A stretch of DNA of 64,000 nucleotides. Origin: Barnesiella sp. An22. GTDB taxonomy: Bacteria > Bacteroidota > Bacteroidia > Bacteroidales > Barnesiellaceae. How positions within the stretch are numbered: position 1 is the stretch's first letter; the number at the start of each line of letters is the position of its first letter. This document shows positions 1-64,000 of the stretch, piece after piece. The DNA lies in contig NZ_NFJR01000002.1 in the NCBI RefSeq assembly GCF_002159975.1, positions 124,001-188,000 of the forward strand, read 5' to 3'. The notes beneath the pieces are model-generated. The model was not told the origin of the DNA. It saw nothing but the letters and a program-made list of their open reading frames with translations, and did not search any database. A program made the translations under genes and the position numbers.

Positions 1-339
1 GAAAGCAACGGCTATCGTCTCCTTCTTCCCGAAGGGACATTGGATTATTTTATCATCTCGGATGTAAAGGAAAGCAATACGGAAATAGTAATATATCTGG
101 AAGAGAAAAACGAAGTCCCTGAAGAACATTCAAAAATGAAAGTGGAAAGCAAGGGATTTTATGATCCTGTAGTGGTTCAGGACTTTCCGGTTCGTGGCAA
201 GAAACTTTTCCTGAATATCCGCCGGCGCAGATGGATTGTGAAGGAAGAAGGCCGTTATGTAAGCCGCAACTGGAAGCTGATTGCAGAAGGGAGCCGTATG
301 ACGCAAGAATTTGCGTCTTTTTTAAAAGAACTATATTGA
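1..339 (+). CDS. ISAon1-type transposase, N-terminal ORF (5' partial)
   Basis: Frame 1 is open from the first base of the window, so the start lies upstream; a TTG at 40 is only an internal codon. The product is basic and ends in an arginine-rich stretch (NIRRRRWIV) followed by a helical tail. This matches the small first protein of two-ORF ISAon1 elements of Bacteroidetes (ISL3-like), thought to supply DNA binding. The catalytic ORF begins just downstream in a different frame (+1), and that frame is open only from 326, so a +1 shift or independent initiation would be needed to join them. Family assignment rests on recall of the family and the neighbour; confidence is moderate. Confidence 0.6.
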   Translation, partial: ESNGYRLLLPEGTLDYFIISDVKESNTEIVIYLEEKNEVPEEHSKMKVESKGFYDPVVVQDFPVRGKKLFLNIRRRRWIVKEEGRYVSRNWKLIAEGSRMTQEFASFLKELY

Positions 340-364
340 TACACTTCCGGTAAGCTGCAAGCTT

Positions 365-1318
365 TTGGGATTCCTCTTCGGCGTGGACGGAGATCTTCTG
401 GAGCGTCAGTACCGCAACCACTTGAGCGGTTACAAGAGCTGGGACCAGCTCCCCCATGCCGAAGAATGGATTCTTTTCGAGAAGAATATCGGTCCGTATG
501 TGGGAATTGATGAGGTCAACCTTTCACAGGGAGAACTCTACACAATCCTGATAAACAAGGAGAGAAGAGGAGGATTGGGAAGTATCATTGCCATCATAAA
601 GGGTACCGATGTAAGGATCGTCACATCCGTCCTGCTGAAGCTCTCCAGACGCAGGCGGTTTCAGGTCAGGGAGATAACCCTCGATATGGCTCCGAACATG
701 GAGCAGACGGCACGAATCTGCTTCCCTGCCGCACGCCGTGTCACAGACCGCTTCCATGTCCAGAAACTGGCTTATGAAGCGGTTCAGGAAATGAGAGTGA
801 AGGCACGCTGGGAAGCCCTGGATGAGGAATCCATACAGATAGCACATGCCAAAGCTTGCGGGAAAATCTATCATGCTCCGGTATTCGAGAACGGGGATTC
901 GAGAAAGCAGCTGCTGGCAAGAAGCATCTATCTTCTCTATAAGAAGGAATCTTTATGGACCGAATCACAGCGTGTACGAGCCAAAATCCTCTTCAGAGAA
1001 TATCCCGAGATAAAGAAGGCCTACTATCTTTCCATGAGACTCGGGCTGATATATCACCAGTGCAAGCATAAGGATACCGCATTGACAAGACTTGCCAGAT
1101 GGTATGACGAGGTGGACAAATCGGGCTTCCTGGCTTTTGGCAGAGTGGCAAGATCCATACAGACACATTATCTGGAAATCATTAACTTCTTTGAGAGGCG
1201 TTCCACAAACGCGGCTTCTGAATCCTTCAATGCCAAAATAAAGAGCTTCCGTTCGCAGTTCAGAGGAGTAAAGGATAAAGCGTTCTTCTTGTTCAGACTA
1301 GCTAAAATTTATGCTTAA
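365..1318 (+). CDS. ISAon1 family transposase (DDE)
   Basis: 317-residue transposase of the ISL3-like DDE superfamily. Visible landmarks are a conserved block with the first acidic residue (YVGIDEVNLSQGELYT, about residues 45-60), a second block (EITLDMAPNME, about 100-110) followed by DRFHVQKLAYEAVQE, and a terminal block with NAASESFNAKIKSF carrying the last acidic residue. The C-terminus (FLFRLAKIYA) matches the usual end of the family, so the protein appears intact. ATG at 365 is the annotated start, but the frame is open from 326. The element lies directly against a truncated hydrolase gene, so this copy marks an insertion event. Left end and left inverted repeat are outside the window. 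Confidence 0.85.
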   Translation: MGFLFGVDGDLLERQYRNHLSGYKSWDQLPHAEEWILFEKNIGPYVGIDEVNLSQGELYTILINKERRGGLGSIIAIIKGTDVRIVTSVLLKLSRRRRFQVREITLDMAPNMEQTARICFPAARRVTDRFHVQKLAYEAVQEMRVKARWEALDEESIQIAHAKACGKIYHAPVFENGDSRKQLLARSIYLLYKKESLWTESQRVRAKILFREYPEIKKAYYLSMRLGLIYHQCKHKDTALTRLARWYDEVDKSGFLAFGRVARSIQTHYLEIINFFERRSTNAASESFNAKIKSFRSQFRGVKDKAFFLFRLAKIYA

Positions 1319-1350
1319 TCTTATAAATCCCTCAGGTTTTTACGTTGATC
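1319..1350 (+). mobile_element. Probable right end of the ISAon1-type IS
   Basis: The transposase stop codon is at 1318. Recognisable hydrolase-coding sequence starts at about 1351 (PFIALSDDD). The 32 bases between therefore probably hold the right terminal inverted repeat; the segment CCTCAGGTTTTTACGTTGAT is a plausible end. The exact junction cannot be fixed because the left end and any target-site duplication lie outside the window. Confidence 0.45.
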
Positions 1351-1550
1351 CCTTTATCGCCCTCTCCGACGACGACAATGTGGTACCCGTCGAGAACAGC
1401 CTGCGCTACTACACCGCCCTGCACCGTCACCACGTGCCCGTGTCGCTGCACATCTATCCCACCGGCGGCCACGGCTGGGGCTACCAGGAGACGTTCCGAT
1501 TCAAGCATGAGGTGCACAACGCCCTGGCCGACTGGCTGCGGTCGTTCTGA
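1351..1550 (+). pseudogene. 3' fragment of an alpha/beta-hydrolase (esterase/dienelactone hydrolase type)
   Basis: Only the last ~66 codons remain, in frame 3. The fragment reads PFIALSDDDNVVPVENS, then a segment ending in PTGGHGWGY. In alpha/beta-hydrolases of the acetyl-xylan esterase/BD-FAE kind these blocks carry the catalytic Asp (SDDD) and the catalytic His (GGHGW). The nucleophile-containing part is absent and is replaced upstream by the IS element, so the gene is disrupted. The ATG at 1311 that opens this frame belongs to the IS. The original start is not in the window. Confidence 0.75.
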
Positions 1551-1604
1551 GGGAGGGGAGAATTTTGTCGACTAGGCCATTAGGCCGGAGAAAAAGATAG
1601 AATC

Positions 1605-1646
1605 CAACAAAGAAAAGAGGCTGCAACCCTGCGGTTACAGCCTCTT
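1605..1646 (-). terminator. Rho-independent terminator of tRNA-Leu
   Basis: Arms AAGAGGCTG (1615-1623) and CAGCCTCTT (1638-1646) form a 9 bp stem, extended inside by AACC/GGTT. On the minus strand the hairpin is followed by TTTTCTTTG. It lies just 3' of tRNA-Leu. Confidence 0.8.
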
Positions 1647-1654
1647 CGATCTTG

Positions 1655-1738
1655 TACCCAGAGCCGGGATCGAACCGGCATGGAGGTTAATCCACTGGTG
1701 TTTGAGACCAGCGCGTCTACCGATTCCGCCATCTGGGC
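1655..1738 (-). tRNA. tRNA-Leu (anticodon CAA)
   Basis: The minus strand folds as a class II tRNA: acceptor GCCCAGA/TCTGGGT (with a terminal G-U pair), D-arm containing GGAATCGGTAGACGC, anticodon stem CTGGT/ACCAG around loop CTCAAAC (anticodon CAA, reading UUG), a variable arm, and a T-arm with GGTTCGATCCC. The discriminator is A and CCA is not encoded. It has its own promoter and terminator. Confidence 0.95.
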
Positions 1739-1751
1739 AGAAAAGACGTGG

Positions 1752-1783
1752 CAAAGGTAAGGATAGATTTTGAATGCGCCAAA
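1752..1783 (-). promoter_or_regulatory. Promoter of tRNA-Leu
   Basis: Minus strand: TACCTTTG (-7 box, 1752-1759) with TTTG at 1780-1783 and exactly 20 bp between. This fits the Bacteroidetes consensus TTTG-N19-21-TAnnTTTG, and it sits 14 bp from the tRNA 5' end. Confidence 0.75.
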
Positions 1784-1881
1784 TAATCTGTGTTTTTTTT
1801 CAAAAAAAGTTGATTGATACATCTTTCTAATAAAAAATAATTACATTAGCGGAATAATTAACATAAAAAAATGGCTCGCCC

Positions 1882-2958
1882 ATGGAAAATAGATATTGCG
1901 TAATTATGGGAGGCGGCGTGGGAAGCCGCTTTTGGCCGTTCAGCCGAAACAACAGACCGAAACAATTTCTCGATTTCTTCGGAATTGGGCGTTCGTTGCT
2001 CCAAATGAGTTTCGACCGTTTCGCCAAAATCATACCCAAGGATCACATCTTCATCGTCACCAACGAAATCTATGTCGACCTGATCAAGGAACAGCTCCCC
2101 GACCTGCCGGCCGAGAATATTCTTTTGGAGCCGGCTCGCCGCAACACGGCTCCTTGTATTGCCTGGGCCTCGTATCATATCCGGGCAATCAACCCCAAGG
2201 CCAACATCGTGGTGGCTCCCTCCGATCACCTCATTCTCAAGGAGGATGAGTTTGCCCGCTGCGTAAATCAGGGTCTCGAATTCGTAGCTAAATATCCGGC
2301 TCTGCTCACACTGGGTATCAAGCCCAACCGACCCGAAACGGGATATGGCTACATACAGATTGGCGAGGATGCCGAAGGTGACATCAAAACGGTAAAGACC
2401 TTTACCGAGAAACCCAACCTCGAGTTTGCCAAGATGTTTGTCGAGAGCGGCGAATTCTTCTGGAACTCGGGTATATTTATCTGGAATGTACAGACGATTA
2501 TCAACGCCTTCCAGAGATTCCTGCCCGATATTTCCAACCGGTTCGAAGAGCATAACGAGGTATTCAATACGCCGGCCGAGAAACAGTTTATCGACGAGAA
2601 TTTTGCGGCTTGTCCCAACATTTCGATCGACTTTGGTGTGATGGAGAAGGCCTCGAACGTATTCGTTCTCTGTGCCGACTTCGGCTGGAGCGACCTGGGT
2701 TCGTGGAGCGCCCTGTATGACCACTCGCCCAAAAACAAAGACGGCAACGTGGCCCAGGGATGCAAGACCCTGCTCTACAACACCACAAACAACGTCATTG
2801 CCGTGAAGGGCGACAAGCTGGTGGTTGTCGAGGGGCTGAAGGACTACATCATTGCCGAGGCCGACAACGTGCTGCTCATTTGCCCCAAGAGCGAGGAGCA
2901 GAAAATTAAACAGTTTGTAACCGACGCCAAGATGGCTTTCGACGATACCTACATCTAA
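1882..2958 (+). CDS. manC: Mannose-1-phosphate guanylyltransferase
   Basis: Makes GDP-mannose from mannose-1-phosphate and GTP, the donor for mannose and the precursor of fucose in surface glycans. At 358 residues it is a single-domain nucleotidyltransferase without the C-terminal phosphomannose isomerase half found in bifunctional enzymes. The nucleotide-binding signature GGGVGSRFWPFSR is at residues 10-22, followed by NRPKQF; PSDHLI, ETGYGYIQ and FTEKPN are all present. ATG at 1882 starts right at the signature region. The gene is monocistronic, between tRNA-Leu and a strong terminator; a role in supplying the glycosyltransferase cluster 10 kb away is inference. Confidence 0.93.
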   Translation: MENRYCVIMGGGVGSRFWPFSRNNRPKQFLDFFGIGRSLLQMSFDRFAKIIPKDHIFIVTNEIYVDLIKEQLPDLPAENILLEPARRNTAPCIAWASYHIRAINPKANIVVAPSDHLILKEDEFARCVNQGLEFVAKYPALLTLGIKPNRPETGYGYIQIGEDAEGDIKTVKTFTEKPNLEFAKMFVESGEFFWNSGIFIWNVQTIINAFQRFLPDISNRFEEHNEVFNTPAEKQFIDENFAACPNISIDFGVMEKASNVFVLCADFGWSDLGSWSALYDHSPKNKDGNVAQGCKTLLYNTTNNVIAVKGDKLVVVEGLKDYIIAEADNVLLICPKSEEQKIKQFVTDAKMAFDDTYI

Positions 2959-2982
2959 ACCGTCGTACAGCGTCGACACGAT

Positions 2983-3020
2983 ACAGGAAGAGCCGGAGGT
3001 TTTCCTCCGGCTCTTCCTGT
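2983..3020. terminator. Bidirectional terminator between manC and deoC
   Basis: A 17 bp perfect stem, ACAGGAAGAGCCGGAGG (2983-2999) and its complement (3004-3020), closes a TTTT loop. It lies between two convergent genes (manC plus, deoC minus) and probably serves both. Confidence 0.85.
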
Positions 3021-3047
3021 TATTTGGCGTACACCAAACGATCTCGA

Positions 3048-3941
3048 TTAAAAGAATTTGGTGGGGACGCCCCAAATGTCGGAGAGCAGGTTGTTGGCCA
3101 ACCGGCTGGCACCGATTCTGAAGTGCTCGTTGTTGAGCCATTGCTCGCCCAGCACCTCTTTTACCACGCAATAATATTTCACGGCGTCGACCGTCGTAGA
3201 GATGCCTCCGGCCGGTTTGAAACCAATCATGGTTCCCGTCTGCTCGTAGTACTCCTTGATGGCCTGGCACATCACATAGGCAGCCTCGAGCGTAGCGGCG
3301 GGCTCGGTTTTACCGGTCGATGTCTTGATGAAATCGGCACCCGAATAGATGGACAGCAGCGAGGCCTTCTTGATATTCGAAGCCGTCTTCAAGGCACCCG
3401 ATTCGAGGATAACCTTCAGATGCGACTCCTTGCAGGCGTGTTTCAGCTCCTCGATCTCCTGGCACATCTCTTCGTAATTCCCGGCCAGGAAGTTGCCTAC
3501 GTTGATTACAATATCAATCTCGTCGGCCCCGTCGGCAACGGCCAGAGCCGTCTCGGCTACCTTCACCTCGGTAAAGGTCTGCGACGAGGGGAAACCGCCC
3601 GATACGGCAGCAATATTCACGGCCGACACGTCGAGGTTGGCGCGAACGGTTCCGGCAAAGTTGGGATAGACACAAATGGCAGCCACGTTGTCCATCTCGG
3701 GATGCTCCTCTTCAAAATCGTTCACCCGCTTGGTCATGCGCGTAATCGACTCGGTGTTATCCTCGGTATGCAGCGACGTCAGGTCGATGCAGTGGAACAA
3801 AAACTTGTACACATCGGGTGTACTGTTTGCGGCCAGATTGTCGCGAACGATTTTCTCTACGGCAGCCGCTACTTGGGCATCGTCCAAATCGGTGTTGTAC
3901 CGACTCAACATTTCTTCATATTTGTCCAGTTTATTCTCCAT
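3048..3941 (-). CDS. deoC: Deoxyribose-phosphate aldolase
   Basis: Class I aldolase that splits 2-deoxyribose-5-phosphate into glyceraldehyde-3-phosphate and acetaldehyde in deoxynucleoside catabolism. 297 residues, longer than the E. coli enzyme (259) because of an N-terminal extension. The Schiff-base lysine is K206 in FIKTSTGK; the proton-relay lysine is K242 in GFKPAGGI; D143 in EIDIVIN is the expected catalytic Asp. It is the last gene of the minus-strand block, and its start overlaps the end of the mazG-like gene by 11 bp, so the two are probably translated together. Confidence 0.95.
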   Translation of the reverse strand: MENKLDKYEEMLSRYNTDLDDAQVAAAVEKIVRDNLAANSTPDVYKFLFHCIDLTSLHTEDNTESITRMTKRVNDFEEEHPEMDNVAAICVYPNFAGTVRANLDVSAVNIAAVSGGFPSSQTFTEVKVAETALAVADGADEIDIVINVGNFLAGNYEEMCQEIEELKHACKESHLKVILESGALKTASNIKKASLLSIYSGADFIKTSTGKTEPAATLEAAYVMCQAIKEYYEQTGTMIGFKPAGGISTTVDAVKYYCVVKEVLGEQWLNNEHFRIGASRLANNLLSDIWGVPTKFF

Positions 3942-4272
3942 GTTTGGTCAGTTTAGGATTATTGATATGTCTTGTTTTATCTCGATTGGTTTTCTTCTCG
4001 ATATTCTTTTCGAATGCAGCGGTCAGGTCCACGCCCGTCTGGTTGGCCAGGCAGAGCAGCACCCAGAAGACGTCGCACAACTCGTCCGACAGGTCGCTCT
4101 GCGCCTCTTCGCCCGGCTTGAACGACTGGTCGCCGTAGCGGCGCGAAATGATACGGGCCACCTCGCCCACCTCTTCGGTCAGGATGGCCATATTGGTCAG
4201 CTCGCTGAAGTACCGCACCCCCACACTCTTGATCCAGGCGTCTACCTGTTCTTGTGCCTCTTTGATTGTCAT
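3931..4272 (-). CDS. MazG-like nucleotide pyrophosphohydrolase
   Basis: 113-residue all-alpha NTP pyrophosphohydrolase of the MazG/iMazG superfamily. Visible metal-binding motif: ILTEEVGEVAR (E-E-x-x-E, about residues 30-40) and a second acidic motif DLSDELCDVFWVLLCLA (E-x-x-D, about 60-76). The family hydrolyses (d)NTPs to NMP plus pyrophosphate; the exact substrate is unknown. It sits between dtd (6 bp gap) and deoC (11 bp overlap), a setting consistent with nucleotide-pool cleaning. Confidence 0.85.
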   Translation of the reverse strand: MTIKEAQEQVDAWIKSVGVRYFSELTNMAILTEEVGEVARIISRRYGDQSFKPGEEAQSDLSDELCDVFWVLLCLANQTGVDLTAAFEKNIEKKTNRDKTRHINNPKLTKHGE

Positions 4273-4278
4273 ATTTCC

Positions 4279-4731
4279 TTACTCTTTGTTTTTGGTATCC
4301 ATGCAAATGGTCACCGGGCCGTCATTTATCAATTCTACCTGCATGTCAGCGCCGAAAACACCCGTGGCGACCTGTCGGCCCACCTCCTCGGAGAAACGCC
4401 GGCAGAAGGCCTCGTACATAGGCACAGCCACCTCGTGACCCGCAGCGCGTATGTACGACGGGCGGTTCCCCTTCTTGGTCGAGGCCAGCAGCGTAAACTG
4501 GCTCACCACCATGGCCTCGCCGCCCACATCGAGCAACGAGCGGTTCATCACCCCGTTTTCATCGTCGAAAATGCGCAGGTTGGCACACTTCTTAACCAGC
4601 CATTCAAGCTCCGAAAGCTCGTCGCTCTCTTCCACGCCCAGCAAAATCAAGAGCCCCCGACCGATTGACGAATGCAACTCACCGCCTATCGTTACCGAAG
4701 CCCGCTTTACCCGTTGAACAACTACTCTCAT
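4279..4731 (-). CDS. dtd: D-aminoacyl-tRNA deacylase
   Basis: Removes D-amino acids (and glycine mischarged on tRNA-Ala) from tRNA. The 150-residue product begins [13 protein letters not shown], the standard N-terminus, so the start is set at 4731 rather than at an upstream in-frame ATG (4779). Motifs: SQFTLLAS at 77-84 and the cross-subunit Gly-cisPro motif GPVT at 138-141. The 236 bp gap to uvrC holds its own promoter (4828-4858), so dtd-mazG-deoC can be transcribed separately from the upstream block. Confidence 0.95.
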
Positions 4732-4827
4732 GTGAAACTCTCCATTTTTATCGGTGCAGATGTCGAGCCTATCCCCCACCCGATCTTAACCGACCGGCGC
4801 AGTTCATACTCCCCTCTGCGTAAAGCA

Positions 4828-4858
4828 CAAAGATAATACAAACGACAACAGAAACAAA
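4828..4858 (-). promoter_or_regulatory. Promoter of dtd-mazG-deoC
   Basis: Minus strand: TATCTTTG (4828-4835) with TTTG at 4855-4858, spacer 19 bp. Beyond it, 4886-4902 is a 7 bp inverted repeat (AGCGATA/TATCGCT, 3-base loop) without a T-run, whose role is unclear. Confidence 0.7.
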
Positions 4859-4967
4859 TTTTATTTCATCCGTCTCCCTCAGGTCAGCGATAAGCTATCG
4901 CTTCCCAATTAAACGGAATTGCCTTTGTATGGTATATTTATAATACTGATAATCAACTATATAAAAA

Positions 4968-6764
4968 TCAAACCAGATGTTCTTTGATGATGCGGGCCTT
5001 GGCCTCGCCCACCACCGAGGCCAAATCGGCCTCCGACGCCTCTTTGATGCGCTTCACACTCTTGAAGTGCGTCAACAGCGCATCGCGGGTTTTTGGCCCT
5101 ATTCCGGCAATGGAATCGAGAGCCGACTTCACCTGCCCCTTGCTCCGCTTGTTGCGGTGGAAGGTTATACCGAACCGGTGAGCCTCGTCGCGCATGTGCT
5201 GAATCACCCGCAGCGACTCCGAATTTTTGTCGATATAGAGCGGCAGCGAATCACCGGGAAAATAGATTTCTTCCAACCGCTTGGCAATACCCACGATGGG
5301 CACCTTGCCCCGCAGGCCCAACGCCTCGAGCGACTCCAGTGCAGCACTCAACTGCCCCTTGCCGCCATCGACTATGATCAACTGGGGCAGCTCCTCCCCT
5401 TCGTCGAGCAACCGACGATAACGACGATAGATAATTTCGCGCATCGAAGCAAAGTCGTCGGGACCCACCACGGTCTTAATATCGAAATGTCGGTAATCTT
5501 TTTTCGAGGGTTTCCCCTTCTTGAAGACCACGCACGAAGCCACCGGATTGGTGCCTTGGATATTGGAGTTATCGAAACACTCCATATGCCACGGCAGTTC
5601 GGGCAAACGAAAATCTTGCTGTATGCGCGAGAGCACCCGCATCACCCGCTGCTCGGGATTCAGCTTTTCGTTTTGCTTCAGCCGGTCTATCTTGTACTGC
5701 TTCACGTTCTGCTCCGAGACCGCCAGCAATTTCTTCTTATCACCCCGTTGCGGAACCACAAATTCCACATCGTCGAAACTCGACTCGGGCAGGAAGGGAA
5801 CCAGAGCCTCCCGGGCCTTACTGCCAAACCGCGACCTCAGCTCGGCAATACCCAGCGACAGAATTTCGGGAGCCGATTCATCGAGTTTTTTCTTATACTC
5901 GATGGTGATACTTTGTACAATCGACCCACCCCGCACGTGCATATAGTTGACGAAAGCTACCCCCTCGTCTTCATCGTAAGAAAAGACATCGATCTCGTGC
6001 AACGACGGATTTACGATAACCGACTTGGCCTTATATTTCTCGATTAAATCGTACTTCTCCTTAATCGCCTGCGCCTCCTCGAAACGAAGCTCGGCCGACA
6101 GGCTCTGCATCTCCTCCAACAGGTGACGACTCAACTGGTGAATATCGCCGTTGAGAATCTGGCGCACCTGCTCGATATAACCGTCGTACTCCTGTTCCGA
6201 AATCTTCCCCTCGCAACACCCTTTACAGTTTTTGATGTGGTATTGCAGACAGACCCGGAACCGTTTTTTTGCGATGTTTTCGGGGGTAAGCGCATAGTTG
6301 CAGGTGCGTATCGGATAGAGCTCGCGTATCAACGCCAGCACCGTCTTGGCCAAATGCACGTTGGCATACGGGCCATAATATTTCGAGCCATCCTTATTCA
6401 CCCTACGGGTAAGAAATACCCGTGGAAAATGCTCGTTCCGCAAGCAAATCCACGGGTAAGTTTTATCGTCCTTGAGCAAGACATTGTAACGCGGCTTGTA
6501 CTCCTTGATCAGACTGTTTTCGAGATGCAGAGCATCCTCTTCGGTCTTCACGACGATATACTGCAAGTCATAGATATTCTTCACCAGCATATTCGTCTTG
6601 GCCGAATCGTGCACCTTGTTGAAGTACGAAGAGACCCGACGCTTCAGGTTCTTCGCCTTCCCCACATAGATAATCTTGCCCGTCTTGTCGAAATACTGAT
6701 ACACGCCAGGTGTATCGGGCAAGAGGGCAAGTTTGTTCTTAATATTTTCGTTTTTCTCGATCAA
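4968..6764 (-). CDS. uvrC: Excinuclease ABC subunit C
   Basis: Dual-incision nuclease of nucleotide excision repair. 598 residues, normal length. Order of parts: GIY-YIG nuclease (PGVYQYFDKTGK...IYVGKAKNLKRR, about residues 19-43) for the 3' cut; a UVR helical hairpin around 200-235 that contacts UvrB; the RNase H-like 5' nuclease with HMECFDNSNIQGT (about 395-407); and tandem helix-hairpin-helix at the C-terminus (SIAGIGPKTRDALL...). The start at 6764 is 6 bp from the apt stop, indicating one transcript. Confidence 0.96.
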   Translation of the reverse strand: MIEKNENIKNKLALLPDTPGVYQYFDKTGKIIYVGKAKNLKRRVSSYFNKVHDSAKTNMLVKNIYDLQYIVVKTEEDALHLENSLIKEYKPRYNVLLKDDKTYPWICLRNEHFPRVFLTRRVNKDGSKYYGPYANVHLAKTVLALIRELYPIRTCNYALTPENIAKKRFRVCLQYHIKNCKGCCEGKISEQEYDGYIEQVRQILNGDIHQLSRHLLEEMQSLSAELRFEEAQAIKEKYDLIEKYKAKSVIVNPSLHEIDVFSYDEDEGVAFVNYMHVRGGSIVQSITIEYKKKLDESAPEILSLGIAELRSRFGSKAREALVPFLPESSFDDVEFVVPQRGDKKKLLAVSEQNVKQYKIDRLKQNEKLNPEQRVMRVLSRIQQDFRLPELPWHMECFDNSNIQGTNPVASCVVFKKGKPSKKDYRHFDIKTVVGPDDFASMREIIYRRYRRLLDEGEELPQLIIVDGGKGQLSAALESLEALGLRGKVPIVGIAKRLEEIYFPGDSLPLYIDKNSESLRVIQHMRDEAHRFGITFHRNKRSKGQVKSALDSIAGIGPKTRDALLTHFKSVKRIKEASEADLASVVGEAKARIIKEHLV

Positions 6765-6770
6765 TCCGTA

Positions 6771-7295
6771 TCAATATTTGATAAGAGCCTCTACCTCGAC
6801 ATCGTCGGGGAAAGCCTCGCGGCCCTTCAAGAACTCCAGTTCGACCAGGAAATTGACATAGATTTTTTTCGGATTAAACCGTTTCACCAGCTTATAGGCA
6901 GCCAGCATGGTTCCACCCGTTGCCAGCAAATCGTCGTGCAACAGGACCACGTCGTTTTCGCAAAGGGCATCCTTGTGAATCTCGATTACATCTACCCCAT
7001 ACTCCTTGGTATAACTCTCCTGCCAGGTCTCGGCGGGCAGCTTGCCCGGTTTACGCATGGGCACAAATCCGGCCCCGATGCGGGTAGCCACAATAGGTCC
7101 CATGATAAAACCACGCGACTCTATACCCACCACTTTGGTTATCCCCTTCTCGGCATACATACGGGTGAGCATATCCGACAACTCTTTCAAGCAGTCGGGC
7201 TCTTTGAATACCGTTGTCAAATCTCTAAATACAATTCCCTTTTGCGGGAAATCGACCACGTCGCGAATCTTGCTTTTAATAATCTCTAAACTCAT
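6771..7295 (-). CDS. apt: Adenine phosphoribosyltransferase
   Basis: Salvages adenine to AMP using PRPP. 174 residues. The PRPP-binding loop is VVLLHDDLLATGGTM (about residues 117-131), with the usual acidic pair and GGT; the flexible-loop segment MRKPGKLPAETWQESY and the N-terminal DFPQKGIVFRDLT are intact. It sits between mnmG (about 75 bp upstream, a gap that contains the parS site) and uvrC (6 bp downstream), in the conserved Bacteroidales order. Confidence 0.96.
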   Translation of the reverse strand: MSLEIIKSKIRDVVDFPQKGIVFRDLTTVFKEPDCLKELSDMLTRMYAEKGITKVVGIESRGFIMGPIVATRIGAGFVPMRKPGKLPAETWQESYTKEYGVDVIEIHKDALCENDVVLLHDDLLATGGTMLAAYKLVKRFNPKKIYVNFLVELEFLKGREAFPDDVEVEALIKY

Positions 7296-7353
7296 TTTTT
7301 ATTCTTGTTATTTTGTTTGTCCTTCCCTTTTGTAATAAGGCTTTGCCCGATTT

Positions 7354-7369
7354 TGTTTCACGTGAAACA
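7354..7369. other. parS, ParB-binding centromere site
   Basis: TGTTTCACGTGAAACA is a perfect 16 bp palindrome identical to the classical bacterial parS consensus. It abuts the mnmG stop codon (7370-7372) and lies in the mnmG-apt gap. No second perfect copy was found by eye in the window. A 16 bp perfect match by chance in 64 kb is very unlikely. parA and parB themselves are not in the window. Confidence 0.85.
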
Positions 7370-9244
7370 TCAACGTCCGCACAGCAGCAACAAGATGTTT
7401 ATATCGCTCGGCGAGATGCCTGGTATACGCGAAGCCTGTGCGATGGTTTCGGGGTCGATTCGTTCCAGTTTCTGACGGGCTTCGGTCGACAGCGCATGTA
7501 TCTCGCTATACTTGAATCGTCCTTTTATGCGAATATGTTCAAGTCGGGCTATCTTCTCGGCAATCATCTTTTCGCGATCGATATAGCCCTGATACTTCAT
7601 CTTTATCTCGGCAGCTTCTACAATTTCGTCGCGTCGGTTTTTGATTGAATCCAACTCCCGTTTCAAAGCCGGAACCAGTTGCGAGAGCTGTGCCAAATCG
7701 AGCTGCGGACGTAAAACCAAGTCAATCAACCGCACTCCCTGTTTCAGCGGCGTAGTACCCAAAGCCTCCAGCCCGGCGTTGATATAGGCCGGTTTTATCG
7801 AATAATGTTCGGCAAAATGGATTAAATGGTCTATCCTATCCCGCTTCTCCCGCAACAAATCGTAGCGGTCAGACTTGGCCAACCCCAACCGATAAGAGCG
7901 CTCGGTCAACCGCATGTCGGCATCGTCCTGACGCAGCAAGATACGGTATTCGGCCCGCGACGTAAACATACGATAGGGCTCGTCGACACCCTTGGTCACC
8001 AGGTCGTCGATGAGCACACCGATATAAGCCTCGTCGCGACCCAGCGTGAAAGGTGTACCGCCGTGACAGTTGATGTGAGCGTTTATACCGGCAATAAGCC
8101 CCTGCCCTCCGGCCTCTTCGTAACCGGTCGTTCCGTTTATCTGACCGGCAAAAAAGAGGTTGGCAATCTGCTTGGTCTCGAGGTTATGGTTCAGCTGGGT
8201 GGGGTCGAAATAGTCGTATTCGATGGCATATCCCGGTCGATAAATGCGCACGTCGCGCAACGCCGGAATCGCCTGCAAAGCCCGCACCTGCACATCGAGC
8301 GGAAGCGACGAAGAGAAGCCGTTGAGGTAATACTCCTGCGTCGTCTCGCCCTCGGGTTCGAGAAAGAGCTGGTGCTCCGTTTTATCGGGGAAAGTCACGA
8401 TTTTGGTCTCGATACTGGGGCAATAACGGGGCCCGATACTCTGGATTTGCCCGTTGTAAAGGGGCGAATCGGGCAACCCGGCACGAAGAATATCGTGCAC
8501 GTGCTCGTTGGTATAGATGGTCCAGCAACTGCGCTGTTTCAACGGACGGGGCTGAAAATCGAGGAACGAGAATTTATGGAAATCGTTCTCGCCCCGCTGC
8601 TCGGCCGCCTCTTCGAAGTGGATGCTGCGGCCGTCGATACGCACCGGAGTACCCGTTTTCATACGGCCGGCCGTAAAGCCCAGTTCGACCAATTGCTCGG
8701 TGATTCCGTACGAAGCCGGCTCCGAAATACGACCGCCACGCAACTTGGTGCGGCCGATGTGCATCAGACCGTTCATAAAGGTACCGGTCGTGAGCACCAC
8801 GCATTTGGCGGTAAAGGTTACATTCATGGCCGTAACTACGCCCGTTACCCTTCCGTCTTTTACAAGAATCTGATTTACAGAATCTTGCCACATATACAAG
8901 TTGTCTGTATTCTCGAGAATCGAACGCCAGGTCGTGATGAACTTGGCGCGGTCGCTCTGCGAACGGGGGCTCCACATGGCAGGCCCTTTCGAGCGGTTCA
9001 ACATCCGGAACTGGATGGCCGTCTCGTCGGTCACAATACCCATGAAACCACCTAAAGCATCGATTTCGCGAACAATCTGACCCTTGGCAATTCCACCCAC
9101 GGCCGGATTGCAGCTCATCTGAGCTATCTTGTTCATATCCATTGTGATAAGCAAGGTCTTCGAACCCAGATTGGCCGAAGCGCATGCCGCTTCGCAACCG
9201 GCATGACCGGCACCCACCACGATTACATCGTAATTAAAATCCAT
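7370..9244 (-). CDS. mnmG: tRNA U34 5-carboxymethylaminomethyl modification enzyme, FAD subunit
   Basis: With MnmE it installs the cmnm5 group on wobble uridine of certain tRNAs. The FAD dinucleotide fold GAGHAGCEAA sits at the N-terminus; CNPAVGGIAKGQIVREID and the SGPAMWSPR-like block (KGPAMWSPRSQSDR) are typical. About 624 residues from MDFNYD (9244), the N-terminus seen in relatives; an ATG six codons earlier (9262) is possible, and GGAG upstream of 9244 slightly favours the shorter form. It follows ybeY by about 77 bp and precedes apt. Confidence 0.95.
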   Translation of the reverse strand: MDFNYDVIVVGAGHAGCEAACASANLGSKTLLITMDMNKIAQMSCNPAVGGIAKGQIVREIDALGGFMGIVTDETAIQFRMLNRSKGPAMWSPRSQSDRAKFITTWRSILENTDNLYMWQDSVNQILVKDGRVTGVVTAMNVTFTAKCVVLTTGTFMNGLMHIGRTKLRGGRISEPASYGITEQLVELGFTAGRMKTGTPVRIDGRSIHFEEAAEQRGENDFHKFSFLDFQPRPLKQRSCWTIYTNEHVHDILRAGLPDSPLYNGQIQSIGPRYCPSIETKIVTFPDKTEHQLFLEPEGETTQEYYLNGFSSSLPLDVQVRALQAIPALRDVRIYRPGYAIEYDYFDPTQLNHNLETKQIANLFFAGQINGTTGYEEAGGQGLIAGINAHINCHGGTPFTLGRDEAYIGVLIDDLVTKGVDEPYRMFTSRAEYRILLRQDDADMRLTERSYRLGLAKSDRYDLLREKRDRIDHLIHFAEHYSIKPAYINAGLEALGTTPLKQGVRLIDLVLRPQLDLAQLSQLVPALKRELDSIKNRRDEIVEAAEIKMKYQGYIDREKMIAEKIARLEHIRIKGRFKYSEIHALSTEARQKLERIDPETIAQASRIPGISPSDINILLLLCGR

Positions 9245-9321
9245 TGTATTGTATTTCTCCATGACCTATGGGGAGAAAAAGCGAACGCTTCCCCACCCCC
9301 CTGGTCATATCTGTTTCTCGA

Positions 9322-9735
9322 TTATCTCAGTTTCAGAGCCTCGTCTTCACAACGGGTCATCGCTTCGCGCTCACCCGGTCCTTTATCGTTGATTCCGCAC
9401 AAGTGCAGAATACCGTGTATGATGATGCGATGGAGCTCCTCGTCGTAGTCGGTCCCAAACTGTTCGGCATTGGAACGGACCGTATCCACACTGATGAAAA
9501 TATCGCCGCTTATCTTATCGCCCTCGGTATAGTCGAAGGTGATGACATCGGTATAATAGTCATGCTGCAAATAGGCCTTGTTCACCTCGAGAATCTTCTC
9601 GTCGGAGCAAAAAATATAGGCTATATCGCCGCATTTTTTCCCGTACCCCGAAGCGACCCGACGAATCCAATCGGTCGTTTCTCTCTTTTTTATCGCCGGC
9701 ATCTTGACATCTTCGGCAAAATAACTCACAGCCAT
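9322..9735 (-). CDS. ybeY: Endoribonuclease YbeY (rRNA maturation)
   Basis: Metal-dependent RNase of 16S rRNA maturation and ribosome quality control. 137 residues. The zinc-site motif reads HGILHLCGIND: His107 and His111 are kept, but the third ligand of the usual HGxLHLxGYDH is Asp117. As far as I recall this change recurs in Bacteroidetes YbeY, so it need not mean inactivity. First gene of the minus-strand block, with a promoter at 9769-9799. Confidence 0.92.
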   Translation of the reverse strand: MAVSYFAEDVKMPAIKKRETTDWIRRVASGYGKKCGDIAYIFCSDEKILEVNKAYLQHDYYTDVITFDYTEGDKISGDIFISVDTVRSNAEQFGTDYDEELHRIIIHGILHLCGINDKGPGEREAMTRCEDEALKLR

Positions 9736-9768
9736 AACTCGTACTTTTTTATATTCTTATTGTCACCG

Positions 9769-9799
9769 CAAAGATAGTGCAAACCCGGGGGAGAAGCAA
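9769..9799 (-). promoter_or_regulatory. Promoter of the ybeY-mnmG-apt-uvrC block
   Basis: Minus strand: TATCTTTG (9769-9776) and CTTG with its TTG at 9797-9799, spacer 20 bp. The surrounding sequence (CAAAGATAGTGCAAACC) also resembles the start of the hairpin repeats at 11204-11372. Confidence 0.65.
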
Positions 9800-9936
9800 G
9801 TATATTCGTGCAGGAGAGGTATTCACAACCTCCTGAAAAGGTCAGACCGTTCTACCCTGCTCCAGATTGTTTCCATCGCCACACAGGCCGCATTTCGCAG
9901 CATACGGTCAAAGATACACATTTATTCCGTTCCTTT

Positions 9937-11169
9937 CTATTTGAAGAAGAAATAAGAGACCGTAATGGCCGAAATGGCCCCTATCACATCGGCCAGCAGG
10001 GCATACCCCACGGCATAGCGGGTTTTGCGCACCCCTACGCTACCGAAGTATACGGCCAATATGTAGAAGGTGGTATCGGTCGAACCCTGTACGGTACAGG
10101 CCACCCGACCCACAAACGAATCGACTCCGTAGGTAGACATGGCATCGACCATCATGCCTCGCGAACCACTACCGCTCAACGACTTCATCAGCGCCGTAGG
10201 CAGCGCGCCCACAAACTCGGTATCGATGCCCAGCCACCCGAAGAAGGCGGCAAAGCCCTCGACGATATAATCCATGGCTCCCGAGGCCCGGAATATCCCG
10301 ATGGCCACCAGGATAGCCACCAGGTAGGGAATAATCATCACCGCCGTCTTAAAGCCCTCTTTGGCCCCTTCGATAAAGGCGTCGTAGACGTTGATACGCT
10401 TCACCAGACCCGAGACGATAAAGACCACGATAATGGTAAACAGAATGCTGTTGGCAGCAAAAGCCGAGTAGGTAGAAATCTTATCTTCGGGCAACGACGA
10501 AAAGTAGTAGAAGACCCCACCCACAAAGGCGGTGAGCCCGAGCCCCCACAGCACGATTACCCGGTCGAATATATTGATACGCTGCTTGATACACAAGGCC
10601 AAAAGCCCTACAAAGGTAGCCATAAAGGTGGCGATGAGAATAGGCAGGAAAACGTCCGACGGATTGGCCGCCCCCATCTGAGCCCGATAGGTCATCACCC
10701 CGATGGGTATCAAGGTAAGCCCCGAGGCATTCAGCACCAGAAACATCAGCATCGCATCGGTGGCCGTGTCTTTTTTGGGGTTCAGTTCCTGCAACTCCTT
10801 CATCGCCTTCAACCCCAGCGGAGTAGCGGCATTGTCGAGTCCCAGCATATTGGCCGACACATTCATAAACATCGAACCCAAAGCCGGATGCCCCTTGGGT
10901 ACCCCCGGAAACAGGCGGGTAAAGAGCGGACTAATCAGGCGCGACAGCACGGCCACCATACCACCCCGTTCGCCGATTTTCATCAAACCGAGCCACAAGG
11001 TGAGAACACCCGTCAACCCCAACGAAATATCGAAGGCGGTACGGGCCGAAGAAAACGAAGCATTCATTATGTCGGTCCAAATGGCCGTATTGCCATACAC
11101 TACAGTCTGTACCACCGCCACCACAAAGGCAATGACAAAAAATGCAATCCAGATGTAATTAAGAACCAT
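9937..11169 (-). CDS. Nucleoside-recognition (Gate) domain membrane protein, SpmA-SpmB fusion type
   Basis: 410-residue polytopic inner-membrane protein with two Gate/nucleoside-recognition halves. The first half holds GLDNAATPLGLKAM and a cluster ending PIGVMTYRA; the second holds SGSGSRGMMVDAM and GSTDTTFYILAVYFG, which match SpmA and SpmB of Bacillus respectively. Non-sporulating Bacteroidetes carry the two as one chain; substrate and role are unknown. It ends 201 bp from ybeY and is transcribed the same way, with a possible -7 box at 11204-11211 inside a repeat. Confidence 0.85.
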   Translation of the reverse strand: MVLNYIWIAFFVIAFVVAVVQTVVYGNTAIWTDIMNASFSSARTAFDISLGLTGVLTLWLGLMKIGERGGMVAVLSRLISPLFTRLFPGVPKGHPALGSMFMNVSANMLGLDNAATPLGLKAMKELQELNPKKDTATDAMLMFLVLNASGLTLIPIGVMTYRAQMGAANPSDVFLPILIATFMATFVGLLALCIKQRINIFDRVIVLWGLGLTAFVGGVFYYFSSLPEDKISTYSAFAANSILFTIIVVFIVSGLVKRINVYDAFIEGAKEGFKTAVMIIPYLVAILVAIGIFRASGAMDYIVEGFAAFFGWLGIDTEFVGALPTALMKSLSGSGSRGMMVDAMSTYGVDSFVGRVACTVQGSTDTTFYILAVYFGSVGVRKTRYAVGYALLADVIGAISAITVSYFFFK

Positions 11170-11203
11170 ACGACTGTTTTTGAATGTTTTTCGTTTCTTG
11201 GGA

Positions 11204-11287
11204 CAAAGATAGTGAAAGGTGAGCGCAGAATAAAATATCGAAACTTGTTTCAGATATTTTTTATGCCGAACCGTATCCTATCTTCTT
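11204..11287. repeat. Dispersed hairpin repeat, copy 1
   Basis: 84 bp unit starting CAAAGATAGTGAAAGGTGAG and ending CCGTATCCTATCTTCTT. Outer arms AAGATAG/CTATCTT and an inner AT-rich pair (AAATATC/GATATTT) make one long imperfect hairpin. The outer arm on the minus strand is TATCTTTG, so the unit also carries a potential -7 box facing the SpmAB-like gene. Confidence 0.7.
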
Positions 11288-11372
11288 CAAAGATAGTGAA
11301 AGCTGAGAGCAGAGGCAAATGGAAAACCAAGTTTTCAATATTTGACTTTGCCGAGCCGCATCCTGTTTTCTC
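11288..11372. repeat. Dispersed hairpin repeat, copy 2
   Basis: Directly follows copy 1 and starts with the same CAAAGATAGTGAAAG, then GAGAGCAGAGGCAAAT, with a distal arm TTTGACTTTGCCGAGCCGCA followed by TCCTG. It is an imperfect tandem copy of the preceding unit. Elements with this layout (CAAAGATAGTG...GCCGAG...CCTATCTT) are, as I recall, common upstream of genes in Bacteroides genomes. Confidence 0.65.
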
Positions 11373-11706
11373 AGAAAACAGTCATTTTAGAGAGTCGCAC
11401 ACTCGCTCGAGGCTTAAAAAGAGAGAGGGCAACAACAGGCCAGCCGACACCGTTCTATTTCGCGTTTTTTTCCGCACGTTCCAAAATGCACATATATTAC
11501 TACAAATCAAACAATTATCTAATTTTTATCTTCTGGAGAATCGAATATTTTCTTTCTTTCGATTACCTATGCGTCATTTTTTCAGCCAGGAGCCTCTATT
11601 TTAACAATTTGAAATATTGTCATCGACAACTGTTTTAAAAAGCAACAAACCTCCGCAATCGACCAGTCGAAAAATTCACTACCTTTGTTCCAAACGACAC
11701 ATCACC
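11373..11706. other. AT-rich intergenic region upstream of the AlkD-like gene
   Basis: About 330 bp with no convincing ORF. It contains a -7-like box TACCTTTG at 11680-11687, 20 bp before the AlkD-like start, and nothing else I can assign. Confidence 0.5.
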
Positions 11707-12408
11707 ATGCACACAGCTCAAGATATCGAGAAAGCCATCCGGGCAGCAGCCAATCCGGCAAAAGCAAAAGTTCTCTCGGGATTCTTCAAAACCGGAAAGG
11801 GAGAATATAGCGAAAACGATATTTTCATCGGGGTGCCCGTTCCTGTCACACGAAGTATCGCCAAGCAATACCTCGACACTCCACTTGCCGAACTCACCAC
11901 TCTGCTGCATAGTCCTGTGCACGAGTTGCGCATGGCAGCTCTCCTCTGCATGGTCGAGCAGTTCAAGAAAGCCGACAAAGCCCAACGCACGGCCCTGTAC
12001 AACACCTATCTGGCCCACACCGCTTGTATCAACAACTGGGACCTGGTAGACCTCTCGGCCTCGCAAATCGTAGGGGGCTATCTCGAACACCGCGACCATG
12101 CCCCGCTCTACCGTCTGGCTCAAAGCCCACAGCTTTGGGAACAGCGTATCGCCATCGTCGCCACCTGGCAATGGATTCGCCGCGGTCACCTCGACGATAC
12201 CCTGGCTCTGGCCGACCTGCTGCTCCACCACGAGCACGACCTCATACGCAAAGCTACGGGTTGGATGTTGCGCGAGGTCGGCAAGAAAGACAAAGCCCGC
12301 CTGTGCCGATTCCTCGACACCCGTTACCGACAGATGCCGCGCACCATGCTACGCTATGCCATCGAGCGATTCACACCCGAGGAACGCAAACATTACATGC
12401 AAAAATAG
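11707..12408 (+). CDS. DNA alkylation repair protein, AlkD-like (HEAT-like repeats)
   Basis: AlkD-family proteins are all-helical DNA glycosylases or DNA-binding relatives that excise bulky or charged alkylated bases. The 233-residue product starts MHTAQDIEKAIR; the frame is open 30 codons upstream, but that part lies over the promoter box (11680-11687) and does not resemble the family. Landmarks are GVPVPVTRSIAKQ, HELRMAALL, NNWDLVDLSA and RKATGWMLREVGKKD, typical of the DNA-alkylation-repair Pfam family. It converges on a glycosyltransferase gene with a 9 bp gap. Enzymatic activity is inferred from family only. Confidence 0.88.
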   Translation: MHTAQDIEKAIRAAANPAKAKVLSGFFKTGKGEYSENDIFIGVPVPVTRSIAKQYLDTPLAELTTLLHSPVHELRMAALLCMVEQFKKADKAQRTALYNTYLAHTACINNWDLVDLSASQIVGGYLEHRDHAPLYRLAQSPQLWEQRIAIVATWQWIRRGHLDDTLALADLLLHHEHDLIRKATGWMLREVGKKDKARLCRFLDTRYRQMPRTMLRYAIERFTPEERKHYMQK

Positions 12409-12417
12409 AAATATGAT

Positions 12418-13311
12418 TCAAAGTCTGCCCTCGCGACGCCACTGACGTTTGTACTTGTAAAGGCGTTGCAGCAGTTTGAGCGAACTGATATGCCAGTAGT
12501 AGCGCTTGAAATGCTCGTGACAGCAAGTCTCGATAAAATCCCAACTCCCCACCCGTTTCTTCATCAACATTCTGATAAAGCGAAACGACATCTTTATCTC
12601 TCTGAAATAGGCTACCAGCGAGTTGGGTTTCTTGAGGTAGAAGGGCAAACGGTCGGCCCATTTCTTGTGAAATTTGGCCGTATCGTCGAGCCAAGCCTGG
12701 TTGTACGAGCCCTCCGAAAAGTGTTCCAGCAATATATCGTTCGTCACATAGTTGGTATACTTCTGACCCACGGCCATCGAAATATCCAGATCGTACAGAT
12801 GGAATCCGCGGAAGGTATCCTCGTCGAACCGAAACTCGGCCCACACATTCCGACGCATGAACAGACACATGCCATCGAGCACAATCACCGGCGAAGCCGA
12901 CACCTTGTCGGGGTTGGTGATGAAATACTTGATCGATCCATCCTTGAAGTGCTGAATATAGTTGTAGCGCGTGTATTGCTTCAGCGAGCCCCACCCCGAA
13001 CAGGTAGCCAATTTGGCCATCGAACCGGCAAAGCCCACGACCCCGGTCGTTGGTTTCTGCAGCAGCGACACGATGCGTTCGCCCCAGTTGGGTGTCCTGA
13101 AAAAAATATCCTCATGTGCAAAGCAGAGATACTCCCCTTTTGCCTTCTCGGCACAAAGGTTGTACACATGGGTAATGCTGTAACCCGTCTCCCGATTATC
13201 ATAAAAGATAAACTCGCAGGGAAGACCTATCGTCATGAGCACATTCTCGCAAAACTTTTCCAGTTTCGCCGGGTCGACCGAACAAACTATCATGGAAATC
13301 ATGCCAAACAA
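12418..13311 (-). CDS. Glycosyltransferase, StrF-like (GT2-like family)
   Basis: 297 residues. N-terminal segment (MISMIVCSVDP, then YNLCAEKAKGEYLCFAHEDI at about 49-68) is that of the glycosyltransferase-like family named for streptomycin protein StrF; FAHEDIFF replaces the usual DDD-type motif. A C-terminal basic, aromatic region follows. It is transcribed away from the other genes of the cluster, from one side of the palindromic promoter at 13444-13462. Donor and acceptor are unknown. Confidence 0.8.
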   Translation of the reverse strand: MFGMISMIVCSVDPAKLEKFCENVLMTIGLPCEFIFYDNRETGYSITHVYNLCAEKAKGEYLCFAHEDIFFRTPNWGERIVSLLQKPTTGVVGFAGSMAKLATCSGWGSLKQYTRYNYIQHFKDGSIKYFITNPDKVSASPVIVLDGMCLFMRRNVWAEFRFDEDTFRGFHLYDLDISMAVGQKYTNYVTNDILLEHFSEGSYNQAWLDDTAKFHKKWADRLPFYLKKPNSLVAYFREIKMSFRFIRMLMKKRVGSWDFIETCCHEHFKRYYWHISSLKLLQRLYKYKRQWRREGRL

Positions 13312-13443
13312 TCCTCCTCTCGATTACAAAACCAAACCGTCTCGGCTCCTCGTCAGTAAAACACCTCAGCCGCGAAACCCATGAAAACAGACTCTCAACA
13401 GCCTAATTTTTCGGGTCTTTCTTTACAGGCACATTTATAAATA

Positions 13444-13462
13444 TTATCTTTGTCAAAGATAA
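13444..13462. promoter_or_regulatory. Palindromic divergent promoter of the glycosyltransferase cluster
   Basis: TTATCTTTGTCAAAGATAA is a perfect 9+1+9 palindrome made of two opposed TATCTTTG -7 boxes. It lies between the minus gene ending its 5' side at 13311 and the plus gene starting at 13540. No clear -33 TTTG is seen on either side, so a regulator or the palindrome itself may matter. Confidence 0.6.
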
Positions 13463-13539
13463 AGCAGCGATTTTTTTCTTACATATTATTTCGACCAATC
13501 GCCGTTTTATATCGAAAAAAATAACCAAGTCACCCCGAA

Positions 13540-15537
13540 ATGGAACACATTCACCTGTTTTTCGCCTTGAACGACACCTACTGTCGGCACTGTTGCACGA
13601 CAATAGTTTCCCTCCTGGAGAACAACCCCGACGACTTCTTCGACATCTACCTCCTCTCGGACTATATCTCGCCCGAGAACCGGCAGAAACTCTCGTCGCT
13701 CGGGCAACGATACAGCCACCACACGATACATTTCCACATCGTCGACGATACCGACTTCCGCAACTTCAACCTCAACATCGGGTACATCACCCTGCAAACC
13801 TACTACCGGTATGCCATCGCCGAGTGGTTTCCCCAACTCGACAAAGCCCTCTATCTCGACTGCGACCTGGTGGTAAACGGCCCGCTCAAAGCCTTGTGGC
13901 AGACCGATATAACCGACTATATCTGTGCCGGGGTCCCCGATTTGTGGATTGAGAACATCTACTACAAACCCGAGATAGGCATGTCGCTCGACGAGCTCTA
14001 TATCAACGCCGGAGTACTCCTGCTCAACTTGAAAAAAATGAGAGCGGAACACACCGGCCTACTCTTGTCACAGGCTACGGCACAACCGCCCTACAAAATA
14101 AAATTCCAAGACCAGGACATCATCAATCTCGTGTGCCGGGGCAAAATCAAAGCACTGCCCGAGAAGTTCAACTTCACGACCGAAAACGCCTTCAAACACC
14201 CCGACCAACGGGCCGAAGCCACCATCATTCACTATACCGGCGAACGCAAGCCCTGGTGCGGCGAGGTCTGTGCCAACCCCTTGAAACACCTGTATTTCGA
14301 CTATCTGAAAAAAACACCTTATAACGATACGCTAAAAAAAGACTCCATGTTGAAACGACTGACCCACCTCTTTTCCCGCAAACCGAAAGAGTCGTCTCGC
14401 CCCATACGCGTGGCCCTGCTCATCGACGAGTTTTTCGGCGGTGCCGGAACGGCATTCGGCGGATACGGTTTTCTGGCACGACACTATATAGCCAAATATA
14501 TACCTTGCGACGATATACAAATCGACGTATTGCTACGGCTCGACTACCAGCGGAAAAAGAAAAAAGCGACCAAAACCCGGGTAGACAACGTCGACGTATA
14601 TGTGCTGCCCGGACGGAAATATGCCGCTGCCTGGCTGAAGAGAAAGAACTACGACCTCTACTTCTCCATCGAGCTCACCAGCTCGTTCCTCAAATACGAA
14701 CCCAACCCCAACAAGCGGCTGCTTTTGTGGGTACAAGACCCGAGGCCCTGGAAGGACTGGCTCGAAATACAAACCGTCAAACTTTTCCCCGAGTCGTGCT
14801 ACTGGAACACCGAGGTCTACGAACTCGTACACCGCCTCTACACCGAGGGGCGTGTCACCTTCGTTACCCAGGGCCGGTTCCTCATCGAGAAGGCACGTTG
14901 CCTCTACCGACTCTCGCCCGAGACCCCCATCGCCTATCTGCCCAACCCGGTAGATATCGACCCACAATTCGACGTGAAGAATTTCCCCAAGAAAAACCAC
15001 ATCATCTTCATCGGCCGCATCGAGTCGGTAAAGCGAGGCTGGCTCTTCTGCGAGATAGCCAAACGCATGCCCGAGTACGAGTTCTACATGCTGGGGCAAT
15101 CCTTCCGCGAAAAAGCACAGAACGACTCGGTCATGGCGCAATACCGGTCGGGAATCAAAAACCTGCATTTCACGGGACATGTCGAGGGAGAAGAAAAATT
15201 CAACTATATCAAAGAAGCCAAAATTCTTGTCAACACCTCCATACACGAAGCTCTGCCCGTGACCTTCCTCGAAGCACTCGCCTGCGGAACCCTGCTGGTG
15301 AGCTGCCAGAATCCCGAGGAGCTCACCGAGAAATTCGGGGTCTATACCGGCCCCGTGCTGGGCGACGGATTCGACAAAATCGACCTTTTCGTCGAGGCCA
15401 TTCGCTCCCTCATGGAGAACGAAGAGAAGCGGCAGGCTCTCTCGATTGCCGGGTATGAATATGTAAAACAGGTACACAACGTGCCCGACTTCATACGCAA
15501 CACCCGCGAACTTATCCGTCGCGAAGCCCGCAAATAA
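13540..15537 (+). CDS. Bifunctional glycosyltransferase, GT8-GT4 fusion
   Basis: 665 residues in one open frame. Residues about 1-270 are a GT8 domain (general stress/LgtC-like galactosyl- or glucosyltransferase): the DxD metal site is LYLDCDLVV with DCD at 107-109, and the family's His motif appears as IIHYTGERKPW. After a basic linker (about 270-285), residues about 286-665 are a GT-B GT4 domain: GGAGTAFGGYG near its start, PNPVDIDPQF, FIGRIESVKRG and the E-x7-E block EALPVTFLEALACG. The fusion suggests two consecutive sugar transfers. First gene of the plus-strand run in the cluster; start ATG at 13540. Confidence 0.9.
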   Translation: MEHIHLFFALNDTYCRHCCTTIVSLLENNPDDFFDIYLLSDYISPENRQKLSSLGQRYSHHTIHFHIVDDTDFRNFNLNIGYITLQTYYRYAIAEWFPQLDKALYLDCDLVVNGPLKALWQTDITDYICAGVPDLWIENIYYKPEIGMSLDELYINAGVLLLNLKKMRAEHTGLLLSQATAQPPYKIKFQDQDIINLVCRGKIKALPEKFNFTTENAFKHPDQRAEATIIHYTGERKPWCGEVCANPLKHLYFDYLKKTPYNDTLKKDSMLKRLTHLFSRKPKESSRPIRVALLIDEFFGGAGTAFGGYGFLARHYIAKYIPCDDIQIDVLLRLDYQRKKKKATKTRVDNVDVYVLPGRKYAAAWLKRKNYDLYFSIELTSSFLKYEPNPNKRLLLWVQDPRPWKDWLEIQTVKLFPESCYWNTEVYELVHRLYTEGRVTFVTQGRFLIEKARCLYRLSPETPIAYLPNPVDIDPQFDVKNFPKKNHIIFIGRIESVKRGWLFCEIAKRMPEYEFYMLGQSFREKAQNDSVMAQYRSGIKNLHFTGHVEGEEKFNYIKEAKILVNTSIHEALPVTFLEALACGTLLVSCQNPEELTEKFGVYTGPVLGDGFDKIDLFVEAIRSLMENEEKRQALSIAGYEYVKQVHNVPDFIRNTRELIRREARK

Positions 15538-15611
15538 AAATCTCTTTGCCAACCCACGAGCCTATTGCCGTATAATCACTACTTTTACAAAAAAGAAAAA
15601 ACGACAAGAGC

Positions 15612-16589
15612 ATGACACCCCAAGTATCGGTCATCATTCCCGTTTACAACGTAGGCAAATACCTCGAAAAATGCCTCTCCTCGGTCGTGGAGCAAACCTT
15701 TACCGACCTGGAAATCGTTGTCGTCAACGACGGCAGTACCGACGACTCGCCCCAGATCATTGCCCGATTTGCCCGACAGGATTCACGCATCGTGGTCATC
15801 GACAAGTCGAACGAAGGGCTCGCCTATGCCCGCAAATCGGGTGTAGAGGCTGCCCGGGGCACCTATATCTACCACCTCGACGGCGACGATTACCTCGAAC
15901 CCGATGCTATCGAGCTGATATATGCCCAAGCCCGGGAAACTGATGCCGACATGACTATAGCGCCTTTCGTAATCGACTATCCCGAGACCGGCCAGTCGCA
16001 GCACTCGCTCGTGCCGGGTCGCGAAAGCTACACCGGACTGGAATACTTCTCCGAAATTGCTTTCACCCGAGCCCATTGGTCGGTATTCAGCTACCTGCAC
16101 AAGCGCAACCTGTATGACCATGTCACCTTTTGCAAAGGGCTAAGCTACGGCGAAGATGTTTACCTCACCACACAATTAACCTACTACTCCTCACGTATAG
16201 CTGTCATCAAAGGCAAGCCTCTCATGCACTATATCATACGGAATAGCTCCATCACCAACAGCAGGTTCAGCGAGCAAAAAGCCCGGGATATATTGCTCTA
16301 TCCCGACCTGGTAAACGACTTTTTCAAAGATAAACCCGAATACAACTTGCTGCAAAAAGAGCTCGGGGCTATCCGCATACAGGCCTATAACACCCTGTTG
16401 AGCAAGCGATGGTTCAAAGATGCCCACCGGTTGAGCCGGGAGTCGCTCGCCATCTTGCGGCAGTACCCCGACCTCAAAAGCATACCCCAGATACGGGCCT
16501 TCCGCAAGCTCTTCACCCTCTATGCCCATAGCCCGATATTAGGAAGATTGTATGCCCAGTATTATATTTGCAAAAAGAAAATCAAGTAA
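15612..16589 (+). CDS. Glycosyltransferase family 2 (first tandem copy)
   Basis: 325-residue GT-A enzyme. Starts VSVIIPVYNVGKYLEKCL; nucleotide-binding VVVNDGSTDDS at about 37-47 and the metal-binding LDGDDYLEPDA at about 88-98. The C-terminal half (about 150-325) is the accessory region. It is 74 bp downstream of the GT8-GT4 fusion, and its stop overlaps the next start as TAATG. It shares a 58 bp near-identical block (15700-15757) with the next gene, pointing to duplication or gene conversion. Confidence 0.92.
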   Translation: MTPQVSVIIPVYNVGKYLEKCLSSVVEQTFTDLEIVVVNDGSTDDSPQIIARFARQDSRIVVIDKSNEGLAYARKSGVEAARGTYIYHLDGDDYLEPDAIELIYAQARETDADMTIAPFVIDYPETGQSQHSLVPGRESYTGLEYFSEIAFTRAHWSVFSYLHKRNLYDHVTFCKGLSYGEDVYLTTQLTYYSSRIAVIKGKPLMHYIIRNSSITNSRFSEQKARDILLYPDLVNDFFKDKPEYNLLQKELGAIRIQAYNTLLSKRWFKDAHRLSRESLAILRQYPDLKSIPQIRAFRKLFTLYAHSPILGRLYAQYYICKKKIK

Positions 16590-17557
16590 TGGCACCCCGA
16601 GTCTCTGTCGTCATTCCGGTTTACAACGTGGGCAAACAGCTCGAAACCTGTTTGCAGTCGGTTGTCGGTCAAACTTTTACCGACCTGGAAATCGTTGTTG
16701 TCAACGACGGCAGTACCGACGACTCGCCCCAGATTGTCGCCCGGTTTGCCCGACAAGACCCCCGCATCGTAATCATCGACCGACCCAACGAGGGAGTAGC
16801 CTATGCCCGCAAACACGGTGTGGAGGCTGCCCGGGGAGAATACATACAATATCTCGATGGCGACGACTTCCTCGAACCCGATGCCATCGAACTGCTCTAC
16901 CGGAAAGCTGTCGACGAACAGGCCGATATGGTAGTACTCCCCTTTTGGCTCGAAAGTGAAAACCGCAAGAAAGCCTCCAACCCTACACCGGGAACCTACG
17001 ATTCGGTATCGTTTTTCTACTCCCTGGCCTTTTGCCGCAACTATTGGGCCGTGTGGTCGTTCCTGCACAAGCGGTCGCTATACGCCGGGGTACATGTCGA
17101 AAAAGGATTGAGCTATGGCGAGGACGCCTATCTGGCCTCGCAACTGACCTACTTTGCCCGCAAAATCGTGGTACTCGAGTCACACCCGCTGTTGCACTAT
17201 GTCATTCACAGCGGCTCGGCCACCCTGAGCGGGTTCTCCGAAAAAAAGGCTCGTGACATCGAACTGTATCCTCAACTGCAACGGCGTTTCTATGCCGACA
17301 AGCCTACCTATCGACAAGTAGAAAAAGCTCTTGCCAATGTCGAATTGGGAGCCATCGTCCTGTTGTTGAGCAAACGCTGGTTCGGCGAGGCCCGACGCCT
17401 GGCCCTGCGAGCCATGGAAATCGAGAAACAATTCCCGGGGCTGCTGCACCAGCGCCCCGCCCGCCATTATCGCAAACTGCTGAAAGCCTATGCCCGCAGC
17501 GAATTTTGGGGCAAGCTGATGGCTCGGTATTATCTCTTCACCCGGAAAATAAAATAG
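16589..17557 (+). CDS. Glycosyltransferase family 2 (second tandem copy)
   Basis: 322 residues from MAPRVSVVIPVYNVGK; the ATG at 16589 overlaps the previous stop (TAATG), which decides the start over an in-frame ATG at 16568. Same landmarks as its neighbour: VVVNDGSTDDS and LDGDDFLEPDA. The N-terminal ~110 residues of the pair are much closer than the C-terminal parts (for example SQHSLVPGRESYTG versus NRKKASNPTPGTYD), so the two probably differ in acceptor. Translation is probably coupled. Confidence 0.92.
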   Translation: MAPRVSVVIPVYNVGKQLETCLQSVVGQTFTDLEIVVVNDGSTDDSPQIVARFARQDPRIVIIDRPNEGVAYARKHGVEAARGEYIQYLDGDDFLEPDAIELLYRKAVDEQADMVVLPFWLESENRKKASNPTPGTYDSVSFFYSLAFCRNYWAVWSFLHKRSLYAGVHVEKGLSYGEDAYLASQLTYFARKIVVLESHPLLHYVIHSGSATLSGFSEKKARDIELYPQLQRRFYADKPTYRQVEKALANVELGAIVLLLSKRWFGEARRLALRAMEIEKQFPGLLHQRPARHYRKLLKAYARSEFWGKLMARYYLFTRKIK

Positions 17558-17566
17558 ACACAAACC

Positions 17567-18697
17567 ATGAAGATTCTCTTCTTTTCGCATGGAAAACGCG
17601 CCAACGGCGGCGCCGAACGCTGCTTGCTCGACCTCATCAAAGGAATAAAGCAAGCCCACGAGTCGTGGGAAATCTATGTGGTCTTCCCGGGACAAGACGA
17701 ATTATGGGAAATGTCTCGTCCCTACCTGTCGGGGTATGCCTTCATACGACAACCCTGGTGGCTGGTTCGTCCCAAAAAGAACGGCTGGCGCAAGCGGCTT
17801 CTCTTCAACATACAGAAGCGTAATGCCATACGCCAAACCCGCAATTACCTCCGCACCGTCGCCCCCGACATAGCTATCACCAACACCCTGGCGACCCCCA
17901 TCGGTGCCTGGGCAGCACGGGAAGAGAACATCACACACTATTGGTTCATACACGAAATTCCCCCGTTGGCACGCAATCTGGTCTACCTTTTCAACGAAGG
18001 GAAAAGCCTCAAACAAGTCGGTGCCCTGTCGCAGAAAATCATCGTCCCCTCCGATTTCGTAGGCGAATATTACAAAGCCCATTTCCCCGAAGCCGGGAAA
18101 ATAGAGGTCGTGTACCAGTCGGTCGACATCGTGCCCCCCGCACGTCCCCGGGTCGACCAGCCCTTCACCATAGGCATGCTGGCCAATTTCGAGCCCAACA
18201 AGGGACAACATATCGCCATCGAGGCCTTTCGCGAGGTCGTGAAAGAGTACCCCGACACACACCTGCTGCTCATCGGCGGCAACCACAGCCGATATGCTCA
18301 GGAAATCAAGGAAAGCGTCATTGCCTACAAACTGGAATCGAATGTCTCGATTGTCGAGCACACCATTCACCCCCACGACTACCTCATACAGGCCGACGCC
18401 GCCCTGGTATGCTCGGGTTTTGAATGTTTCGGCCGGGTAATCGTTGAGGGACTCAAATGCGGGCTGCCCGTCGTTGTTCCCGACAAACCTTTCGGCCGGG
18501 AACTGATTCGGGAGGGATACAACGGTTTTCTCTACAACCGCGACGATGCCCATGACCTGGCCCGCAAAATCATCTTGCTACGCCGGCAAGACCTCTCTAC
18601 CTTGAAACAGAATGCACTGGATTCGGTCGAGAACCGCTTCTCGGTCCATTCATTCGCCCAAGATTTTACTGCTATCATCAATCCTGCAAAGTCATGA
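17567..18697 (+). CDS. Glycosyltransferase family 4
   Basis: 376-residue GT-B enzyme. The N-terminal acceptor domain starts MKILFFSHGKRANGGAERCL; the C-terminal donor domain has IGMLANFEPNKGQH, LLLIGGNHSRYAQ and the E-x7-E region ECFGRVIVEGLKCGLPVVV. Sits 9 bp after the GT2 pair and overlaps the next gene by 4 bp (ATGA), so it belongs to the same operon. Sugar unknown. Confidence 0.9.
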   Translation: MKILFFSHGKRANGGAERCLLDLIKGIKQAHESWEIYVVFPGQDELWEMSRPYLSGYAFIRQPWWLVRPKKNGWRKRLLFNIQKRNAIRQTRNYLRTVAPDIAITNTLATPIGAWAAREENITHYWFIHEIPPLARNLVYLFNEGKSLKQVGALSQKIIVPSDFVGEYYKAHFPEAGKIEVVYQSVDIVPPARPRVDQPFTIGMLANFEPNKGQHIAIEAFREVVKEYPDTHLLLIGGNHSRYAQEIKESVIAYKLESNVSIVEHTIHPHDYLIQADAALVCSGFECFGRVIVEGLKCGLPVVVPDKPFGRELIREGYNGFLYNRDDAHDLARKIILLRRQDLSTLKQNALDSVENRFSVHSFAQDFTAIINPAKS

Positions 18698-19491
18698 ACA
18701 AGCCCTCGGTAATCATCGTCATTCCCATCTACACAACACGATTATCCGACCTCGAACTGGCGGCTTTAGACCAGTGTTTCCGGGTGCTCGCCACACACGA
18801 TATATGTTTCGTGAAACCCCAGTCGCTCGATTTGACACCCCTCGCCGACCGCTATCGGACCGACTACGTCGTCGACTTCCCCGATACCTGTTTCCTGGGC
18901 ATCGCCGCCTACAACCGACTCATGATGTCGCCCGAGTTCTACGAGGCTTTCGAGCAGTGGGAATACATGCTCATCTATCAGCCCGATGCCTGGGTCTTCG
19001 CCGACAACCTCGACGACTGGTGTGCCCGCGGCTACGACTATATAGGGGCTCCCTGGATACCCAAACCCAAATACGGCCGGCTCTACTATCGCCTCTTCAA
19101 TCGCCTGAAACGGGCTCTCAACCGGGTGTCGGGGGCTTCGGACTACAGCCAGCTCTACTATCGGGTGGGCAACGGCGGCCTGTCGTTGCGGCGCATCGCC
19201 CTCTTTGCCCGCACCGCTCGCGACATGGAACCGCAAGTAGCCCGTTATTTGAGCCATCCCGGGGTCGATTTCTACAACGAAGATATTTTCTGGAGTCTCG
19301 AAGCCAACCGCGACCAAGAGCGGCTGAAGATACCCCACTGGCAAGAGGCGCTCCAATTCTCGTTCGACAAGAACCCGGCCGTCTGCTACGAACTCAACGG
19401 CCACCGGTTGCCCTTCGGGTGTCACGGCTGGAGCAAAAAAAATATGTTGCCCTTTTGGGAACAACATATCCAAACACTTAGACACGGCTAA
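18694..19491 (+). CDS. DUF5672 family protein, probable glycosyltransferase
   Basis: 265 residues. Recognisable DUF5672 features: SVIIVIPIYTTRLSDLE at the start, WEYMLIYQPDAWVF (about 89-102), YDYIGAPWIPK (about 112-122), VGNGGLSLRRI and YNEDIFWSL. The YQPDAW and NEDIFW blocks resemble the acidic motifs of GT-A enzymes, and the family is found among surface-glycan genes. Start overlaps the previous stop by 4 bp (ATGA). Converges on the next gene with a 27 bp gap. Activity is inferred. Confidence 0.8.
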   Translation: MNKPSVIIVIPIYTTRLSDLELAALDQCFRVLATHDICFVKPQSLDLTPLADRYRTDYVVDFPDTCFLGIAAYNRLMMSPEFYEAFEQWEYMLIYQPDAWVFADNLDDWCARGYDYIGAPWIPKPKYGRLYYRLFNRLKRALNRVSGASDYSQLYYRVGNGGLSLRRIALFARTARDMEPQVARYLSHPGVDFYNEDIFWSLEANRDQERLKIPHWQEALQFSFDKNPAVCYELNGHRLPFGCHGWSKKNMLPFWEQHIQTLRHG

Positions 19492-19518
19492 TCGCACCGT
19501 CTCTAACCCTCCCCTCGC

Positions 19519-20727
19519 TTACAGGAAAGGAAGGTATCGCGATATTTTCTTCCGCATGTTCGACGAAGTCTGCACAAAACGTTCCTCGCCCGAAGCATTG
19601 TCGTCGAAACATTTCAGATACACGGCATTCATCTCGTCGGCCAACCGTTTCGGGTCGAACCGCACGACATACGCCTTGCCCTGCTCGATCATTTCGTGGC
19701 GCAGTTTCTCGTCGCTCATCACCCGCTTCATGGCATCGGTCATACCGGCCACATCGTCGGGACCTACATAAATCGAGTGAGGTCCGCCGGCCTCTTCGAG
19801 GCACGACCCCGTGGCGGCTATTACCGGCACACCGGCCGAGAGAGCCTCGACAATGGGAATGCCGAACCCTTCGAACCGCGACGGATAGACAAACGCCGTA
19901 GCCAGATGATACAGTACGGGCAGATCGCCGAACTTCAGATTATGAATAATGTGTACCCGATTGCTCAACCCATGAGCCTCGACATAGGCCTTCACCTTCT
20001 CGGCGTAAGGGGTGCATTTGCCCACGGCCACCAGATGCACATCGCCCAACCGCTCGATAGCCTTCACGGCCAGCAGCAGGTTTTTACGCTCCTCGATAGT
20101 GCCCACACTCAAGATAAAGTGGTCGGGCAGCCCGTAGGCCTGACGCACACGCTCCTTCTCACCGGCTGCTACCGGCTTGGCAAAAACAGGGTCGCAACCC
20201 TGATAAACCACATCGATCTTGTCGGGCGAGATGCCGTAAAACTTCACGATGTCGCGCTTGGTACACTCGCTCACCGCCACAATGCGGTTGGCCTTGCGGC
20301 ACGCATACCTGAACTTGTAGTTATAGATTTTTCTATCCAACCAGTGATAATATTGGGGATAGCGCAGGAATATCAGATCGTGAATGGTCACCACACTGCG
20401 AATACCCGTGCGATGGAGCCCCATGGGAAGTTCGTTGCTCAATCCATGATACAGCTGTACACCGTCTTGCAGTAACCCCCGTTTGATAAAGAAGGTACGC
20501 CACAAGGCCTTGCAACTTTTCATCAAGAAAGTGCGGGGCAAAATCGAAGCCACATTCTTGTGCTTCAACAGGGAATCATACGAGGCATTCTTGCATCTTT
20601 TGGGTATATACATACGGTACTTGTGCTCGTTGCCGTACGTAGCCATCGTATCTACCATGAATCGGCTGTAATTGCCCAATCCGGTAAAATTGGCGTTAGC
20701 CCTTTTTGCATCGAATCCTATAATCAT
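19519..20727 (-). CDS. Glycosyltransferase family 4 (mannosyltransferase-like)
   Basis: 402 residues, GT-B. N-terminus MIIGFDAKRANANFTGLGNYSR is typical of the WbaZ/mannosyltransferase-like GT4 branch. Further motifs: SVVTIHDLIFLRYPQYY, RIVAVSECTKRDIV, FILSVGTIEERKNL, VYPSRFEGFGIPIVEAL (E-x7-E) and GPDDVAGM. It faces the operon from the right on the minus strand, with a possible -7 box TACCTTTG at 20961-20968, about 234 bp upstream. Together with manC in the window, a GDP-mannose donor is possible but not shown. Confidence 0.88.
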   Translation of the reverse strand: MIIGFDAKRANANFTGLGNYSRFMVDTMATYGNEHKYRMYIPKRCKNASYDSLLKHKNVASILPRTFLMKSCKALWRTFFIKRGLLQDGVQLYHGLSNELPMGLHRTGIRSVVTIHDLIFLRYPQYYHWLDRKIYNYKFRYACRKANRIVAVSECTKRDIVKFYGISPDKIDVVYQGCDPVFAKPVAAGEKERVRQAYGLPDHFILSVGTIEERKNLLLAVKAIERLGDVHLVAVGKCTPYAEKVKAYVEAHGLSNRVHIIHNLKFGDLPVLYHLATAFVYPSRFEGFGIPIVEALSAGVPVIAATGSCLEEAGGPHSIYVGPDDVAGMTDAMKRVMSDEKLRHEMIEQGKAYVVRFDPKRLADEMNAVYLKCFDDNASGEERFVQTSSNMRKKISRYLPFL

Positions 20728-21048
20728 CCTTAAATCTCAATTTACGGTTTACATAAGAATAGATGTATTCTACACCTATTTTGCTGCATGCCTCTCAAAA
20801 AATTTTAGGTTTTTCTTCCATTTCTCGAACAGGCAAAATAAATTTCTCATTTTTAAAACATTATAGAGATACGTTTCCCCTATTGCCATTTCCTGTTTTT
20901 TTCATCTATCTCGACAAGCGACTTTGCCCGGCGACAACTATTCTACACAGAATCCGGGCACAAAGGTACATTTTGTTGCAATTATTTTTATCTTTGTGCA
21001 AATAAAAATACGGTATATCCCCCGTATTTCCCGCAAAAAGAAAGAGAG
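20728..21048. promoter_or_regulatory. Divergent intergenic region between GT4 and nadB
   Basis: About 320 bp without a gene. Holds TATCTTTG on plus at 20989-20996, 53 bp before nadB, and TACCTTTG on minus at 20961-20968 for the glycosyltransferase. Neither has a well-placed -33 box. The rest is AT-rich. Confidence 0.5.
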
Positions 21049-22632
21049 ATGGTACACAAATTCGACTTTTTAGTCATCGGTTCCGGTATTGCCGGAATGA
21101 GTTTTGCCCTCAAAGTGGCTCACAAAGGAAAAGTAGCCCTCATTTGCAAAACCGAATTGGAAGAGGCCAACACCTATTTCGCTCAAGGAGGCGTAGCTTC
21201 GGTAACAAACACATTGGCCGACAACTTCGAAAAACATATCGAAGACACCATGATAGCCGGCGACTGGCTCAGCGACCGCGCCGCTGTCGAGAAGGTCGTG
21301 CGCGAGGCACCCTCACAAATCAAGGAGCTCATCAAATGGGGTGTAGACTTCGATAAAAACGAAAAAGGCGAATTCGACCTGCACCGCGAAGGCGGTCACT
21401 CCGAGTTCCGCATCCTCCATCACAAGGACAACACCGGTGCCGAAATCCAGGACAGCCTCATCAAGGCCGTCAGACAACACCCCAACATCACCATCTTTGA
21501 GAAACATTTCGCCATCGAAATCATCACCCAGCACCATCTGGGAGTTACCGTCACCCGACAGACGCCCGACATCGAGTGCTACGGTGCCTATGTACTCGAC
21601 CTCAATACCGGCAAGGTAGAGACCTTCCTTTCCAAAGTGACCCTCATGGCCACCGGCGGCGTGGGTGCCATCTACCAAACCACCACCAACCCGCTCGTGG
21701 CTACCGGCGACGGAATCGCCATGGTATACCGGGCCAAAGGTACCGTCAAGGACATGGAGTTTATCCAGTTCCACCCCACGGCTCTCTACCATCCCGGCGA
21801 CCGCCCCTCGTTCCTCATCACCGAGGCCATGCGCGGCTACGGTGCCGTGTTGCGTACGCTCGACGGTAAGGAGTTCATGCAGAAGTACGACCCGCGCCTG
21901 TCGCTGGCTCCCCGCGATATTGTGGCCCGGGCCATCGACAACGAGATGAAAAACCGGGGCGACGACCACGTCTACCTCGACGTCACTCACAAAGACCCCG
22001 AAGAGACCAAGAAACACTTCCCCAACATCTACGAGAAGTGCAAGAGCCTGGGCATCGACATCACCCGCGACTACATACCCGTAGCCCCGGCCGCCCACTA
22101 CCTGTGCGGCGGTATCAAGGTCGACCTCGACGCCCGCTCGTCGATCAACCGCCTCTATGCCGTGGGCGAGTGCTCCTGCACCGGCCTGCACGGCGGTAAC
22201 CGGCTGGCATCCAACTCGCTCATCGAGGCCGTAGTCTACGCCGATGCGGCTGCCAAACACAGCCTCAAGGTCATCGACAACTACTCCTACCAAGAGAATA
22301 TCCCCGAGTGGAACGACGAGGGGACCGTAGAGCCCGAAGAGATGGTGCTCATCACCCAAAGTGTCAAGGAGGTGGGCCAGATCATGAGTACCTATGTAGG
22401 TATCGTCCGCTCCAACCTGCGCCTCAAACGGGCCTGGGACCGTCTCGACATCCTCTACGAAGAGACCGAAAGCCTCTTCAAGCGCAGCAAGGCTTCGAAA
22501 GAGATTTGCGAGCTGCGCAACATGATCAACACCGGTTATCTGGTGATGCGTCAGGCCATGGACCGCAAGGAGAGCCGAGGGTTGCACTACACCATCGACT
22601 ACCCGCACCCCGACACCACACCGCACAAGTAA
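21049..22632 (+). CDS. nadB: L-aspartate oxidase
   Basis: Flavoenzyme that oxidises L-aspartate to iminoaspartate, first step of de novo NAD synthesis; NadA, encoded at 43767-44759, uses the product. 527 residues. FAD-binding GSGIAGMSFALK at about 11-22, AQGGVASV near 46-53, the active-site HREGGHS at about 107-113, FIQFHPTALY, and GGIKVD and GECSCTGLHGGNRLASNSL near the second FAD-contact region. Monocistronic, with a weak hairpin downstream. Confidence 0.95.
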   Translation: MVHKFDFLVIGSGIAGMSFALKVAHKGKVALICKTELEEANTYFAQGGVASVTNTLADNFEKHIEDTMIAGDWLSDRAAVEKVVREAPSQIKELIKWGVDFDKNEKGEFDLHREGGHSEFRILHHKDNTGAEIQDSLIKAVRQHPNITIFEKHFAIEIITQHHLGVTVTRQTPDIECYGAYVLDLNTGKVETFLSKVTLMATGGVGAIYQTTTNPLVATGDGIAMVYRAKGTVKDMEFIQFHPTALYHPGDRPSFLITEAMRGYGAVLRTLDGKEFMQKYDPRLSLAPRDIVARAIDNEMKNRGDDHVYLDVTHKDPEETKKHFPNIYEKCKSLGIDITRDYIPVAPAAHYLCGGIKVDLDARSSINRLYAVGECSCTGLHGGNRLASNSLIEAVVYADAAAKHSLKVIDNYSYQENIPEWNDEGTVEPEEMVLITQSVKEVGQIMSTYVGIVRSNLRLKRAWDRLDILYEETESLFKRSKASKEICELRNMINTGYLVMRQAMDRKESRGLHYTIDYPHPDTTPHK

Positions 22633-22687
22633 CCGGTCGAAAACACGACTGTCGACCCACGCGTAGTACCGCATTGCTTATATCAAC

Positions 22688-22725
22688 GGGGCTGTGTAGA
22701 AATGATTCGTTTTTCCCACAGCCCC
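22688..22725 (+). terminator. Putative terminator after nadB
   Basis: GGGGCTGTG (22688-22696) pairs with CACAGCCCC (22717-22725) around a 20-base loop. The T-run after it is poor (TTGTTGT), so termination efficiency is uncertain. Confidence 0.5.
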
Positions 22726-22789
22726 TTGTTGTCGATAGCATGCACCATGCCGCCCGGGAAAAATAGAACTAAAAAACCAATATATTGTT

Positions 22790-24928
22790 ATGAAAAATCG
22801 TATCATCCCCGTTGCCATAGCGACAATAGCGATGACAACCTTTTCAAATTGTAATCAAGTGAAGAAAATAGAACATCTGCCCTACCCCGAAACCGAGCGC
22901 GGCAACGTGACCGACAACTACTTCGGCACCGAGGTGGCCGACCCGTACCGCTGGCTCGAGGACGACCGCTCCGAAGCGACGGCCGCCTGGGTAAAAGCCG
23001 AAAACGAAGTGACCTTCGACTACCTGTCGAAGATTCCCTTCCGCCAGGCCATCAAAGAGCGACTGACCGAGCTGTGGAACTACCCCAAAGAGAGTGCCCC
23101 CACGAAAAAGGGCGACTGGCTTTACTTCTCGCGCAACGACGGTTTGCAAAATCAAGACATCATCTACCGGCAGGCCAACCCCGAAGCCGAAGCCGAGGTA
23201 TTCCTCGACCCCAACCAACTCTCCGACGACGGAACGGTAGCCTTGGCTTCCACCTCGTTCTCGAAAGACGGCAAATACTTTGCCTTCGCTACGGCTGCAT
23301 CGGGCTCGGACTGGGTCGAGATACACGTCATGGAGACCGAGGGTAAACGTCTGCTCGACGACTGCATCGAGTGGGCCAAATTCTCGGGAGCCACCTGGAG
23401 CCCCGACAGCAAAGGCTTCTATTACAGCCGATACGACGAACCCAAAGAGGGCGTGTTTACCTCCAAGAACGAATATCAAAAGGTCTATTATCACCAAGTA
23501 GGCACTCCCCAAAGCGCCGACCGCCTCGTCTATACCGACCCCCAGCATCCGCTGCGATACTTCTCGGCCTGGGAGAGCGACGACAGCCGCTGGGTATTCG
23601 TCCTTTCGTCCGAGGGTACATCGGGTAGCGAGATTCTCTACAAACGCAAGGGCGACTCCTCCTTCCAGGTTCTGCTCAAGGGCTTCGACTACGATTACAG
23701 CCCCGTCGAGTGCCAGGACGACCAGCTCTACGTCATGAGCAACGAAGGGGCCGAGAACTACCACCTCATCAAAATCGACCTCAACGACCCCACAAAACGC
23801 CAGGTAGTCATCGCCGAAAAGGAGAATCTGCTCGAGAGTGTCAGCTCGGCCGGTGGCTGCCTGATGGCCATCTACCTCGAGGATGCGCAAAACAAGGCCT
23901 ATCAATACGGTCTGGACGGCAAGCTCATCCGCGAAATAGAACTGCCGGGTATAGGCACAGTCGAAGGCTTCAACGGCGAAAAGGAGGATACCGAACTCTA
24001 CTACTCGATTACCACCTTCACGGCCCCGGCCACCATCTACTCGTTCAATCTCGAGAGCGGCAAGTCTACCCTCTACTTCCGTCCCGAAGTGGCCTTCAAC
24101 CCCGACGACTTCACCACCGAACAGATATTCTTCACCAGCAAGGACGGCACACGCGTGCCCATGTTTGTCTCGCACAAGAAAGGGATGAAGCTCAACGGCA
24201 ACAACCCCTGCTACCTCTACGGTTACGGCGGTTTCCAGATTAACCTCACCCCCTCTTTCAGCCCTTCGTCGATCATGTTCATGGAGCAGGGCGGCGTGTA
24301 TGTCTTCGTCACGCTGCGCGGCGGACTCGAATATGGCGAGAAATGGCACCGGGCCGGCATGCTCGAGAACAAGCAGAACGTATTCGACGACTTCATCTCG
24401 GCAGCCCAATACCTGATAGACAACCGATACACCTCGTCGAAAAAACTGGCCATTGCCGGCGGCTCGAACGGCGGTCTGCTGGTAGGTGCCTGCGAGGTTC
24501 AGCGGCCCGACCTCTTTGCCGTGTGTCTGCCCAGCGTGGGCGTTATGGACATGCTCCGCTACCACAAGTTCACCATCGGTTGGGGTTGGGTAGTCGAGTA
24601 TGGCTCGAGCGACAACCAGGAGCAGTTTGAATACCTCTACAAATATTCGCCGCTGCACAACATCAAGAAGGGCGAGAAGTACCCCGCCACCCTCATCACC
24701 ACGGCCGACCACGACGACCGGGTAGTGCCGGCCCACTCGTTCAAGTTTGCGGCTCAGATGCAATATGCCCAGTCGGGCAACGCCCCCATACTCATACGCA
24801 TCGAAACCAACGCCGGGCACGGTGCCGGCAAGCCTACCTCGAAACGTATCGACGAGGCTACCGACTGCTACGCCTTCCTGTTCCAGAATACAAATACTCC
24901 CTATATTCCTGTCAATCAGAAGAAATAA
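22790..24928 (+). CDS. Prolyl oligopeptidase family serine peptidase (S9A), lipoprotein
   Basis: 712 residues. A lipoprotein signal (hydrophobic stretch ending FSNCN) suggests attachment to a cell-envelope membrane. N-terminal start of the mature part, YPETERGNVTDNYFG and DPYRWLEDD, is characteristic of prolyl endopeptidase; a beta-propeller fills the middle. The catalytic triad is visible: Ser in GGSNGGLLVGAC (about residue 560), Asp in DHDDRVVPAHS (about 643) and His in NAGHGAGK (about 675). It would cut after proline in short peptides. Monocistronic, with a strong terminator. Confidence 0.92.
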   Translation: MKNRIIPVAIATIAMTTFSNCNQVKKIEHLPYPETERGNVTDNYFGTEVADPYRWLEDDRSEATAAWVKAENEVTFDYLSKIPFRQAIKERLTELWNYPKESAPTKKGDWLYFSRNDGLQNQDIIYRQANPEAEAEVFLDPNQLSDDGTVALASTSFSKDGKYFAFATAASGSDWVEIHVMETEGKRLLDDCIEWAKFSGATWSPDSKGFYYSRYDEPKEGVFTSKNEYQKVYYHQVGTPQSADRLVYTDPQHPLRYFSAWESDDSRWVFVLSSEGTSGSEILYKRKGDSSFQVLLKGFDYDYSPVECQDDQLYVMSNEGAENYHLIKIDLNDPTKRQVVIAEKENLLESVSSAGGCLMAIYLEDAQNKAYQYGLDGKLIREIELPGIGTVEGFNGEKEDTELYYSITTFTAPATIYSFNLESGKSTLYFRPEVAFNPDDFTTEQIFFTSKDGTRVPMFVSHKKGMKLNGNNPCYLYGYGGFQINLTPSFSPSSIMFMEQGGVYVFVTLRGGLEYGEKWHRAGMLENKQNVFDDFISAAQYLIDNRYTSSKKLAIAGGSNGGLLVGACEVQRPDLFAVCLPSVGVMDMLRYHKFTIGWGWVVEYGSSDNQEQFEYLYKYSPLHNIKKGEKYPATLITTADHDDRVVPAHSFKFAAQMQYAQSGNAPILIRIETNAGHGAGKPTSKRIDEATDCYAFLFQNTNTPYIPVNQKK

Positions 24929-24949
24929 AGCAGATATTCCCTCCTGAGA

Positions 24950-24985
24950 AAAGAGTTCGCCCCCGGTTGGGGACGAACTCTTTTT
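24950..24985 (+). terminator. Rho-independent terminator after the S9A peptidase
   Basis: AAAGAGTTCG and CGAACTCTTT with inner CCCC/GGGG close a short loop, followed by T's. Stem 24950-24983. Confidence 0.85.
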
Positions 24986-25088
24986 CATTTCCACACACCC
25001 CCGAAACAAATTTATAGCCAACTCTACCCCTACTTTCCCGAACCATTTCTCTCCCCGGTTGTTCTTACCATACAAAAAGCAATCTGCC

Positions 25089-25667
25089 ATGATGAAATCG
25101 ATTCAAGGAACCCAGACCGAACAGAACCTGCTCAAAGCCTTTGCCGGCGAGTCGCAGGCCCGTAACCGCTACACCCTCTTTGCCCGGAAGGCGCAGGAGG
25201 AAGGATATGAACAAATCAGAGCCGTCTTTGCCGAAACGGCCGAACAGGAGCTGGCCCACGCCACCCGCTTCTTCAATTTCCTGCAAGGGGGCATGGTCTC
25301 CATCACCGCCGAGTATCCGGCCGGACGCGTAGGCACCACGGCCGAAAATCTGCTCGAGGCTGCCGAAGGTGAACGCCTCGAATGGAGCGACCTCTACAAC
25401 AACTTCGGACAGGTAGCTGCCGACGAAGGATTCAAGGATGTGGCCACGGCCTTCAAGATGGTCGCCCAGGTCGAGAACTTCCACGAGTGGCGCTACCGCA
25501 AACTGCTCGAACGGCTCCACGACGACACCCTCTTCAAACGCGAGACTCCTATTCGCTGGCAATGCCGCAACTGCGGCTACATCTACGAAGGTACCGTGGC
25601 CCCCGCCCGATGCCCGGCCTGTCTCGAACCGCGCGCCTTCTTCGAGCCCGCCCGCGAAAACTATTGA
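25089..25667 (+). CDS. rbr: Rubrerythrin
   Basis: Peroxide-reducing oxidative-stress protein of anaerobes. 192 residues: ferritin-like diiron four-helix domain (EQNLLKAFAGESQARNRY, with ExxH-type ligands in FAETAEQELAHA and AQVENFHEWRY), then a C-terminal rubredoxin-like iron site with two CxxC pairs (WQCRNCGYIYEG and APARCPACLEPRAFF). The start is set at the first of two adjacent ATGs (25089, 25092) because family members begin MKSI(K/Q)GT; the open frame 10 codons further upstream looks unlike the family. Confidence 0.95.
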   Translation: MMKSIQGTQTEQNLLKAFAGESQARNRYTLFARKAQEEGYEQIRAVFAETAEQELAHATRFFNFLQGGMVSITAEYPAGRVGTTAENLLEAAEGERLEWSDLYNNFGQVAADEGFKDVATAFKMVAQVENFHEWRYRKLLERLHDDTLFKRETPIRWQCRNCGYIYEGTVAPARCPACLEPRAFFEPARENY

Positions 25668-25698
25668 ACAAAACTATCTATCTTTTCATACGACCCAG

Positions 25699-25742
25699 CC
25701 CGTGGTTTGCGACTCCCCGTCGCCGCCACGGGTCTCTTTTTT
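25699..25742 (+). terminator. Rho-independent terminator after rubrerythrin
   Basis: CCCGTGG (25699-25705) and CCACGGG (25726-25732), followed by TCTCTTTTTT. Confidence 0.75.
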
Positions 25743-25777
25743 GTAGCCCCTCAAGCCGTTACCCGAGTCCCCCTCGC

Positions 25778-27061
25778 CTACGGCTTCATGGCCGAGCGGG
25801 CGAGCAACTTGTGCCCGATGCGGCAATAGAGACACTTGTGTGCCTGGCAATATTCGTTGTTCAGCTGTATCACGGCCTGGCTCTCGAGCGCACTGTTGAC
25901 CCCCACCCCCATTGAGGCGAAACGGCGCACAATCGAGTTCTTCTCGGGACGCAACGACTCGAGCAACGCCAGGGCCCGGTCGGTCATCGCCTCGTTACCG
26001 GTCGATACCCCACAGGCATAGAGCAGCGGGGCCACGGCGTTGATGAGCACGATGTCGATCGCACTCTCGCCCAGCACCGCACTCGACTCGGGCGAGGCAT
26101 GCCCGAAGAGGTAGTGTGTAGTCCAATAACCCGACAGCTCGACCTTGAAGATAGCCCGCAGCGCCTCGTCGCTGTCGGCCTCGCAGATGCGCGAAAAGAG
26201 GTTGAATCCCCGGTGTATATACTGGGCCAGCATGGCAATGCGCCGGTGGGGAAAGTTGGCCGGCCGCAGCCTGAAGAACTTCCAGCTGTCGGGATTGATG
26301 GGCGTGAGCCCGAACTTGTTTCGCAAAAAGGCATACTCGCCCGTCAACCGTGTATAGTAGTCGTCGCCCGCATGCTCCCCCTCTACCAACAGTCCCGCCT
26401 GCCCGAAGAGGAAGGCCTCGACCTGTGCCAGCGAGTCGGCATGCTTCTGCATGAAACGCAGCGGCAGACTGCGGGCCAACCGCTCGAAGGCGTCGCCGTT
26501 GATGCCGAATCCCAGGCTGCGCGACACCGCCACATAGCACACCTCTTCCCAACTGCCCCGATAGAGCTCGAGCCAGTCGTGCAGACGCTGCGCCTTGGCC
26601 TGTAACCGCTCCACGGCCAGCGACGAAATCCAGTCGGCCAGCAGCACCGGGTCGAAATCGCCGATGTACCGGGCACACGACTGGCTGGGCGAATGGGTCA
26701 CCAGCGATTCGTAATCGGCCCGGAACGTGGGCGAACACGACAGCACCAGCGTGGGAATCTCCTCACCGTCGGTGCGGTAGACCGGGGTATCGGCCACCTC
26801 GACCACATGCAGCACCACCGAGTCGTAGGCCGGGTCGAGGTGATGGTTGTGCCGCCGCCAGTCCGAAGCCCGCCGGTGAATTTCCACGTTACCGGCCCAG
26901 ACGTAACCGTCTATCCCGATTTTGGCATTGAAAAAATCGGGGCCCGAGTCGGTATTCAACCGCCCCACGTCGATTACCCGCACCTTGCGGCCGTCGACCG
27001 TCGTCAGTCGCGACGGGTCGAAGAGCCGGTGCTGCCACACATATTGCATGAGTTTTTCCAT
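25778..27061 (-). CDS. DUF2851 family protein
   Basis: 427 residues. The N-terminal part, with DVGRLNTDSGPDFFNAKIGI (about 31-50) and GNVEIHRRASDWRRH, is the DUF2851 signature; the D-x-GPDFFNA...VEIH pattern recalls the metal-binding core of PD-(D/E)XK-like folds, but no function is established. A C-terminal cysteine group CQAHKCLYC (C-x4-C-x2-C), followed by RIGHKLL, could bind metal. The start MEKLMQYVW matches relatives. It converges on rubrerythrin's terminator and is divergent from dapB. Confidence 0.85.
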   Translation of the reverse strand: MEKLMQYVWQHRLFDPSRLTTVDGRKVRVIDVGRLNTDSGPDFFNAKIGIDGYVWAGNVEIHRRASDWRRHNHHLDPAYDSVVLHVVEVADTPVYRTDGEEIPTLVLSCSPTFRADYESLVTHSPSQSCARYIGDFDPVLLADWISSLAVERLQAKAQRLHDWLELYRGSWEEVCYVAVSRSLGFGINGDAFERLARSLPLRFMQKHADSLAQVEAFLFGQAGLLVEGEHAGDDYYTRLTGEYAFLRNKFGLTPINPDSWKFFRLRPANFPHRRIAMLAQYIHRGFNLFSRICEADSDEALRAIFKVELSGYWTTHYLFGHASPESSAVLGESAIDIVLINAVAPLLYACGVSTGNEAMTDRALALLESLRPEKNSIVRRFASMGVGVNSALESQAVIQLNNEYCQAHKCLYCRIGHKLLARSAMKP

Positions 27062-27196
27062 ACGAGCAAGCTGTTTGCGTGTTTTTCATCTTTTCCGTCC
27101 ATTCCCCTACCCGGGAAAAAGGGAGAAAACGACAGAGATAACTCCCGAAAACGGTGTTTTTATTCGCCTCGGCGCTCACCATTCTCTATCTTTTAC

Positions 27197-27204
27197 TATC
27201 TTTG
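27197..27204 (+). promoter_or_regulatory. -7 box upstream of dapB-lepB operon
   Basis: TATCTTTG, 79 bp before the dapB start. No well-spaced TTTG upstream, so only the -7 box is supported. Confidence 0.5.
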
Positions 27205-27283
27205 TCTCTGCATATATGCAAATTAAATGAACCTTATTGAATAAACCGGTATAAACCGAGATGTTTTGTAACAGAAGTTCGAT

Positions 27284-28003
27284 ATGAAAATAGCGCTTAT
27301 TGGATACGGAAAAATGGGACATGCCATCGAAGAGATAGCTCTGTCTCGCGGACACGAAATTGTGTGTCGCATCGATAAAGACAACCAGGACGATTTTGAT
27401 TCACCCCAGTTCAAGAGTGCCGACGTGGCCATCGAGTTCACCGCTCCCACCGTGGCACTGGGCAACTACCGCCGGGCCTTTGCCGCCGGTGTTCCCGTGG
27501 TATCGGGTACGACGGGCTGGCTCGAGCATCTGCCCGAAGTGAAAGAGGCCTGCGAGAAGGGTCAGACCTTTTTCTACGCCTCCAACTTCAGCCTGGGCGT
27601 GAACATCTTCTTTGCCGTGAACAAATACCTGGCCGGCATCATGAACCACTTCCCGCAATACGAAGTGAGCCTCGAAGAGATTCACCACGTGCACAAGCTC
27701 GACCACCCCAGCGGCACCGCCATCACGCTGGCCGAAGATATTATCGGCCAACTCGACTCGAAGCATTCGTGGACCGAGGCCCAGCCTGCCCCGGCCGACG
27801 CCATTCCCGTCGTAGCCCGTCGCGAAGGCGAGGTGCCCGGCACCCATATCATCACCTACGACAGCGAGGTCGATACCATCCGCATCTCTCACGAGGCCAA
27901 GAGCCGCAAAGGATTTGCCCTGGGAGCCGTCGTTGCCGCCGAGTTTACGGTGGGCAAGAAAGGTTTCCTCACCATGCAAGACCTCTTCTCGTTCCTCAAA
28001 TAA
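27284..28003 (+). CDS. dapB: 4-hydroxy-tetrahydrodipicolinate reductase
   Basis: NAD(P)H-dependent step of lysine/diaminopimelate synthesis. 239 residues. Rossmann motif IGYGKMGH at 5-12, VSGTTGW about 72-78, ASNFSLGVN around 99-107, and the substrate-binding block EIHHVHKLDHPSGTA (catalytic His and Lys). The enzyme is shorter than the E. coli form (273), as in other Bacteroidetes. It starts an operon with lepB 9 bp downstream. Confidence 0.95.
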   Translation: MKIALIGYGKMGHAIEEIALSRGHEIVCRIDKDNQDDFDSPQFKSADVAIEFTAPTVALGNYRRAFAAGVPVVSGTTGWLEHLPEVKEACEKGQTFFYASNFSLGVNIFFAVNKYLAGIMNHFPQYEVSLEEIHHVHKLDHPSGTAITLAEDIIGQLDSKHSWTEAQPAPADAIPVVARREGEVPGTHIITYDSEVDTIRISHEAKSRKGFALGAVVAAEFTVGKKGFLTMQDLFSFLK

Positions 28004-28012
28004 TCCCCTGTC

Positions 28013-29461
28013 ATGGATCAAAACACCGCTTCGAAATACAGCCTCGCCGAACGGCTGAAACGGGTCAAAAAGACCCGCTGGATACGATTCTCGATCGTAG
28101 CCCTCATCTACATCGGCTGGACCATCTGGCTCAACAACTACTACGTGCTGTTCGGCCTCCTGCTCCTCATCGACATCTACCTCACCCAGTATATCCCCTG
28201 GGGCTGGTGGAAGACGAGCAAAAACCGCGCCGTGCGCACCGTCATGGAGTGGGTCGATGCCATTGTCTACGCCCTGGTGCTGGTCTACTTCATCTTCATC
28301 TTCATCTTCCAGAACTACCAGATACCCTCCTCGTCGCTCGAGAAGTCGATGCTGGTGGGCGACTATCTGCTGGTGAGCAAGATGAGCTACGGTCCGCGGG
28401 TACCCAACACCCCGCTACACTTCCCCTTGGCCCAGCACACCCTGCCCATACTCAATACGAAATCGTATATCGAGTGGCCCCAGTGGGACTACCACCGGCT
28501 CAAGGGTTTCGGTAAGGTAGAGCGCAACGACATCGTGGTCTTCAACTTCCCGGCCGGCGATACCGTGGCTACCAAACAGCCCAACCCCGACTACTACACC
28601 CTCTGTTTCTACGACGGACGCGAAGCGGTGAACCGCAACAAGGCACTCTATGGCGACATCATCTACCGTCCCGTAGACCGTCGCGAGAACTATGTGAAGC
28701 GCTGCGTGGGATTGCCCGGCGATACCTTCAGCATCGTGAAGAACGACATCTACATCGACGGCGTCAAGCAGCCGCGCCCCAAACACATGCAGCTCAACTA
28801 CCTGGTGAAAACCAACGGCCGCTACCTGGCCAACAGCGATTTCGAGAAGTGGGGCATCAGTGTCGACGACCGCATCCCCCTCGACATCTCGAGTGAAAAC
28901 GCCCGCAAAAACCTGGCCAGTTGGGGCATCACCCCCAACCCCGACGGCAGCATGAACCCCGTCTATGAACTCCCCCTCACGCAGGCCATGATTGCCCAGA
29001 TGCGCAAGGACCCCTCTATCGAGCAGATAGTCGAAGAACCCGGATTCCTGGGCGGACAGACCTACCCGCTGGTGACCTCGAACACCTGGACCCGCTCGGA
29101 CTACGGCCCCGTGTGGATTCCCAAGAAGGGAGCCACCCTCAAGCTCACCCTCGAAAACCTGCCCATCTACGAGCGACCCATCACCGCCTACGAGCACAAC
29201 GACCTGCAAGTGAAGGATGGCAAAATCTATATCAACGGGCAGGAGACCGACTCCTACACCTTCAAGATGGACTACTACATGATGCTGGGCGACAACCGCG
29301 ACAAGTCGGCCGACAGCCGCTACTGGGGCTTCGTACCCGAAGACCACATCGTGGGCAAACCCATGTTTGTATTCCTCTCGCTCGACAAGGACAAAGGACT
29401 CTTCGACGGTAAGATTCGCTTCAACCGCATGTTCCGGTCGGTCGACAGCCTGGTCAACTAA
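28013..29461 (+). CDS. lepB: Signal peptidase I (active)
   Basis: Cuts signal peptides from exported proteins at the periplasmic face. 482 residues, enlarged by insertions in the periplasmic part. Hydrophobic segments at about 26-60 and 82-100. Ser108 in QIPSSSLEKSM is the expected nucleophile; Lys229 in YVKRCVGLPGD is the general base; the box E motif is GDNRDKSADSRYWGFVP. All catalytic elements are present, in contrast to the paralogue encoded next. Confidence 0.93.
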   Translation: MDQNTASKYSLAERLKRVKKTRWIRFSIVALIYIGWTIWLNNYYVLFGLLLLIDIYLTQYIPWGWWKTSKNRAVRTVMEWVDAIVYALVLVYFIFIFIFQNYQIPSSSLEKSMLVGDYLLVSKMSYGPRVPNTPLHFPLAQHTLPILNTKSYIEWPQWDYHRLKGFGKVERNDIVVFNFPAGDTVATKQPNPDYYTLCFYDGREAVNRNKALYGDIIYRPVDRRENYVKRCVGLPGDTFSIVKNDIYIDGVKQPRPKHMQLNYLVKTNGRYLANSDFEKWGISVDDRIPLDISSENARKNLASWGITPNPDGSMNPVYELPLTQAMIAQMRKDPSIEQIVEEPGFLGGQTYPLVTSNTWTRSDYGPVWIPKKGATLKLTLENLPIYERPITAYEHNDLQVKDGKIYINGQETDSYTFKMDYYMMLGDNRDKSADSRYWGFVPEDHIVGKPMFVFLSLDKDKGLFDGKIRFNRMFRSVDSLVN

Positions 29462-29464
29462 CAG

Positions 29465-30361
29465 ATGATGAAACGAGAGACTATACGCACGATTCTGGTC
29501 ACGGTAATTGTCATTATCGCGATTGTATGGTCTGTCCGCTTTTTCGTGGTCGAACCCTACCGCGTACCGCCCGGCCAGATGGAGAACAGCCTCTTGCCGG
29601 GTGACCGCCTGTGGGTCGACAAGTGGTCGTTCCGCTGGGGCCATCGCACCCCTGCGCGCCGCGACCTGCTGGTCTTCACACTGCCCTCGCTACACCAGCC
29701 GCAGAGTGCCAGTGACGAGGTGGCCATGGCCCGCTGCATAGGTCTGCCCGGCGACACCATTCGCAGCACCGGCAACCTCCTGTTTATCAACCGTAAGGCG
29801 GTAGCCCAACCCCCGCTCATTCTCGAGGCTTACCTCTCGCCCGACTCGATGCGCAACGACGTGAACCGCACCTTGCGCCAAAACAAGGCGCAATTTGTCG
29901 AGCAGGGAAAGGTGGGCAGTGACCGGCTGCTCTTCCTCTCGCGCTACGACTACGACAAGGTACGCAAGCAGCTTGCGCCCGATTCGCTGCTCTATCCCGT
30001 ATTCCTCAACCGCGACAGCTACGAAATCACACTCCCCCGAAAAGGGAAAAACATACGAGTCACCCCGCAGAATGCCGAGATGCTGGCCTACCTCCTCACC
30101 CAATACGAAAACTGTCCCGTGACCTGTCGAGAGGGCAAAATCTACCACGGCGACCGGATTGTCACCCAGTGCCGGCTCTCGCAAGACTACTATTGGGTCA
30201 TCGGCGACAACCGCGCCGGCATGGCCGACTCGCGCACCTTCGGCCCCCTGCCCCACTCCCTGCTCATGGGCAAAGGGCTGTGGATAGGCTACTCGCGCGA
30301 CCCCGAAAAGCCCTTCTGGCAATCGTTCCGTACCGACCGTTTCTTCACCCGACCGCTATGA
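29465..30361 (+). CDS. Signal peptidase I paralogue lacking catalytic residues
   Basis: 298 residues, one N-terminal membrane segment (about 8-29). Aligned by eye with LepB, the nucleophile motif reads YRVPPGQMENSL, placing Gln38 where Ser should be, and the base motif reads VAMARCIGLPGD, placing Ala89 where Lys should be. The structural GLPGD and GDNRAGMADSRTFGPLP boxes are kept. It is thus probably a pseudo-peptidase. It begins 3 bp after lepB and overlaps wbqC by 4 bp (ATGA), so it is co-expressed with active LepB. A partner or regulatory role is inference. Confidence 0.9.
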   Translation: MMKRETIRTILVTVIVIIAIVWSVRFFVVEPYRVPPGQMENSLLPGDRLWVDKWSFRWGHRTPARRDLLVFTLPSLHQPQSASDEVAMARCIGLPGDTIRSTGNLLFINRKAVAQPPLILEAYLSPDSMRNDVNRTLRQNKAQFVEQGKVGSDRLLFLSRYDYDKVRKQLAPDSLLYPVFLNRDSYEITLPRKGKNIRVTPQNAEMLAYLLTQYENCPVTCREGKIYHGDRIVTQCRLSQDYYWVIGDNRAGMADSRTFGPLPHSLLMGKGLWIGYSRDPEKPFWQSFRTDRFFTRPL

Positions 30362-30984
30362 CCACCGCCTACCTCTCTACCGCCTACTTTGCCCCGGTGT
30401 CGTACTACATGGCCCTGCTTGCCTACGACCGCATCGTGATTGAACAGTGGTGCAACTACACCAAGCAGACCTACCGCAACCGATGCCACATAGCCGGTGC
30501 CAACGGTATGCTGTCGCTCTCGGTGCCGGTAGTCAAGCCCGATACCCTCAAGTGCCCCACCCGCGACATCCGCATCTCCGACCACGGGGAGTGGCGTCAC
30601 CTGCACTGGAACGCCATCGCCTCGGCCTACGGCTCGTCGCCCTTCTTCGAGTATTACCAGGACGATATTCGCCCCTTCTTCGAGAAGCGATACACCTTTC
30701 TGCTCGACTTCAACGAAGCCATCCGACAGACCCTCTGCGAACTCATCGGCTTGGAACCGCACGTTGAATACACCGACCAGTATGCCCAACCCGCCCCTGG
30801 CGAAGCAGACCTGCGCGAAGCCATACACCCCAAACGAAATATTGCCGAGACTATCCCCTCGATGCACCTCAAACCCTACTACCAGGTGTTTGCCCCCAAA
30901 TATGGTTTCCTGCCCGACCTGAGCATACTCGACCTCTTGATGAATATGGGACCCGAGTCGATTCTTATCCTCAAAGAATCATAA
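30358..30984 (+). CDS. WbqC family protein
   Basis: 208 residues from the ATG at 30358, which overlaps the preceding stop (ATGA); the frame is open further upstream but only as a shadow of the lepB paralogue. Landmarks LSTAYFAPVSYYMAL, NYTKQTYRNRCHIAGANG and SVPV, typical of WbqC-like proteins. WbqC is linked to O-antigen loci in some bacteria, but its reaction is unsettled. Last gene of the dapB operon. Confidence 0.85.
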   Translation: MTTAYLSTAYFAPVSYYMALLAYDRIVIEQWCNYTKQTYRNRCHIAGANGMLSLSVPVVKPDTLKCPTRDIRISDHGEWRHLHWNAIASAYGSSPFFEYYQDDIRPFFEKRYTFLLDFNEAIRQTLCELIGLEPHVEYTDQYAQPAPGEADLREAIHPKRNIAETIPSMHLKPYYQVFAPKYGFLPDLSILDLLMNMGPESILILKES

Positions 30985-31023
30985 GAATTGCCCCTTTAAG
31001 AGTTCTTTATCGGCTATATTTCT

Positions 31024-31031
31024 TATCTTTG
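31024..31031 (+). promoter_or_regulatory. -7 box upstream of cysE
   Basis: TATCTTTG, about 103 bp before the cysE start. No clear -33 box at the expected spacing. Confidence 0.5.
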
Positions 31032-31133
31032 CTCCCAAATACAAAATAGGCTGCTCTCCAGTGCGATATTCTTGTGCGAACCTCAATCTGCCGACAGCGC
31101 TATCTTGGCTCCATCAAATAGTTAACATTGTAC

Positions 31134-32036
31134 ATGAGCAGCTATAAATATGCCGAAAATCTGAAAGAGACGGTCAAGAAACTGTCCGATTTCCTTTCGC
31201 TCGAAGAGTTGCACCACCAGAGTTGCAAGGGAGAGATGCTCCCCTCGGGACAACAACTGCAAGAAATCATCGCGCTCTGTCGCTCGCTCATCTTCCCCGG
31301 TTTCTACGGTTCGCCCGATGTGAGCGACAAAAACCTGCTCTACCACACCGGAATCAACACCGAAAAACTGTTCGACCTGCTGGTGAGTCAAATCTCGGCC
31401 GGACTCCTGTTTGTGACCGACGACCCCCTTATCCATTACGACCCGAAACAACTCGAAGGGGTAGCCGAACAGAAGGCGGTCAACTTCATATCCTATCTGC
31501 CCGAGATGCGGCGCATACTCTCGACCGACGTCACCGCCATGTACAACGGCGACCCGGCCGCACAGAGCAAGGCCGAGGTCATCCTCTGCTACCCGGCCAT
31601 ACGGGCCATCGCCAACTATCGCATCGCCCACAAACTGCTCGAACTGGGAGTCCCCCTCATACCCCGCATCATCACCGAGATGGCTCACTCCGAGACGGGT
31701 ATCGACATACACCCCGCCGCCACCATAGGCGAATACTTTGCCATCGACCACGGCACGGGTGTCGTCATCGGAGCCACCTCGATTATCGGCAACCGGGTGA
31801 AACTCTACCAGGGTGTCACGCTGGGTGCCCGCAGCTTCCCGCTCGACGAGAACAACAATCCCATCAAGGGAATCGCCCGCCACCCCATCATCGAAGACGA
31901 TGTAATCATCTACTCCAACGCCACCATTCTGGGCCGAATCACCATCGGCAAGGGGGCTGTCATAGGCGGTAACATCTGGGTGACCGAGAATGTGGCCCCC
32001 GGCGAACGCCTCGTACAGGCCAAAGCAAAACAGTAA
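31134..32036 (+). CDS. cysE: Serine O-acetyltransferase
   Basis: Acetylates L-serine with acetyl-CoA for cysteine synthesis. 300 residues: an N-terminal helical domain (1 to about 180), then a left-handed beta-helix of hexapeptide repeats (GIDIHPAATIGEYF, GTGVVIGATSIIGNRVKLYQ). Catalytic His/Asp elements AIDHGTG and MAHSETG are present. ATG at 31134 (MSSYKYAEN) is chosen; an in-frame TTG two codons earlier is less likely. The N-terminal domain is longer than in EpsC-type short forms. Confidence 0.92.
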   Translation: MSSYKYAENLKETVKKLSDFLSLEELHHQSCKGEMLPSGQQLQEIIALCRSLIFPGFYGSPDVSDKNLLYHTGINTEKLFDLLVSQISAGLLFVTDDPLIHYDPKQLEGVAEQKAVNFISYLPEMRRILSTDVTAMYNGDPAAQSKAEVILCYPAIRAIANYRIAHKLLELGVPLIPRIITEMAHSETGIDIHPAATIGEYFAIDHGTGVVIGATSIIGNRVKLYQGVTLGARSFPLDENNNPIKGIARHPIIEDDVIIYSNATILGRITIGKGAVIGGNIWVTENVAPGERLVQAKAKQ

Positions 32037-32060
32037 AAAACCAAACAATATACACGCGTC

Positions 32061-33572
32061 GTGAATACCGAAAAATTTGAAATCGTAGCAAAAACTTTCC
32101 AGGGGCTCGAAGATGTCCTGGCCGAAGAGATCAGACAGCTCGGCGGCGAAAACGTGGAAACGGGCCGGAGAATGGTCTCTTTCACAGGAGACAAAACCCT
32201 GCTCTACAAAGCCAATCTGGCCTGCCGCACGGCTCTGAGAATACTCAAACCCATCTATAAGTTCGAAGCCTCGGACCCCGACGAAGTCTACGAAAAGATG
32301 AAGGCTTTCCCCTGGGAGACACTGCTCTCGCCCGAGACCACCTTCTCGATCGACTCCGTCACCAACTCCGACAGTTTCAGACACTCCAAATTCGTCACCT
32401 ACCGCGCCAAAGATGCCATTGCCGACTACTTCATGGAGAAGAACGGCAAACGCCCCTCGGTACGCCTCAACGGGGCCGAGGTGGTGCTCAACCTGCACAT
32501 CTCGCACATGAGCTGCACCCTCTCGCTCGACAGTTCGGGCGAGTCGCTCCACAAGCGTGGTTACCGCGTGGGACAAACCGAGGCTCCCATCAACGAGGTA
32601 CTGGCTGCCGGCATGATTCTCAAGACCGGTTGGCACGGCGAGAAAGACCTCATCGACCCCATGTGCGGCTCGGGTACCATCCTCATCGAAGCCGCCCTCA
32701 TCGCCACCAACACCTATCCCGGCATCTTCCGCAAGAACTTCGCCTTTGAGCGGTGGAAAGATTTCGACGAAGAACTCTTCGAATCGCTCTACAACGACGA
32801 CAGCCACGAACGCGAATTTACCCACCGCATATACGGCAGCGACATCTCGCCGCGGGCCATCGACATCGCTACCCAAAACATAAAAAGTGCCGGCGTAGCC
32901 AAATACATCGACCTCAAAATCATGTCTATACAACGGTACGAAACAGCCCCGTCGCCCGAGGGAATCCTCATCACCAACCCGCCCTACGGCGAGCGCATCT
33001 CGTCGAGCGACCTGCTGGGTCTCTACGAGTCGATAGGCAACCGGCTGAAACATGTATTCAAGGGGTACGATGCCTGGATTATCAGCTACCACAAAGAGTG
33101 TTTCGACCGCATCGGTCTGAAACCTTCGGTGAAGATAGAGCTGATGAACGGGGCCCTCGAATGCGAATACCGCAAATACGAGATTTTCGACGGCCGCTAC
33201 AAGGAGTTCAAAGGCGAAGGTCACAACCTCGACAAGCGCCACGACTCGCCCCGCCGCTCGGGGCCGCGCGACCAGTCGACCTTCGGCCGGCGAAAGAGCT
33301 ACGGCCACCGCGACGAACGCCCCGAACGAAGCGAACGATTTGAACGCGGTGAGCGAGGCGAACGTCCGGAACGTCCCTTCCGCCCGGCACGCCCCCAAGG
33401 GAAACCCTTCGAGCATCGCGACCGCGACCGGTTCAAACCCGAAGGCGAACGACCCAAGCGGCTGCACGGCGACGAGGCTTTCCAGAAATTCGTCACCTTC
33501 AAGCGCCCCTCGATCAAACCCAACGACGAGGATACGAAACCTCGCACCGACGAAACCGACACCTCAAAATAA
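32061..33572 (+). CDS. THUMP-domain SAM-dependent RNA methyltransferase with charged tail (RlmL N-terminal-like)
   Basis: Predicted 23S rRNA guanine-N2 methyltransferase of the RlmL/YcbY type, only the methyltransferase half being present. Order: THUMP domain (about 40-160), Rossmann methyltransferase with DPMCGSGTILIEAAL (about 195-210) and the catalytic TNPPYGERI (about 305-315). Residues about 385-470 form a low-complexity tail rich in Arg, Glu, Asp and Pro (for example DERPERSERFERGERGERPE), unlike the folded part. GTG at 32061 is the apparent start. It is followed 19 bp later by purD. Confidence 0.9.
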   Translation: MNTEKFEIVAKTFQGLEDVLAEEIRQLGGENVETGRRMVSFTGDKTLLYKANLACRTALRILKPIYKFEASDPDEVYEKMKAFPWETLLSPETTFSIDSVTNSDSFRHSKFVTYRAKDAIADYFMEKNGKRPSVRLNGAEVVLNLHISHMSCTLSLDSSGESLHKRGYRVGQTEAPINEVLAAGMILKTGWHGEKDLIDPMCGSGTILIEAALIATNTYPGIFRKNFAFERWKDFDEELFESLYNDDSHEREFTHRIYGSDISPRAIDIATQNIKSAGVAKYIDLKIMSIQRYETAPSPEGILITNPPYGERISSSDLLGLYESIGNRLKHVFKGYDAWIISYHKECFDRIGLKPSVKIELMNGALECEYRKYEIFDGRYKEFKGEGHNLDKRHDSPRRSGPRDQSTFGRRKSYGHRDERPERSERFERGERGERPERPFRPARPQGKPFEHRDRDRFKPEGERPKRLHGDEAFQKFVTFKRPSIKPNDEDTKPRTDETDTSK

Positions 33573-33591
33573 ACCCTAAATAACGACTATC

Positions 33592-34860
33592 ATGAACATA
33601 TTGCTCTTAGGTTCGGGCGGCCGCGAATGCGCCTTGGCCTGGAAACTGAAACAGAGTCCCAAAACCGACCGCCTCTTCATCGCTCCCGGTAATGCCGGGA
33701 CCGCCGCTATCGGCACCAACGTAGAAATATCGGCCACCGACTTCGACGCCCTCGGCCGTTTTGCCGTGGAAAACCACATCGATATGGTGGTGGTAGGCCC
33801 CGAAGACCCGTTGGTAAAAGGTATATACGACTATTTCGTCGCACACGACGAACTGAAACATATCCCCGTCATCGGCCCGTCGAAAGAGGGTGCCCGCCTC
33901 GAGGGCAGCAAGGAGTTTGCCAAGGGCTTCATGATGCGCCACCACATCCCTACCGCCCGCTATCAGAGCTTCACGAGCGAAAACATCGAAGCTGCATACG
34001 CTTTCCTCGAGACGCTCAAGGCCCCCTACGTACTCAAGGCCGACGGTCTGGCAGCCGGTAAGGGCGTGCTCATCATCGACAACCTGCAAGAGGCCAAGGA
34101 GGAACTGAAACAGATGCTCGACGGGATGTTTGGCAGTGCCAGCAAAACCGTGGTTATCGAAGAGTTTCTCTCGGGTATCGAGTGCTCGGTATTCGTACTC
34201 ACCGACGGCAACGACTACCGCATACTGCCCGTAGCCAAAGACTACAAACGCATAGGCGAAGGCGATACCGGCCTCAACACCGGCGGTATGGGTGCCGTTT
34301 CGCCCGTACCTTTTGCCAATGCCGACTTTATGAAAAAGGTCGAAGAGCGCATCGTGAAACCCACCATCGAGGGGCTGAAAGAGGAGAAAATCACCTACAA
34401 GGGTTTCATCTTCCTGGGCCTCATCAACGTAGGCGGCGAACCCATGGTCATCGAGTACAACGTGCGTATGGGCGACCCCGAAACCGAAGTGGTGATGCTG
34501 CGCATCCAGTCCGACCTGGTAGACCTGCTCGAAGGGGTGGCTCAGGGCAATCTGTGCGACCGGGAGCTCGTCGAGGATCCTCGCTGTGCCGTTACTGTCA
34601 TGCTGGTATCGGGCGGCTATCCCGGACACTACGAGAAAGGCAAGGAGATTACGGGTCTCGACCGGGTGACCGACAGTATCCCCTTCCATGCCGGTACAGC
34701 CTTCAAAGAGGGCAAGATTGTAACCAACGGCGGACGTGTCATCGCCCTCAGCTCTTACGGGGCTACCAAGGAGGAGGCTCTCGCCAACTCGTTCAAGAGT
34801 GCCCAAGCGGTCTCCTTCGAAGGGAAATATTTCCGTTCCGACATAGGAGCAGACCTCTGA
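33592..34860 (+). CDS. purD: Phosphoribosylamine--glycine ligase
   Basis: ATP-grasp enzyme of purine synthesis joining phosphoribosylamine and glycine. 422 residues. Starts [34 protein letters not shown] about 63-77; ATP-grasp features [33 protein letters not shown] and the metal-site block [12 protein letters not shown]. Complete. It lies between the RNA methyltransferase and a membrane protein gene 4 bp downstream. Confidence 0.96.
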
Positions 34861-34864
34861 AATC

Positions 34865-35839
34865 ATGAATCTGAAGCTATTCATAAGCGGTAAATACACA
34901 TCGGTCTGGTGGATTATCCTCTACCTGACCGGTGTTTATCTTACCGGGCGGTTGACTACACTACCGATGGTCGAATCGCACGGCGGATTGCTCTGGCCCG
35001 GAGCCGGACAATGGCTTGCCCCTGCGCTGCTCAACCGGGTCGTAAACTGCCTGCTCGTCCTGTTGTGCGGAGTCTTGCTGCTGCGTATCAACAACCGCTT
35101 CTCCCTTATTCAGAAGCATACCCTGCTGCCCTTTCTCTTCTTCCTGTTGCTCGAGCTCGCCTCCCCCGCCCTCTCCCTGTTGGGCGACGGAACGGTCACG
35201 ACCGTGATATTGCTCTTGCTGCTCGTTCTCTTTTTCCAATCCTACCAATCCGACAGAGCACAACCCGCTTTTCTCATCTTCGGAGCCCTGGCATTGGGTA
35301 CCCTCTTCTGTACCCGGTTCGCCTACTTTGTACCACTCTTTCTCATAGGTTTTTCGCAAATCAGATACCTGTCGGTAAAGTCGCTGTCGGGAGCCCTCAT
35401 CGGGTTCATCACCCCCTTCTGGTTTATTGTGGGCATAGACCTGATACCCTTCTCGCAACTGACGTTGCTGCTGCCCGACTTTACCCCTACCCTGCCCGCA
35501 AGTCTGCCTTATGACCATCCGCAATTCTGGATTATCGTTTTAACGGCTCTTCTGGGACTTTTCTCAGGTACGACCATGCTCTATACCTCTTTCAACGAGA
35601 AACGCCAAATACGGGCCTATAATGGCTTTGTAAACCTGCTTTCGGTTTATACGGCACTCCTGCTCATACTCGATTACACGCATTACGCCTATTATCTGCC
35701 CGTGCTCAATGCGGCAGTCTCCATGCAGGCGGCCTTCTTCTTTACCAACAACGGCAACCGCAAACCGGGCGTAATTCTGTTTTACCTTATACTCACCCTT
35801 TACATAGCTCTGTTTATATGGAATTTATTGCCAGCCTAA
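34865..35839 (+). CDS. Polytopic membrane protein of unknown function
   Basis: 324 residues, about nine hydrophobic segments. N-terminus MNLKLFISGKYTS is short and basic, and the C-terminus overlaps the next gene. No catalytic motif recognised. Similar unnamed membrane proteins follow purD in other Bacteroidales, possibly the DUF6427 group, but I cannot confirm that. Starts 4 bp after purD and overlaps the DedA-like gene by 22 bp, so co-transcription is likely. Confidence 0.75.
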   Translation: MNLKLFISGKYTSVWWIILYLTGVYLTGRLTTLPMVESHGGLLWPGAGQWLAPALLNRVVNCLLVLLCGVLLLRINNRFSLIQKHTLLPFLFFLLLELASPALSLLGDGTVTTVILLLLLVLFFQSYQSDRAQPAFLIFGALALGTLFCTRFAYFVPLFLIGFSQIRYLSVKSLSGALIGFITPFWFIVGIDLIPFSQLTLLLPDFTPTLPASLPYDHPQFWIIVLTALLGLFSGTTMLYTSFNEKRQIRAYNGFVNLLSVYTALLLILDYTHYAYYLPVLNAAVSMQAAFFFTNNGNRKPGVILFYLILTLYIALFIWNLLPA

Positions 35840-36288
35840 GCGAATGGGGATATTTAGGACTCTTTATTGCCGCCTTCCTGGCCGGCAGCATCATACCATT
35901 CAGTTCCGAAGTGGTTCTGGGAGTCCTGCTGGTCGCCGGATACGACCCGTGGGGATGTGTCATTTCGGCCACGCTGGGCAATTGGTTGGGCGGAGTCACT
36001 TGCTACTACATAGGCTACCTGGGAAAAACCGAGTGGATACACACCTACCTGAAGATGCCTGAAGAGAAACTGGCCAAGATGCAACATTTCCTCCAGGGCA
36101 AAGGTTCGCTATTCGGGTTCTTTGTCTTTATACCGGTCATAGGCGACATCATGATTGTGGCCCTCGGACTGATGCGGGCCAACCCCATAGGCACCCTGCT
36201 CTCGATGATGGCCGGCAAATTTTCGCGTTACTACCTCGTGATTATCGGGGTAAACTACTTGAAAGAGTGGTTTCCCAATCTGTTTTAA
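35818..36288 (+). CDS. DedA/YqaA family membrane protein (VTT domain)
   Basis: 156 residues, about four membrane segments. The pattern SIIPFSSEVVLGVLLVAGYDP (split by GY) and the GNWLGGVTCYYIGYLG block match the YqaA branch of the DedA/SNARE-associated family; FIPVIGDIMIVALGLMRANP is the second conserved block. DedA proteins are implicated in lipid-carrier or lipid flipping; the YqaA branch is uncharacterised. The gene ends inside a tail-to-tail overlap with the Nudix gene (4 bp). Confidence 0.85.
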   Translation: MEFIASLSEWGYLGLFIAAFLAGSIIPFSSEVVLGVLLVAGYDPWGCVISATLGNWLGGVTCYYIGYLGKTEWIHTYLKMPEEKLAKMQHFLQGKGSLFGFFVFIPVIGDIMIVALGLMRANPIGTLLSMMAGKFSRYYLVIIGVNYLKEWFPNLF

Positions 36289-36824
36289 TCGACTTGCCAA
36301 CAGGCGTCGTCGTTCAATAAGAGCGTGATGGCCCGGCGTACCGACTGGAAGGCAAATCGGTCGGGGTGAATCTCGTCGCGCGAAAGCCAGAAACACGACT
36401 CCACATCGTCGTGTGCGGCCAGTGCCCCCGAATCGCCCTTGTATTTGCACAGAAAGAAGAGATCCATCGTATGCACGTCGAAACCCGAATAACGGTAAAT
36501 GTTGGGAAAAGAGTACATGTAACGCATCTGGTCGGGGTGCCACCCTATCTCCTCCGAAAGCTCCCGGGCCACAGCCTCCTCGACCGTCTCGCCGCACTCG
36601 GTAAATCCACCCGGCAAATCAAGCATCCCCTTCGACGGCTCAAAGGCCCGACGGCAAACCAACAGCCGCGACCGATTGTCCATCACAAAGGCTGCAACTG
36701 CCGCTTTGGGATTGATGTAGTAGACAAAGCCGCAATCTTCGCAACGCTTCGACGAAGCGTTGTTCTCTACAAACCGGTGCGAACCGCACCGGGGACAATA
36801 TTGAAACAGATGAAGCGGGTGCAT
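36285..36824 (-). CDS. Nudix hydrolase with N-terminal zinc ribbon
   Basis: 179 residues from MHPLHLFQYCP (36824); the longer open frame reaches into porZ and is rejected. Residues 10-40 form a zinc ribbon, CPRCGSHR and CEDCGFVY, followed by the Nudix box GGFTECGETVEEAVARELSE plus EIGW. The layout resembles NADH pyrophosphatase NudC, but the substrate is not known. It lies 13 bp after porZ and is probably the last gene of that operon. Confidence 0.88.
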   Translation of the reverse strand: MHPLHLFQYCPRCGSHRFVENNASSKRCEDCGFVYYINPKAAVAAFVMDNRSRLLVCRRAFEPSKGMLDLPGGFTECGETVEEAVARELSEEIGWHPDQMRYMYSFPNIYRYSGFDVHTMDLFFLCKYKGDSGALAAHDDVESCFWLSRDEIHPDRFAFQSVRRAITLLLNDDACWQVD

Positions 36825-36837
36825 AATCTCTCTTTGT

Positions 36838-39216
36838 TTAGTTGACAACCAATATTTTGGTAACCACTCCCGACTGACTGCCGCTCGCACTCGACGAGGC
36901 AAAGACCAGATAGACGCCGGTTTTCACCCGCTTGCCGTTGCGGTCGCGACCGTCCCACGAAATTTGTCCACCGTTGGAATACCCTTGGAAAAAGAGGTTT
37001 CCGGCCGTGTCGGTTATCTTCACCAGACTGTTGTCCATCAATCCCGTTACCGAAATCCACCCCTCGTAATCGGGCCGTACCGGGTTGGGAAAAGCATAGA
37101 CACTGCTGTAATCTTCGTTGCCCTGTACGGCATCGGAACGATAGGCGGCCAGACCGCTGGTCGTCCCCACATAGGCGATACCGGTCACCGGGTCGACCAC
37201 TACCTCGGTCACAAAGTCCGACGGCAGCTTGCTGTTCTCGGTTGTAAAGTGCTCGAGCACCTCCGACCCATCGGCACTCACCACATAGAGCCCCGACTCG
37301 CGGGTACCTATCCACTTGCGGTTGGCACCGTCGACGAAAATATCGGTAATGTTGATATTCTGCAACAGATAGTCGGCATTGTCGGTACCGTCGTTACGGG
37401 CTATCTTGATGCGGGTACAACGAAAACTGTCGCTAAAGACATTGTCGGGATTCGTAATGACGATAGGTCCCGACGAAGTCCCTATCCAAATCTGGCCGTT
37501 ATGATCCTCGGCAATGCAATTGTAGTAGTTGGGGGTAAAGGTCTTGTTGTCCTGGTCGATAAACGAAACCAACTTTCGAGTCCGGTCATCGGCTGTTGTA
37601 TTGTAGGTACCCTTATCGTCGAAAGCAAAAACCCAACCCGGCCAATCGCCATAGATAACCCACTTGGGAGTAGACTGCTCGGGTATAAGCAACTTGGCAT
37701 ATTTGTTATTCACAATATCGGAATACTTGAACTGATACCAATCACTCACCTTGAGTTGGTCGGTACTGATTGACAGTTTCGATTTGGGCAGCATGCACAC
37801 ACCTACATCGCCGGTATGAGCCACCCACAAGTTACCCTCCTTGTCAAAGGTTACCACAGGCACACTCAATGCCCAATCCATATACTTCGTAAACGGAGAG
37901 TTTTCGGTCGTATAATGGCCTACACACTCGAAGTTCGTAAACTTGTATATGCCCTCGAACCAGGTACCTATGTAGAAAGTATTGGGATCATCGGGATCGA
38001 ATGCCATGTTGTAGCTCGAGTATAACGTAGCGGCATGCTTGTCATTGACCAGTGGTAATTCACCAAAATCGATGGCGGTCCAATTGTTTTGATCCAACAC
38101 GCTCATGCGAGTCTTCGCATACTGGTCTTCGGTTCCCCGACGAGGCCCCGAGTTGCTCACATACAACTTGTTGTCGTTTATAACCAGGTTCCAGGGATCG
38201 GCTACATTCGACACATTGGGCATAAAAGGCTCTTTCAACATGGTCACCTGGTCATTTTCCATCTTGAAGTGGCACAATCCATATTCACCCAAGGCCCATA
38301 TCGACTTATCCTTTTCATACGAAGAGGTCACTACATCGGTCAGATACTTTGACTTATCATAAAAAATATAGGATTGATCATATTGAATGCCGTTATCCAA
38401 ATTGCTCGTACTTACAAAAAATACATAGCTATCATTGGATACCATACAGGTCTCATAATATTTTTGTAAATATTTAGCACCTATCGACAATGTATGTAAG
38501 AGAGTCGTCAAATCTGATATTTTGTAGGTATAAATTGTTCCATTTTGAATGAAAAGCAAATACTCATCATTCATCTGCATCATGGCCGATGTCTCTACTG
38601 TTGACGCATAAAGAGTGTTCCATTGAGTCAAATTGTACTTAAGCACACTATCCTTATCCAGGTAAAAGATGCCGGCGTCATAAGCGATAAACCAGTATTT
38701 GTCACATACTTCTATCAGATTTATCTTCTCCCCGTAGTTGTACGACTCGCTCACCTCATACTTCTCGTCGTTGAGTACAACGATACCGAAGTCGGTGGCC
38801 AGATAGATGCGGTTGCCGTAAAACTTTACGTCGTTGACAGCCTTCGACGAGGTCATAATGGCATTCTTGATATCGGGAATATTGTACACCTTGCCGTTGT
38901 CGTAGAGAATATCGATATTCGAGTTGGCATATACCACCACCAGATAGTTCTTATCGTAGTTGTAATAGATATTTGCCACATCTATATCGTTCAACAGGTT
39001 GTTCTTGTTGTAGGACTCTATCTCCTCGGTCTCCTTGTCGAAACAGAAGAGCGAAATGCCCGACACGTAATAGACCCGGTCGCCGGTATCTATCACCTTC
39101 ACGGGATCGCCCATCGACGAGTAGATTTGCCAATTGCCTACGGCCAACTGCGCCCGCGTCAAAAACGCAAACGACAATACGATGAAACCTATTAAAGCCG
39201 ATATTCTCCTTGACAT
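36838..39216 (-). CDS. porZ: T9SS component PorZ (anionic-LPS delivery/sortase complex)
   Basis: 792 residues with a signal peptide (MSRRISALIGFIVLSFAFLT, then RAQLA). Two beta-propeller sets of PorZ type follow: residues about 25-330 and about 330-690, with repeats of the kind KEGNLWVAHTGDVG, HNGQIWIGTSSGP and NRKWIGTRESGLYV. The end (about 700-792) is a retained CTD-like beta-sandwich with YAFPNPVRPDYEG and WDGRDRNGKRVKTGVYLV. In Porphyromonas gingivalis PorZ is a surface protein of the type IX system that hands A-LPS to the PorU sortase. It is in the leuS-rdgB operon, 9 bp after rdgB, and points to active T9SS in this species. Confidence 0.85.
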   Translation of the reverse strand: MSRRISALIGFIVLSFAFLTRAQLAVGNWQIYSSMGDPVKVIDTGDRVYYVSGISLFCFDKETEEIESYNKNNLLNDIDVANIYYNYDKNYLVVVYANSNIDILYDNGKVYNIPDIKNAIMTSSKAVNDVKFYGNRIYLATDFGIVVLNDEKYEVSESYNYGEKINLIEVCDKYWFIAYDAGIFYLDKDSVLKYNLTQWNTLYASTVETSAMMQMNDEYLLFIQNGTIYTYKISDLTTLLHTLSIGAKYLQKYYETCMVSNDSYVFFVSTSNLDNGIQYDQSYIFYDKSKYLTDVVTSSYEKDKSIWALGEYGLCHFKMENDQVTMLKEPFMPNVSNVADPWNLVINDNKLYVSNSGPRRGTEDQYAKTRMSVLDQNNWTAIDFGELPLVNDKHAATLYSSYNMAFDPDDPNTFYIGTWFEGIYKFTNFECVGHYTTENSPFTKYMDWALSVPVVTFDKEGNLWVAHTGDVGVCMLPKSKLSISTDQLKVSDWYQFKYSDIVNNKYAKLLIPEQSTPKWVIYGDWPGWVFAFDDKGTYNTTADDRTRKLVSFIDQDNKTFTPNYYNCIAEDHNGQIWIGTSSGPIVITNPDNVFSDSFRCTRIKIARNDGTDNADYLLQNINITDIFVDGANRKWIGTRESGLYVVSADGSEVLEHFTTENSKLPSDFVTEVVVDPVTGIAYVGTTSGLAAYRSDAVQGNEDYSSVYAFPNPVRPDYEGWISVTGLMDNSLVKITDTAGNLFFQGYSNGGQISWDGRDRNGKRVKTGVYLVFASSSASGSQSGVVTKILVVN

Positions 39217-39225
39217 ATCAAACGA

Positions 39226-39801
39226 TTATAATGTATTCAAAAATTCCGACAACCTCTTCACGGCCCGAGCCCGATGACTAATCTTGTTTTTCTGTTCTTC
39301 ACCCATCTGGGCAAAGGTTTCGTCATGACCTTCGGGTACAAATACCGAATCGTATCCAAACCCCGACGAACCCCTGCGTTCGTCGATGATACTTCCATCT
39401 ATCTCGCCATAGAACAGATGTTCCTCACCCCCCAGAATCAAGGCTATGCAGGTAATGAAACTGGCTCTTCTATCCATCCGGTTTTCCAGATTGGCCAGCA
39501 GTTTGTCTATATTTTTCTCCGAGTCGGCAGGCTCGCCGGCATACCGGGCCGAGTATACACCGGGCTCGCCGTTGAGTGCTACTACCTGCAAACCGGTATC
39601 GTCGGCAAAGCAGTCGTAACCATATTTCTCCTTCACATAACGGGCCTTTTGCAAGGCGTTTCCTTCAAACGTATCGGCTGTTTCGGGTATGTCGTCGTGA
39701 CAGCCTATGTCGTTCAAGCTGAGAATCTCTATCTTATCACCGACAATAGCCGAGATTTCTTCCAACTTGTGTTTATTATTCGTGGCAAAAACCAGTTTCA
39801 T
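39226..39801 (-). CDS. rdgB: Non-canonical purine NTP pyrophosphatase (RdgB/HAM1)
   Basis: Hydrolyses ITP, dITP and XTP to monophosphates, keeping inosine and xanthine out of nucleic acids. 191 residues from [16 protein letters not shown], the canonical start; the open frame runs 20 codons further but into AT-rich leader. Motifs: [14 protein letters not shown] (catalytic Asp), [23 protein letters not shown] and SHRARA. Downstream, porZ follows after 9 bp. Confidence 0.95.
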
Positions 39802-39975
39802 AATCAAAACCTTTTTTGTAAAAATAAGAATGCAGCCAAATTTCTGCTTCGAAAAATTCAACTGCCCTCCTCTGTTTATCTATAACGATAAATATCTCTT
39901 TTTATTTTAGATACCTATCGGTTGGGAGAATATCTGTCTCTCCCTGTTTTCCCGATATGTTGTATATTTCCTGAA

Positions 39976-40845
39976 TCAAGTCTTTATCTTGTCGAATCCC
40001 TCGCCGTAAACACCTACGACATTCGATTGCGAAATGAAGGCCTTGGGGTCTATCGACTTGATCAACCGGAATATCTTCACCGACTCGTTACGTTTGGCCA
40101 GAATCATCAGCACCTTCTTGGGCTGTTTGGAGTACCATCCCATGCCATCAAGCACGGTTACACCCCGATGTATATCCTGGTTGACATGCGTAGCTATCTC
40201 TTCGTACTTGTCCGACAAAATCAGTATCTGTACCGACTGGCGCTTGCCGTTGATAACCATATCCATCGTGTAGCTCATCACACCCATCACCACATAACCG
40301 AAAATCATCTTCTCTATGCTGTGGAACAGCACGTACGAGCTGGCAATGATCAGGAAGTCGATATACATCATCATCTTGGCAAACGAGATGTTTTTGTACT
40401 TGTTGACGATGGCGGCGATAATATCGGTTCCGCCCGTACTGCCGTTCGATACAAATACCAGACCTACTCCCAAACCGCACAAAATACCACCGATGATGGC
40501 CGACATGAAGGGCTGCTCCTCGACCAGAGAGTGAGGTATGAACTCGGGCAGTATTCCCAGAAAGAACGAACACATGAACACACTGAAAATCGTGCGTACA
40601 AAAAACTTAAGTCCCAATACCTTGATAGCTGCCAACAACAGAACCACGTTGATGGTAAAATACGACACCGATACCGGTATCTTCGTTCCATAATAGATTA
40701 AGGCTGCAATACCGGTCACACCGCCGGTAGTAATTTCGTTGGGCAGCAAAAATCCAACCCAACCCAGCGCATACAGCAACAAGCCGAATATGATGACCAT
40801 ATAGTCTTTTACGGCATACAATACACTGTTAAAAGGCAATCGCAT
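39976..40845 (-). CDS. YitT family membrane protein
   Basis: 289 residues. N-terminal about 190 residues hold five to six membrane helices, with GFLLPNEITTGGVTGIAAL and SNGSTGGTDIIAAIV typical of the YitT/DUF161 region; the C-terminal about 90 residues are the soluble DUF2179 domain (IHRGVTVLDGMGWYSKQPK, RIFRLIKSIDPKAFI). Function unknown. In the leuS-rdgB-porZ run, on the minus strand. Confidence 0.9.
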   Translation of the reverse strand: MRLPFNSVLYAVKDYMVIIFGLLLYALGWVGFLLPNEITTGGVTGIAALIYYGTKIPVSVSYFTINVVLLLAAIKVLGLKFFVRTIFSVFMCSFFLGILPEFIPHSLVEEQPFMSAIIGGILCGLGVGLVFVSNGSTGGTDIIAAIVNKYKNISFAKMMMYIDFLIIASSYVLFHSIEKMIFGYVVMGVMSYTMDMVINGKRQSVQILILSDKYEEIATHVNQDIHRGVTVLDGMGWYSKQPKKVLMILAKRNESVKIFRLIKSIDPKAFISQSNVVGVYGEGFDKIKT

Positions 40846-40949
40846 ATTACTCTTTGTTTCTAAACTGTTTACTCCTTCTTATTATATTCTTGTATATCAA
40901 AAAAATATCCATGCCCACCACTCATGGCAAGCATGGATCAGGTATTTCA

Positions 40950-43721
40950 TTATATCACAATATTGACAATCTTATTGGGCACCACGATAATCTTCTTGGG
41001 GGTCTTACCCTCGAGCCATCGGGCCGACGATTCGTGGTTGAGAACAATCTGCTCTATCTCTTCGCGCGGTGTACCGGACTTTATCTCGAGGCTGAAACGG
41101 GCCTTGCCGTTGAACGAGACGGCATACGTCACCACATCTTCCTTCAGATACTCTTCGTTCCACACGGGCCACTCGGCATCGCATACCGTCTGGTCGTGAC
41201 CCAGCTCGTGCCACAACTCTTCGCTGATGTGCGGGGCAAAAGGTGCCAACAGAATAATCACCTTTTCGAGCATCTGCTTATTGCGCGATTTCAGCGCCGT
41301 CAGTTCGTTTACACAAATCATAAAGGCACTGATCGAGGTGTTGTACGAGAAGTTCTCCACGTCCCACGAAATCTTCTTGATGAGCTTGTGTACCGATTTC
41401 AACTCCTCTTTCGTAGGCTCGGCATCCTGCACGGCCAGCTTGTCGCCCTGATAGAAAAGGTTCCACAGTTTTTTCAAGAAGCGGTGTACACCGTCTATGC
41501 CGTTGGTATCCCACGGCTTGCTCTGCTCGATGGGGCCCAGGAACATTTCGTACAGACGCAACGTATCGGCTCCATATTTCTCGACAATATCGTCGGGATT
41601 GACGACGTTGAACATCGACTTAGACATCTTCTCTACGGCCCAACCGCAGATGTAGCGGCCGTCGTCTTCCAAGATAAACTCGGCCGTAGCAAACTCGGGA
41701 CGCCATTTCTTGAATGCCTCTATGTCGAGTACATCGTTGCTCACGATGTTTACATCGACGTGAATGGGCGTCGTGTCGTACTCCTTGCGTTTGTTGAGCG
41801 TAACGAACGTATTGGTGTCCTTTATACGGTATACAAAGTTGGAACGCCCCTGTATCATACCCTGGTTGATAAGTTTCTTGAAAGGCTCATCCTCGCAAAT
41901 CATCCCTTTGTCGAACAGGAACTTGTTCCAGAAACGGCTGTAAATAAGGTGACCCGTAGCGTGCTCGGTACCACCTATGTAGAGGTCGACATTGCGCCAA
42001 TACTCGTTATTCTCTTTCGATACCAGCGCCCTGTCGTTGTGGGGGTCCATATAGCGCAGATAGTAGGCCGACGAGCCGGCAAAACCGGGCATCGTGCACA
42101 ACTCCAGCGGATAGTGGTCTTCGGTCTCCCAGTTCTTGGCTCGACCCAGCGGGGGTTCACCCGTCTCGGTAGGCAGGAACTTATCCACCTCGGGGAGTTT
42201 CAACGGCAGCTTGCTCTCGTCGAGCATATAGGGCATGCCCTCCTTGTAATATACCGGGAAGGGTTCACCCCAGTAACGCTGGCGGCTGAAGATGGCATCG
42301 CGTAAACGGTAGTTCACCTTTACACGGCCTATGCCTTTCTCTTTAATGAATTTCTTGGTAGCGGCAATGGCATCCTTTACCTCCATGCCGTTCAGGTCGA
42401 GACCGTTGCCACACGAGTTTATCATCTTGCCCTCCTTGGCATCGAAACTCTCTTCCGACACGTCGCACCCCTCGATCAAGGGAATGATAGGCAGGTCGAA
42501 ATGCTTGGCAAAGGCGTAGTCGCGGCTATCGTGAGCCGGTACCGCCATGATGGCACCCGTACCGTAACCGGCCAATACATAGTCGCTCACGTAGATAGGA
42601 ATATGTTTGTTGTTCAACGGGTTGATGGCATAGGCACCCGTAAACACACCCGTCACGCTGCGGTCCATCAGACGCTCGCGTTCGGTGCGGTGTTTGATGC
42701 TCTCGAGGTATTTGTTGACAGCCTCTTTCTGCTCGGGAGTTACCACCTGTTGCACATACTCGCTTTCGGGAGCCAGTACCATGAAGGTAACCCCGAATAC
42801 CGTATCGGCACGCGTCGTGAAGATGGTAAACTCTACGTCCGAGTCTACTACCTTGAACTGCATCTCGGCACCCTCCGAACGGCCTATCCAGTTCTTCTGC
42901 GTCTCTTTCAGCGAGTCGGTCCAGTCGAGTTTGTCGAGTCCGTCGAGCAGACGTTGGGCATAAGCCGATACCCGGAGGCACCATTGGCGCATCACCTTCT
43001 GCTCTACGGGATAGCCACCCCGTATCGATACTCCTTCGCTCACCTCGTCGTTGGCCAGCACCGTACCCAGTTTCGGACACCAGTTTACCATCGTGTCGCC
43101 CAGGTAAGCAATGCGGTAGTTCATCAGCGTCTCCTGCTGCTCCTTCTCGCTCTTGGCTTTCCACTCGTCGGCTGTGAACGAAAGCTCTTCGCTGCAGGCC
43201 GCATTCAACCCTTCGGTACCTTTCGTCTCGAAATGTTTTACCAGCTCTTCAATCGAACGGGCCTGTTGCCTGTCGTTGTCGTAGTAGCTGTTGAACATCT
43301 GTATGAAGGCCCACTGGGTCCACTTGTAATACTCGGGATCGCAGGTGCGAATCTCGCGGCTCCAGTCGTAGCAGAAACCAATCTTGTCCAACTGCTCACG
43401 ATAGCGATTTATATTCTTCTCGGTCGTAATGGCCGGATGTTGTCCGGTCTGTATCGCATACTGTTCGGCCGGAAGTCCATAAGCATCGTAACCCATGGGG
43501 TGGAGCACGTTGAAACCTTTCAGCCGTTTGTAACGGGAATAGATGTCAGAAGCAATATATCCCAGCGGGTGACCTACGTGCAGACCTGCACCCGAAGGAT
43601 AGGGGAACATGTCCAATACGTAGTATTTGGGTTTCTCCTTGTTTTCGGTAACCTGGTAGATGTGATGCTCTTTCCAGTACTTCTGCCACTTTTTCTCTAT
43701 TTCTTTGAAATTGTATTCCAT
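40950..43721 (-). CDS. leuS: Leucyl-tRNA synthetase
   Basis: 923 residues from [16 protein letters not shown]; a TTG three codons earlier (43730) is rejected. Class I catalytic motifs: HVGH in [13 protein letters not shown], and KMSKS in [15 protein letters not shown]. The editing domain (CP1) has TRADTVFG and [16 protein letters not shown]-terminal anticodon-binding and zinc regions are complete. Downstream of nadA (45 bp gap) and upstream of yitT. Confidence 0.97.
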
Positions 43722-43766
43722 GATGAACAATATGTGATAGGTGATATTTTTTTAGTTACTCTTCTC

Positions 43767-44759
43767 TTAAATTCCCAGTGAAGCCGATATGTCGAGCATA
43801 CGGCGTATGGGTTTGATGGCCTCCCGGGCTATGGCTTCGTCGACCGTGATTTCGGGCAACTCGTACTTGAGGGTATTGTACAGTTTCTTCATCGTGTTCA
43901 ACCGCATGAAGTTGCACTCGCTGCAGCCGCAGGTACTGGCATCGTCGGGAGGGGCCGGAATGAACTCCTTGCCGGGGTTGCTCTTCTTCATCTCGTGCAG
44001 GATACCCGACTCGGTAGCTACGATAAAGCGTTTGCAGTCCGACTGGGTAGCAAAGCGCAACAAGGCGGCCGTCGAACCCACCTTGTCGGCCACAAGCAGA
44101 ATGTCGCGTTTGCATTCGGGGTGGGCCAGCAGCAGGGCATCGGGATACTCCTTTTTCAACGCTACGATTTTCTCGAGCGAGAATTGCGAGTGCACGTGGC
44201 AGGCACCGTCCCACAGCAACATGTTCCGACCCGTGACGCTGTTGATATAGTTTCCCAGATTTTTGTCGGGACCGAAGATAATCTTCTCGTCGGCCGGGAA
44301 GCTCTCTACTATCTGTTTGGCGTTCGACGAAGTCACCACCACGTCGGTGTGTGCCTTTACGGCGGCCGAGGTGTTCACATACGAAATCACCTTGTAGCCG
44401 GGATGCTGTTTTACAAACTCGGCAAAGGCATCGGCCGGGCAACTGTCGGCCAGCGAACAACCGGCATTCAGGTCGGGGATGAGCACCTTTTTGTCGGGGC
44501 AGAGTATCTTGGCTGTCTCGCCCATGAAGTGCACGCCGCAAAGCACCAGTATCGACGCATCGGTCTTGGCGGCCCATTGGGCCAGCGCCAGCGAGTCGCC
44601 CACATAGTCGGCAATATCCTGTATATCGCCCGACTGGTAGTAGTGAGCCAGCACGACGGCATTCTTCTCACGCTTCATTTTCTCGATCTCGGCTACCATA
44701 TCCACGCCTTCGGGAACAGGCATATCCACATAACCTTTGGAGATATTTACATCGAACAT
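43767..44759 (-). CDS. nadA: Quinolinate synthase
   Basis: [4Fe-4S] enzyme that condenses iminoaspartate with dihydroxyacetone phosphate to quinolinate, completing the route begun by NadB. 330 residues. Conserved blocks LAHYYQSGDIQDIADYVGDSL, split at AHYYQSGDIQ and DYVGDSL, with FMGETAKIL and DLNAGCSLADSCP; cysteines of the cluster lie in VLCGVHF, HPECKRDIL and STCGCSECNFM. It is the last gene left of the DnaA-box-rich gap and is transcribed leftward, away from it, ahead of leuS. Confidence 0.96.
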   Translation of the reverse strand: MFDVNISKGYVDMPVPEGVDMVAEIEKMKREKNAVVLAHYYQSGDIQDIADYVGDSLALAQWAAKTDASILVLCGVHFMGETAKILCPDKKVLIPDLNAGCSLADSCPADAFAEFVKQHPGYKVISYVNTSAAVKAHTDVVVTSSNAKQIVESFPADEKIIFGPDKNLGNYINSVTGRNMLLWDGACHVHSQFSLEKIVALKKEYPDALLLAHPECKRDILLVADKVGSTAALLRFATQSDCKRFIVATESGILHEMKKSNPGKEFIPAPPDDASTCGCSECNFMRLNTMKKLYNTLKYELPEITVDEAIAREAIKPIRRMLDISASLGI

Positions 44760-45262
44760 ATATATTATTCCTTTTTTATTTTTTAATTTAAAATTCTTAT
44801 TGTTGATGATAATAGGCTGTTGACAGTAAGGATAACTTCTTGTTAAAATAGTTGCTTTTTATCTTATCAACCTTCGGGGTTTACGTTATCCGTGTCTTGT
44901 CAACGTCATTATCCTGTTATAATGAGCCTATTAAATTCCTTATCAACGCCCTGTTTACAAACTGCAAAGTTAATAACTTTATTCTATTTGCATGATTGAT
45001 AAATAGATATTTTGAGGTGGATATTTCAACTCACAACTGGTGCATATATTATTTGCATTTTTACGGGGAGGTGTCGTATAGAGGTAATTTTCTGATTTCA
45101 AAATTTTGTACCGCTTTTTATGTCCCCATTTTATAACGCCTTATCCACACTTGTACACACGGTTATTAACGACGCTGTTTACAGGGTAGGGGACGGATGA
45201 AAGAAATTGTCTTTGTCGGGTGTATGTATTATCTTTGTCGACACTTGTAAAGAGAGTCCTTT
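44760..45262. other. Candidate oriC, DnaA-box cluster A
   Basis: About 500 bp noncoding. DnaA-like boxes on plus: TTATCAACC 44864-44872, TTATCCGTG 44886-44894, TTATCCTGT 44909-44917, TTATCAACG 44940-44948, perfect TTATCCACA 45141-45149 and TTATTAACG 45163-45171. The first three are 22-23 bp apart, about two helical turns. AT-rich DNA at 44761-44800 could unwind. GC skew changes sign about here. No gene is seen, only the trmH promoter at the right edge. Confidence 0.6.
45207..45237 (+). promoter_or_regulatory. Promoter of trmH
   Basis: TTG at 45207-45209, 20 bp spacer, TATCTTTG at 45230-45237, then 25 bp to the trmH ATG. Confidence 0.65.
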
Positions 45263-45793
45263 ATGAAGAAAAAGAGTATTTTCGACCTGCACAGGGTTTC
45301 GCAAGAGGAGTTTAAACATCTCGAAAAGATACCGTTAGTGGTTGTGTTGGACAATGTGCGCAGTCTCAACAACATCGGATCGGTATTCCGTACGGCCGAT
45401 GCCTTCAAGGTAGCCTGCATCTACCTTTGCGGAATCACCGCTACACCGCCGCACACCGACATACACAAGACGGCACTGGGGGCCGAGGATAGTGTAGACT
45501 GGATTTATGAGCAAGATACCTGCACGGTTGTTGATAAGTTGTTGGCGGCCGGTTACGAGGTCTATGCCATCGAACAGGTGGAGGGGAGTATAAGCCTCAC
45601 CGACATCGAGTTGGACAAGAACAAACGATATGCCGTAGTGTTGGGCAACGAAGTAAAGGGGGTACAGCAGTCGGTTGTCGACAAGTGTACGGGCAGTATA
45701 GAGATACCGCAATTTGGTACCAAACATTCGTTGAACGTGTCGGTTACGGCCGGTCTGGTCATTTGGGATTTCTTCAAACAACTGGGGTTATAG
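45263..45793 (+). CDS. TrmH/SpoU-family RNA 2'-O-methyltransferase
   Basis: 176-residue SPOUT-fold enzyme that 2'-O-methylates tRNA or rRNA; target unknown. Motif 1 NVRSLNNIGSVFRTADAF (about 31-48), motif 2 VVLGNEVKGV and motif 3 SLNVSVTAGLVIWDF, all intact. No N-terminal substrate-binding domain. It lies between the two DnaA-box clusters, overlapping the DUF4294 gene tail to tail by 6 bp. Confidence 0.92.
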   Translation: MKKKSIFDLHRVSQEEFKHLEKIPLVVVLDNVRSLNNIGSVFRTADAFKVACIYLCGITATPPHTDIHKTALGAEDSVDWIYEQDTCTVVDKLLAAGYEVYAIEQVEGSISLTDIELDKNKRYAVVLGNEVKGVQQSVVDKCTGSIEIPQFGTKHSLNVSVTAGLVIWDFFKQLGL

Positions 45794-46390
45794 CGAACCC
45801 TGTTCTACCAGAATGCAGATGCGCTCGATGGTCTTGTCTTTACCTTCGGGTTGCCAGTCGGTCTTGAGCGAGGCGCCGAACATCTTGCCGAAAAATTGCC
45901 AGAAGTTGGCTCTGAAGCTCCCCAGAAAAGCCTTTATCAACTCGTAGGACGATTGGTTGCACTCTCTGTTTATCAGCTTGATAAGCATCTTACCCTGCGA
46001 CAGGGTAAACTTTTTCAACACCGGTTTATATTGTTGGAAAACCTCTTTCTCCATACGTTTCATGTGCTGCTCGCGTGCCTCGTCATCGGGGAGAGTCTCC
46101 ATATATTCATAGGTCTCTATGAAGATATTGTAGATGAGTTTGGCATAGGGTAGGGTCTTTTTCACATCGCGTACGGTTTTCCAGTAAAATTTCTCCTCCT
46201 TTTTGTTTTTGAATTTTTCGGGGGGAAATACATAGAAGGTGCGTAGTCCTATCAACGCTACCGTATCGTTGTCGATAACTACCCGATAAAAATGTTTATA
46301 AGCCGGATGTTCCTCCTGAAAGATCTGTGCCTGAAGGCTCGGAACCATCAGAAAGAGAAAAAGAAACAATATGGACCATCCTCTTTTCAT
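45788..46390 (-). CDS. DUF4294 family secreted protein
   Basis: About 200 residues from MKRGWSILFLFLFLMVPSLQ, a signal peptide; an in-frame TTG three codons earlier is rejected. The mature part has YRVVIDNDTVALIGLRTFYVF, split as VVIDNDTVALIGL, then a helical region rich in charged residues and INRECNQSSYELIKAF. These are features of DUF4294 of Bacteroidetes; function unknown. Overlaps trmH at its 3' end; both sit between the DnaA-box clusters. Confidence 0.85.
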   Translation of the reverse strand: MKRGWSILFLFLFLMVPSLQAQIFQEEHPAYKHFYRVVIDNDTVALIGLRTFYVFPPEKFKNKKEEKFYWKTVRDVKKTLPYAKLIYNIFIETYEYMETLPDDEAREQHMKRMEKEVFQQYKPVLKKFTLSQGKMLIKLINRECNQSSYELIKAFLGSFRANFWQFFGKMFGASLKTDWQPEGKDKTIERICILVEQGSL

Positions 46391-46827
46391 CGGGTACAAA
46401 TGTAAATCTTTCGATTTTTCGATGACTATTTTTTTGCAATAATTATAATATTAACCGGTGTTGATAGTGTATGTGTACAGATTGTCCATATCTTGTGGAT
46501 ATGATTGTTTATTTATGGTTAATAGTTTAATAAATAGAATTTTACAAATTGTTTATAACGTGAGTATTTTTTGTATTTCGGTGGTTGAAAACCCGTGGAT
46601 AAGCTGTTGGTATGGCTGTTTTCAGACTTTTGTCTCCCGATTGTTTTTTCATAAGTTGATAAATCGTTGACATCCTTGTTTATTATTCTTATATATAATT
46701 GACATATAAATAGATATAGTTTATTCACAACTTGTGTATAACTTGAAAAGGAGTATATAGATTTTACAAAAATCTATGGTTGGATAGTAGATAAATTCTA
46801 CCTTTGTAAAGTAAAAAGAGTATTGCT
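46391..46827. other. Candidate oriC, DnaA-box cluster B
   Basis: About 440 bp noncoding and very AT-rich. Boxes: TGTGGATAT 46494-46502 (minus, TATCCACA core), CGTGGATAA 46594-46602 (minus, one mismatch from TTATCCACA), AGTTGATAA 46654-46662 (minus), TTATTCACA 46721-46729 (plus) and TGTGTATAA 46733-46741 (minus, facing it). The last two are an inverted pair. An AT-rich tract at 46681-46720 could be an unwinding element. The radical SAM promoter (TACCTTTG 46799-46806) is at the right edge. Confidence 0.6.
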
Positions 46828-47607
46828 ATGCAGACAGTGTTATTTCATGAAATCATTTACGGACCCGTGCACAGCCGTCGTCTGGGCATATCGCTGGGTG
46901 TGAATCTGTTGCCGACCGATGGCAAGTTGTGCTCGTTCGACTGTGTCTATTGTGAGTGCGGCTACAATGCCCAGGGAGTGGGCAAGAGCGGGTTACCCTC
47001 GGCCGACCAGGTAGAAGAGGTGTTGAAAACCCGTTTACAAGCCATGCACGAGGCAGGCGAAAAACTCGATGTCATTACCTTTGCCGGCAATGGCGAGCCT
47101 ACGTTGCACCCGCAGTTCGAAAAGATTATAGATACTACGCTCTATTTGCGCGATCACTACTATCCCGAGGCCAAGATAAGCGTGCTCTCCAATGCGACCC
47201 GCATTCACACCGAATCGGTATTCAGAGCCTTGAACCGGGTAGACAACAACATACTCAAACTCGATTCGCTCCGTCCCGAGACGGTGGCCCTGATCGACAA
47301 TCCCAACGATCCCCACTTCGACGTGAACCGTGTGGTATGCGACTTGAAACGCTTTTCGGGCAATGTAATCGTGCAGACCATGTTCCTGCGTGGCTGGCAC
47401 AACGGACAGCGCATCGACAATACCGTAGAAGAGGAGCTCTCGCCGTGGTTGGAGGCGCTGCAGTACATTTCGCCTCGTTCGGTGATGATTTATACCATCG
47501 ACCGTAAAACCCCCGAGGAATCGCTCGAAAAGGTCTCTCGCGAGGAGTTGGAGCAGATAGCCGCCCGGGTGAGGGAGCTGGGGCTGGAGGTTTCGGTATC
47601 GGCCTGA
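46828..47607 (+). CDS. Radical SAM protein
   Basis: 259 residues. The [4Fe-4S] cluster motif CSFDCVYCECG (Cys35, Cys39, Cys42) is the CxxxCxxC form, followed by FAGNGEPTLHPQFEKI, which contacts SAM, and LSNATRIHTESV. N-terminus GPVHSRRLGISLGVNLLP is shared with a family of standalone radical SAM proteins of unknown substrate. Preceded by a -7 box TACCTTTG (46799-46806). Codirectional with the predicted rightward fork. Confidence 0.9.
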   Translation: MQTVLFHEIIYGPVHSRRLGISLGVNLLPTDGKLCSFDCVYCECGYNAQGVGKSGLPSADQVEEVLKTRLQAMHEAGEKLDVITFAGNGEPTLHPQFEKIIDTTLYLRDHYYPEAKISVLSNATRIHTESVFRALNRVDNNILKLDSLRPETVALIDNPNDPHFDVNRVVCDLKRFSGNVIVQTMFLRGWHNGQRIDNTVEEELSPWLEALQYISPRSVMIYTIDRKTPEESLEKVSREELEQIAARVRELGLEVSVSA

Positions 47608-47645
47608 TGGCTGTTCACATGATATGAACATAGGCTGTCGATAAT

Positions 47646-47688
47646 ACAAGAAAACCCGATGCAGTTTATCTGCATCGGGTTTTCTTGT
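47646..47688. terminator. Bidirectional terminator between radical SAM and LRR genes
   Basis: A 19 bp perfect stem with ACAAGAAAACCCGATGCAG (47646-47664) and its complement (47670-47688) around TTTAT. The A- and T-tracts built into the arms serve both directions; the two genes converge here. Confidence 0.9.
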
Positions 47689-47707
47689 GAGGTAAAAGGG
47701 TGATGTG

Positions 47708-50656
47708 TTATTTCACAATTACCTTTTTACTTTGTGTCGAAAGAGTGTTATGAACTTTTACTATGTAGATACCTTGGTTAAGGTTTAGGTCTCTTTCGTT
47801 GATTACCCGGCCTTCCCATACGAGGCTGCCGCTTGTGGTATATACCTGTACGGCGGCATCGTCGGCTACGATTCGGAGTATACCGGGCAGGCTCCATACT
47901 TTAACCCCTGCAGTCTCGGTTTCGTCGATAGCCGATTCGTCGGCAAATTCGGCCGTTACTACCGAAGCCATCTTCACGACAAACGACGAACCGCTTACGC
48001 TCACGCCGTTTACCTTCACGTTTCTCAGCAAGTAACCTTCGTCGGGGAGAGCCGTGATGGTAACCGTGCTGTTCTTGGCCACCTTGTCGCCCGAGTTTAC
48101 TACCTCGTTATTCTCGTTGCGCAGTTCCAGTGAACCGTTCTCCGAGGGTTCGATGGTGATGTAGGCCTCGTTGCAGCCGCTGCCGTCGCCATCGATAGAG
48201 ACTTTCCAACCCTTCTTCGTAGCGATGGAGGTTTCGCTGGTTTCGGCTTCGTTTTCATTGCTGATACCGGCGATAAAGAGGTTGACGTTGGTAGGAGTCG
48301 TGGCACAAACGGGCAGGTGATAGAACAGGTCGTTGAGCTCGCAAGCCGTCATACCGTTGCCCGAGCACTCGATGTAGTTCAGTTTCGTGTTGTTCGACAG
48401 GTCGATGGGTTCGAGTTGGTTGCCGTCGCAGAAGAGGCGTTCGAGCTCGGTATTTTTCGACAAGTCGAGGGTCGTAAGCTGGTTGTTCGAGCAGGTGAGT
48501 CGCACCAGTTGCGTGTTGTGGGTTACGTCGAGCGAAGTCAGGCCCATGTTGCTGCATTGCAGTTCCTGCAGGTTGGAGAGCATGCTCACGTCGATAGAGC
48601 TCAGTTGCGAGTTGTTCTGTACGTCAAGCAACATCAGTTTGGTGTTGTTGGTCAGAGTCACGCTCGAGAGCGAGTTGTTGCGTATCACAGCCTCTTCGAG
48701 TTCGGTATTGTTCGACAAGTCGATGGATGTCAATTCGCAGTTGTAGCAGGTAAGCGAGAAGAGTTTCGTATTCTTCGACAGGTCGAGGGTACCTATTTCG
48801 TTGTAAGAGCAGTCGAGTTTGCCCAATTCGGGGTTCTTCGACAGGTCGAGCGAGGTAATACCCGTCCAATAGCAGTCGAGGGTAGCCAGCGTAGCGTTGT
48901 GGGTTACGTCGAGCGAAATCAGGTTGTTTTCGGAGCAATCGAAATAGTCGATCAAGCCGCTGATACGGATAGTCGTACCCTTGGAGTTGCCGTCGAGTCT
49001 CACAATTGATTCGTTGTCGATGGTCATGGTCTCGATTTCGCCGTTGCCCCAGTCGATTTCAACTTCGGTTTCAGGGTCAATTCCGCTTATTCCGAACGAG
49101 AAAGGCACGTTGTTCTCTACCTCCATGGCAATGTAGTTGTTGGCAGCGATGGGGATGAATACGGCCGATACGGTTACATTCTCCGAAGCAGCAAAAATAT
49201 TGCTGTTGATGCGTTGGCCGTTCACCTCGTAGTAGCGCACCTGATAACCTTCGGCAGGCGAGGCGGTGATGTAGGTAGGTACACCCGATTCGAGCTGGTT
49301 GTTTTCGACTGCGTGCAGTTCGTGTGTTACCAGGTCGGGTTGCGAGAGGGTGAAGGTTCCCAATTCGGAGGGTACGATTGTAGCCGTCACCGTGCCGCAG
49401 GTAGCACTGCCGTCGCCTGTAACGTCGACTGTCCATTTCGATTCGGTAGCGATGTAGGTGTCGCTGGTCTCGGCATTGCTGCCTTCGAGCAGCAGGTTGG
49501 GGTAGGGGCTTGCACTCTCCAGACCCGAGAGAGTCTGATACATGTAGTTGAGGCTGCAGGGAGTCATACCCTTGTTGTTGCGAATATCGATGGTATTGAT
49601 GCCCTGGTTATAGTAAAAGTCAAGGTAGGTAAAGAGGTTGTTGGGGCCCCAGAATCTTGTCAGGTGAGTGTTTTGGCTCAAGTCTATTTCGGTAAGCAGA
49701 TTGTCGCCACACTTGAGCGAAAGCAGGTTGGACATGTTCGACACGTTCAGTTTGGTCAGTTGGTTGCCATCGCACGAGAGGTTGGTGATTTTGCTGTTTC
49801 CTGTCAGGTCGAGCCGGGTCAACTGGTTGTTGCTGCATACCAGGTCCATCAGGGCGGTATTGGCAAATACATTCAGTTCGGTCAGATAGTTGTCGTTGCA
49901 GAAGAGCTTTTCGAGTTTGGCATTTTGGGTCAGGTCGATTGACTGGATGTAATTGTAGCGAATGTCGAGCTGTTGCAGTTCGGCCAGTTTGGTAACGTCT
50001 ATCTCTGCCAGAGCATTCCCCTCCAGGTTGATGGAGTAGAGATTGGGGCAACCCGACAGGTCTATGGCGCTCAGGTCGTTGTTGTAGGCCGTAATCGACT
50101 CCAGAGCACTGCCTTCGCTGGGCAATATGATGGTTGTGATGCCACCCCGGTCGTCGGGGTTCGACGCATCGGTTTTATCGTAGCGGCAGTCGAGGTTTCT
50201 CAGTTTTTTGTGTTCCGACAGGTTCAGGAACATCAGTTTGGGGTTGTTGTAGCAGTTAAGGGTTTCGAGGTTGGGGGCACCCGAAATATCGAGATTGGTG
50301 CGTTCTATCTCGTTGCGGTAGCAGTCGAGTGTGGTCAACTCGGGTTCGTTGACAATCGAAAGCGAAGTTACATGTGCTTCGGAGCAGTCGAACGAACGCA
50401 TGGACGAGAGTATCCGTATCGTGTCGCCCACTTGAGTGTCGCTCACGCTGCGGGTCCACATACCGTCTACGGTATACTCTTTTTGAACACCGTCGCCCCA
50501 GTCGACAATCACTTTACCGTCCGAGGCTACCGGCGAGGGGTAGAAGGTAAACTCACTGCCCAGTTCGAGCGAGGTGGTGATTTTTATTTCACCCCATGCC
50601 TCTGAAACTCCCAGAACGAGGCACAACGAAAATAGGAAACTTGTAAATTTTTTCAT
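47708..50656 (-). CDS. Leucine-rich-repeat surface protein with T9SS sorting domain
   Basis: 982 residues. Signal peptide (MKKFTSFLFSLCLVLGVSEA). Two blocks of 21-residue LRRs of the kind LTSLDVTHNTQLVRLTCSNN (about 85-370 and 560-780), each preceded by a DWGDGVQKEYTVDG- or DWGNGEIETMTIDN-like PKD/BACON-type lead and followed by a GDGSATCGT/GDGSGCNEA beta domain. The C-terminal ~75 residues (VKVWSLPGIL... ending GIYIVKVH and STQSKKVIVK) are a type A T9SS sorting domain. Probably surface-anchored, binding host or glycan ligands. Next to a TPR-HTH regulator gene. No -7 box seen in the 185 bp upstream gap. Confidence 0.88.
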   Translation of the reverse strand: MKKFTSFLFSLCLVLGVSEAWGEIKITTSLELGSEFTFYPSPVASDGKVIVDWGDGVQKEYTVDGMWTRSVSDTQVGDTIRILSSMRSFDCSEAHVTSLSIVNEPELTTLDCYRNEIERTNLDISGAPNLETLNCYNNPKLMFLNLSEHKKLRNLDCRYDKTDASNPDDRGGITTIILPSEGSALESITAYNNDLSAIDLSGCPNLYSINLEGNALAEIDVTKLAELQQLDIRYNYIQSIDLTQNAKLEKLFCNDNYLTELNVFANTALMDLVCSNNQLTRLDLTGNSKITNLSCDGNQLTKLNVSNMSNLLSLKCGDNLLTEIDLSQNTHLTRFWGPNNLFTYLDFYYNQGINTIDIRNNKGMTPCSLNYMYQTLSGLESASPYPNLLLEGSNAETSDTYIATESKWTVDVTGDGSATCGTVTATIVPSELGTFTLSQPDLVTHELHAVENNQLESGVPTYITASPAEGYQVRYYEVNGQRINSNIFAASENVTVSAVFIPIAANNYIAMEVENNVPFSFGISGIDPETEVEIDWGNGEIETMTIDNESIVRLDGNSKGTTIRISGLIDYFDCSENNLISLDVTHNATLATLDCYWTGITSLDLSKNPELGKLDCSYNEIGTLDLSKNTKLFSLTCYNCELTSIDLSNNTELEEAVIRNNSLSSVTLTNNTKLMLLDVQNNSQLSSIDVSMLSNLQELQCSNMGLTSLDVTHNTQLVRLTCSNNQLTTLDLSKNTELERLFCDGNQLEPIDLSNNTKLNYIECSGNGMTACELNDLFYHLPVCATTPTNVNLFIAGISNENEAETSETSIATKKGWKVSIDGDGSGCNEAYITIEPSENGSLELRNENNEVVNSGDKVAKNSTVTITALPDEGYLLRNVKVNGVSVSGSSFVVKMASVVTAEFADESAIDETETAGVKVWSLPGILRIVADDAAVQVYTTSGSLVWEGRVINERDLNLNQGIYIVKVHNTLSTQSKKVIVK

Positions 50657-50840
50657 ACGATTTGCTTTATTTTGGTCTTTTGCAAAGGATATATCTGTCG
50701 AAATGAAAATTGTTTAATACAAAAATGAGAAAAAAATAAGAGAATAGCAATACGCAGGGTGTTGCTATTTAATTGGAAATGATATTTGATAATCAAATAG
50801 TTATAAAATGAAGCGTTGCAATTTAACTTTTTGAAAGATT

Positions 50841-52226
50841 TTATTCGCCCAAAATGACCGTGCCCAGACCCTGTTTTGAAAAGTTTTGGGGTATTTTTTT
50901 CCGCAGTCGGGTGCGTTGCGAGCGGATGGTTTCGTTGCTGATTCCCCGGCATGCGGCGCATTCGCGTGTCGAGAATCCCAGTTGGATAAGGGCACAGAGA
51001 AAAGCGTCGTTTCCCGTCAACGGTACTACGCTCGAGAGCTGTTGCAGGTAGGGGTCGAACTCTTTCACGACAATCTCCTGAAACTGCTTTTGTTCGTCGT
51101 AGCTGAGCGACTCTTTGCCTCGGGTGATTCGCTTGTACCACTCGTTATAGGTGCTGCTTGCCTTGAAATCGCGGCTGCAGCGTTCGCCGGCCTTGCGGAT
51201 AATCTCTATCATTTGCAGTTCGCGGCTCTCGTTTTCCTGAGCCCGGGCCTCCTGTTTCTCCCATTTATGGGCGAAGAGTTGCTCGTTGCGGCGTTTGAGA
51301 TGCCGGCGATAGAACATGAATACGGCTACCGAAATCAACAGCAAGGCTACCACACATATCGTTATGGCTACAATCAGGCGTGTGTGGCTCTGTTCCTGCA
51401 GATCGGTAGTAATGCGTATATGCTCCTGGCGATCTATCTGGTGGGCTATAGCCATGTTTTCGATCGAGTCGGAGAGTCGGTAAGCCTCTTGCAGATACCG
51501 GTATCGCAACGAGTCGGCTATACCGGCTTCGTCGGGTAGGTCGGCCAGTTTGAAGTAGGCCGATGCCCTTACCGACATATCGTCGCTACGGCTGGCCTGT
51601 TCGAGATAAAAGAGAGCCGAGTCGTATTGCATTTGCAAGGCAAAAAGCTGTCCCCTCACGGCATAATTGCGCAGCCGTTTCACCTTGTTGCGGGTCAGTG
51701 ACAACGCTGCTGCATTGCATTGCAGGGCCCGGGCCAGGTCGTTGTGCTGTTTGTATGCGCTGGACAGGTTGTTGTAGACCGACGAGCGTTCCTCTCGGTC
51801 GGCTATCTGGTCGAGGAAGGCGAGAGGTTTTTCGAAGTAGAACAGAGCGCTGTCGGGGTCTTTGTAGAGGTAGTGATACTTGCCCATACCCCGGTAAGCG
51901 TGCGACAGATTGCTTTTGTCGGGCAGGTTTTGCGATACTTTCAGAGCCTGTGTGTAGGTGTCCCAGGCCGTTTCGTAGATATTGTGGTCGAGCAGAAGGT
52001 CGCCCAGCCGGTTGTATATCGACGCTTCCAACTCGGCGTTTTCGGTTCCGTTCAACTGTTTCAGAGCTTGACGATAGAGTACGATGGCCGAGTCGGGGAT
52101 GTGGAGCTCTTCCATCTCCAGGGCTTGCTGATAGAGCGATTCGGCCCTTCCGGAATGGTAGCGGCTGCACGAGCCCAACCCTATCCATAACAATACGAAT
52201 ATGACGAATAGAAAACCTCGTCTCAT
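50841..52226 (-). CDS. TPR lipoprotein with transmembrane segment and C-terminal LuxR-like HTH
   Basis: 461 residues from MRRGFLF (52226). Lipobox LGSC at Cys20. TPR repeats about 25-270 (AEASIYNRLGDLLL-like, SNLSHAYRGMGKYHYLYKD, SSVYNNLSSAYKQHND). One transmembrane helix about 280-300 (LIVAITICVVALLLIS), then a charged coiled segment and a C-terminal helix-turn-helix: LIQLGFSTRECAACRGISNE and TIRSQRTRLRKKI. Such membrane-spanning sensor-regulators of Bacteroidetes control nearby surface genes. It lies 185 bp upstream of the LRR gene and on the same strand, suggesting control of it. Promoter box TATCTTTG at 52250-52257. Confidence 0.85.
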   Translation of the reverse strand: MRRGFLFVIFVLLWIGLGSCSRYHSGRAESLYQQALEMEELHIPDSAIVLYRQALKQLNGTENAELEASIYNRLGDLLLDHNIYETAWDTYTQALKVSQNLPDKSNLSHAYRGMGKYHYLYKDPDSALFYFEKPLAFLDQIADREERSSVYNNLSSAYKQHNDLARALQCNAAALSLTRNKVKRLRNYAVRGQLFALQMQYDSALFYLEQASRSDDMSVRASAYFKLADLPDEAGIADSLRYRYLQEAYRLSDSIENMAIAHQIDRQEHIRITTDLQEQSHTRLIVAITICVVALLLISVAVFMFYRRHLKRRNEQLFAHKWEKQEARAQENESRELQMIEIIRKAGERCSRDFKASSTYNEWYKRITRGKESLSYDEQKQFQEIVVKEFDPYLQQLSSVVPLTGNDAFLCALIQLGFSTRECAACRGISNETIRSQRTRLRKKIPQNFSKQGLGTVILGE

Positions 52227-52249
52227 AGCCAAAACACAAATACGCAGTC

Positions 52250-52257
52250 CAAAGATA
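52250..52257 (-). promoter_or_regulatory. -7 box of the TPR-HTH regulator gene
   Basis: TATCTTTG on minus, 24 bp upstream of the ATG at 52226. No clear -33 box. Confidence 0.5.
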
Positions 52258-52349
52258 CGAATAATTCGTTATCTCGAAACTCTATTTGTTCTCGATTTTC
52301 GGTCCTAGTTCGATGCGATGAGTCGCGATGGGGTGGTGTTCTATAAAAA

Positions 52350-52381
52350 AACAATCCCGGGAAGGCCTTCCCGGGATTGTT
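52350..52381. terminator. Terminator of the frd operon
   Basis: A perfect 32 bp palindrome with no loop bases, arms AACAATCCCGGGAAGG and its complement, followed on minus by seven T's. Lies just after frdB. Confidence 0.9.
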
Positions 52382-52403
52382 TTTTGACGTATGAAAGAGG
52401 TGA

Positions 52404-53159
52404 TTAGTCTTTCAGTTTGGCGCAGATGAACTCGCGGTTCAAGCGGGCGATGTTGGTGAGCGAGATGTTCTTGGGGCACTCGGCAGCGCAGGCACCGGTG
52501 TTGGTGCAGTTACCGAATCCCAGTTCGTCCATCTTGGCTACCATGGCACGGGCACGAGCGGCAGCCTCTACGCGGCCTTGCGGCAGCAGGGCATATTGGC
52601 TTACTTTGGCCGAAACGAAGAGCATGGCCGAGCCGTTTTTACAAGCAGCTACACAAGCACCGCAACCGATACAGGTAGCCGAGTCCATAGCCTCGTCGGC
52701 AGCCTCTTTCGAGATGGGTATAGCGTTGGCATCTTGAGCACCACCCGTGTTGATGGAGATATAACCACCGGCTTGCTGTATTTTGTCGAAGGCACGACGG
52801 TCTACCATCAAGTCGCGGATTACGGGGAATCCGGCCGAACGCCACGGTTCAACCGTGATTACATCGCCATCGTTGAACTTGCGCATGTGCAACTGGCAGG
52901 TCGTCACGCTGGTGTCGGGGCCGTGGGGGTGTCCGTTGATATAGAGCGAACACATACCGCAGATACCTTCGCGGCAGTCGTGGTCGAAAACTACGGGCTC
53001 TTTACCCTCGTTGATGAGTTGCTCGTTGAGCAAGTCGAGCATTTCGAGGAAAGAGCTGTCGGTAGATACACCGTTGAGTTTATATTCCTCAAATCTACCT
53101 TTTTCTTTGGGCCCTTTTTGGCGCCAAATCTTCAGTGTTATATTGATTGTTTTTTCCAT
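52404..53159 (-). CDS. frdB: Fumarate reductase/succinate dehydrogenase iron-sulfur subunit
   Basis: 251 residues. The N-terminal ferredoxin domain has the [2Fe-2S] ligands in [15 protein letters not shown]; the C-terminal domain holds [16 protein letters not shown] and [13 protein letters not shown], the 4Fe and 3Fe clusters. Third gene of the frdC-frdA-frdB operon. It carries electrons between the flavin of FrdA and the quinone in FrdC. In anaerobic Bacteroidales the complex chiefly reduces fumarate to succinate. Confidence 0.95.
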
Positions 53160-53202
53160 AACTTTATCGTGTTATACCGGAATTAAACGGCGATTAGACA
53201 AA

Positions 53203-55224
53203 TTATTTCTTGTAGTTACGTTGTTGAACCTTGATAGCCTCGTATTTCAGTTCTTCCTTCAATAGTTCGGGCTTCTTATCTTCGCCTTGGTATTTCCAGC
53301 AGCTTACATACATAAAGTGTTCGTCGTCACGTTTAGCCTCTCCGTCTTCGGTTTGATACTCTTCACGGAAGTGGCCACCACAAGACTCTTCGCGGTTGAG
53401 AGCGTCGAGAGCCATCAACTTGCCTATTTCGAGGAAGTCCTCTACGCGCAGAGCTTTTTCGAGCTCTACGTTCAGCGTATTGGCTTCGCCCGGGATACGT
53501 ACGTTGGTGTAGAATTCTTTCTTCACCTCGTCGATTTTCTTGAGTGCGGTTTCGAGTCCGGCTTTGTTACGGCCCATACCTACATACTCGACCATGATGT
53601 GGCCCAGTTCTTTGTGGATAGAGTCAACCGAGCGTTTACCCTTGATGTTCATCAAGCGGGCGATACGGGCTTTGACAGCCTTTTCGGCCTCTACAAACTC
53701 GGGCAGGTCGGTCGAGAAGCGGGGTACCTGAATCTGGTCCGACAGGTAGTTTTGAATCGTGTAGGGAAGTACGAAGTAACCGTCGGCCAAACCTTGCATC
53801 AGGGCCGATGCACCCAGACGGTTGGCACCGTGGTCCGAGAAGTTGGCCTCGCCGATAGCGAACAGACCGGGGATAGAGGTCATCAGTTCGTAGTCTACCC
53901 AGATACCGCCCATCGTGTAGTGCGAAGCGGGATAGATCATCATAGGCGTTTCGTAGGGGTTCTGGTCTACGATCTTCTCGTACATCTGGAACAGGTTGCC
54001 GTAGCGGCTGGCCACAGCCTCTTTACCCTTGATTTGGATAGCAGCGGCTTCGCCACCCAGTTTTTCGATTTCGTGGTGGTCGAGACCTTGGATGGCCTGT
54101 TTACCCAGACGCTCGATACTCTCTTTGAAGTCGAGGTATACGGCATACCCCGAGGGGCTTACACCGTAGCCGGCGTCGCAACGCTCTTTGGCGGCACGCG
54201 AAGCCACGTCGCGGGGCACGAGGTTACCGAATGCCGGGTAACGACGCTCCAGGTAGTAGTCGCGGTCTTCTTCCTTGATATCGGTCGGTTTCAGTTTGCC
54301 GGCGCGGATGGCAGCGGCATCCTCTTTTTTCTTGGGAACCCAGATGCGGCCGTCGTTACGCAGCGACTCCGACATCAGCGTCAGTTTCGACTGGAATTCA
54401 CCGTGTACGGGGATACAGGTGGGGTGAATCTGCGCATAGGCCGGGTTGGCAAAGTAGGCACCTTTGTGGTAGCATTGTACGGCAACCGAGCCGTTCGATG
54501 CCATGGCGTTGGTCGAAAGGAAGTATACGTTACCGTATCCACCGGTAGCGATAACTACGGCGTGAGCGGCAAAGCGCTCGATGTCGCCGGTTACCAGGTT
54601 ACGGGCAATGATACCGCGGGCACGGCCGTCGATGATGACGAGGTCGAGCATCTCGTAGCGGGTATACTGTTTTACCGTACCTTTCTTTACCTGGCGGTTG
54701 AGCGATGCGTATGCACCCAGCAGCAGCTGTTGTCCCGTTTGACCCTTGGCATAGAAAGTACGCGATACCTGGGCACCACCGAACGAACGGTTGGCCAACT
54801 GGCCGCCGTATTCGCGGGCGAAAGGTACGCCTTGAGCCACGCATTGGTCGATGATGTTGTTCGACACTTCGGCCAGACGGTATACGTTGGCTTCGCGGGC
54901 ACGGTAGTCACCACCCTTGATCGTATCGTAGAAGAGGCGGTATACCGAGTCGCCGTCGTTCTGATAGTTTTTAGCAGCATTGATACCGCCTTGTGCGGCG
55001 ATAGAGTGAGCGCGGCGGGGCGAATCCTGAATACAGAAGTTCAGCACGTTGAATCCCAGCTCGCCCAGCGTAGCGGCAGCCGAACCGCCGGCAAGACCCG
55101 TACCAACGACGATGATGTCGAGACGACGTTTATTGGCCGGGTTCACCAATTTTTGGTGTGCTTTATAATTGGTCCACTTTTCAGCCAAGGGGCCTTCGGG
55201 TATTTTAGAATCTATTGTAGCCAT
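53203..55224 (-). CDS. frdA: Fumarate reductase/succinate dehydrogenase flavoprotein subunit
   Basis: 673 residues. FAD-binding [19 protein letters not shown] at about 35-53; [15 protein letters not shown] with the histidine that binds FAD covalently; the active-site block including [11 protein letters not shown] and the later [20 protein letters not shown]. Complete; the N-terminus is [12 protein letters not shown]. Middle gene of the operon. Carries the fumarate/succinate site, facing the cytoplasm. Confidence 0.96.
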
Positions 55225-55261
55225 AACAATTTTTTTTCTGTGAAATGAATAGGTTGGTTTA

Positions 55262-55951
55262 TTAAAGGGTGCAAGTTCCGCAGCCGGTCAGGCTCATGAT
55301 GTAGAACGAGATGGCAACGGCAACAAAGCCCAAGCAGATAATGGTAGTGAAAATGTTGGAGATACATTTCCAACGGTTGAACCATACGTGGTTGTTGATA
55401 CCCAGCGTTTGGATGGCGCTCCAGAATCCGTGGGTGAGGTGGAACCACAAAGCTACGAACCAGATGAGGTAAATAACTACATAAACCGGGCAGCTGAAGG
55501 TTTCGCGAATCAGGGCGATACCGTCGTGAGGATTGACTTCGGGCAGGTGACCGATAACCTCGTTGAGCTGCATCTTGTACCAGAAGTTGAAGAGGTGCAA
55601 AGCCAGACCCAGTACCACGATGATACCCAGTACGAGCATGTTTTGCGAAGCCCACTCTACGCTTTTCGGACGTACGTTCACCAGATAGCGGTCGTTACCG
55701 CGGGCTCTCCGGTTTTGAATCGTCAGCCAGAAGGCATAGATGATGTGAATCACGGCTCCGGCGGCGATAATGACCGTACCAATCAGGGCATACCAGTTAG
55801 CTCCCAGGAATTGGCATACGGCATTGTAGCCGGCAGGGCTGATTAACGCCACTAAGTTCATACACATGTGAAACGTTAAAAATAGGACGAGAAAGAGTCC
55901 TGTCACACTCATGACTACTTTTCGTCCTATGGACGAGTTACTTAACCACAT
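55262..55951 (-). CDS. frdC: Fumarate reductase/succinate dehydrogenase cytochrome b subunit
   Basis: 229 residues with five hydrophobic segments, typical of the single-chain cytochrome b subunit of B-type enzymes (Bacteroidetes, Wolinella, Bacillus). Conserved histidines are in [34 protein letters not shown] and [12 protein letters not shown], for two haems. N-terminus [18 protein letters not shown]. It binds menaquinone/menaquinol. First gene of the operon. Confidence 0.93.
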
Positions 55952-56010
55952 AGGATTTGAATTTAAGTTATTATTTGTTGTAAATAAAGATTATGCAACC
56001 TTGCACCATG

Positions 56011-56041
56011 CAAAAGTAACTGAAGTATGCGGAATATACAA
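56011..56041 (-). promoter_or_regulatory. Promoter of frdCAB
   Basis: Minus strand: TACTTTTG (56011-56018), 20 bp, then TTG at 56039-56041 (CTTG). About 60 bp upstream of frdC. Confidence 0.65.
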
Positions 56042-56138
56042 GATAATAAGGAAATATTTCTTTAATGTATAGTCCTTTGGCTTCACTCTTTTTAAATGAT
56101 AAAGAACGTAAAACTTCCCGTTTTTATCGAAATATCTC

Positions 56139-56146
56139 TATCTTTG
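56139..56146 (+). promoter_or_regulatory. -7 box of the thioredoxin-like lipoprotein gene
   Basis: TATCTTTG, 25 bp before the ATG at 56171; no good -33 box. It rules out the longer reading frame that begins upstream at 56096. Confidence 0.55.
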
Positions 56147-56170
56147 CCTCGCTATCAATTTATAACGTAT

Positions 56171-57259
56171 ATGAAAAATAGAAATCTTTTCTTTCTGGTG
56201 GCTGCTGCTGCCGCAACGGTTGTTTCCTGCAACTCCAATCCTTCGTCGTATACCATCGACGGAACAGTGGCCGACTCTACCCTGAACGGCGACATGGTTT
56301 ACCTGACCGATATGGCTTCGCGCGATGTGCTCGACAGCGCGGTGATTGCCGATAACAAGTTCCAGTTCAAGGGCAAGGCCGATACCGCTTTCGTGGGTAT
56401 GTTGCAAGTACCCTCTTTTTACCGCATGGGATTTATCGTCGAGAACGGTCACATTGCCGTAGAGTTGGGCGAAACCGACAAGGTATCGGGTACTCCGCTC
56501 AACGACGAGTTTGCCTCGTTTATGAACGACATCGATTCGTTGAACCAAATCTTCATAGCCAAACAACAAGAGATCATAGCAAAAGGTTTGTCCGACGAAG
56601 AGGCTTCGGCCGAGTGGGACAAGGTGCAGCTGACCTTCATCATGCCCGAGATAGACAAACTCTTCTCGCACTACTTCGACCGTAACAACAACAACGCCGT
56701 GGGTGCATGGACCCTCTTCAACTGGGATCTTTCGCCCGAGCGTCTCGACTCGGTCATCAACCTGGCCGGCGAAACCCTCAAGGCCGATCCTCTGGTAAAG
56801 GTGATGAACCAACGTCTCGAAATCTGGAAAAAGACAGCCGAGGGTCAGATGTTTACCGACTTCACCATCGAGCAACCCGACGGCACGAAGGTTTCGCTCT
56901 CCGACTATGTGGGCAAGGGCAAGTATGTGCTGGTCGACTTCTGGGCTTCGTGGTGCGGTCCCTGCCGGGGCGAGATTCCCAACATCAAGGAGCTCTACGA
57001 CAAATATCACGCCAAGGGTCTCGATGTGCTGGGTGTAGCCGTGTGGGATAAACCCGAAGATACGCAGGCTGCCATCAAGGAGCTGGGTATCGTTTGGCCG
57101 CAAATCATCAACGCCCAACAGATACCGACCGAACTCTACGGCATTCAGGGTATTCCCCATATCATCTTGTTTGCCCCCGACGGTTCCATTGCTGCTCGCG
57201 ACCTGCGCGACGAAGCCATGAAAGAGAAAGTTGCCGAGGTGATGAAGAATGTGAAATAA
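56171..57259 (+). CDS. Thioredoxin-like lipoprotein, DUF4369 plus TlpA-type domain
   Basis: 362 residues from MKNRNLFFLVAAAAATVVSC, where Cys20 is the lipobox cysteine. Residues about 25-110 resemble DUF4369 (YTIDGTVADSTLNGDMVYL). Residues about 225-362 are an AhpC/TSA-Redoxin fold with the active site WASWCGPCRGEIP (about 257-269) and a cis-proline segment GIPHIILF. A probable periplasmic thiol-disulfide reductase. It is divergent from the frd operon. A strong terminator follows. Confidence 0.92.
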   Translation: MKNRNLFFLVAAAAATVVSCNSNPSSYTIDGTVADSTLNGDMVYLTDMASRDVLDSAVIADNKFQFKGKADTAFVGMLQVPSFYRMGFIVENGHIAVELGETDKVSGTPLNDEFASFMNDIDSLNQIFIAKQQEIIAKGLSDEEASAEWDKVQLTFIMPEIDKLFSHYFDRNNNNAVGAWTLFNWDLSPERLDSVINLAGETLKADPLVKVMNQRLEIWKKTAEGQMFTDFTIEQPDGTKVSLSDYVGKGKYVLVDFWASWCGPCRGEIPNIKELYDKYHAKGLDVLGVAVWDKPEDTQAAIKELGIVWPQIINAQQIPTELYGIQGIPHIILFAPDGSIAARDLRDEAMKEKVAEVMKNVK

Positions 57260-57341
57260 AACAATAGTAAATAATCGACAAAAGAAACCGTAGATAGAGC
57301 TCGCTTGAGAGACTGCAGGTAGTGCTTTATCGTCAAAACTT

Positions 57342-57374
57342 GGGAGCGACCCACATGGGCCGCTCCTTTTTTTT
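57342..57374 (+). terminator. Rho-independent terminator
   Basis: GGGAGCG/CGCTCC with inner CCC/GGG around ACAT, followed by eight T's (57367-57374). It closes the thioredoxin-like gene. Confidence 0.85.
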
Positions 57375-57543
57375 GTAGTATATATTTCATTTCTTTTTCT
57401 TTTTAGTTTCTTTTATATTTCAAATAGAAAAATATAGAAATTATAGAGAAACTAAACGAAATCTTTTGTGCATAAATAAAAAAATTATTATACTTGCAAA
57501 AAATAATTATTTCATTTCTTATCACCTTTTAAAAAGTGCTATT

Positions 57544-59433
57544 ATGAAAAACAAACTACTCTTGATGAGTTGCGCATGTTGTTTGTTCTCGAGCGCAGCT
57601 TTTGCCGAAACTTTTTTGGTGACCAAGACCTCGGGCGATGCCAGCGAAGAGGGCTCGCTTCCCTATGTGGTGGCCAATGCTCCGGGAGGATCGGAGATAG
57701 AATTTTCTATCGGCGACGAAACTACGGTGACTATTCCGGCCACGATACAGATTGACAAGAATCTGACTATCGATGCCCAGGGCAAAACCATCTCGGTGGC
57801 CGAGCCGGGGGTATCGAACTACCGTATTTTCAAAATAGGCCTCTATGCGCCGGCCGAAGATGCCGAACTGGTTTCGCTCACGCTCAAGAACTGTACGCTC
57901 TATGGCGGTGACGGCACGGCCCTGATCGACGACGAAACAACCATGGCCTCGTGGTCGGCAACGATTCTCGTGGGTAAGAACGGTTCGTTCACCGGCGAGA
58001 ACCTGCTCTTCGACAAAGCCAAAAACGGCTATTCGCCCGGTATCATGGCTTGTGGCGACATCACCCTTACAAACTGTACGTTCCAGAATCTCTCGGCTAC
58101 GAAAATCGGTGGTGCCGTCTATACCAACAGCGGCGTGACGGCCCGTTTCACCGACTGTACCTTTACCAACAATACCAATACGACCAACGGTGGTGCCGTG
58201 GGTTGTTCGGGCAGCACGAACTACTTCAGCGACTGTACCTTCACGGGCAATTCCGTTACGGGTTCCAGCTGTGATGGTGGTGCCATATATTTGCAAAGGG
58301 CCGGGGCTTCGGCCGAAATAGACAACTGTCTGTTTACGCAGAACCAAACCACCCGTTATGGAGGTGCAATCGCACAGAAGAAAGACATTTCCTCGAACGG
58401 CGTTTTGACCATCAGAAACACTACATTCAGCCAGAACAAGTCTACGGCCTCCAAGGGTGGCGGTGGTGCCTTGCTTACCTGGATGGGCGATGTTACGGTC
58501 GAGAATTGTTCCTTCGAGGGCAATGCCGTATCGGGCAGTGGTGGTTCCGGCGGTGCCTGGTATGCGTCGTATTCGGCAGCCGATGTCAATAGCTGCCACG
58601 TATCGGGTTCCTATTTTGGAGAGAATACATGTACGGCCCATGGTGGAGCTATTCTTGTGAAAGTTCCCGGTGGAGTTTTCACGAATTGTACATTCTATAA
58701 AAATGCAGGTGGTACCGGTGGTGGCGGAGCCTTGGCCTGCCAGGCAGCCGTTGTCGATGTTTACAATAGTACTCTTGTTGGGAATGAGTTGCAAAACAAC
58801 CTGTACGGCACGGGTATACACTCGGCATCGAACGGAGGCTTCAACCTGTACAATAATATTGTTGTCGGGGGTGTGAACGGTATCGGCGATATATATACCT
58901 ACAATAATTGTACCCTGGCAGGAAGCCATAATATTTACGGTACGATAGCCGAAGGGTCTCCGGTTACGGTCGATGGGTTTGTAGACAACACGGTATATAC
59001 CGACCAGACCCTGTTTGCCGATGCCGAACCCGTTCCGGCTCTCAACGAGGGAACTACCCAAACGATAGCCATCTCGCCCGAGGGTATTGCTGCCGGTGCC
59101 GGTATCGTGGTAGAGGGTGTTCCCACGGTCGATCAGCGCGGTAAAGCCCGTTCGGAAACGGCTCCTTCAATCGGTGCTTATGAGGTAGAGAAAGCCACTT
59201 CAATCGAGCGGGTAGCTGTTGAAAAACTCTTCTGGCCCAACCCGGCACAAGATTATATCACGCTGGCCGACGGTGTGTCTGAGGTAGCTGTCTACGATTT
59301 GCGTGGTGCTTTGGTGCTTGCAGCCGAGGCTCCCGTACAGACCCTTTCGGTCGACGGGCTCGATGCAGGTGTCTATCTGCTGCAAGTGACAGTGGGCGGT
59401 AAGGTATATAACCATCGACTGCTTGTCAAATAA
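57544..59433 (+). CDS. Right-handed beta-helix surface protein with T9SS sorting domain
   Basis: 629 residues from MKNKLLLMSCACCLFSSAAF, a signal peptide; the ATG at 57466 is rejected. Middle region about 110-480 is a parallel beta-helix of repeats such as FTDCTFTNNTNTTNGGAVG and NSVTGSSCDGGAIYL, the polymorphic-outer-membrane-protein/adhesin pattern GGA(I/V/L). The C-terminal ~80 residues (LFWPNPAQDYITL, VYDLRGALVL, DAGVYLLQVTVGGKVYNHRL) are a type A T9SS sorting domain. Exported to the surface by type IX secretion, which PorZ in this window supports. Function: adhesin or polysaccharide-binding by family analogy. Confidence 0.88.
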   Translation: MKNKLLLMSCACCLFSSAAFAETFLVTKTSGDASEEGSLPYVVANAPGGSEIEFSIGDETTVTIPATIQIDKNLTIDAQGKTISVAEPGVSNYRIFKIGLYAPAEDAELVSLTLKNCTLYGGDGTALIDDETTMASWSATILVGKNGSFTGENLLFDKAKNGYSPGIMACGDITLTNCTFQNLSATKIGGAVYTNSGVTARFTDCTFTNNTNTTNGGAVGCSGSTNYFSDCTFTGNSVTGSSCDGGAIYLQRAGASAEIDNCLFTQNQTTRYGGAIAQKKDISSNGVLTIRNTTFSQNKSTASKGGGGALLTWMGDVTVENCSFEGNAVSGSGGSGGAWYASYSAADVNSCHVSGSYFGENTCTAHGGAILVKVPGGVFTNCTFYKNAGGTGGGGALACQAAVVDVYNSTLVGNELQNNLYGTGIHSASNGGFNLYNNIVVGGVNGIGDIYTYNNCTLAGSHNIYGTIAEGSPVTVDGFVDNTVYTDQTLFADAEPVPALNEGTTQTIAISPEGIAAGAGIVVEGVPTVDQRGKARSETAPSIGAYEVEKATSIERVAVEKLFWPNPAQDYITLADGVSEVAVYDLRGALVLAAEAPVQTLSVDGLDAGVYLLQVTVGGKVYNHRLLVK

Positions 59434-59612
59434 ATCATAACATTTTCAACTTGTGCGAGAGTGGGGACTTGTGATGAGTTCCCGCTCTTGTTGTGTGTAT
59501 ACTTGCAGACACGAAGCTCTTGGGGGAAAGCCACGAATGGCTCTACCGACTTTTAGGGTTGGCATTTCGAAGGCTTGTCCGGCCGGGACCATGGGGAGAC
59601 TGGTCTCCTGTG

Positions 59613-60713
59613 TCAGTCAGAGTTGCGCACGCTGCGCTCATCCCATGTAATGTACTTTTGCGTCATTTTGCCTTTGTTGCCGATAATTATTTTCTGCTGG
59701 CTGATGACCTCCTGGGGCCATCCGTCGGGGAAATATTTTATGTGCAGAAATTCTTTGCTTACGGCATCTTCGGTCACTTGCTCGTCAAATCCGGTATCCA
59801 TATCTTCCTTCACGGTAGTAGCGTCCTCTTTGTCCATAAGCATATCGACGAACCCACCAAGCAGTTGCTTGATATCTTTCCTGGGTATGTAATTGTTGAT
59901 TTCGATGATTATATCATATTCATAACTTTCGGGGTCGATGGTTGCCGACAGGTAAGTATCCGATTCGTACTTGGTATCGGTGGCCTCTTCGTGCAGGGTG
60001 GTCTCTTTCAGGGGAAACTGGTATCCATGGTATTGGAAAAGCATTTCCAACTCTTCCGTATAGCTTTGTACCAGCTTGCTGGGGTCTATGTTTCTGAATA
60101 GCTCGTCGGCTTTTATGCCGGTTGAATTCAGTTTGTCCATCCATGAAGATTCTTGGATGATTCCGTCGAATACACGCTTGGCCTGTTTCTCCACCTCTTC
60201 CAGGTTGTCATATTGGGTAATCTTTCCTAACTCGTCTGTTCTGAACCGTATGGTTGTACCCGCAATTTCGTCTTGAAGTCGTTGGACGGTTTCCTGCATG
60301 AAGTTCTGCATTTCGGATTCGGCATCCGTGTCTGTGCTGAATTTCAGAAACTTGTATTCCATCTGATACCCCTCTTTTGTAGAGTCGGTAACCGTTATCA
60401 TCACTTTGGTGTTGGCTCCAAGGGTCTTGACCGTGTCGGTCCCTTCAAATTTCCAGGAGCCTTCGCTTATCCAGTAGGTCATGGTATCGCGTTCGTTGAA
60501 CCAGGCGACGATTGGCAGGGCTGAATCTTCCTCTTCTGTGGTAGCCGCCTTGGCCTGGTTGCAATAGGGCAGAGCTGTGAACGAGGCGAATAGTATCAGG
60601 CAGATTGCCCATAGCCGTGTGGAGTATAAATTTGGCAATCCGATGCGGTTCTGCGTGGCAGACCGTTGAGGGGTCTTTGCAGGGACTGACTCTTGTAAGT
60701 TGTGTTTTTTCAT
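59613..60713 (-). CDS. Secreted protein of unknown function
   Basis: 366 residues. A basic N-terminal region (about 1-32) precedes a hydrophobic stretch (LWAICLILFASFTALPY) that is a late signal sequence or anchor. The mature part is acidic, with about 40 residues of Asp/Glu-rich sequence before the C-terminus. Repeated SDTYLSATIDPESYEYDI-like beta-strands suggest a lipocalin- or DUF6263-like fold, but I cannot confirm any family. It has its own promoter (60822-60852). Confidence 0.7.
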   Translation of the reverse strand: MKKHNLQESVPAKTPQRSATQNRIGLPNLYSTRLWAICLILFASFTALPYCNQAKAATTEEEDSALPIVAWFNERDTMTYWISEGSWKFEGTDTVKTLGANTKVMITVTDSTKEGYQMEYKFLKFSTDTDAESEMQNFMQETVQRLQDEIAGTTIRFRTDELGKITQYDNLEEVEKQAKRVFDGIIQESSWMDKLNSTGIKADELFRNIDPSKLVQSYTEELEMLFQYHGYQFPLKETTLHEEATDTKYESDTYLSATIDPESYEYDIIIEINNYIPRKDIKQLLGGFVDMLMDKEDATTVKEDMDTGFDEQVTEDAVSKEFLHIKYFPDGWPQEVISQQKIIIGNKGKMTQKYITWDERSVRNSD

Positions 60714-60821
60714 GGTCTTGTTTTTTTATATGGTTATTTTTGTTTGGATGGCCCATGGAGGCCGGGGGGCTGTTTTTATTTTATATTCATCTGTGTCTGA
60801 AGGGGGAGGATGCTTGTTTCA

Positions 60822-60852
60822 CAAAGATAATGTAAAGCGGACAGGAAAACAA
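60822..60852 (-). promoter_or_regulatory. Promoter of the unknown secreted protein
   Basis: Minus: TATCTTTG (60822-60829), 20 bp spacer, TTG at 60850-60852. Confidence 0.6.
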
Positions 60853-60916
60853 CTGTTAGTCTGGCTTTTTCAGGAAGTGGGGGCAGAATGGAGGAATACC
60901 TCTGTATAAACGCAAA

Positions 60917-60944
60917 AACGAGCAGCGGCGTACCGTTGCTCGTT
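60917..60944 (-). terminator. Terminator of tRNA-Gln
   Basis: AACGAGCA and TGCTCGTT arms with inner pairs, followed on the minus strand by TTTTTGCG. Six bp past the tRNA. Confidence 0.8.
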
Positions 60945-60950
60945 CTTGTG

Positions 60951-61021
60951 TTGGCTTACCAGGATTCGAACCTAGACAAACAGAACCAAAACCTGTTGTG
61001 CTGCCATTACACCATAAGCCA
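60951..61021 (-). tRNA. tRNA-Gln (anticodon TTG)
   Basis: Minus strand folds with acceptor TGGCTTA/TAAGCCA, discriminator A, a D-arm GTGTAATGGCAGCAC, anticodon stem ACAGG/TCTGT with loop TTTTGGT (anticodon TTG, Gln) and T-arm with GGTTCGAATCC. CCA is not encoded. A consensus promoter precedes it. Confidence 0.95.
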
Positions 61022-61059
61022 AACTTCTATGCTTTGAGGTCTAACCCTCAAAAGCGAGG

Positions 61060-61091
61060 CAAAGATAATGTGTTTTTACGGCTTTGCCAAA
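61060..61091 (-). promoter_or_regulatory. Promoter of tRNA-Gln
   Basis: Minus strand: TATCTTTG (61060-61067), 20 bp, TTTG at 61088-61091. A full consensus match. Confidence 0.75.
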
Positions 61092-61102
61092 TTTTAGTCG
61101 AA

Positions 61103-62395
61103 TTATTTTGCGATAAGCAGGTAATAATTCTTTTTACCCCGTTGTACGATGATGTATTTGTCGTTGAGCAGATAGCTGCCGTCGATTTTCGTATCGGGGG
61201 CTGCGAGTTTCTCTTTGTTGATGGAGACGCCACCGCCCTGAGTGAGTTTCCGCATTTCGCCTTTCGAGGGGAATACGGCAGCCATTTCGGTGGTCAGTTC
61301 GATAGCGGGTACCCCGCCGAGGATAGCGTCGCGCGACACTTCGAACTGGGGCACGCCCTCGAATACGGCGAGCAGCGTGTCTTCGTCGAGTTTGTGCAGT
61401 TGCTCCGAGGTGGAGTTCCCGAAGAGGATGTTCGAGGCCTCGACAGCAGCGTCGTAGTCGGCTTGCGAGTGTACCATGACGGTAACCTCGCGGGCCAGCC
61501 GTTTCTGCAGGGCGCGCAGGTGGGGAGCCTGGTCGTGCTCGGCGATGAGGGCTTCGATCTCTTCGCGCGAAATCGAGGTAAATATCTTGATGTAGCGTTT
61601 GGCATCTTCGTCGCTCACGTTCAGCCAGAACTGGTAGAACTTGTAGGGCGAGGTGTAGCGGGCATCGAGCCATACGTTGCCCGACTCGGTCTTGCCGAAT
61701 TTCGTACCGTCGGCCTTGGTTACCAGCGGGCAGGTGAGGGCAAATACCTCGCCGCCGTTGGTGCGGCGTATCAGTTCGGCACCGGTGGTGATGTTGCCCC
61801 ATTGGTCCGAACCGCCCAGTTGCAGCTTGCAGTTCTTGGTTTCGTAGAGGTGCAGGAAGTCGTAGCCTTGCAGCAGTTGGTAGGTGAACTCGGTGAACGA
61901 AAGTCCGTCGCGAGCCTCGCCGTTGAGTCGTTTTTGAACCGAGTCTTTCGCCATCATGTAGTTGACCGTGATGTGCTTACCTACGGTGCGGGCGAAGTCG
62001 AGGAACGAGAAGTCCTTCATCCAGTCGTAGTTGTTTACCAGTTCTGCGTGGTTGGGAGCATCCGACTCGAAGTCGAGGAACTTGCTCAACTGCTTTTTGA
62101 TACACTCCTGGTTGTGGCGCAGGGTCTCTTCGTCGAGCAGGTTGCGCTCTTGCGATTTGCCCGAGGGGTCGCCAATCATACCGGTAGCACCCCCGACCAA
62201 GGCCAGCGGTTTGTGGCCGCAGCGTTGGAAATGTCGCAGCATCATCACGCCGCACAAGTGGCCTATGTGGAGCGAATCGGCCGTGGGGTCGAAACCCAAG
62301 TAGGCGGTAACCATTTCCTTTTCAAGGAGTTCTTCTGTACCCGGCATCATGGTGTGTACCATTCCGCGCCATTTTAGTTCTTCTACAAAATTCAT
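61103..62395 (-). CDS. tyrS: Tyrosyl-tRNA synthetase
   Basis: 430 residues, class I TyrRS. HIGH motif in [15 protein letters not shown] (about 41-55); KMSKS counterpart [12 protein letters not shown] (about 232-243); [11 protein letters not shown] about 192-202; C-terminal S4-like RNA-binding region ([11 protein letters not shown]). Start [14 protein letters not shown] is the usual one. The promoter lies at 62498-62528. Confidence 0.97.
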
Positions 62396-62497
62396 CGAAT
62401 GAAAACTTTATTAAATGTTTGGTCGTTGTTTCTCGCAGGGTGATAGGGGGCGGCAGGTTGTGCAGACTTACCGAACTCCTTGTTTCTGCGGTAGCTG

Positions 62498-62528
62498 CAA
62501 AATTACGACTCTTTATCGAAATAAACAA
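62498..62528 (-). promoter_or_regulatory. Promoter of tyrS
   Basis: Minus: TAATTTTG (62498-62505), 20 bp, TTG at 62526-62528. About 103 bp upstream of the ATG. Confidence 0.6.
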
Positions 62529-62633
62529 TTTTAATTTCGAAATAACAAAAAATAAGAACCATCTCTGTTTTTTTTCGTTAATCTCGTGTATTTAAATTAT
62601 TTTTGTGCAAACCTATTTTCTTCAGATACTGTT

Positions 62634-63173
62634 ATGGGTATAAACAAGACCGATCTCAAATGGTTTGCCATTCGGGTGACTTATAGCCGGGAGATGGCAT
62701 TGAAAGGTTATCTCGACCAGTATGGGATAGAGTCGTTTATCCCCATGCACTACAAGGAGTTTATCAAGGGCGAGCGCAAGGTGCGCAAGCTGGTTCCCGT
62801 CATTCACAATTTGGTTTTCGTGCGGTTGAATCGCGAGAAGATGGACGAAATCAAGAAGGAGATTTCGCTCAAGGTTCCTTTGCGCTATATCATGGATCGC
62901 GAGAAGCACGAGCCTCTGGTGGTGCCCGACCGGCAGATGTCCAGCTTTATAGCCGTGGCAGGAGCCTATGACGAGCAGGTGGTTTATCTCGATTCGCAGG
63001 TTGTCTCGTTGCGCGAGGGCGATCGGGTGCGTATTACCGGCGGTGTCTTTGCCGGGGTCGAGGGGGTGTTCCTGCGGGTCAAGGGCGACCGGCGGGTAGT
63101 AGTTTCGATCGAGGGGGTTATGGCCGTGGCTACGGCATTTGTTCACCCTTCGTTGATCGAACGTATTCCATAA
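62634..63173 (+). CDS. UpxY family transcription antiterminator (NusG paralogue)
   Basis: 179 residues from [20 protein letters not shown]; the frame upstream (62586) covers a -7 box TATTTTTG (62598-62605) and is rejected. N-terminal NGN domain: [20 protein letters not shown] and [10 protein letters not shown]-like ([10 protein letters not shown]). C-terminal [24 protein letters not shown]. UpxY proteins antiterminate capsular operons in Bacteroides; here no polysaccharide genes follow, as the next gene converges on it. The 3' ends overlap by 44 bp. Confidence 0.88.
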
Positions 63174-64000
63174 TGTTTTCGGGTTGAGACGATTGTCGGG
63201 CCGGTTGCTCCAACGGGAAGATGCGGGCAATGTTGCCGGCCAGAGCCTTGTGTAGCCGTCGGGGCGACTGGTTGCGTATGTGGGCTGCTTTCCGATACAG
63301 TTTGTCGATGGTCATGTTGCCTTCGTCGGTCTCGAGGAAGAGTCGGTCGAGGGGTACCGATTTCAGGGTTTCGTGATTGTAATACTCGCCGAACGAGAGG
63401 AATAGTCCCTCGCGGAGGAGCTGTGCCGCCGTTTCGGGCTTGCCTCTGAAGCCGTGGATAATCCACGGTTGTGCGGGGCGTTTGGCTTTGTGTATGCGGA
63501 TGATGTCGTCGTAGGACTTCACGGCGTGAATGACCAGCGGCTTGTGCCACTGCTCCGAGAGACGTATCTGTTTCTCAAAATAGATGAGCTGCTCTTCGTA
63601 GTTGACGCCTCCTTTGAGTTTGTCGAGCCCTGTTTCGCCTACGGCCACCACCTGTTCGTGTTGTACGGCGGCTTCGAGCCGGGCAATCGACTCTTTCGAG
63701 GTATCCGACAGGCTCCAGGGGTGCAGCCCTACCGAATAGTATTTGCCCGGTTGGGGACGAAACTCCTCGGGAGTGGTGCTGATGATGGCCCCGTAACGGT
63801 CGTGATGGGTGTGGATGTCGGTCGGAAACTTGGGGGGAACCGGATCGTAGCCGCTGCCTCCCCAGGGATGGCAGCTCAACAGCCGACGGGTGGCCAGCCA
63901 CAAGCCTTTGAAGGGGCCGTGTATCTGTATGGCGTCGATGGCATACTGCGAGCAGGTGGGCACATAGCGGCACGAGGGCGGCAGCATGGGCGATATGGCC
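63130..64000 (-). CDS. YidD-TatD fusion protein (5' end beyond window)
   Basis: One frame runs from the right edge to 63130. The first part, [20 protein letters not shown] and [20 protein letters not shown], is YidD, the membrane-protein insertion efficiency factor with its three conserved cysteines. It then continues without a stop into a TatD-family metal-dependent hydrolase: [48 protein letters not shown] and FLETDEGN, the metal ligands of TatD. The two are normally separate adjacent genes. The N-terminus lies outside the window; an internal ATG is at 63987. Confidence 0.88.

Follow-up and report, generated by a model that had tools for sequence, protein, structure and literature searches.

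A predicted chromosomal replication origin beside nadA in a Barnesiella-like bacterium, with a conserved putative unwinding element and a second cluster of DnaA boxes

In the Bacteroidetes, oriC is described as commonly lying far from dnaA (PMC4755523, citing DoriC), and the bipartite origins treated in the corresponding passages of another paper are located around dnaA (PMC5043019). For origin opening, the sections on the BUS give a rule by which a DnaA box with up to two mismatches lies within 16 bp of at least three 3'-NAN-5' trinucleotides, 3'-GAT-5' being the commonest trinucleotide and the one preferred above all next to the box (PMC8287927). Going by the portions of the respective papers that bear on origin finding, skew is used for this purpose in general (PMC7111523), an origin predictor relies on dnaA or on lineage-specific indicator genes (PMC10225481), and some DoriC sites differ from the true origin (PMC13342612). 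Among the parts of the open-licence PMC literature that were covered, we found no dissected origin of a Bacteroidales gut bacterium, no nadA-linked element and no bipartite origin without dnaA.

The DNA considered here is a stretch of 64 kb (the window; C12:124001-188000) from contig C12 (355,303 bases) of a genome of 3,345,345 bases in 56 contigs. Among relatives of its DUF4294 protein, Barnesiella was named in five of the six top records (80 of 89 confirmed relatives taken in). The genes of interest are arranged in the order nadA (-), gap 1, a trmH-family gene (+), DUF4294 (-), gap 2 and a radical SAM gene (+) (Table 1), where gap 2 starts at 46400 or at about 46391, depending on which start codon is chosen for DUF4294. 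An earlier note on this DNA had proposed a candidate origin, possibly bipartite, in the two gaps, with trmH and DUF4294 between them; matches to PF00588 and PF14127 bear out both gene assignments. We consider the locus to be the site at which a Barnesiella-like bacterium starts chromosome replication (oriC), with a probability of about 0.96. The evidence consists of its position, its DnaA-box-like sites, its weak duplex and a conserved element, all of which are established at the level of the sequence. A megablast search of a plasmid collection did not find the locus.

Table 1. Features of the predicted origin region, in window coordinates.
Feature	Position	Strand	Basis or remarks
nadA, quinolinate synthase	43767-44759	-	PF02445, E 1.2e-121; commonest neighbour of the unwinding element
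Candidate DNA-unwinding stretch beside the trinucleotides	44755-44814	.	Rank 1, weakest 60-bp duplex in the 64-kb window by nearest-neighbour energy
Gap 1 (nadA-trmH), non-coding, AT-rich, predicted main origin region	44760-45262	.	Skew minimum at the homologous gap of G008; box enrichment in homologues
Putative conserved origin-unwinding element, full model match, 48 bp	44797-44844	+	C12:168797-168844, E 3.7e-7
Trinucleotides GAT GAT AAT, 3'-NAN-5', DnaA-trio-like, 3' side facing the boxes	44805-44813	+	Read from the sequence
Two abutting DnaA-box-like 9-mers	44818-44835	-	Read from the sequence; tandem pair kept across families
Array of weak box-like sites at 44864, 44886, 44898 (TTGTCAACG), 44909 and 44940	44864-44948	+	Partly conserved in the genus
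Exact DnaA box TTATCCACA	45141-45149	+	Identical in L010, L011, L012; altered in L013, L014, L015
SpoU/TrmH-family RNA methylase gene, between both clusters	45263-45793	+	PF00588
DUF4294 gene, between both clusters	45788-46399	-	PF14127
Gap 2 (DUF4294-radical SAM), second DnaA-box cluster, candidate second origin half	46400-46827	.	Box counts
DnaA box ATATCCACA	46494-46502	-	Gap 2
Third weak-duplex stretch	46498-46557	.	Rank 4 of the window's 60-bp stretches
DnaA box TTATCCACG	46594-46602	-	Gap 2
Second weak-duplex stretch, overlapping the inverted pair	46680-46739	.	Rank 3 of the window's 60-bp stretches
Inverted pair of DnaA boxes, 46721-46729 / 46733-46741	46721-46741	.	Gap 2
Radical SAM protein gene	46828-47607	+	

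The earlier note had also reported a switch of the plus strand from C-rich to G-rich at this place, which is real locally, and had suggested looking for a cumulative-skew minimum on a complete chromosome. Such a minimum was found in G008, the nearest relative with a one-contig genome (3,076,856 bases, same genus), in 40 sampled stretches of 20 kb (800 kb). All 20 samples from 310 kb to 1.80 Mb had negative skew and the sample over the locus had a skew of +0.004, while 14 of 15 samples from 1.86 to 2.96 Mb were positive, with the remaining one at -0.004, as were all four from 1 to 252 kb. In a 1-kb profile of the stretch over the locus, the cumulative curve is almost level from 1,834 kb on and has its minimum at 1,836-1,837 kb, where gap 1 lies, with the conserved element at L114:8658-8701. 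The antipode, at 298 kb, falls between one positive and one negative sample. A chromosome-wide minimum opposite the maximum, as expected of oriC, is therefore present in G008, and three more genomes, from other family groups, are in line with it by switching from negative to positive at nadA. In G119, 9/9 samples from 720 kb to 2.46 Mb were negative and 8/8 from 2.49 to 4.56 Mb positive, with three mixed samples by the antipode. In contig C8 of G118 (2.19 of about 2.4 Mb), 11/11 samples from 720 kb to 1.84 Mb were negative, whereas 3/3 past 1.84 Mb and 5/6 from 1 to 600 kb were positive. In contig C1 of G097 (1.38 of about 4.1 Mb), 12 of 14 samples left of nadA were negative and five of six to its right positive.

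Every DnaA-like 9-mer listed in the earlier note is present in the sequence. These include the perfect box at 45141, which is an exact TTATCCACA, the inverted pair, and three boxes said to be spaced at 22-23 bp, which start at 44864, 44886 and 44909 (22 and 23 bp apart) and are 2, 3 and 3 bases off TTATCCACA, respectively. The exact box is uninformative by itself because the genome holds 39 copies of it and 38 of a reversed control pattern, and it was rejected as evidence on its own. Boxes with no more than one mismatch are more numerous in the window as a whole (21, against a shuffle mean of 11.0) than in any of 100 shuffles. Gap 2 has four of them, a count equalled in none of 1000 dinucleotide shuffles; gap 1 has one, matched by 171 of 1000, so that the E. 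coli-type box is not significant there alone. With a looser class, TTATN[AC]ACN, which was picked after inspection of 33 homologous gaps including the window's own, each gap has five matches (0/1000 dinucleotide shuffles for each), and the window's 10 intergenic matches are confined to gaps 1 and 2 among its 24 gaps. Non-coding clusters of boxes above chance, a further hallmark of oriC, are thus found at this locus, for gap 1 by itself only with the looser class. Another box cluster on the same contig, at C12:221.8-223.8 kb, is mostly in coding DNA and looks like chance.

Gap 1 is rich in boxes across related genomes. In 33 divergent trmH-nadA gaps, a set that takes in the window's own gap and two loci that look like mutual copies (L023 and L024), 85 boxes with up to one mismatch were counted against 4.25 expected from mononucleotide shuffles, and 20 additional loci gave 36 against 3.4 expected over the 550 bases upstream of nadA. 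Easily melted AT-rich DNA, also typical of oriC, adjoins the boxes: three of the window's four weakest 60-bp duplexes (ranks 1, 3 and 4) are in gaps 1 and 2, two of the four being in gap 2.

An alignment of 22 homologous gaps shows AT-rich DNA by nadA, followed by ATGATGATGATAG-like repeats and then by two abutting reversed DnaA-box-like 9-mers. In the window, the AT-rich part of the element is followed by three trinucleotides, a spacer of 4 bases and a pair of abutting boxes, CTGTCAACA at 44818-44826 with three mismatches and TTATCCTTA at 44827-44835 with two. In an alignment of 25 loci, T recurs at every third base: model positions 8, 14, 17 and 20 have no other base, and position 11 hardly any other. 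With the window's genus held out, an nhmmer profile matched the window at 44797-44839 (E 1.8e-6), and a sequence-only model from the 25 loci matched a single place in the genome of the window at E 3.7e-7, the next best having 0.29, with 150 of 1119 first-look candidates scored. Neither the profile nor the genome search matched gap 2. We regard 44797-44844 as a likely conserved unwinding element, and an unwinding element at the nadA side is new here.

A profile from 26 loci, with the window's genus left out, was searched against a further 2.53 Mb of DNA, made up of the window, loci of its genus and stretches of other genomes, and yielded 18 matches at E<0.1, all upstream of nadA (L114 judged by its spacing to DUF4294). 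Eight were from the window's genus and 10 from 20 other nadA loci, of which the remaining 10 had worse scores or no match; 40 loci were checked for overlap, and the test locus L147 is not independent, since it holds the training element L017. In 121 Bacteroidales genomes, the window's genus included and other training species possibly among them, stricter filters at E 0.01 left 65 hits in 56 genomes. In 36 genomes one hit each (36/65) was on the opposite strand no more than 300 bp upstream of nadA, at distances of 33-205 bp, and the proportion just upstream of nadA was 25/29 at E<=1e-4 and 13/14 at E<=1e-6. Finally, nadA was present in 19 of 20 further one-contig Bacteroidales, and five of the 19 (G138, G213, G357, G323 and G397, the last with E 1.7) combined a skew switch with an element match within 150 bp of it. 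In G161 the element is matched (E 0.068) and the skew on the left side is close to nil, G215 has a switch at nadA without the element, and G375 and G166 have eight and seven boxes upstream of nadA without a negative-to-positive switch; in the rest of the 19, neither switch nor element was clear. At nadA of G119 and G118, element matches were weak (E 3.4 and 3.9). The link between element and nadA is common and not universal, given that only these five of 19 show both features.

The proximity to nadA raises the question of whether the element might be a leader or promoter of that gene, for example for NAD-dependent control, instead of part of an origin. We consider this very unlikely. Nine hits with E<1e-3 in the 121 genomes are away from nadA, and the best four of these nine (G022, G033, G072 and G086) all lie on a local negative-to-positive skew switch in the same orientation, as judged from 10 kb per hit, the switches being small in G033 (-0.043 to +0.029) and G072 (-0.033 to +0.016); the five weaker ones belong to G020, G036, G043, G060 and G106. 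In addition, the element is built of box-like repeats. Rfam has no match at the element and detected no known RNA structure in either gap, the sole match with E<1 in 43000-49000 being elsewhere and far under the cut-off. Moreover, TAACTTTG occurs reversed at 44965-44972, which we take to be a possible nadA promoter, about 120 bp farther from the gene than the element is.

The element and the boxes likewise bear on whether replication starts a few kb away, with the skew switch as a rough marker and the boxes as promoter-linked chance clusters. As the genome is a 56-contig draft, its own skew was profiled on C12 only (343,509 of 355,303 bases read), where the cumulative minimum is at window position 43421, 1.3 kb left of and outside gap 1. 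A start elsewhere nevertheless appears scarcely credible: counted with the looser class, gap 1 is exceeded by no other intergenic gap of its locus in 28 of the 33 divergent trmH-nadA loci, and in three of the five exceptions (L012, L014 and L020, but not L025 and L036) gap 2 is top. In addition, the element is matched at a single place in the genome, and copies away from nadA are likewise found on skew switches.

Adjacency to dnaA, which is usual for oriC and not required, is absent here. The single dnaA gene found is on another contig (C1), and encodes a protein in which the N-terminal, the ATPase and the DNA-binding domain of DnaA are all present. The earlier note had named a dnaA-linked origin with stronger box clusters as an observation that would speak against the locus; none was seen, the 3,486 bases around dnaA being without any box with up to one mismatch. 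A position of dnaA near the terminus was suggested by G008, G119 and G118 and ruled out by 19 more one-contig genomes, in which the nadA-dnaA distance ranges from 0.03 to 0.90 of half a chromosome (0.17 to 0.78 in five genomes whose origin looks to be at nadA). The dnaA gene is simply unlinked.

Gap 2 raises the question of whether the origin has two parts. Eight loci of the genus, the window's among them, have 30 boxes within 450 bases upstream of DUF4294, where 1.36 would be expected, and nine loci with NadA 75-85% identical have 17, again against 1.36. Box density peaks in gap 2, with five in 500 bp and three in the next best place, both in the window's contig (343.5 kb of C12) and in the G008 samples (800 kb). 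The only match in the genome (3.35 Mb) to the pattern TTATNCACA-N0..10-TGTGNATAA is the inverted pair at 46721-46741; a degenerate inverted pair is at about the same place in six of the eight genus loci and was absent from both kin loci looked at (L145 and L146). On a tree, the cluster, defined as three or more boxes by a threshold set after the counts were seen, occurs in 14 of 18 rows of the window's half versus one of 19 outside it, and the label needs four changes. The tree was a quick one with a midpoint root and SH-aLRT values only, and it covers 37 of 42 rows; the rows left out, L023 (same as L024), L029, L080, L083 and L087, are all without gap 2 boxes. The phylogeny of the second cluster is therefore rough.

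Two box clusters with coding DNA between them, as in bipartite origins, are thus present as the earlier note had described, with trmH and DUF4294 in place of dnaA as the genes between. Its "possibly bipartite" is well supported at the level of the sequence, mainly in one clade, and a bipartite origin is plausible. Whether the second cluster would be a working half of the origin is, in our estimation, an even bet. Conversely, it is possible, if somewhat doubtful, that gap 1 alone is the origin and that the second cluster, with no part in initiation, stores DnaA or has a regulatory role, for instance in timing or as a promoter of DUF4294 or of the radical SAM gene under DnaA control. This would agree with the restriction of the element match to gap 1, and with the 25 loci that lack NadA or have it at under 75% identity: boxes occur next to trmH in most of them but are few upstream of DUF4294 (15 where 3.7 are expected, and 11 where 6.0 are expected with the looser class). 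It does not readily account for the top box density of gap 2 in C12 and in the G008 samples, for the presence there of weak duplex and of the genome's only close inverted box pair, or for the persistence of boxes beside DUF4294 in several clade loci where the radical SAM gene is not adjacent.

Under the preferred reading, in which the locus is oriC and both gaps take part, DnaA made from the distant dnaA gene would occupy the tandem boxes at 44818-44835 together with the weaker array on their right-hand side. A DnaA filament could then grow across the trinucleotide repeat (44805-44813), reach the AT-rich DNA next to nadA (44755-44814) and melt it, and by analogy with the known DnaA pathway the helicase would be loaded at the melted stretch. 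The second DnaA-binding region beyond DUF4294 would probably join the first, with trmH and DUF4294 (1.1 kb) looped out between them, and may help or time the opening. Taken as a whole, this account of an oriC with the proposed opening mechanism and a helper second cluster is very probable. More tentatively, Barnesiella and its kin may have a truly bipartite origin without dnaA, in which an unwinding element of Bacteroidales type by nadA cooperates with a DnaA-bound second half beyond DUF4294 that was gained or kept in one clade, and the element may be a movable marker of Bacteroidales origins with its own trinucleotide flavour, found also away from nadA; we put this somewhat short of even.

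Growth-rate estimates from metagenome read depth depend on knowing the position of the origin. If the present reading is true, a delimited element of 48 bp becomes available for testing, origins can be located in draft genomes, and there is an instance of a bipartite origin that does not include dnaA.

Compared with described systems, the locus has both familiar and unfamiliar traits. Predicted oriCs of Bacteroidetes, such as that of Prevotella intermedia chromosome 1, also have a skew transition and several DnaA boxes and are far from dnaA; unlike the locus here, the Prevotella intermedia origin is described, in the passage concerned, with no conserved unwinding element, nadA link or second cluster (PMC4755523). 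As presented in the sections on the BUS, that of Bacillus subtilis and others likewise combines tandem DnaA boxes, a short spacer, three NAN trinucleotides and AT-rich DNA beyond (PMC8287927). The box at 44827-44835, with two mismatches and 13 bp from 44805-44813, falls under the rule given there, and the distance of 13 bases from the repeat to this better box compares with a BUS peak at 10-13 (PMC8287927). This rule is lax in AT-rich DNA, and the weight of the likeness rests on conservation for that reason. Differences are that the boxes here are weak by the E. coli consensus and that the repeat, in the only register fitting the three-NAN pattern, is 3'-TAA TAG TAG-5' and not of the 3'-GAT-5' type. 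One base over, it reads 3'-GAT AAT AGT AGT-5', of which only the two triplets nearest the boxes fit, while some relatives, e.g. L037, have 3'-GAT AAT AAT GAT-5'. Finally, the bipartite oriC of Helicobacter pylori and other Epsilonproteobacteria, as outlined in the passages on it, also has two DnaA-box clusters with coding DNA between, but the clusters of those origins flank dnaA (PMC5043019); at the present locus the enclosed genes are trmH and DUF4294, and dnaA is distant.

Gap 2, the intergenic DNA that separates DUF4294 from the radical SAM gene, varied among the eight genus loci (window included) in both its gene neighbor and its inverted DnaA-box pairs. In two Barnesiella MAGs (L011 and L014) DUF4294 and the radical SAM gene lie approximately 5.0 kb apart, in contrast to 0.43 kb, and the neighbor of gap 2 therefore differs there; the box cluster still adjoins DUF4294 in both. 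Three of the eight loci (L010, L012 and L015) carry an additional inverted box-like pair toward DUF4294, spaced 273 bp (263 bp in L015) from the counterpart of the window's inverted pair, and the window itself has a weaker form of the additional pair.

Upstream of nadA, eight DnaA boxes were found in G375 (L234) and seven in G166 (L235). The local switch from C-rich to G-rich at nadA was absent in both genomes, and in G375 the local skew switches in the opposite direction. Boxes without the skew switch could possibly be attributable to recent rearrangement. Where the conserved 48-bp putative unwinding element lies away from nadA, an ORF whose translation resembles ribose-5-phosphate isomerase B is located within approximately 0.5 kb of it in G022 (L249) and G033 (L251), with a RuvB-like ORF on the opposite side of the element in G033. 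These two genomes hint that a ribose-5-phosphate isomerase B-like gene is a second recurrent origin neighbor.

Elsewhere in the window, the second weakest duplex stretch is flanked by a putative thioredoxin-like gene and a putative secreted-looking gene, both identified from translations, and contains one DnaA-like 9-mer.

Coordinates of features in the window and the dnaA locus
Feature	Sequence	Position
Additional inverted pair, weaker form	Window	near 46449
Inverted box pair, gap 2	Window	46721-46741
Second weakest duplex stretch	Window	57376-57511
DnaA-like 9-mer (≤1 mismatch)	Window	57467
DnaA, with domain IV motif	L001 (dnaA locus)	973-2394

The recognition motif in DnaA domain IV is DHATV, which might be related to the TTATCAACA boxes common in Bacteroidales. 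The corresponding motif of E. coli DnaA is DHTTV.
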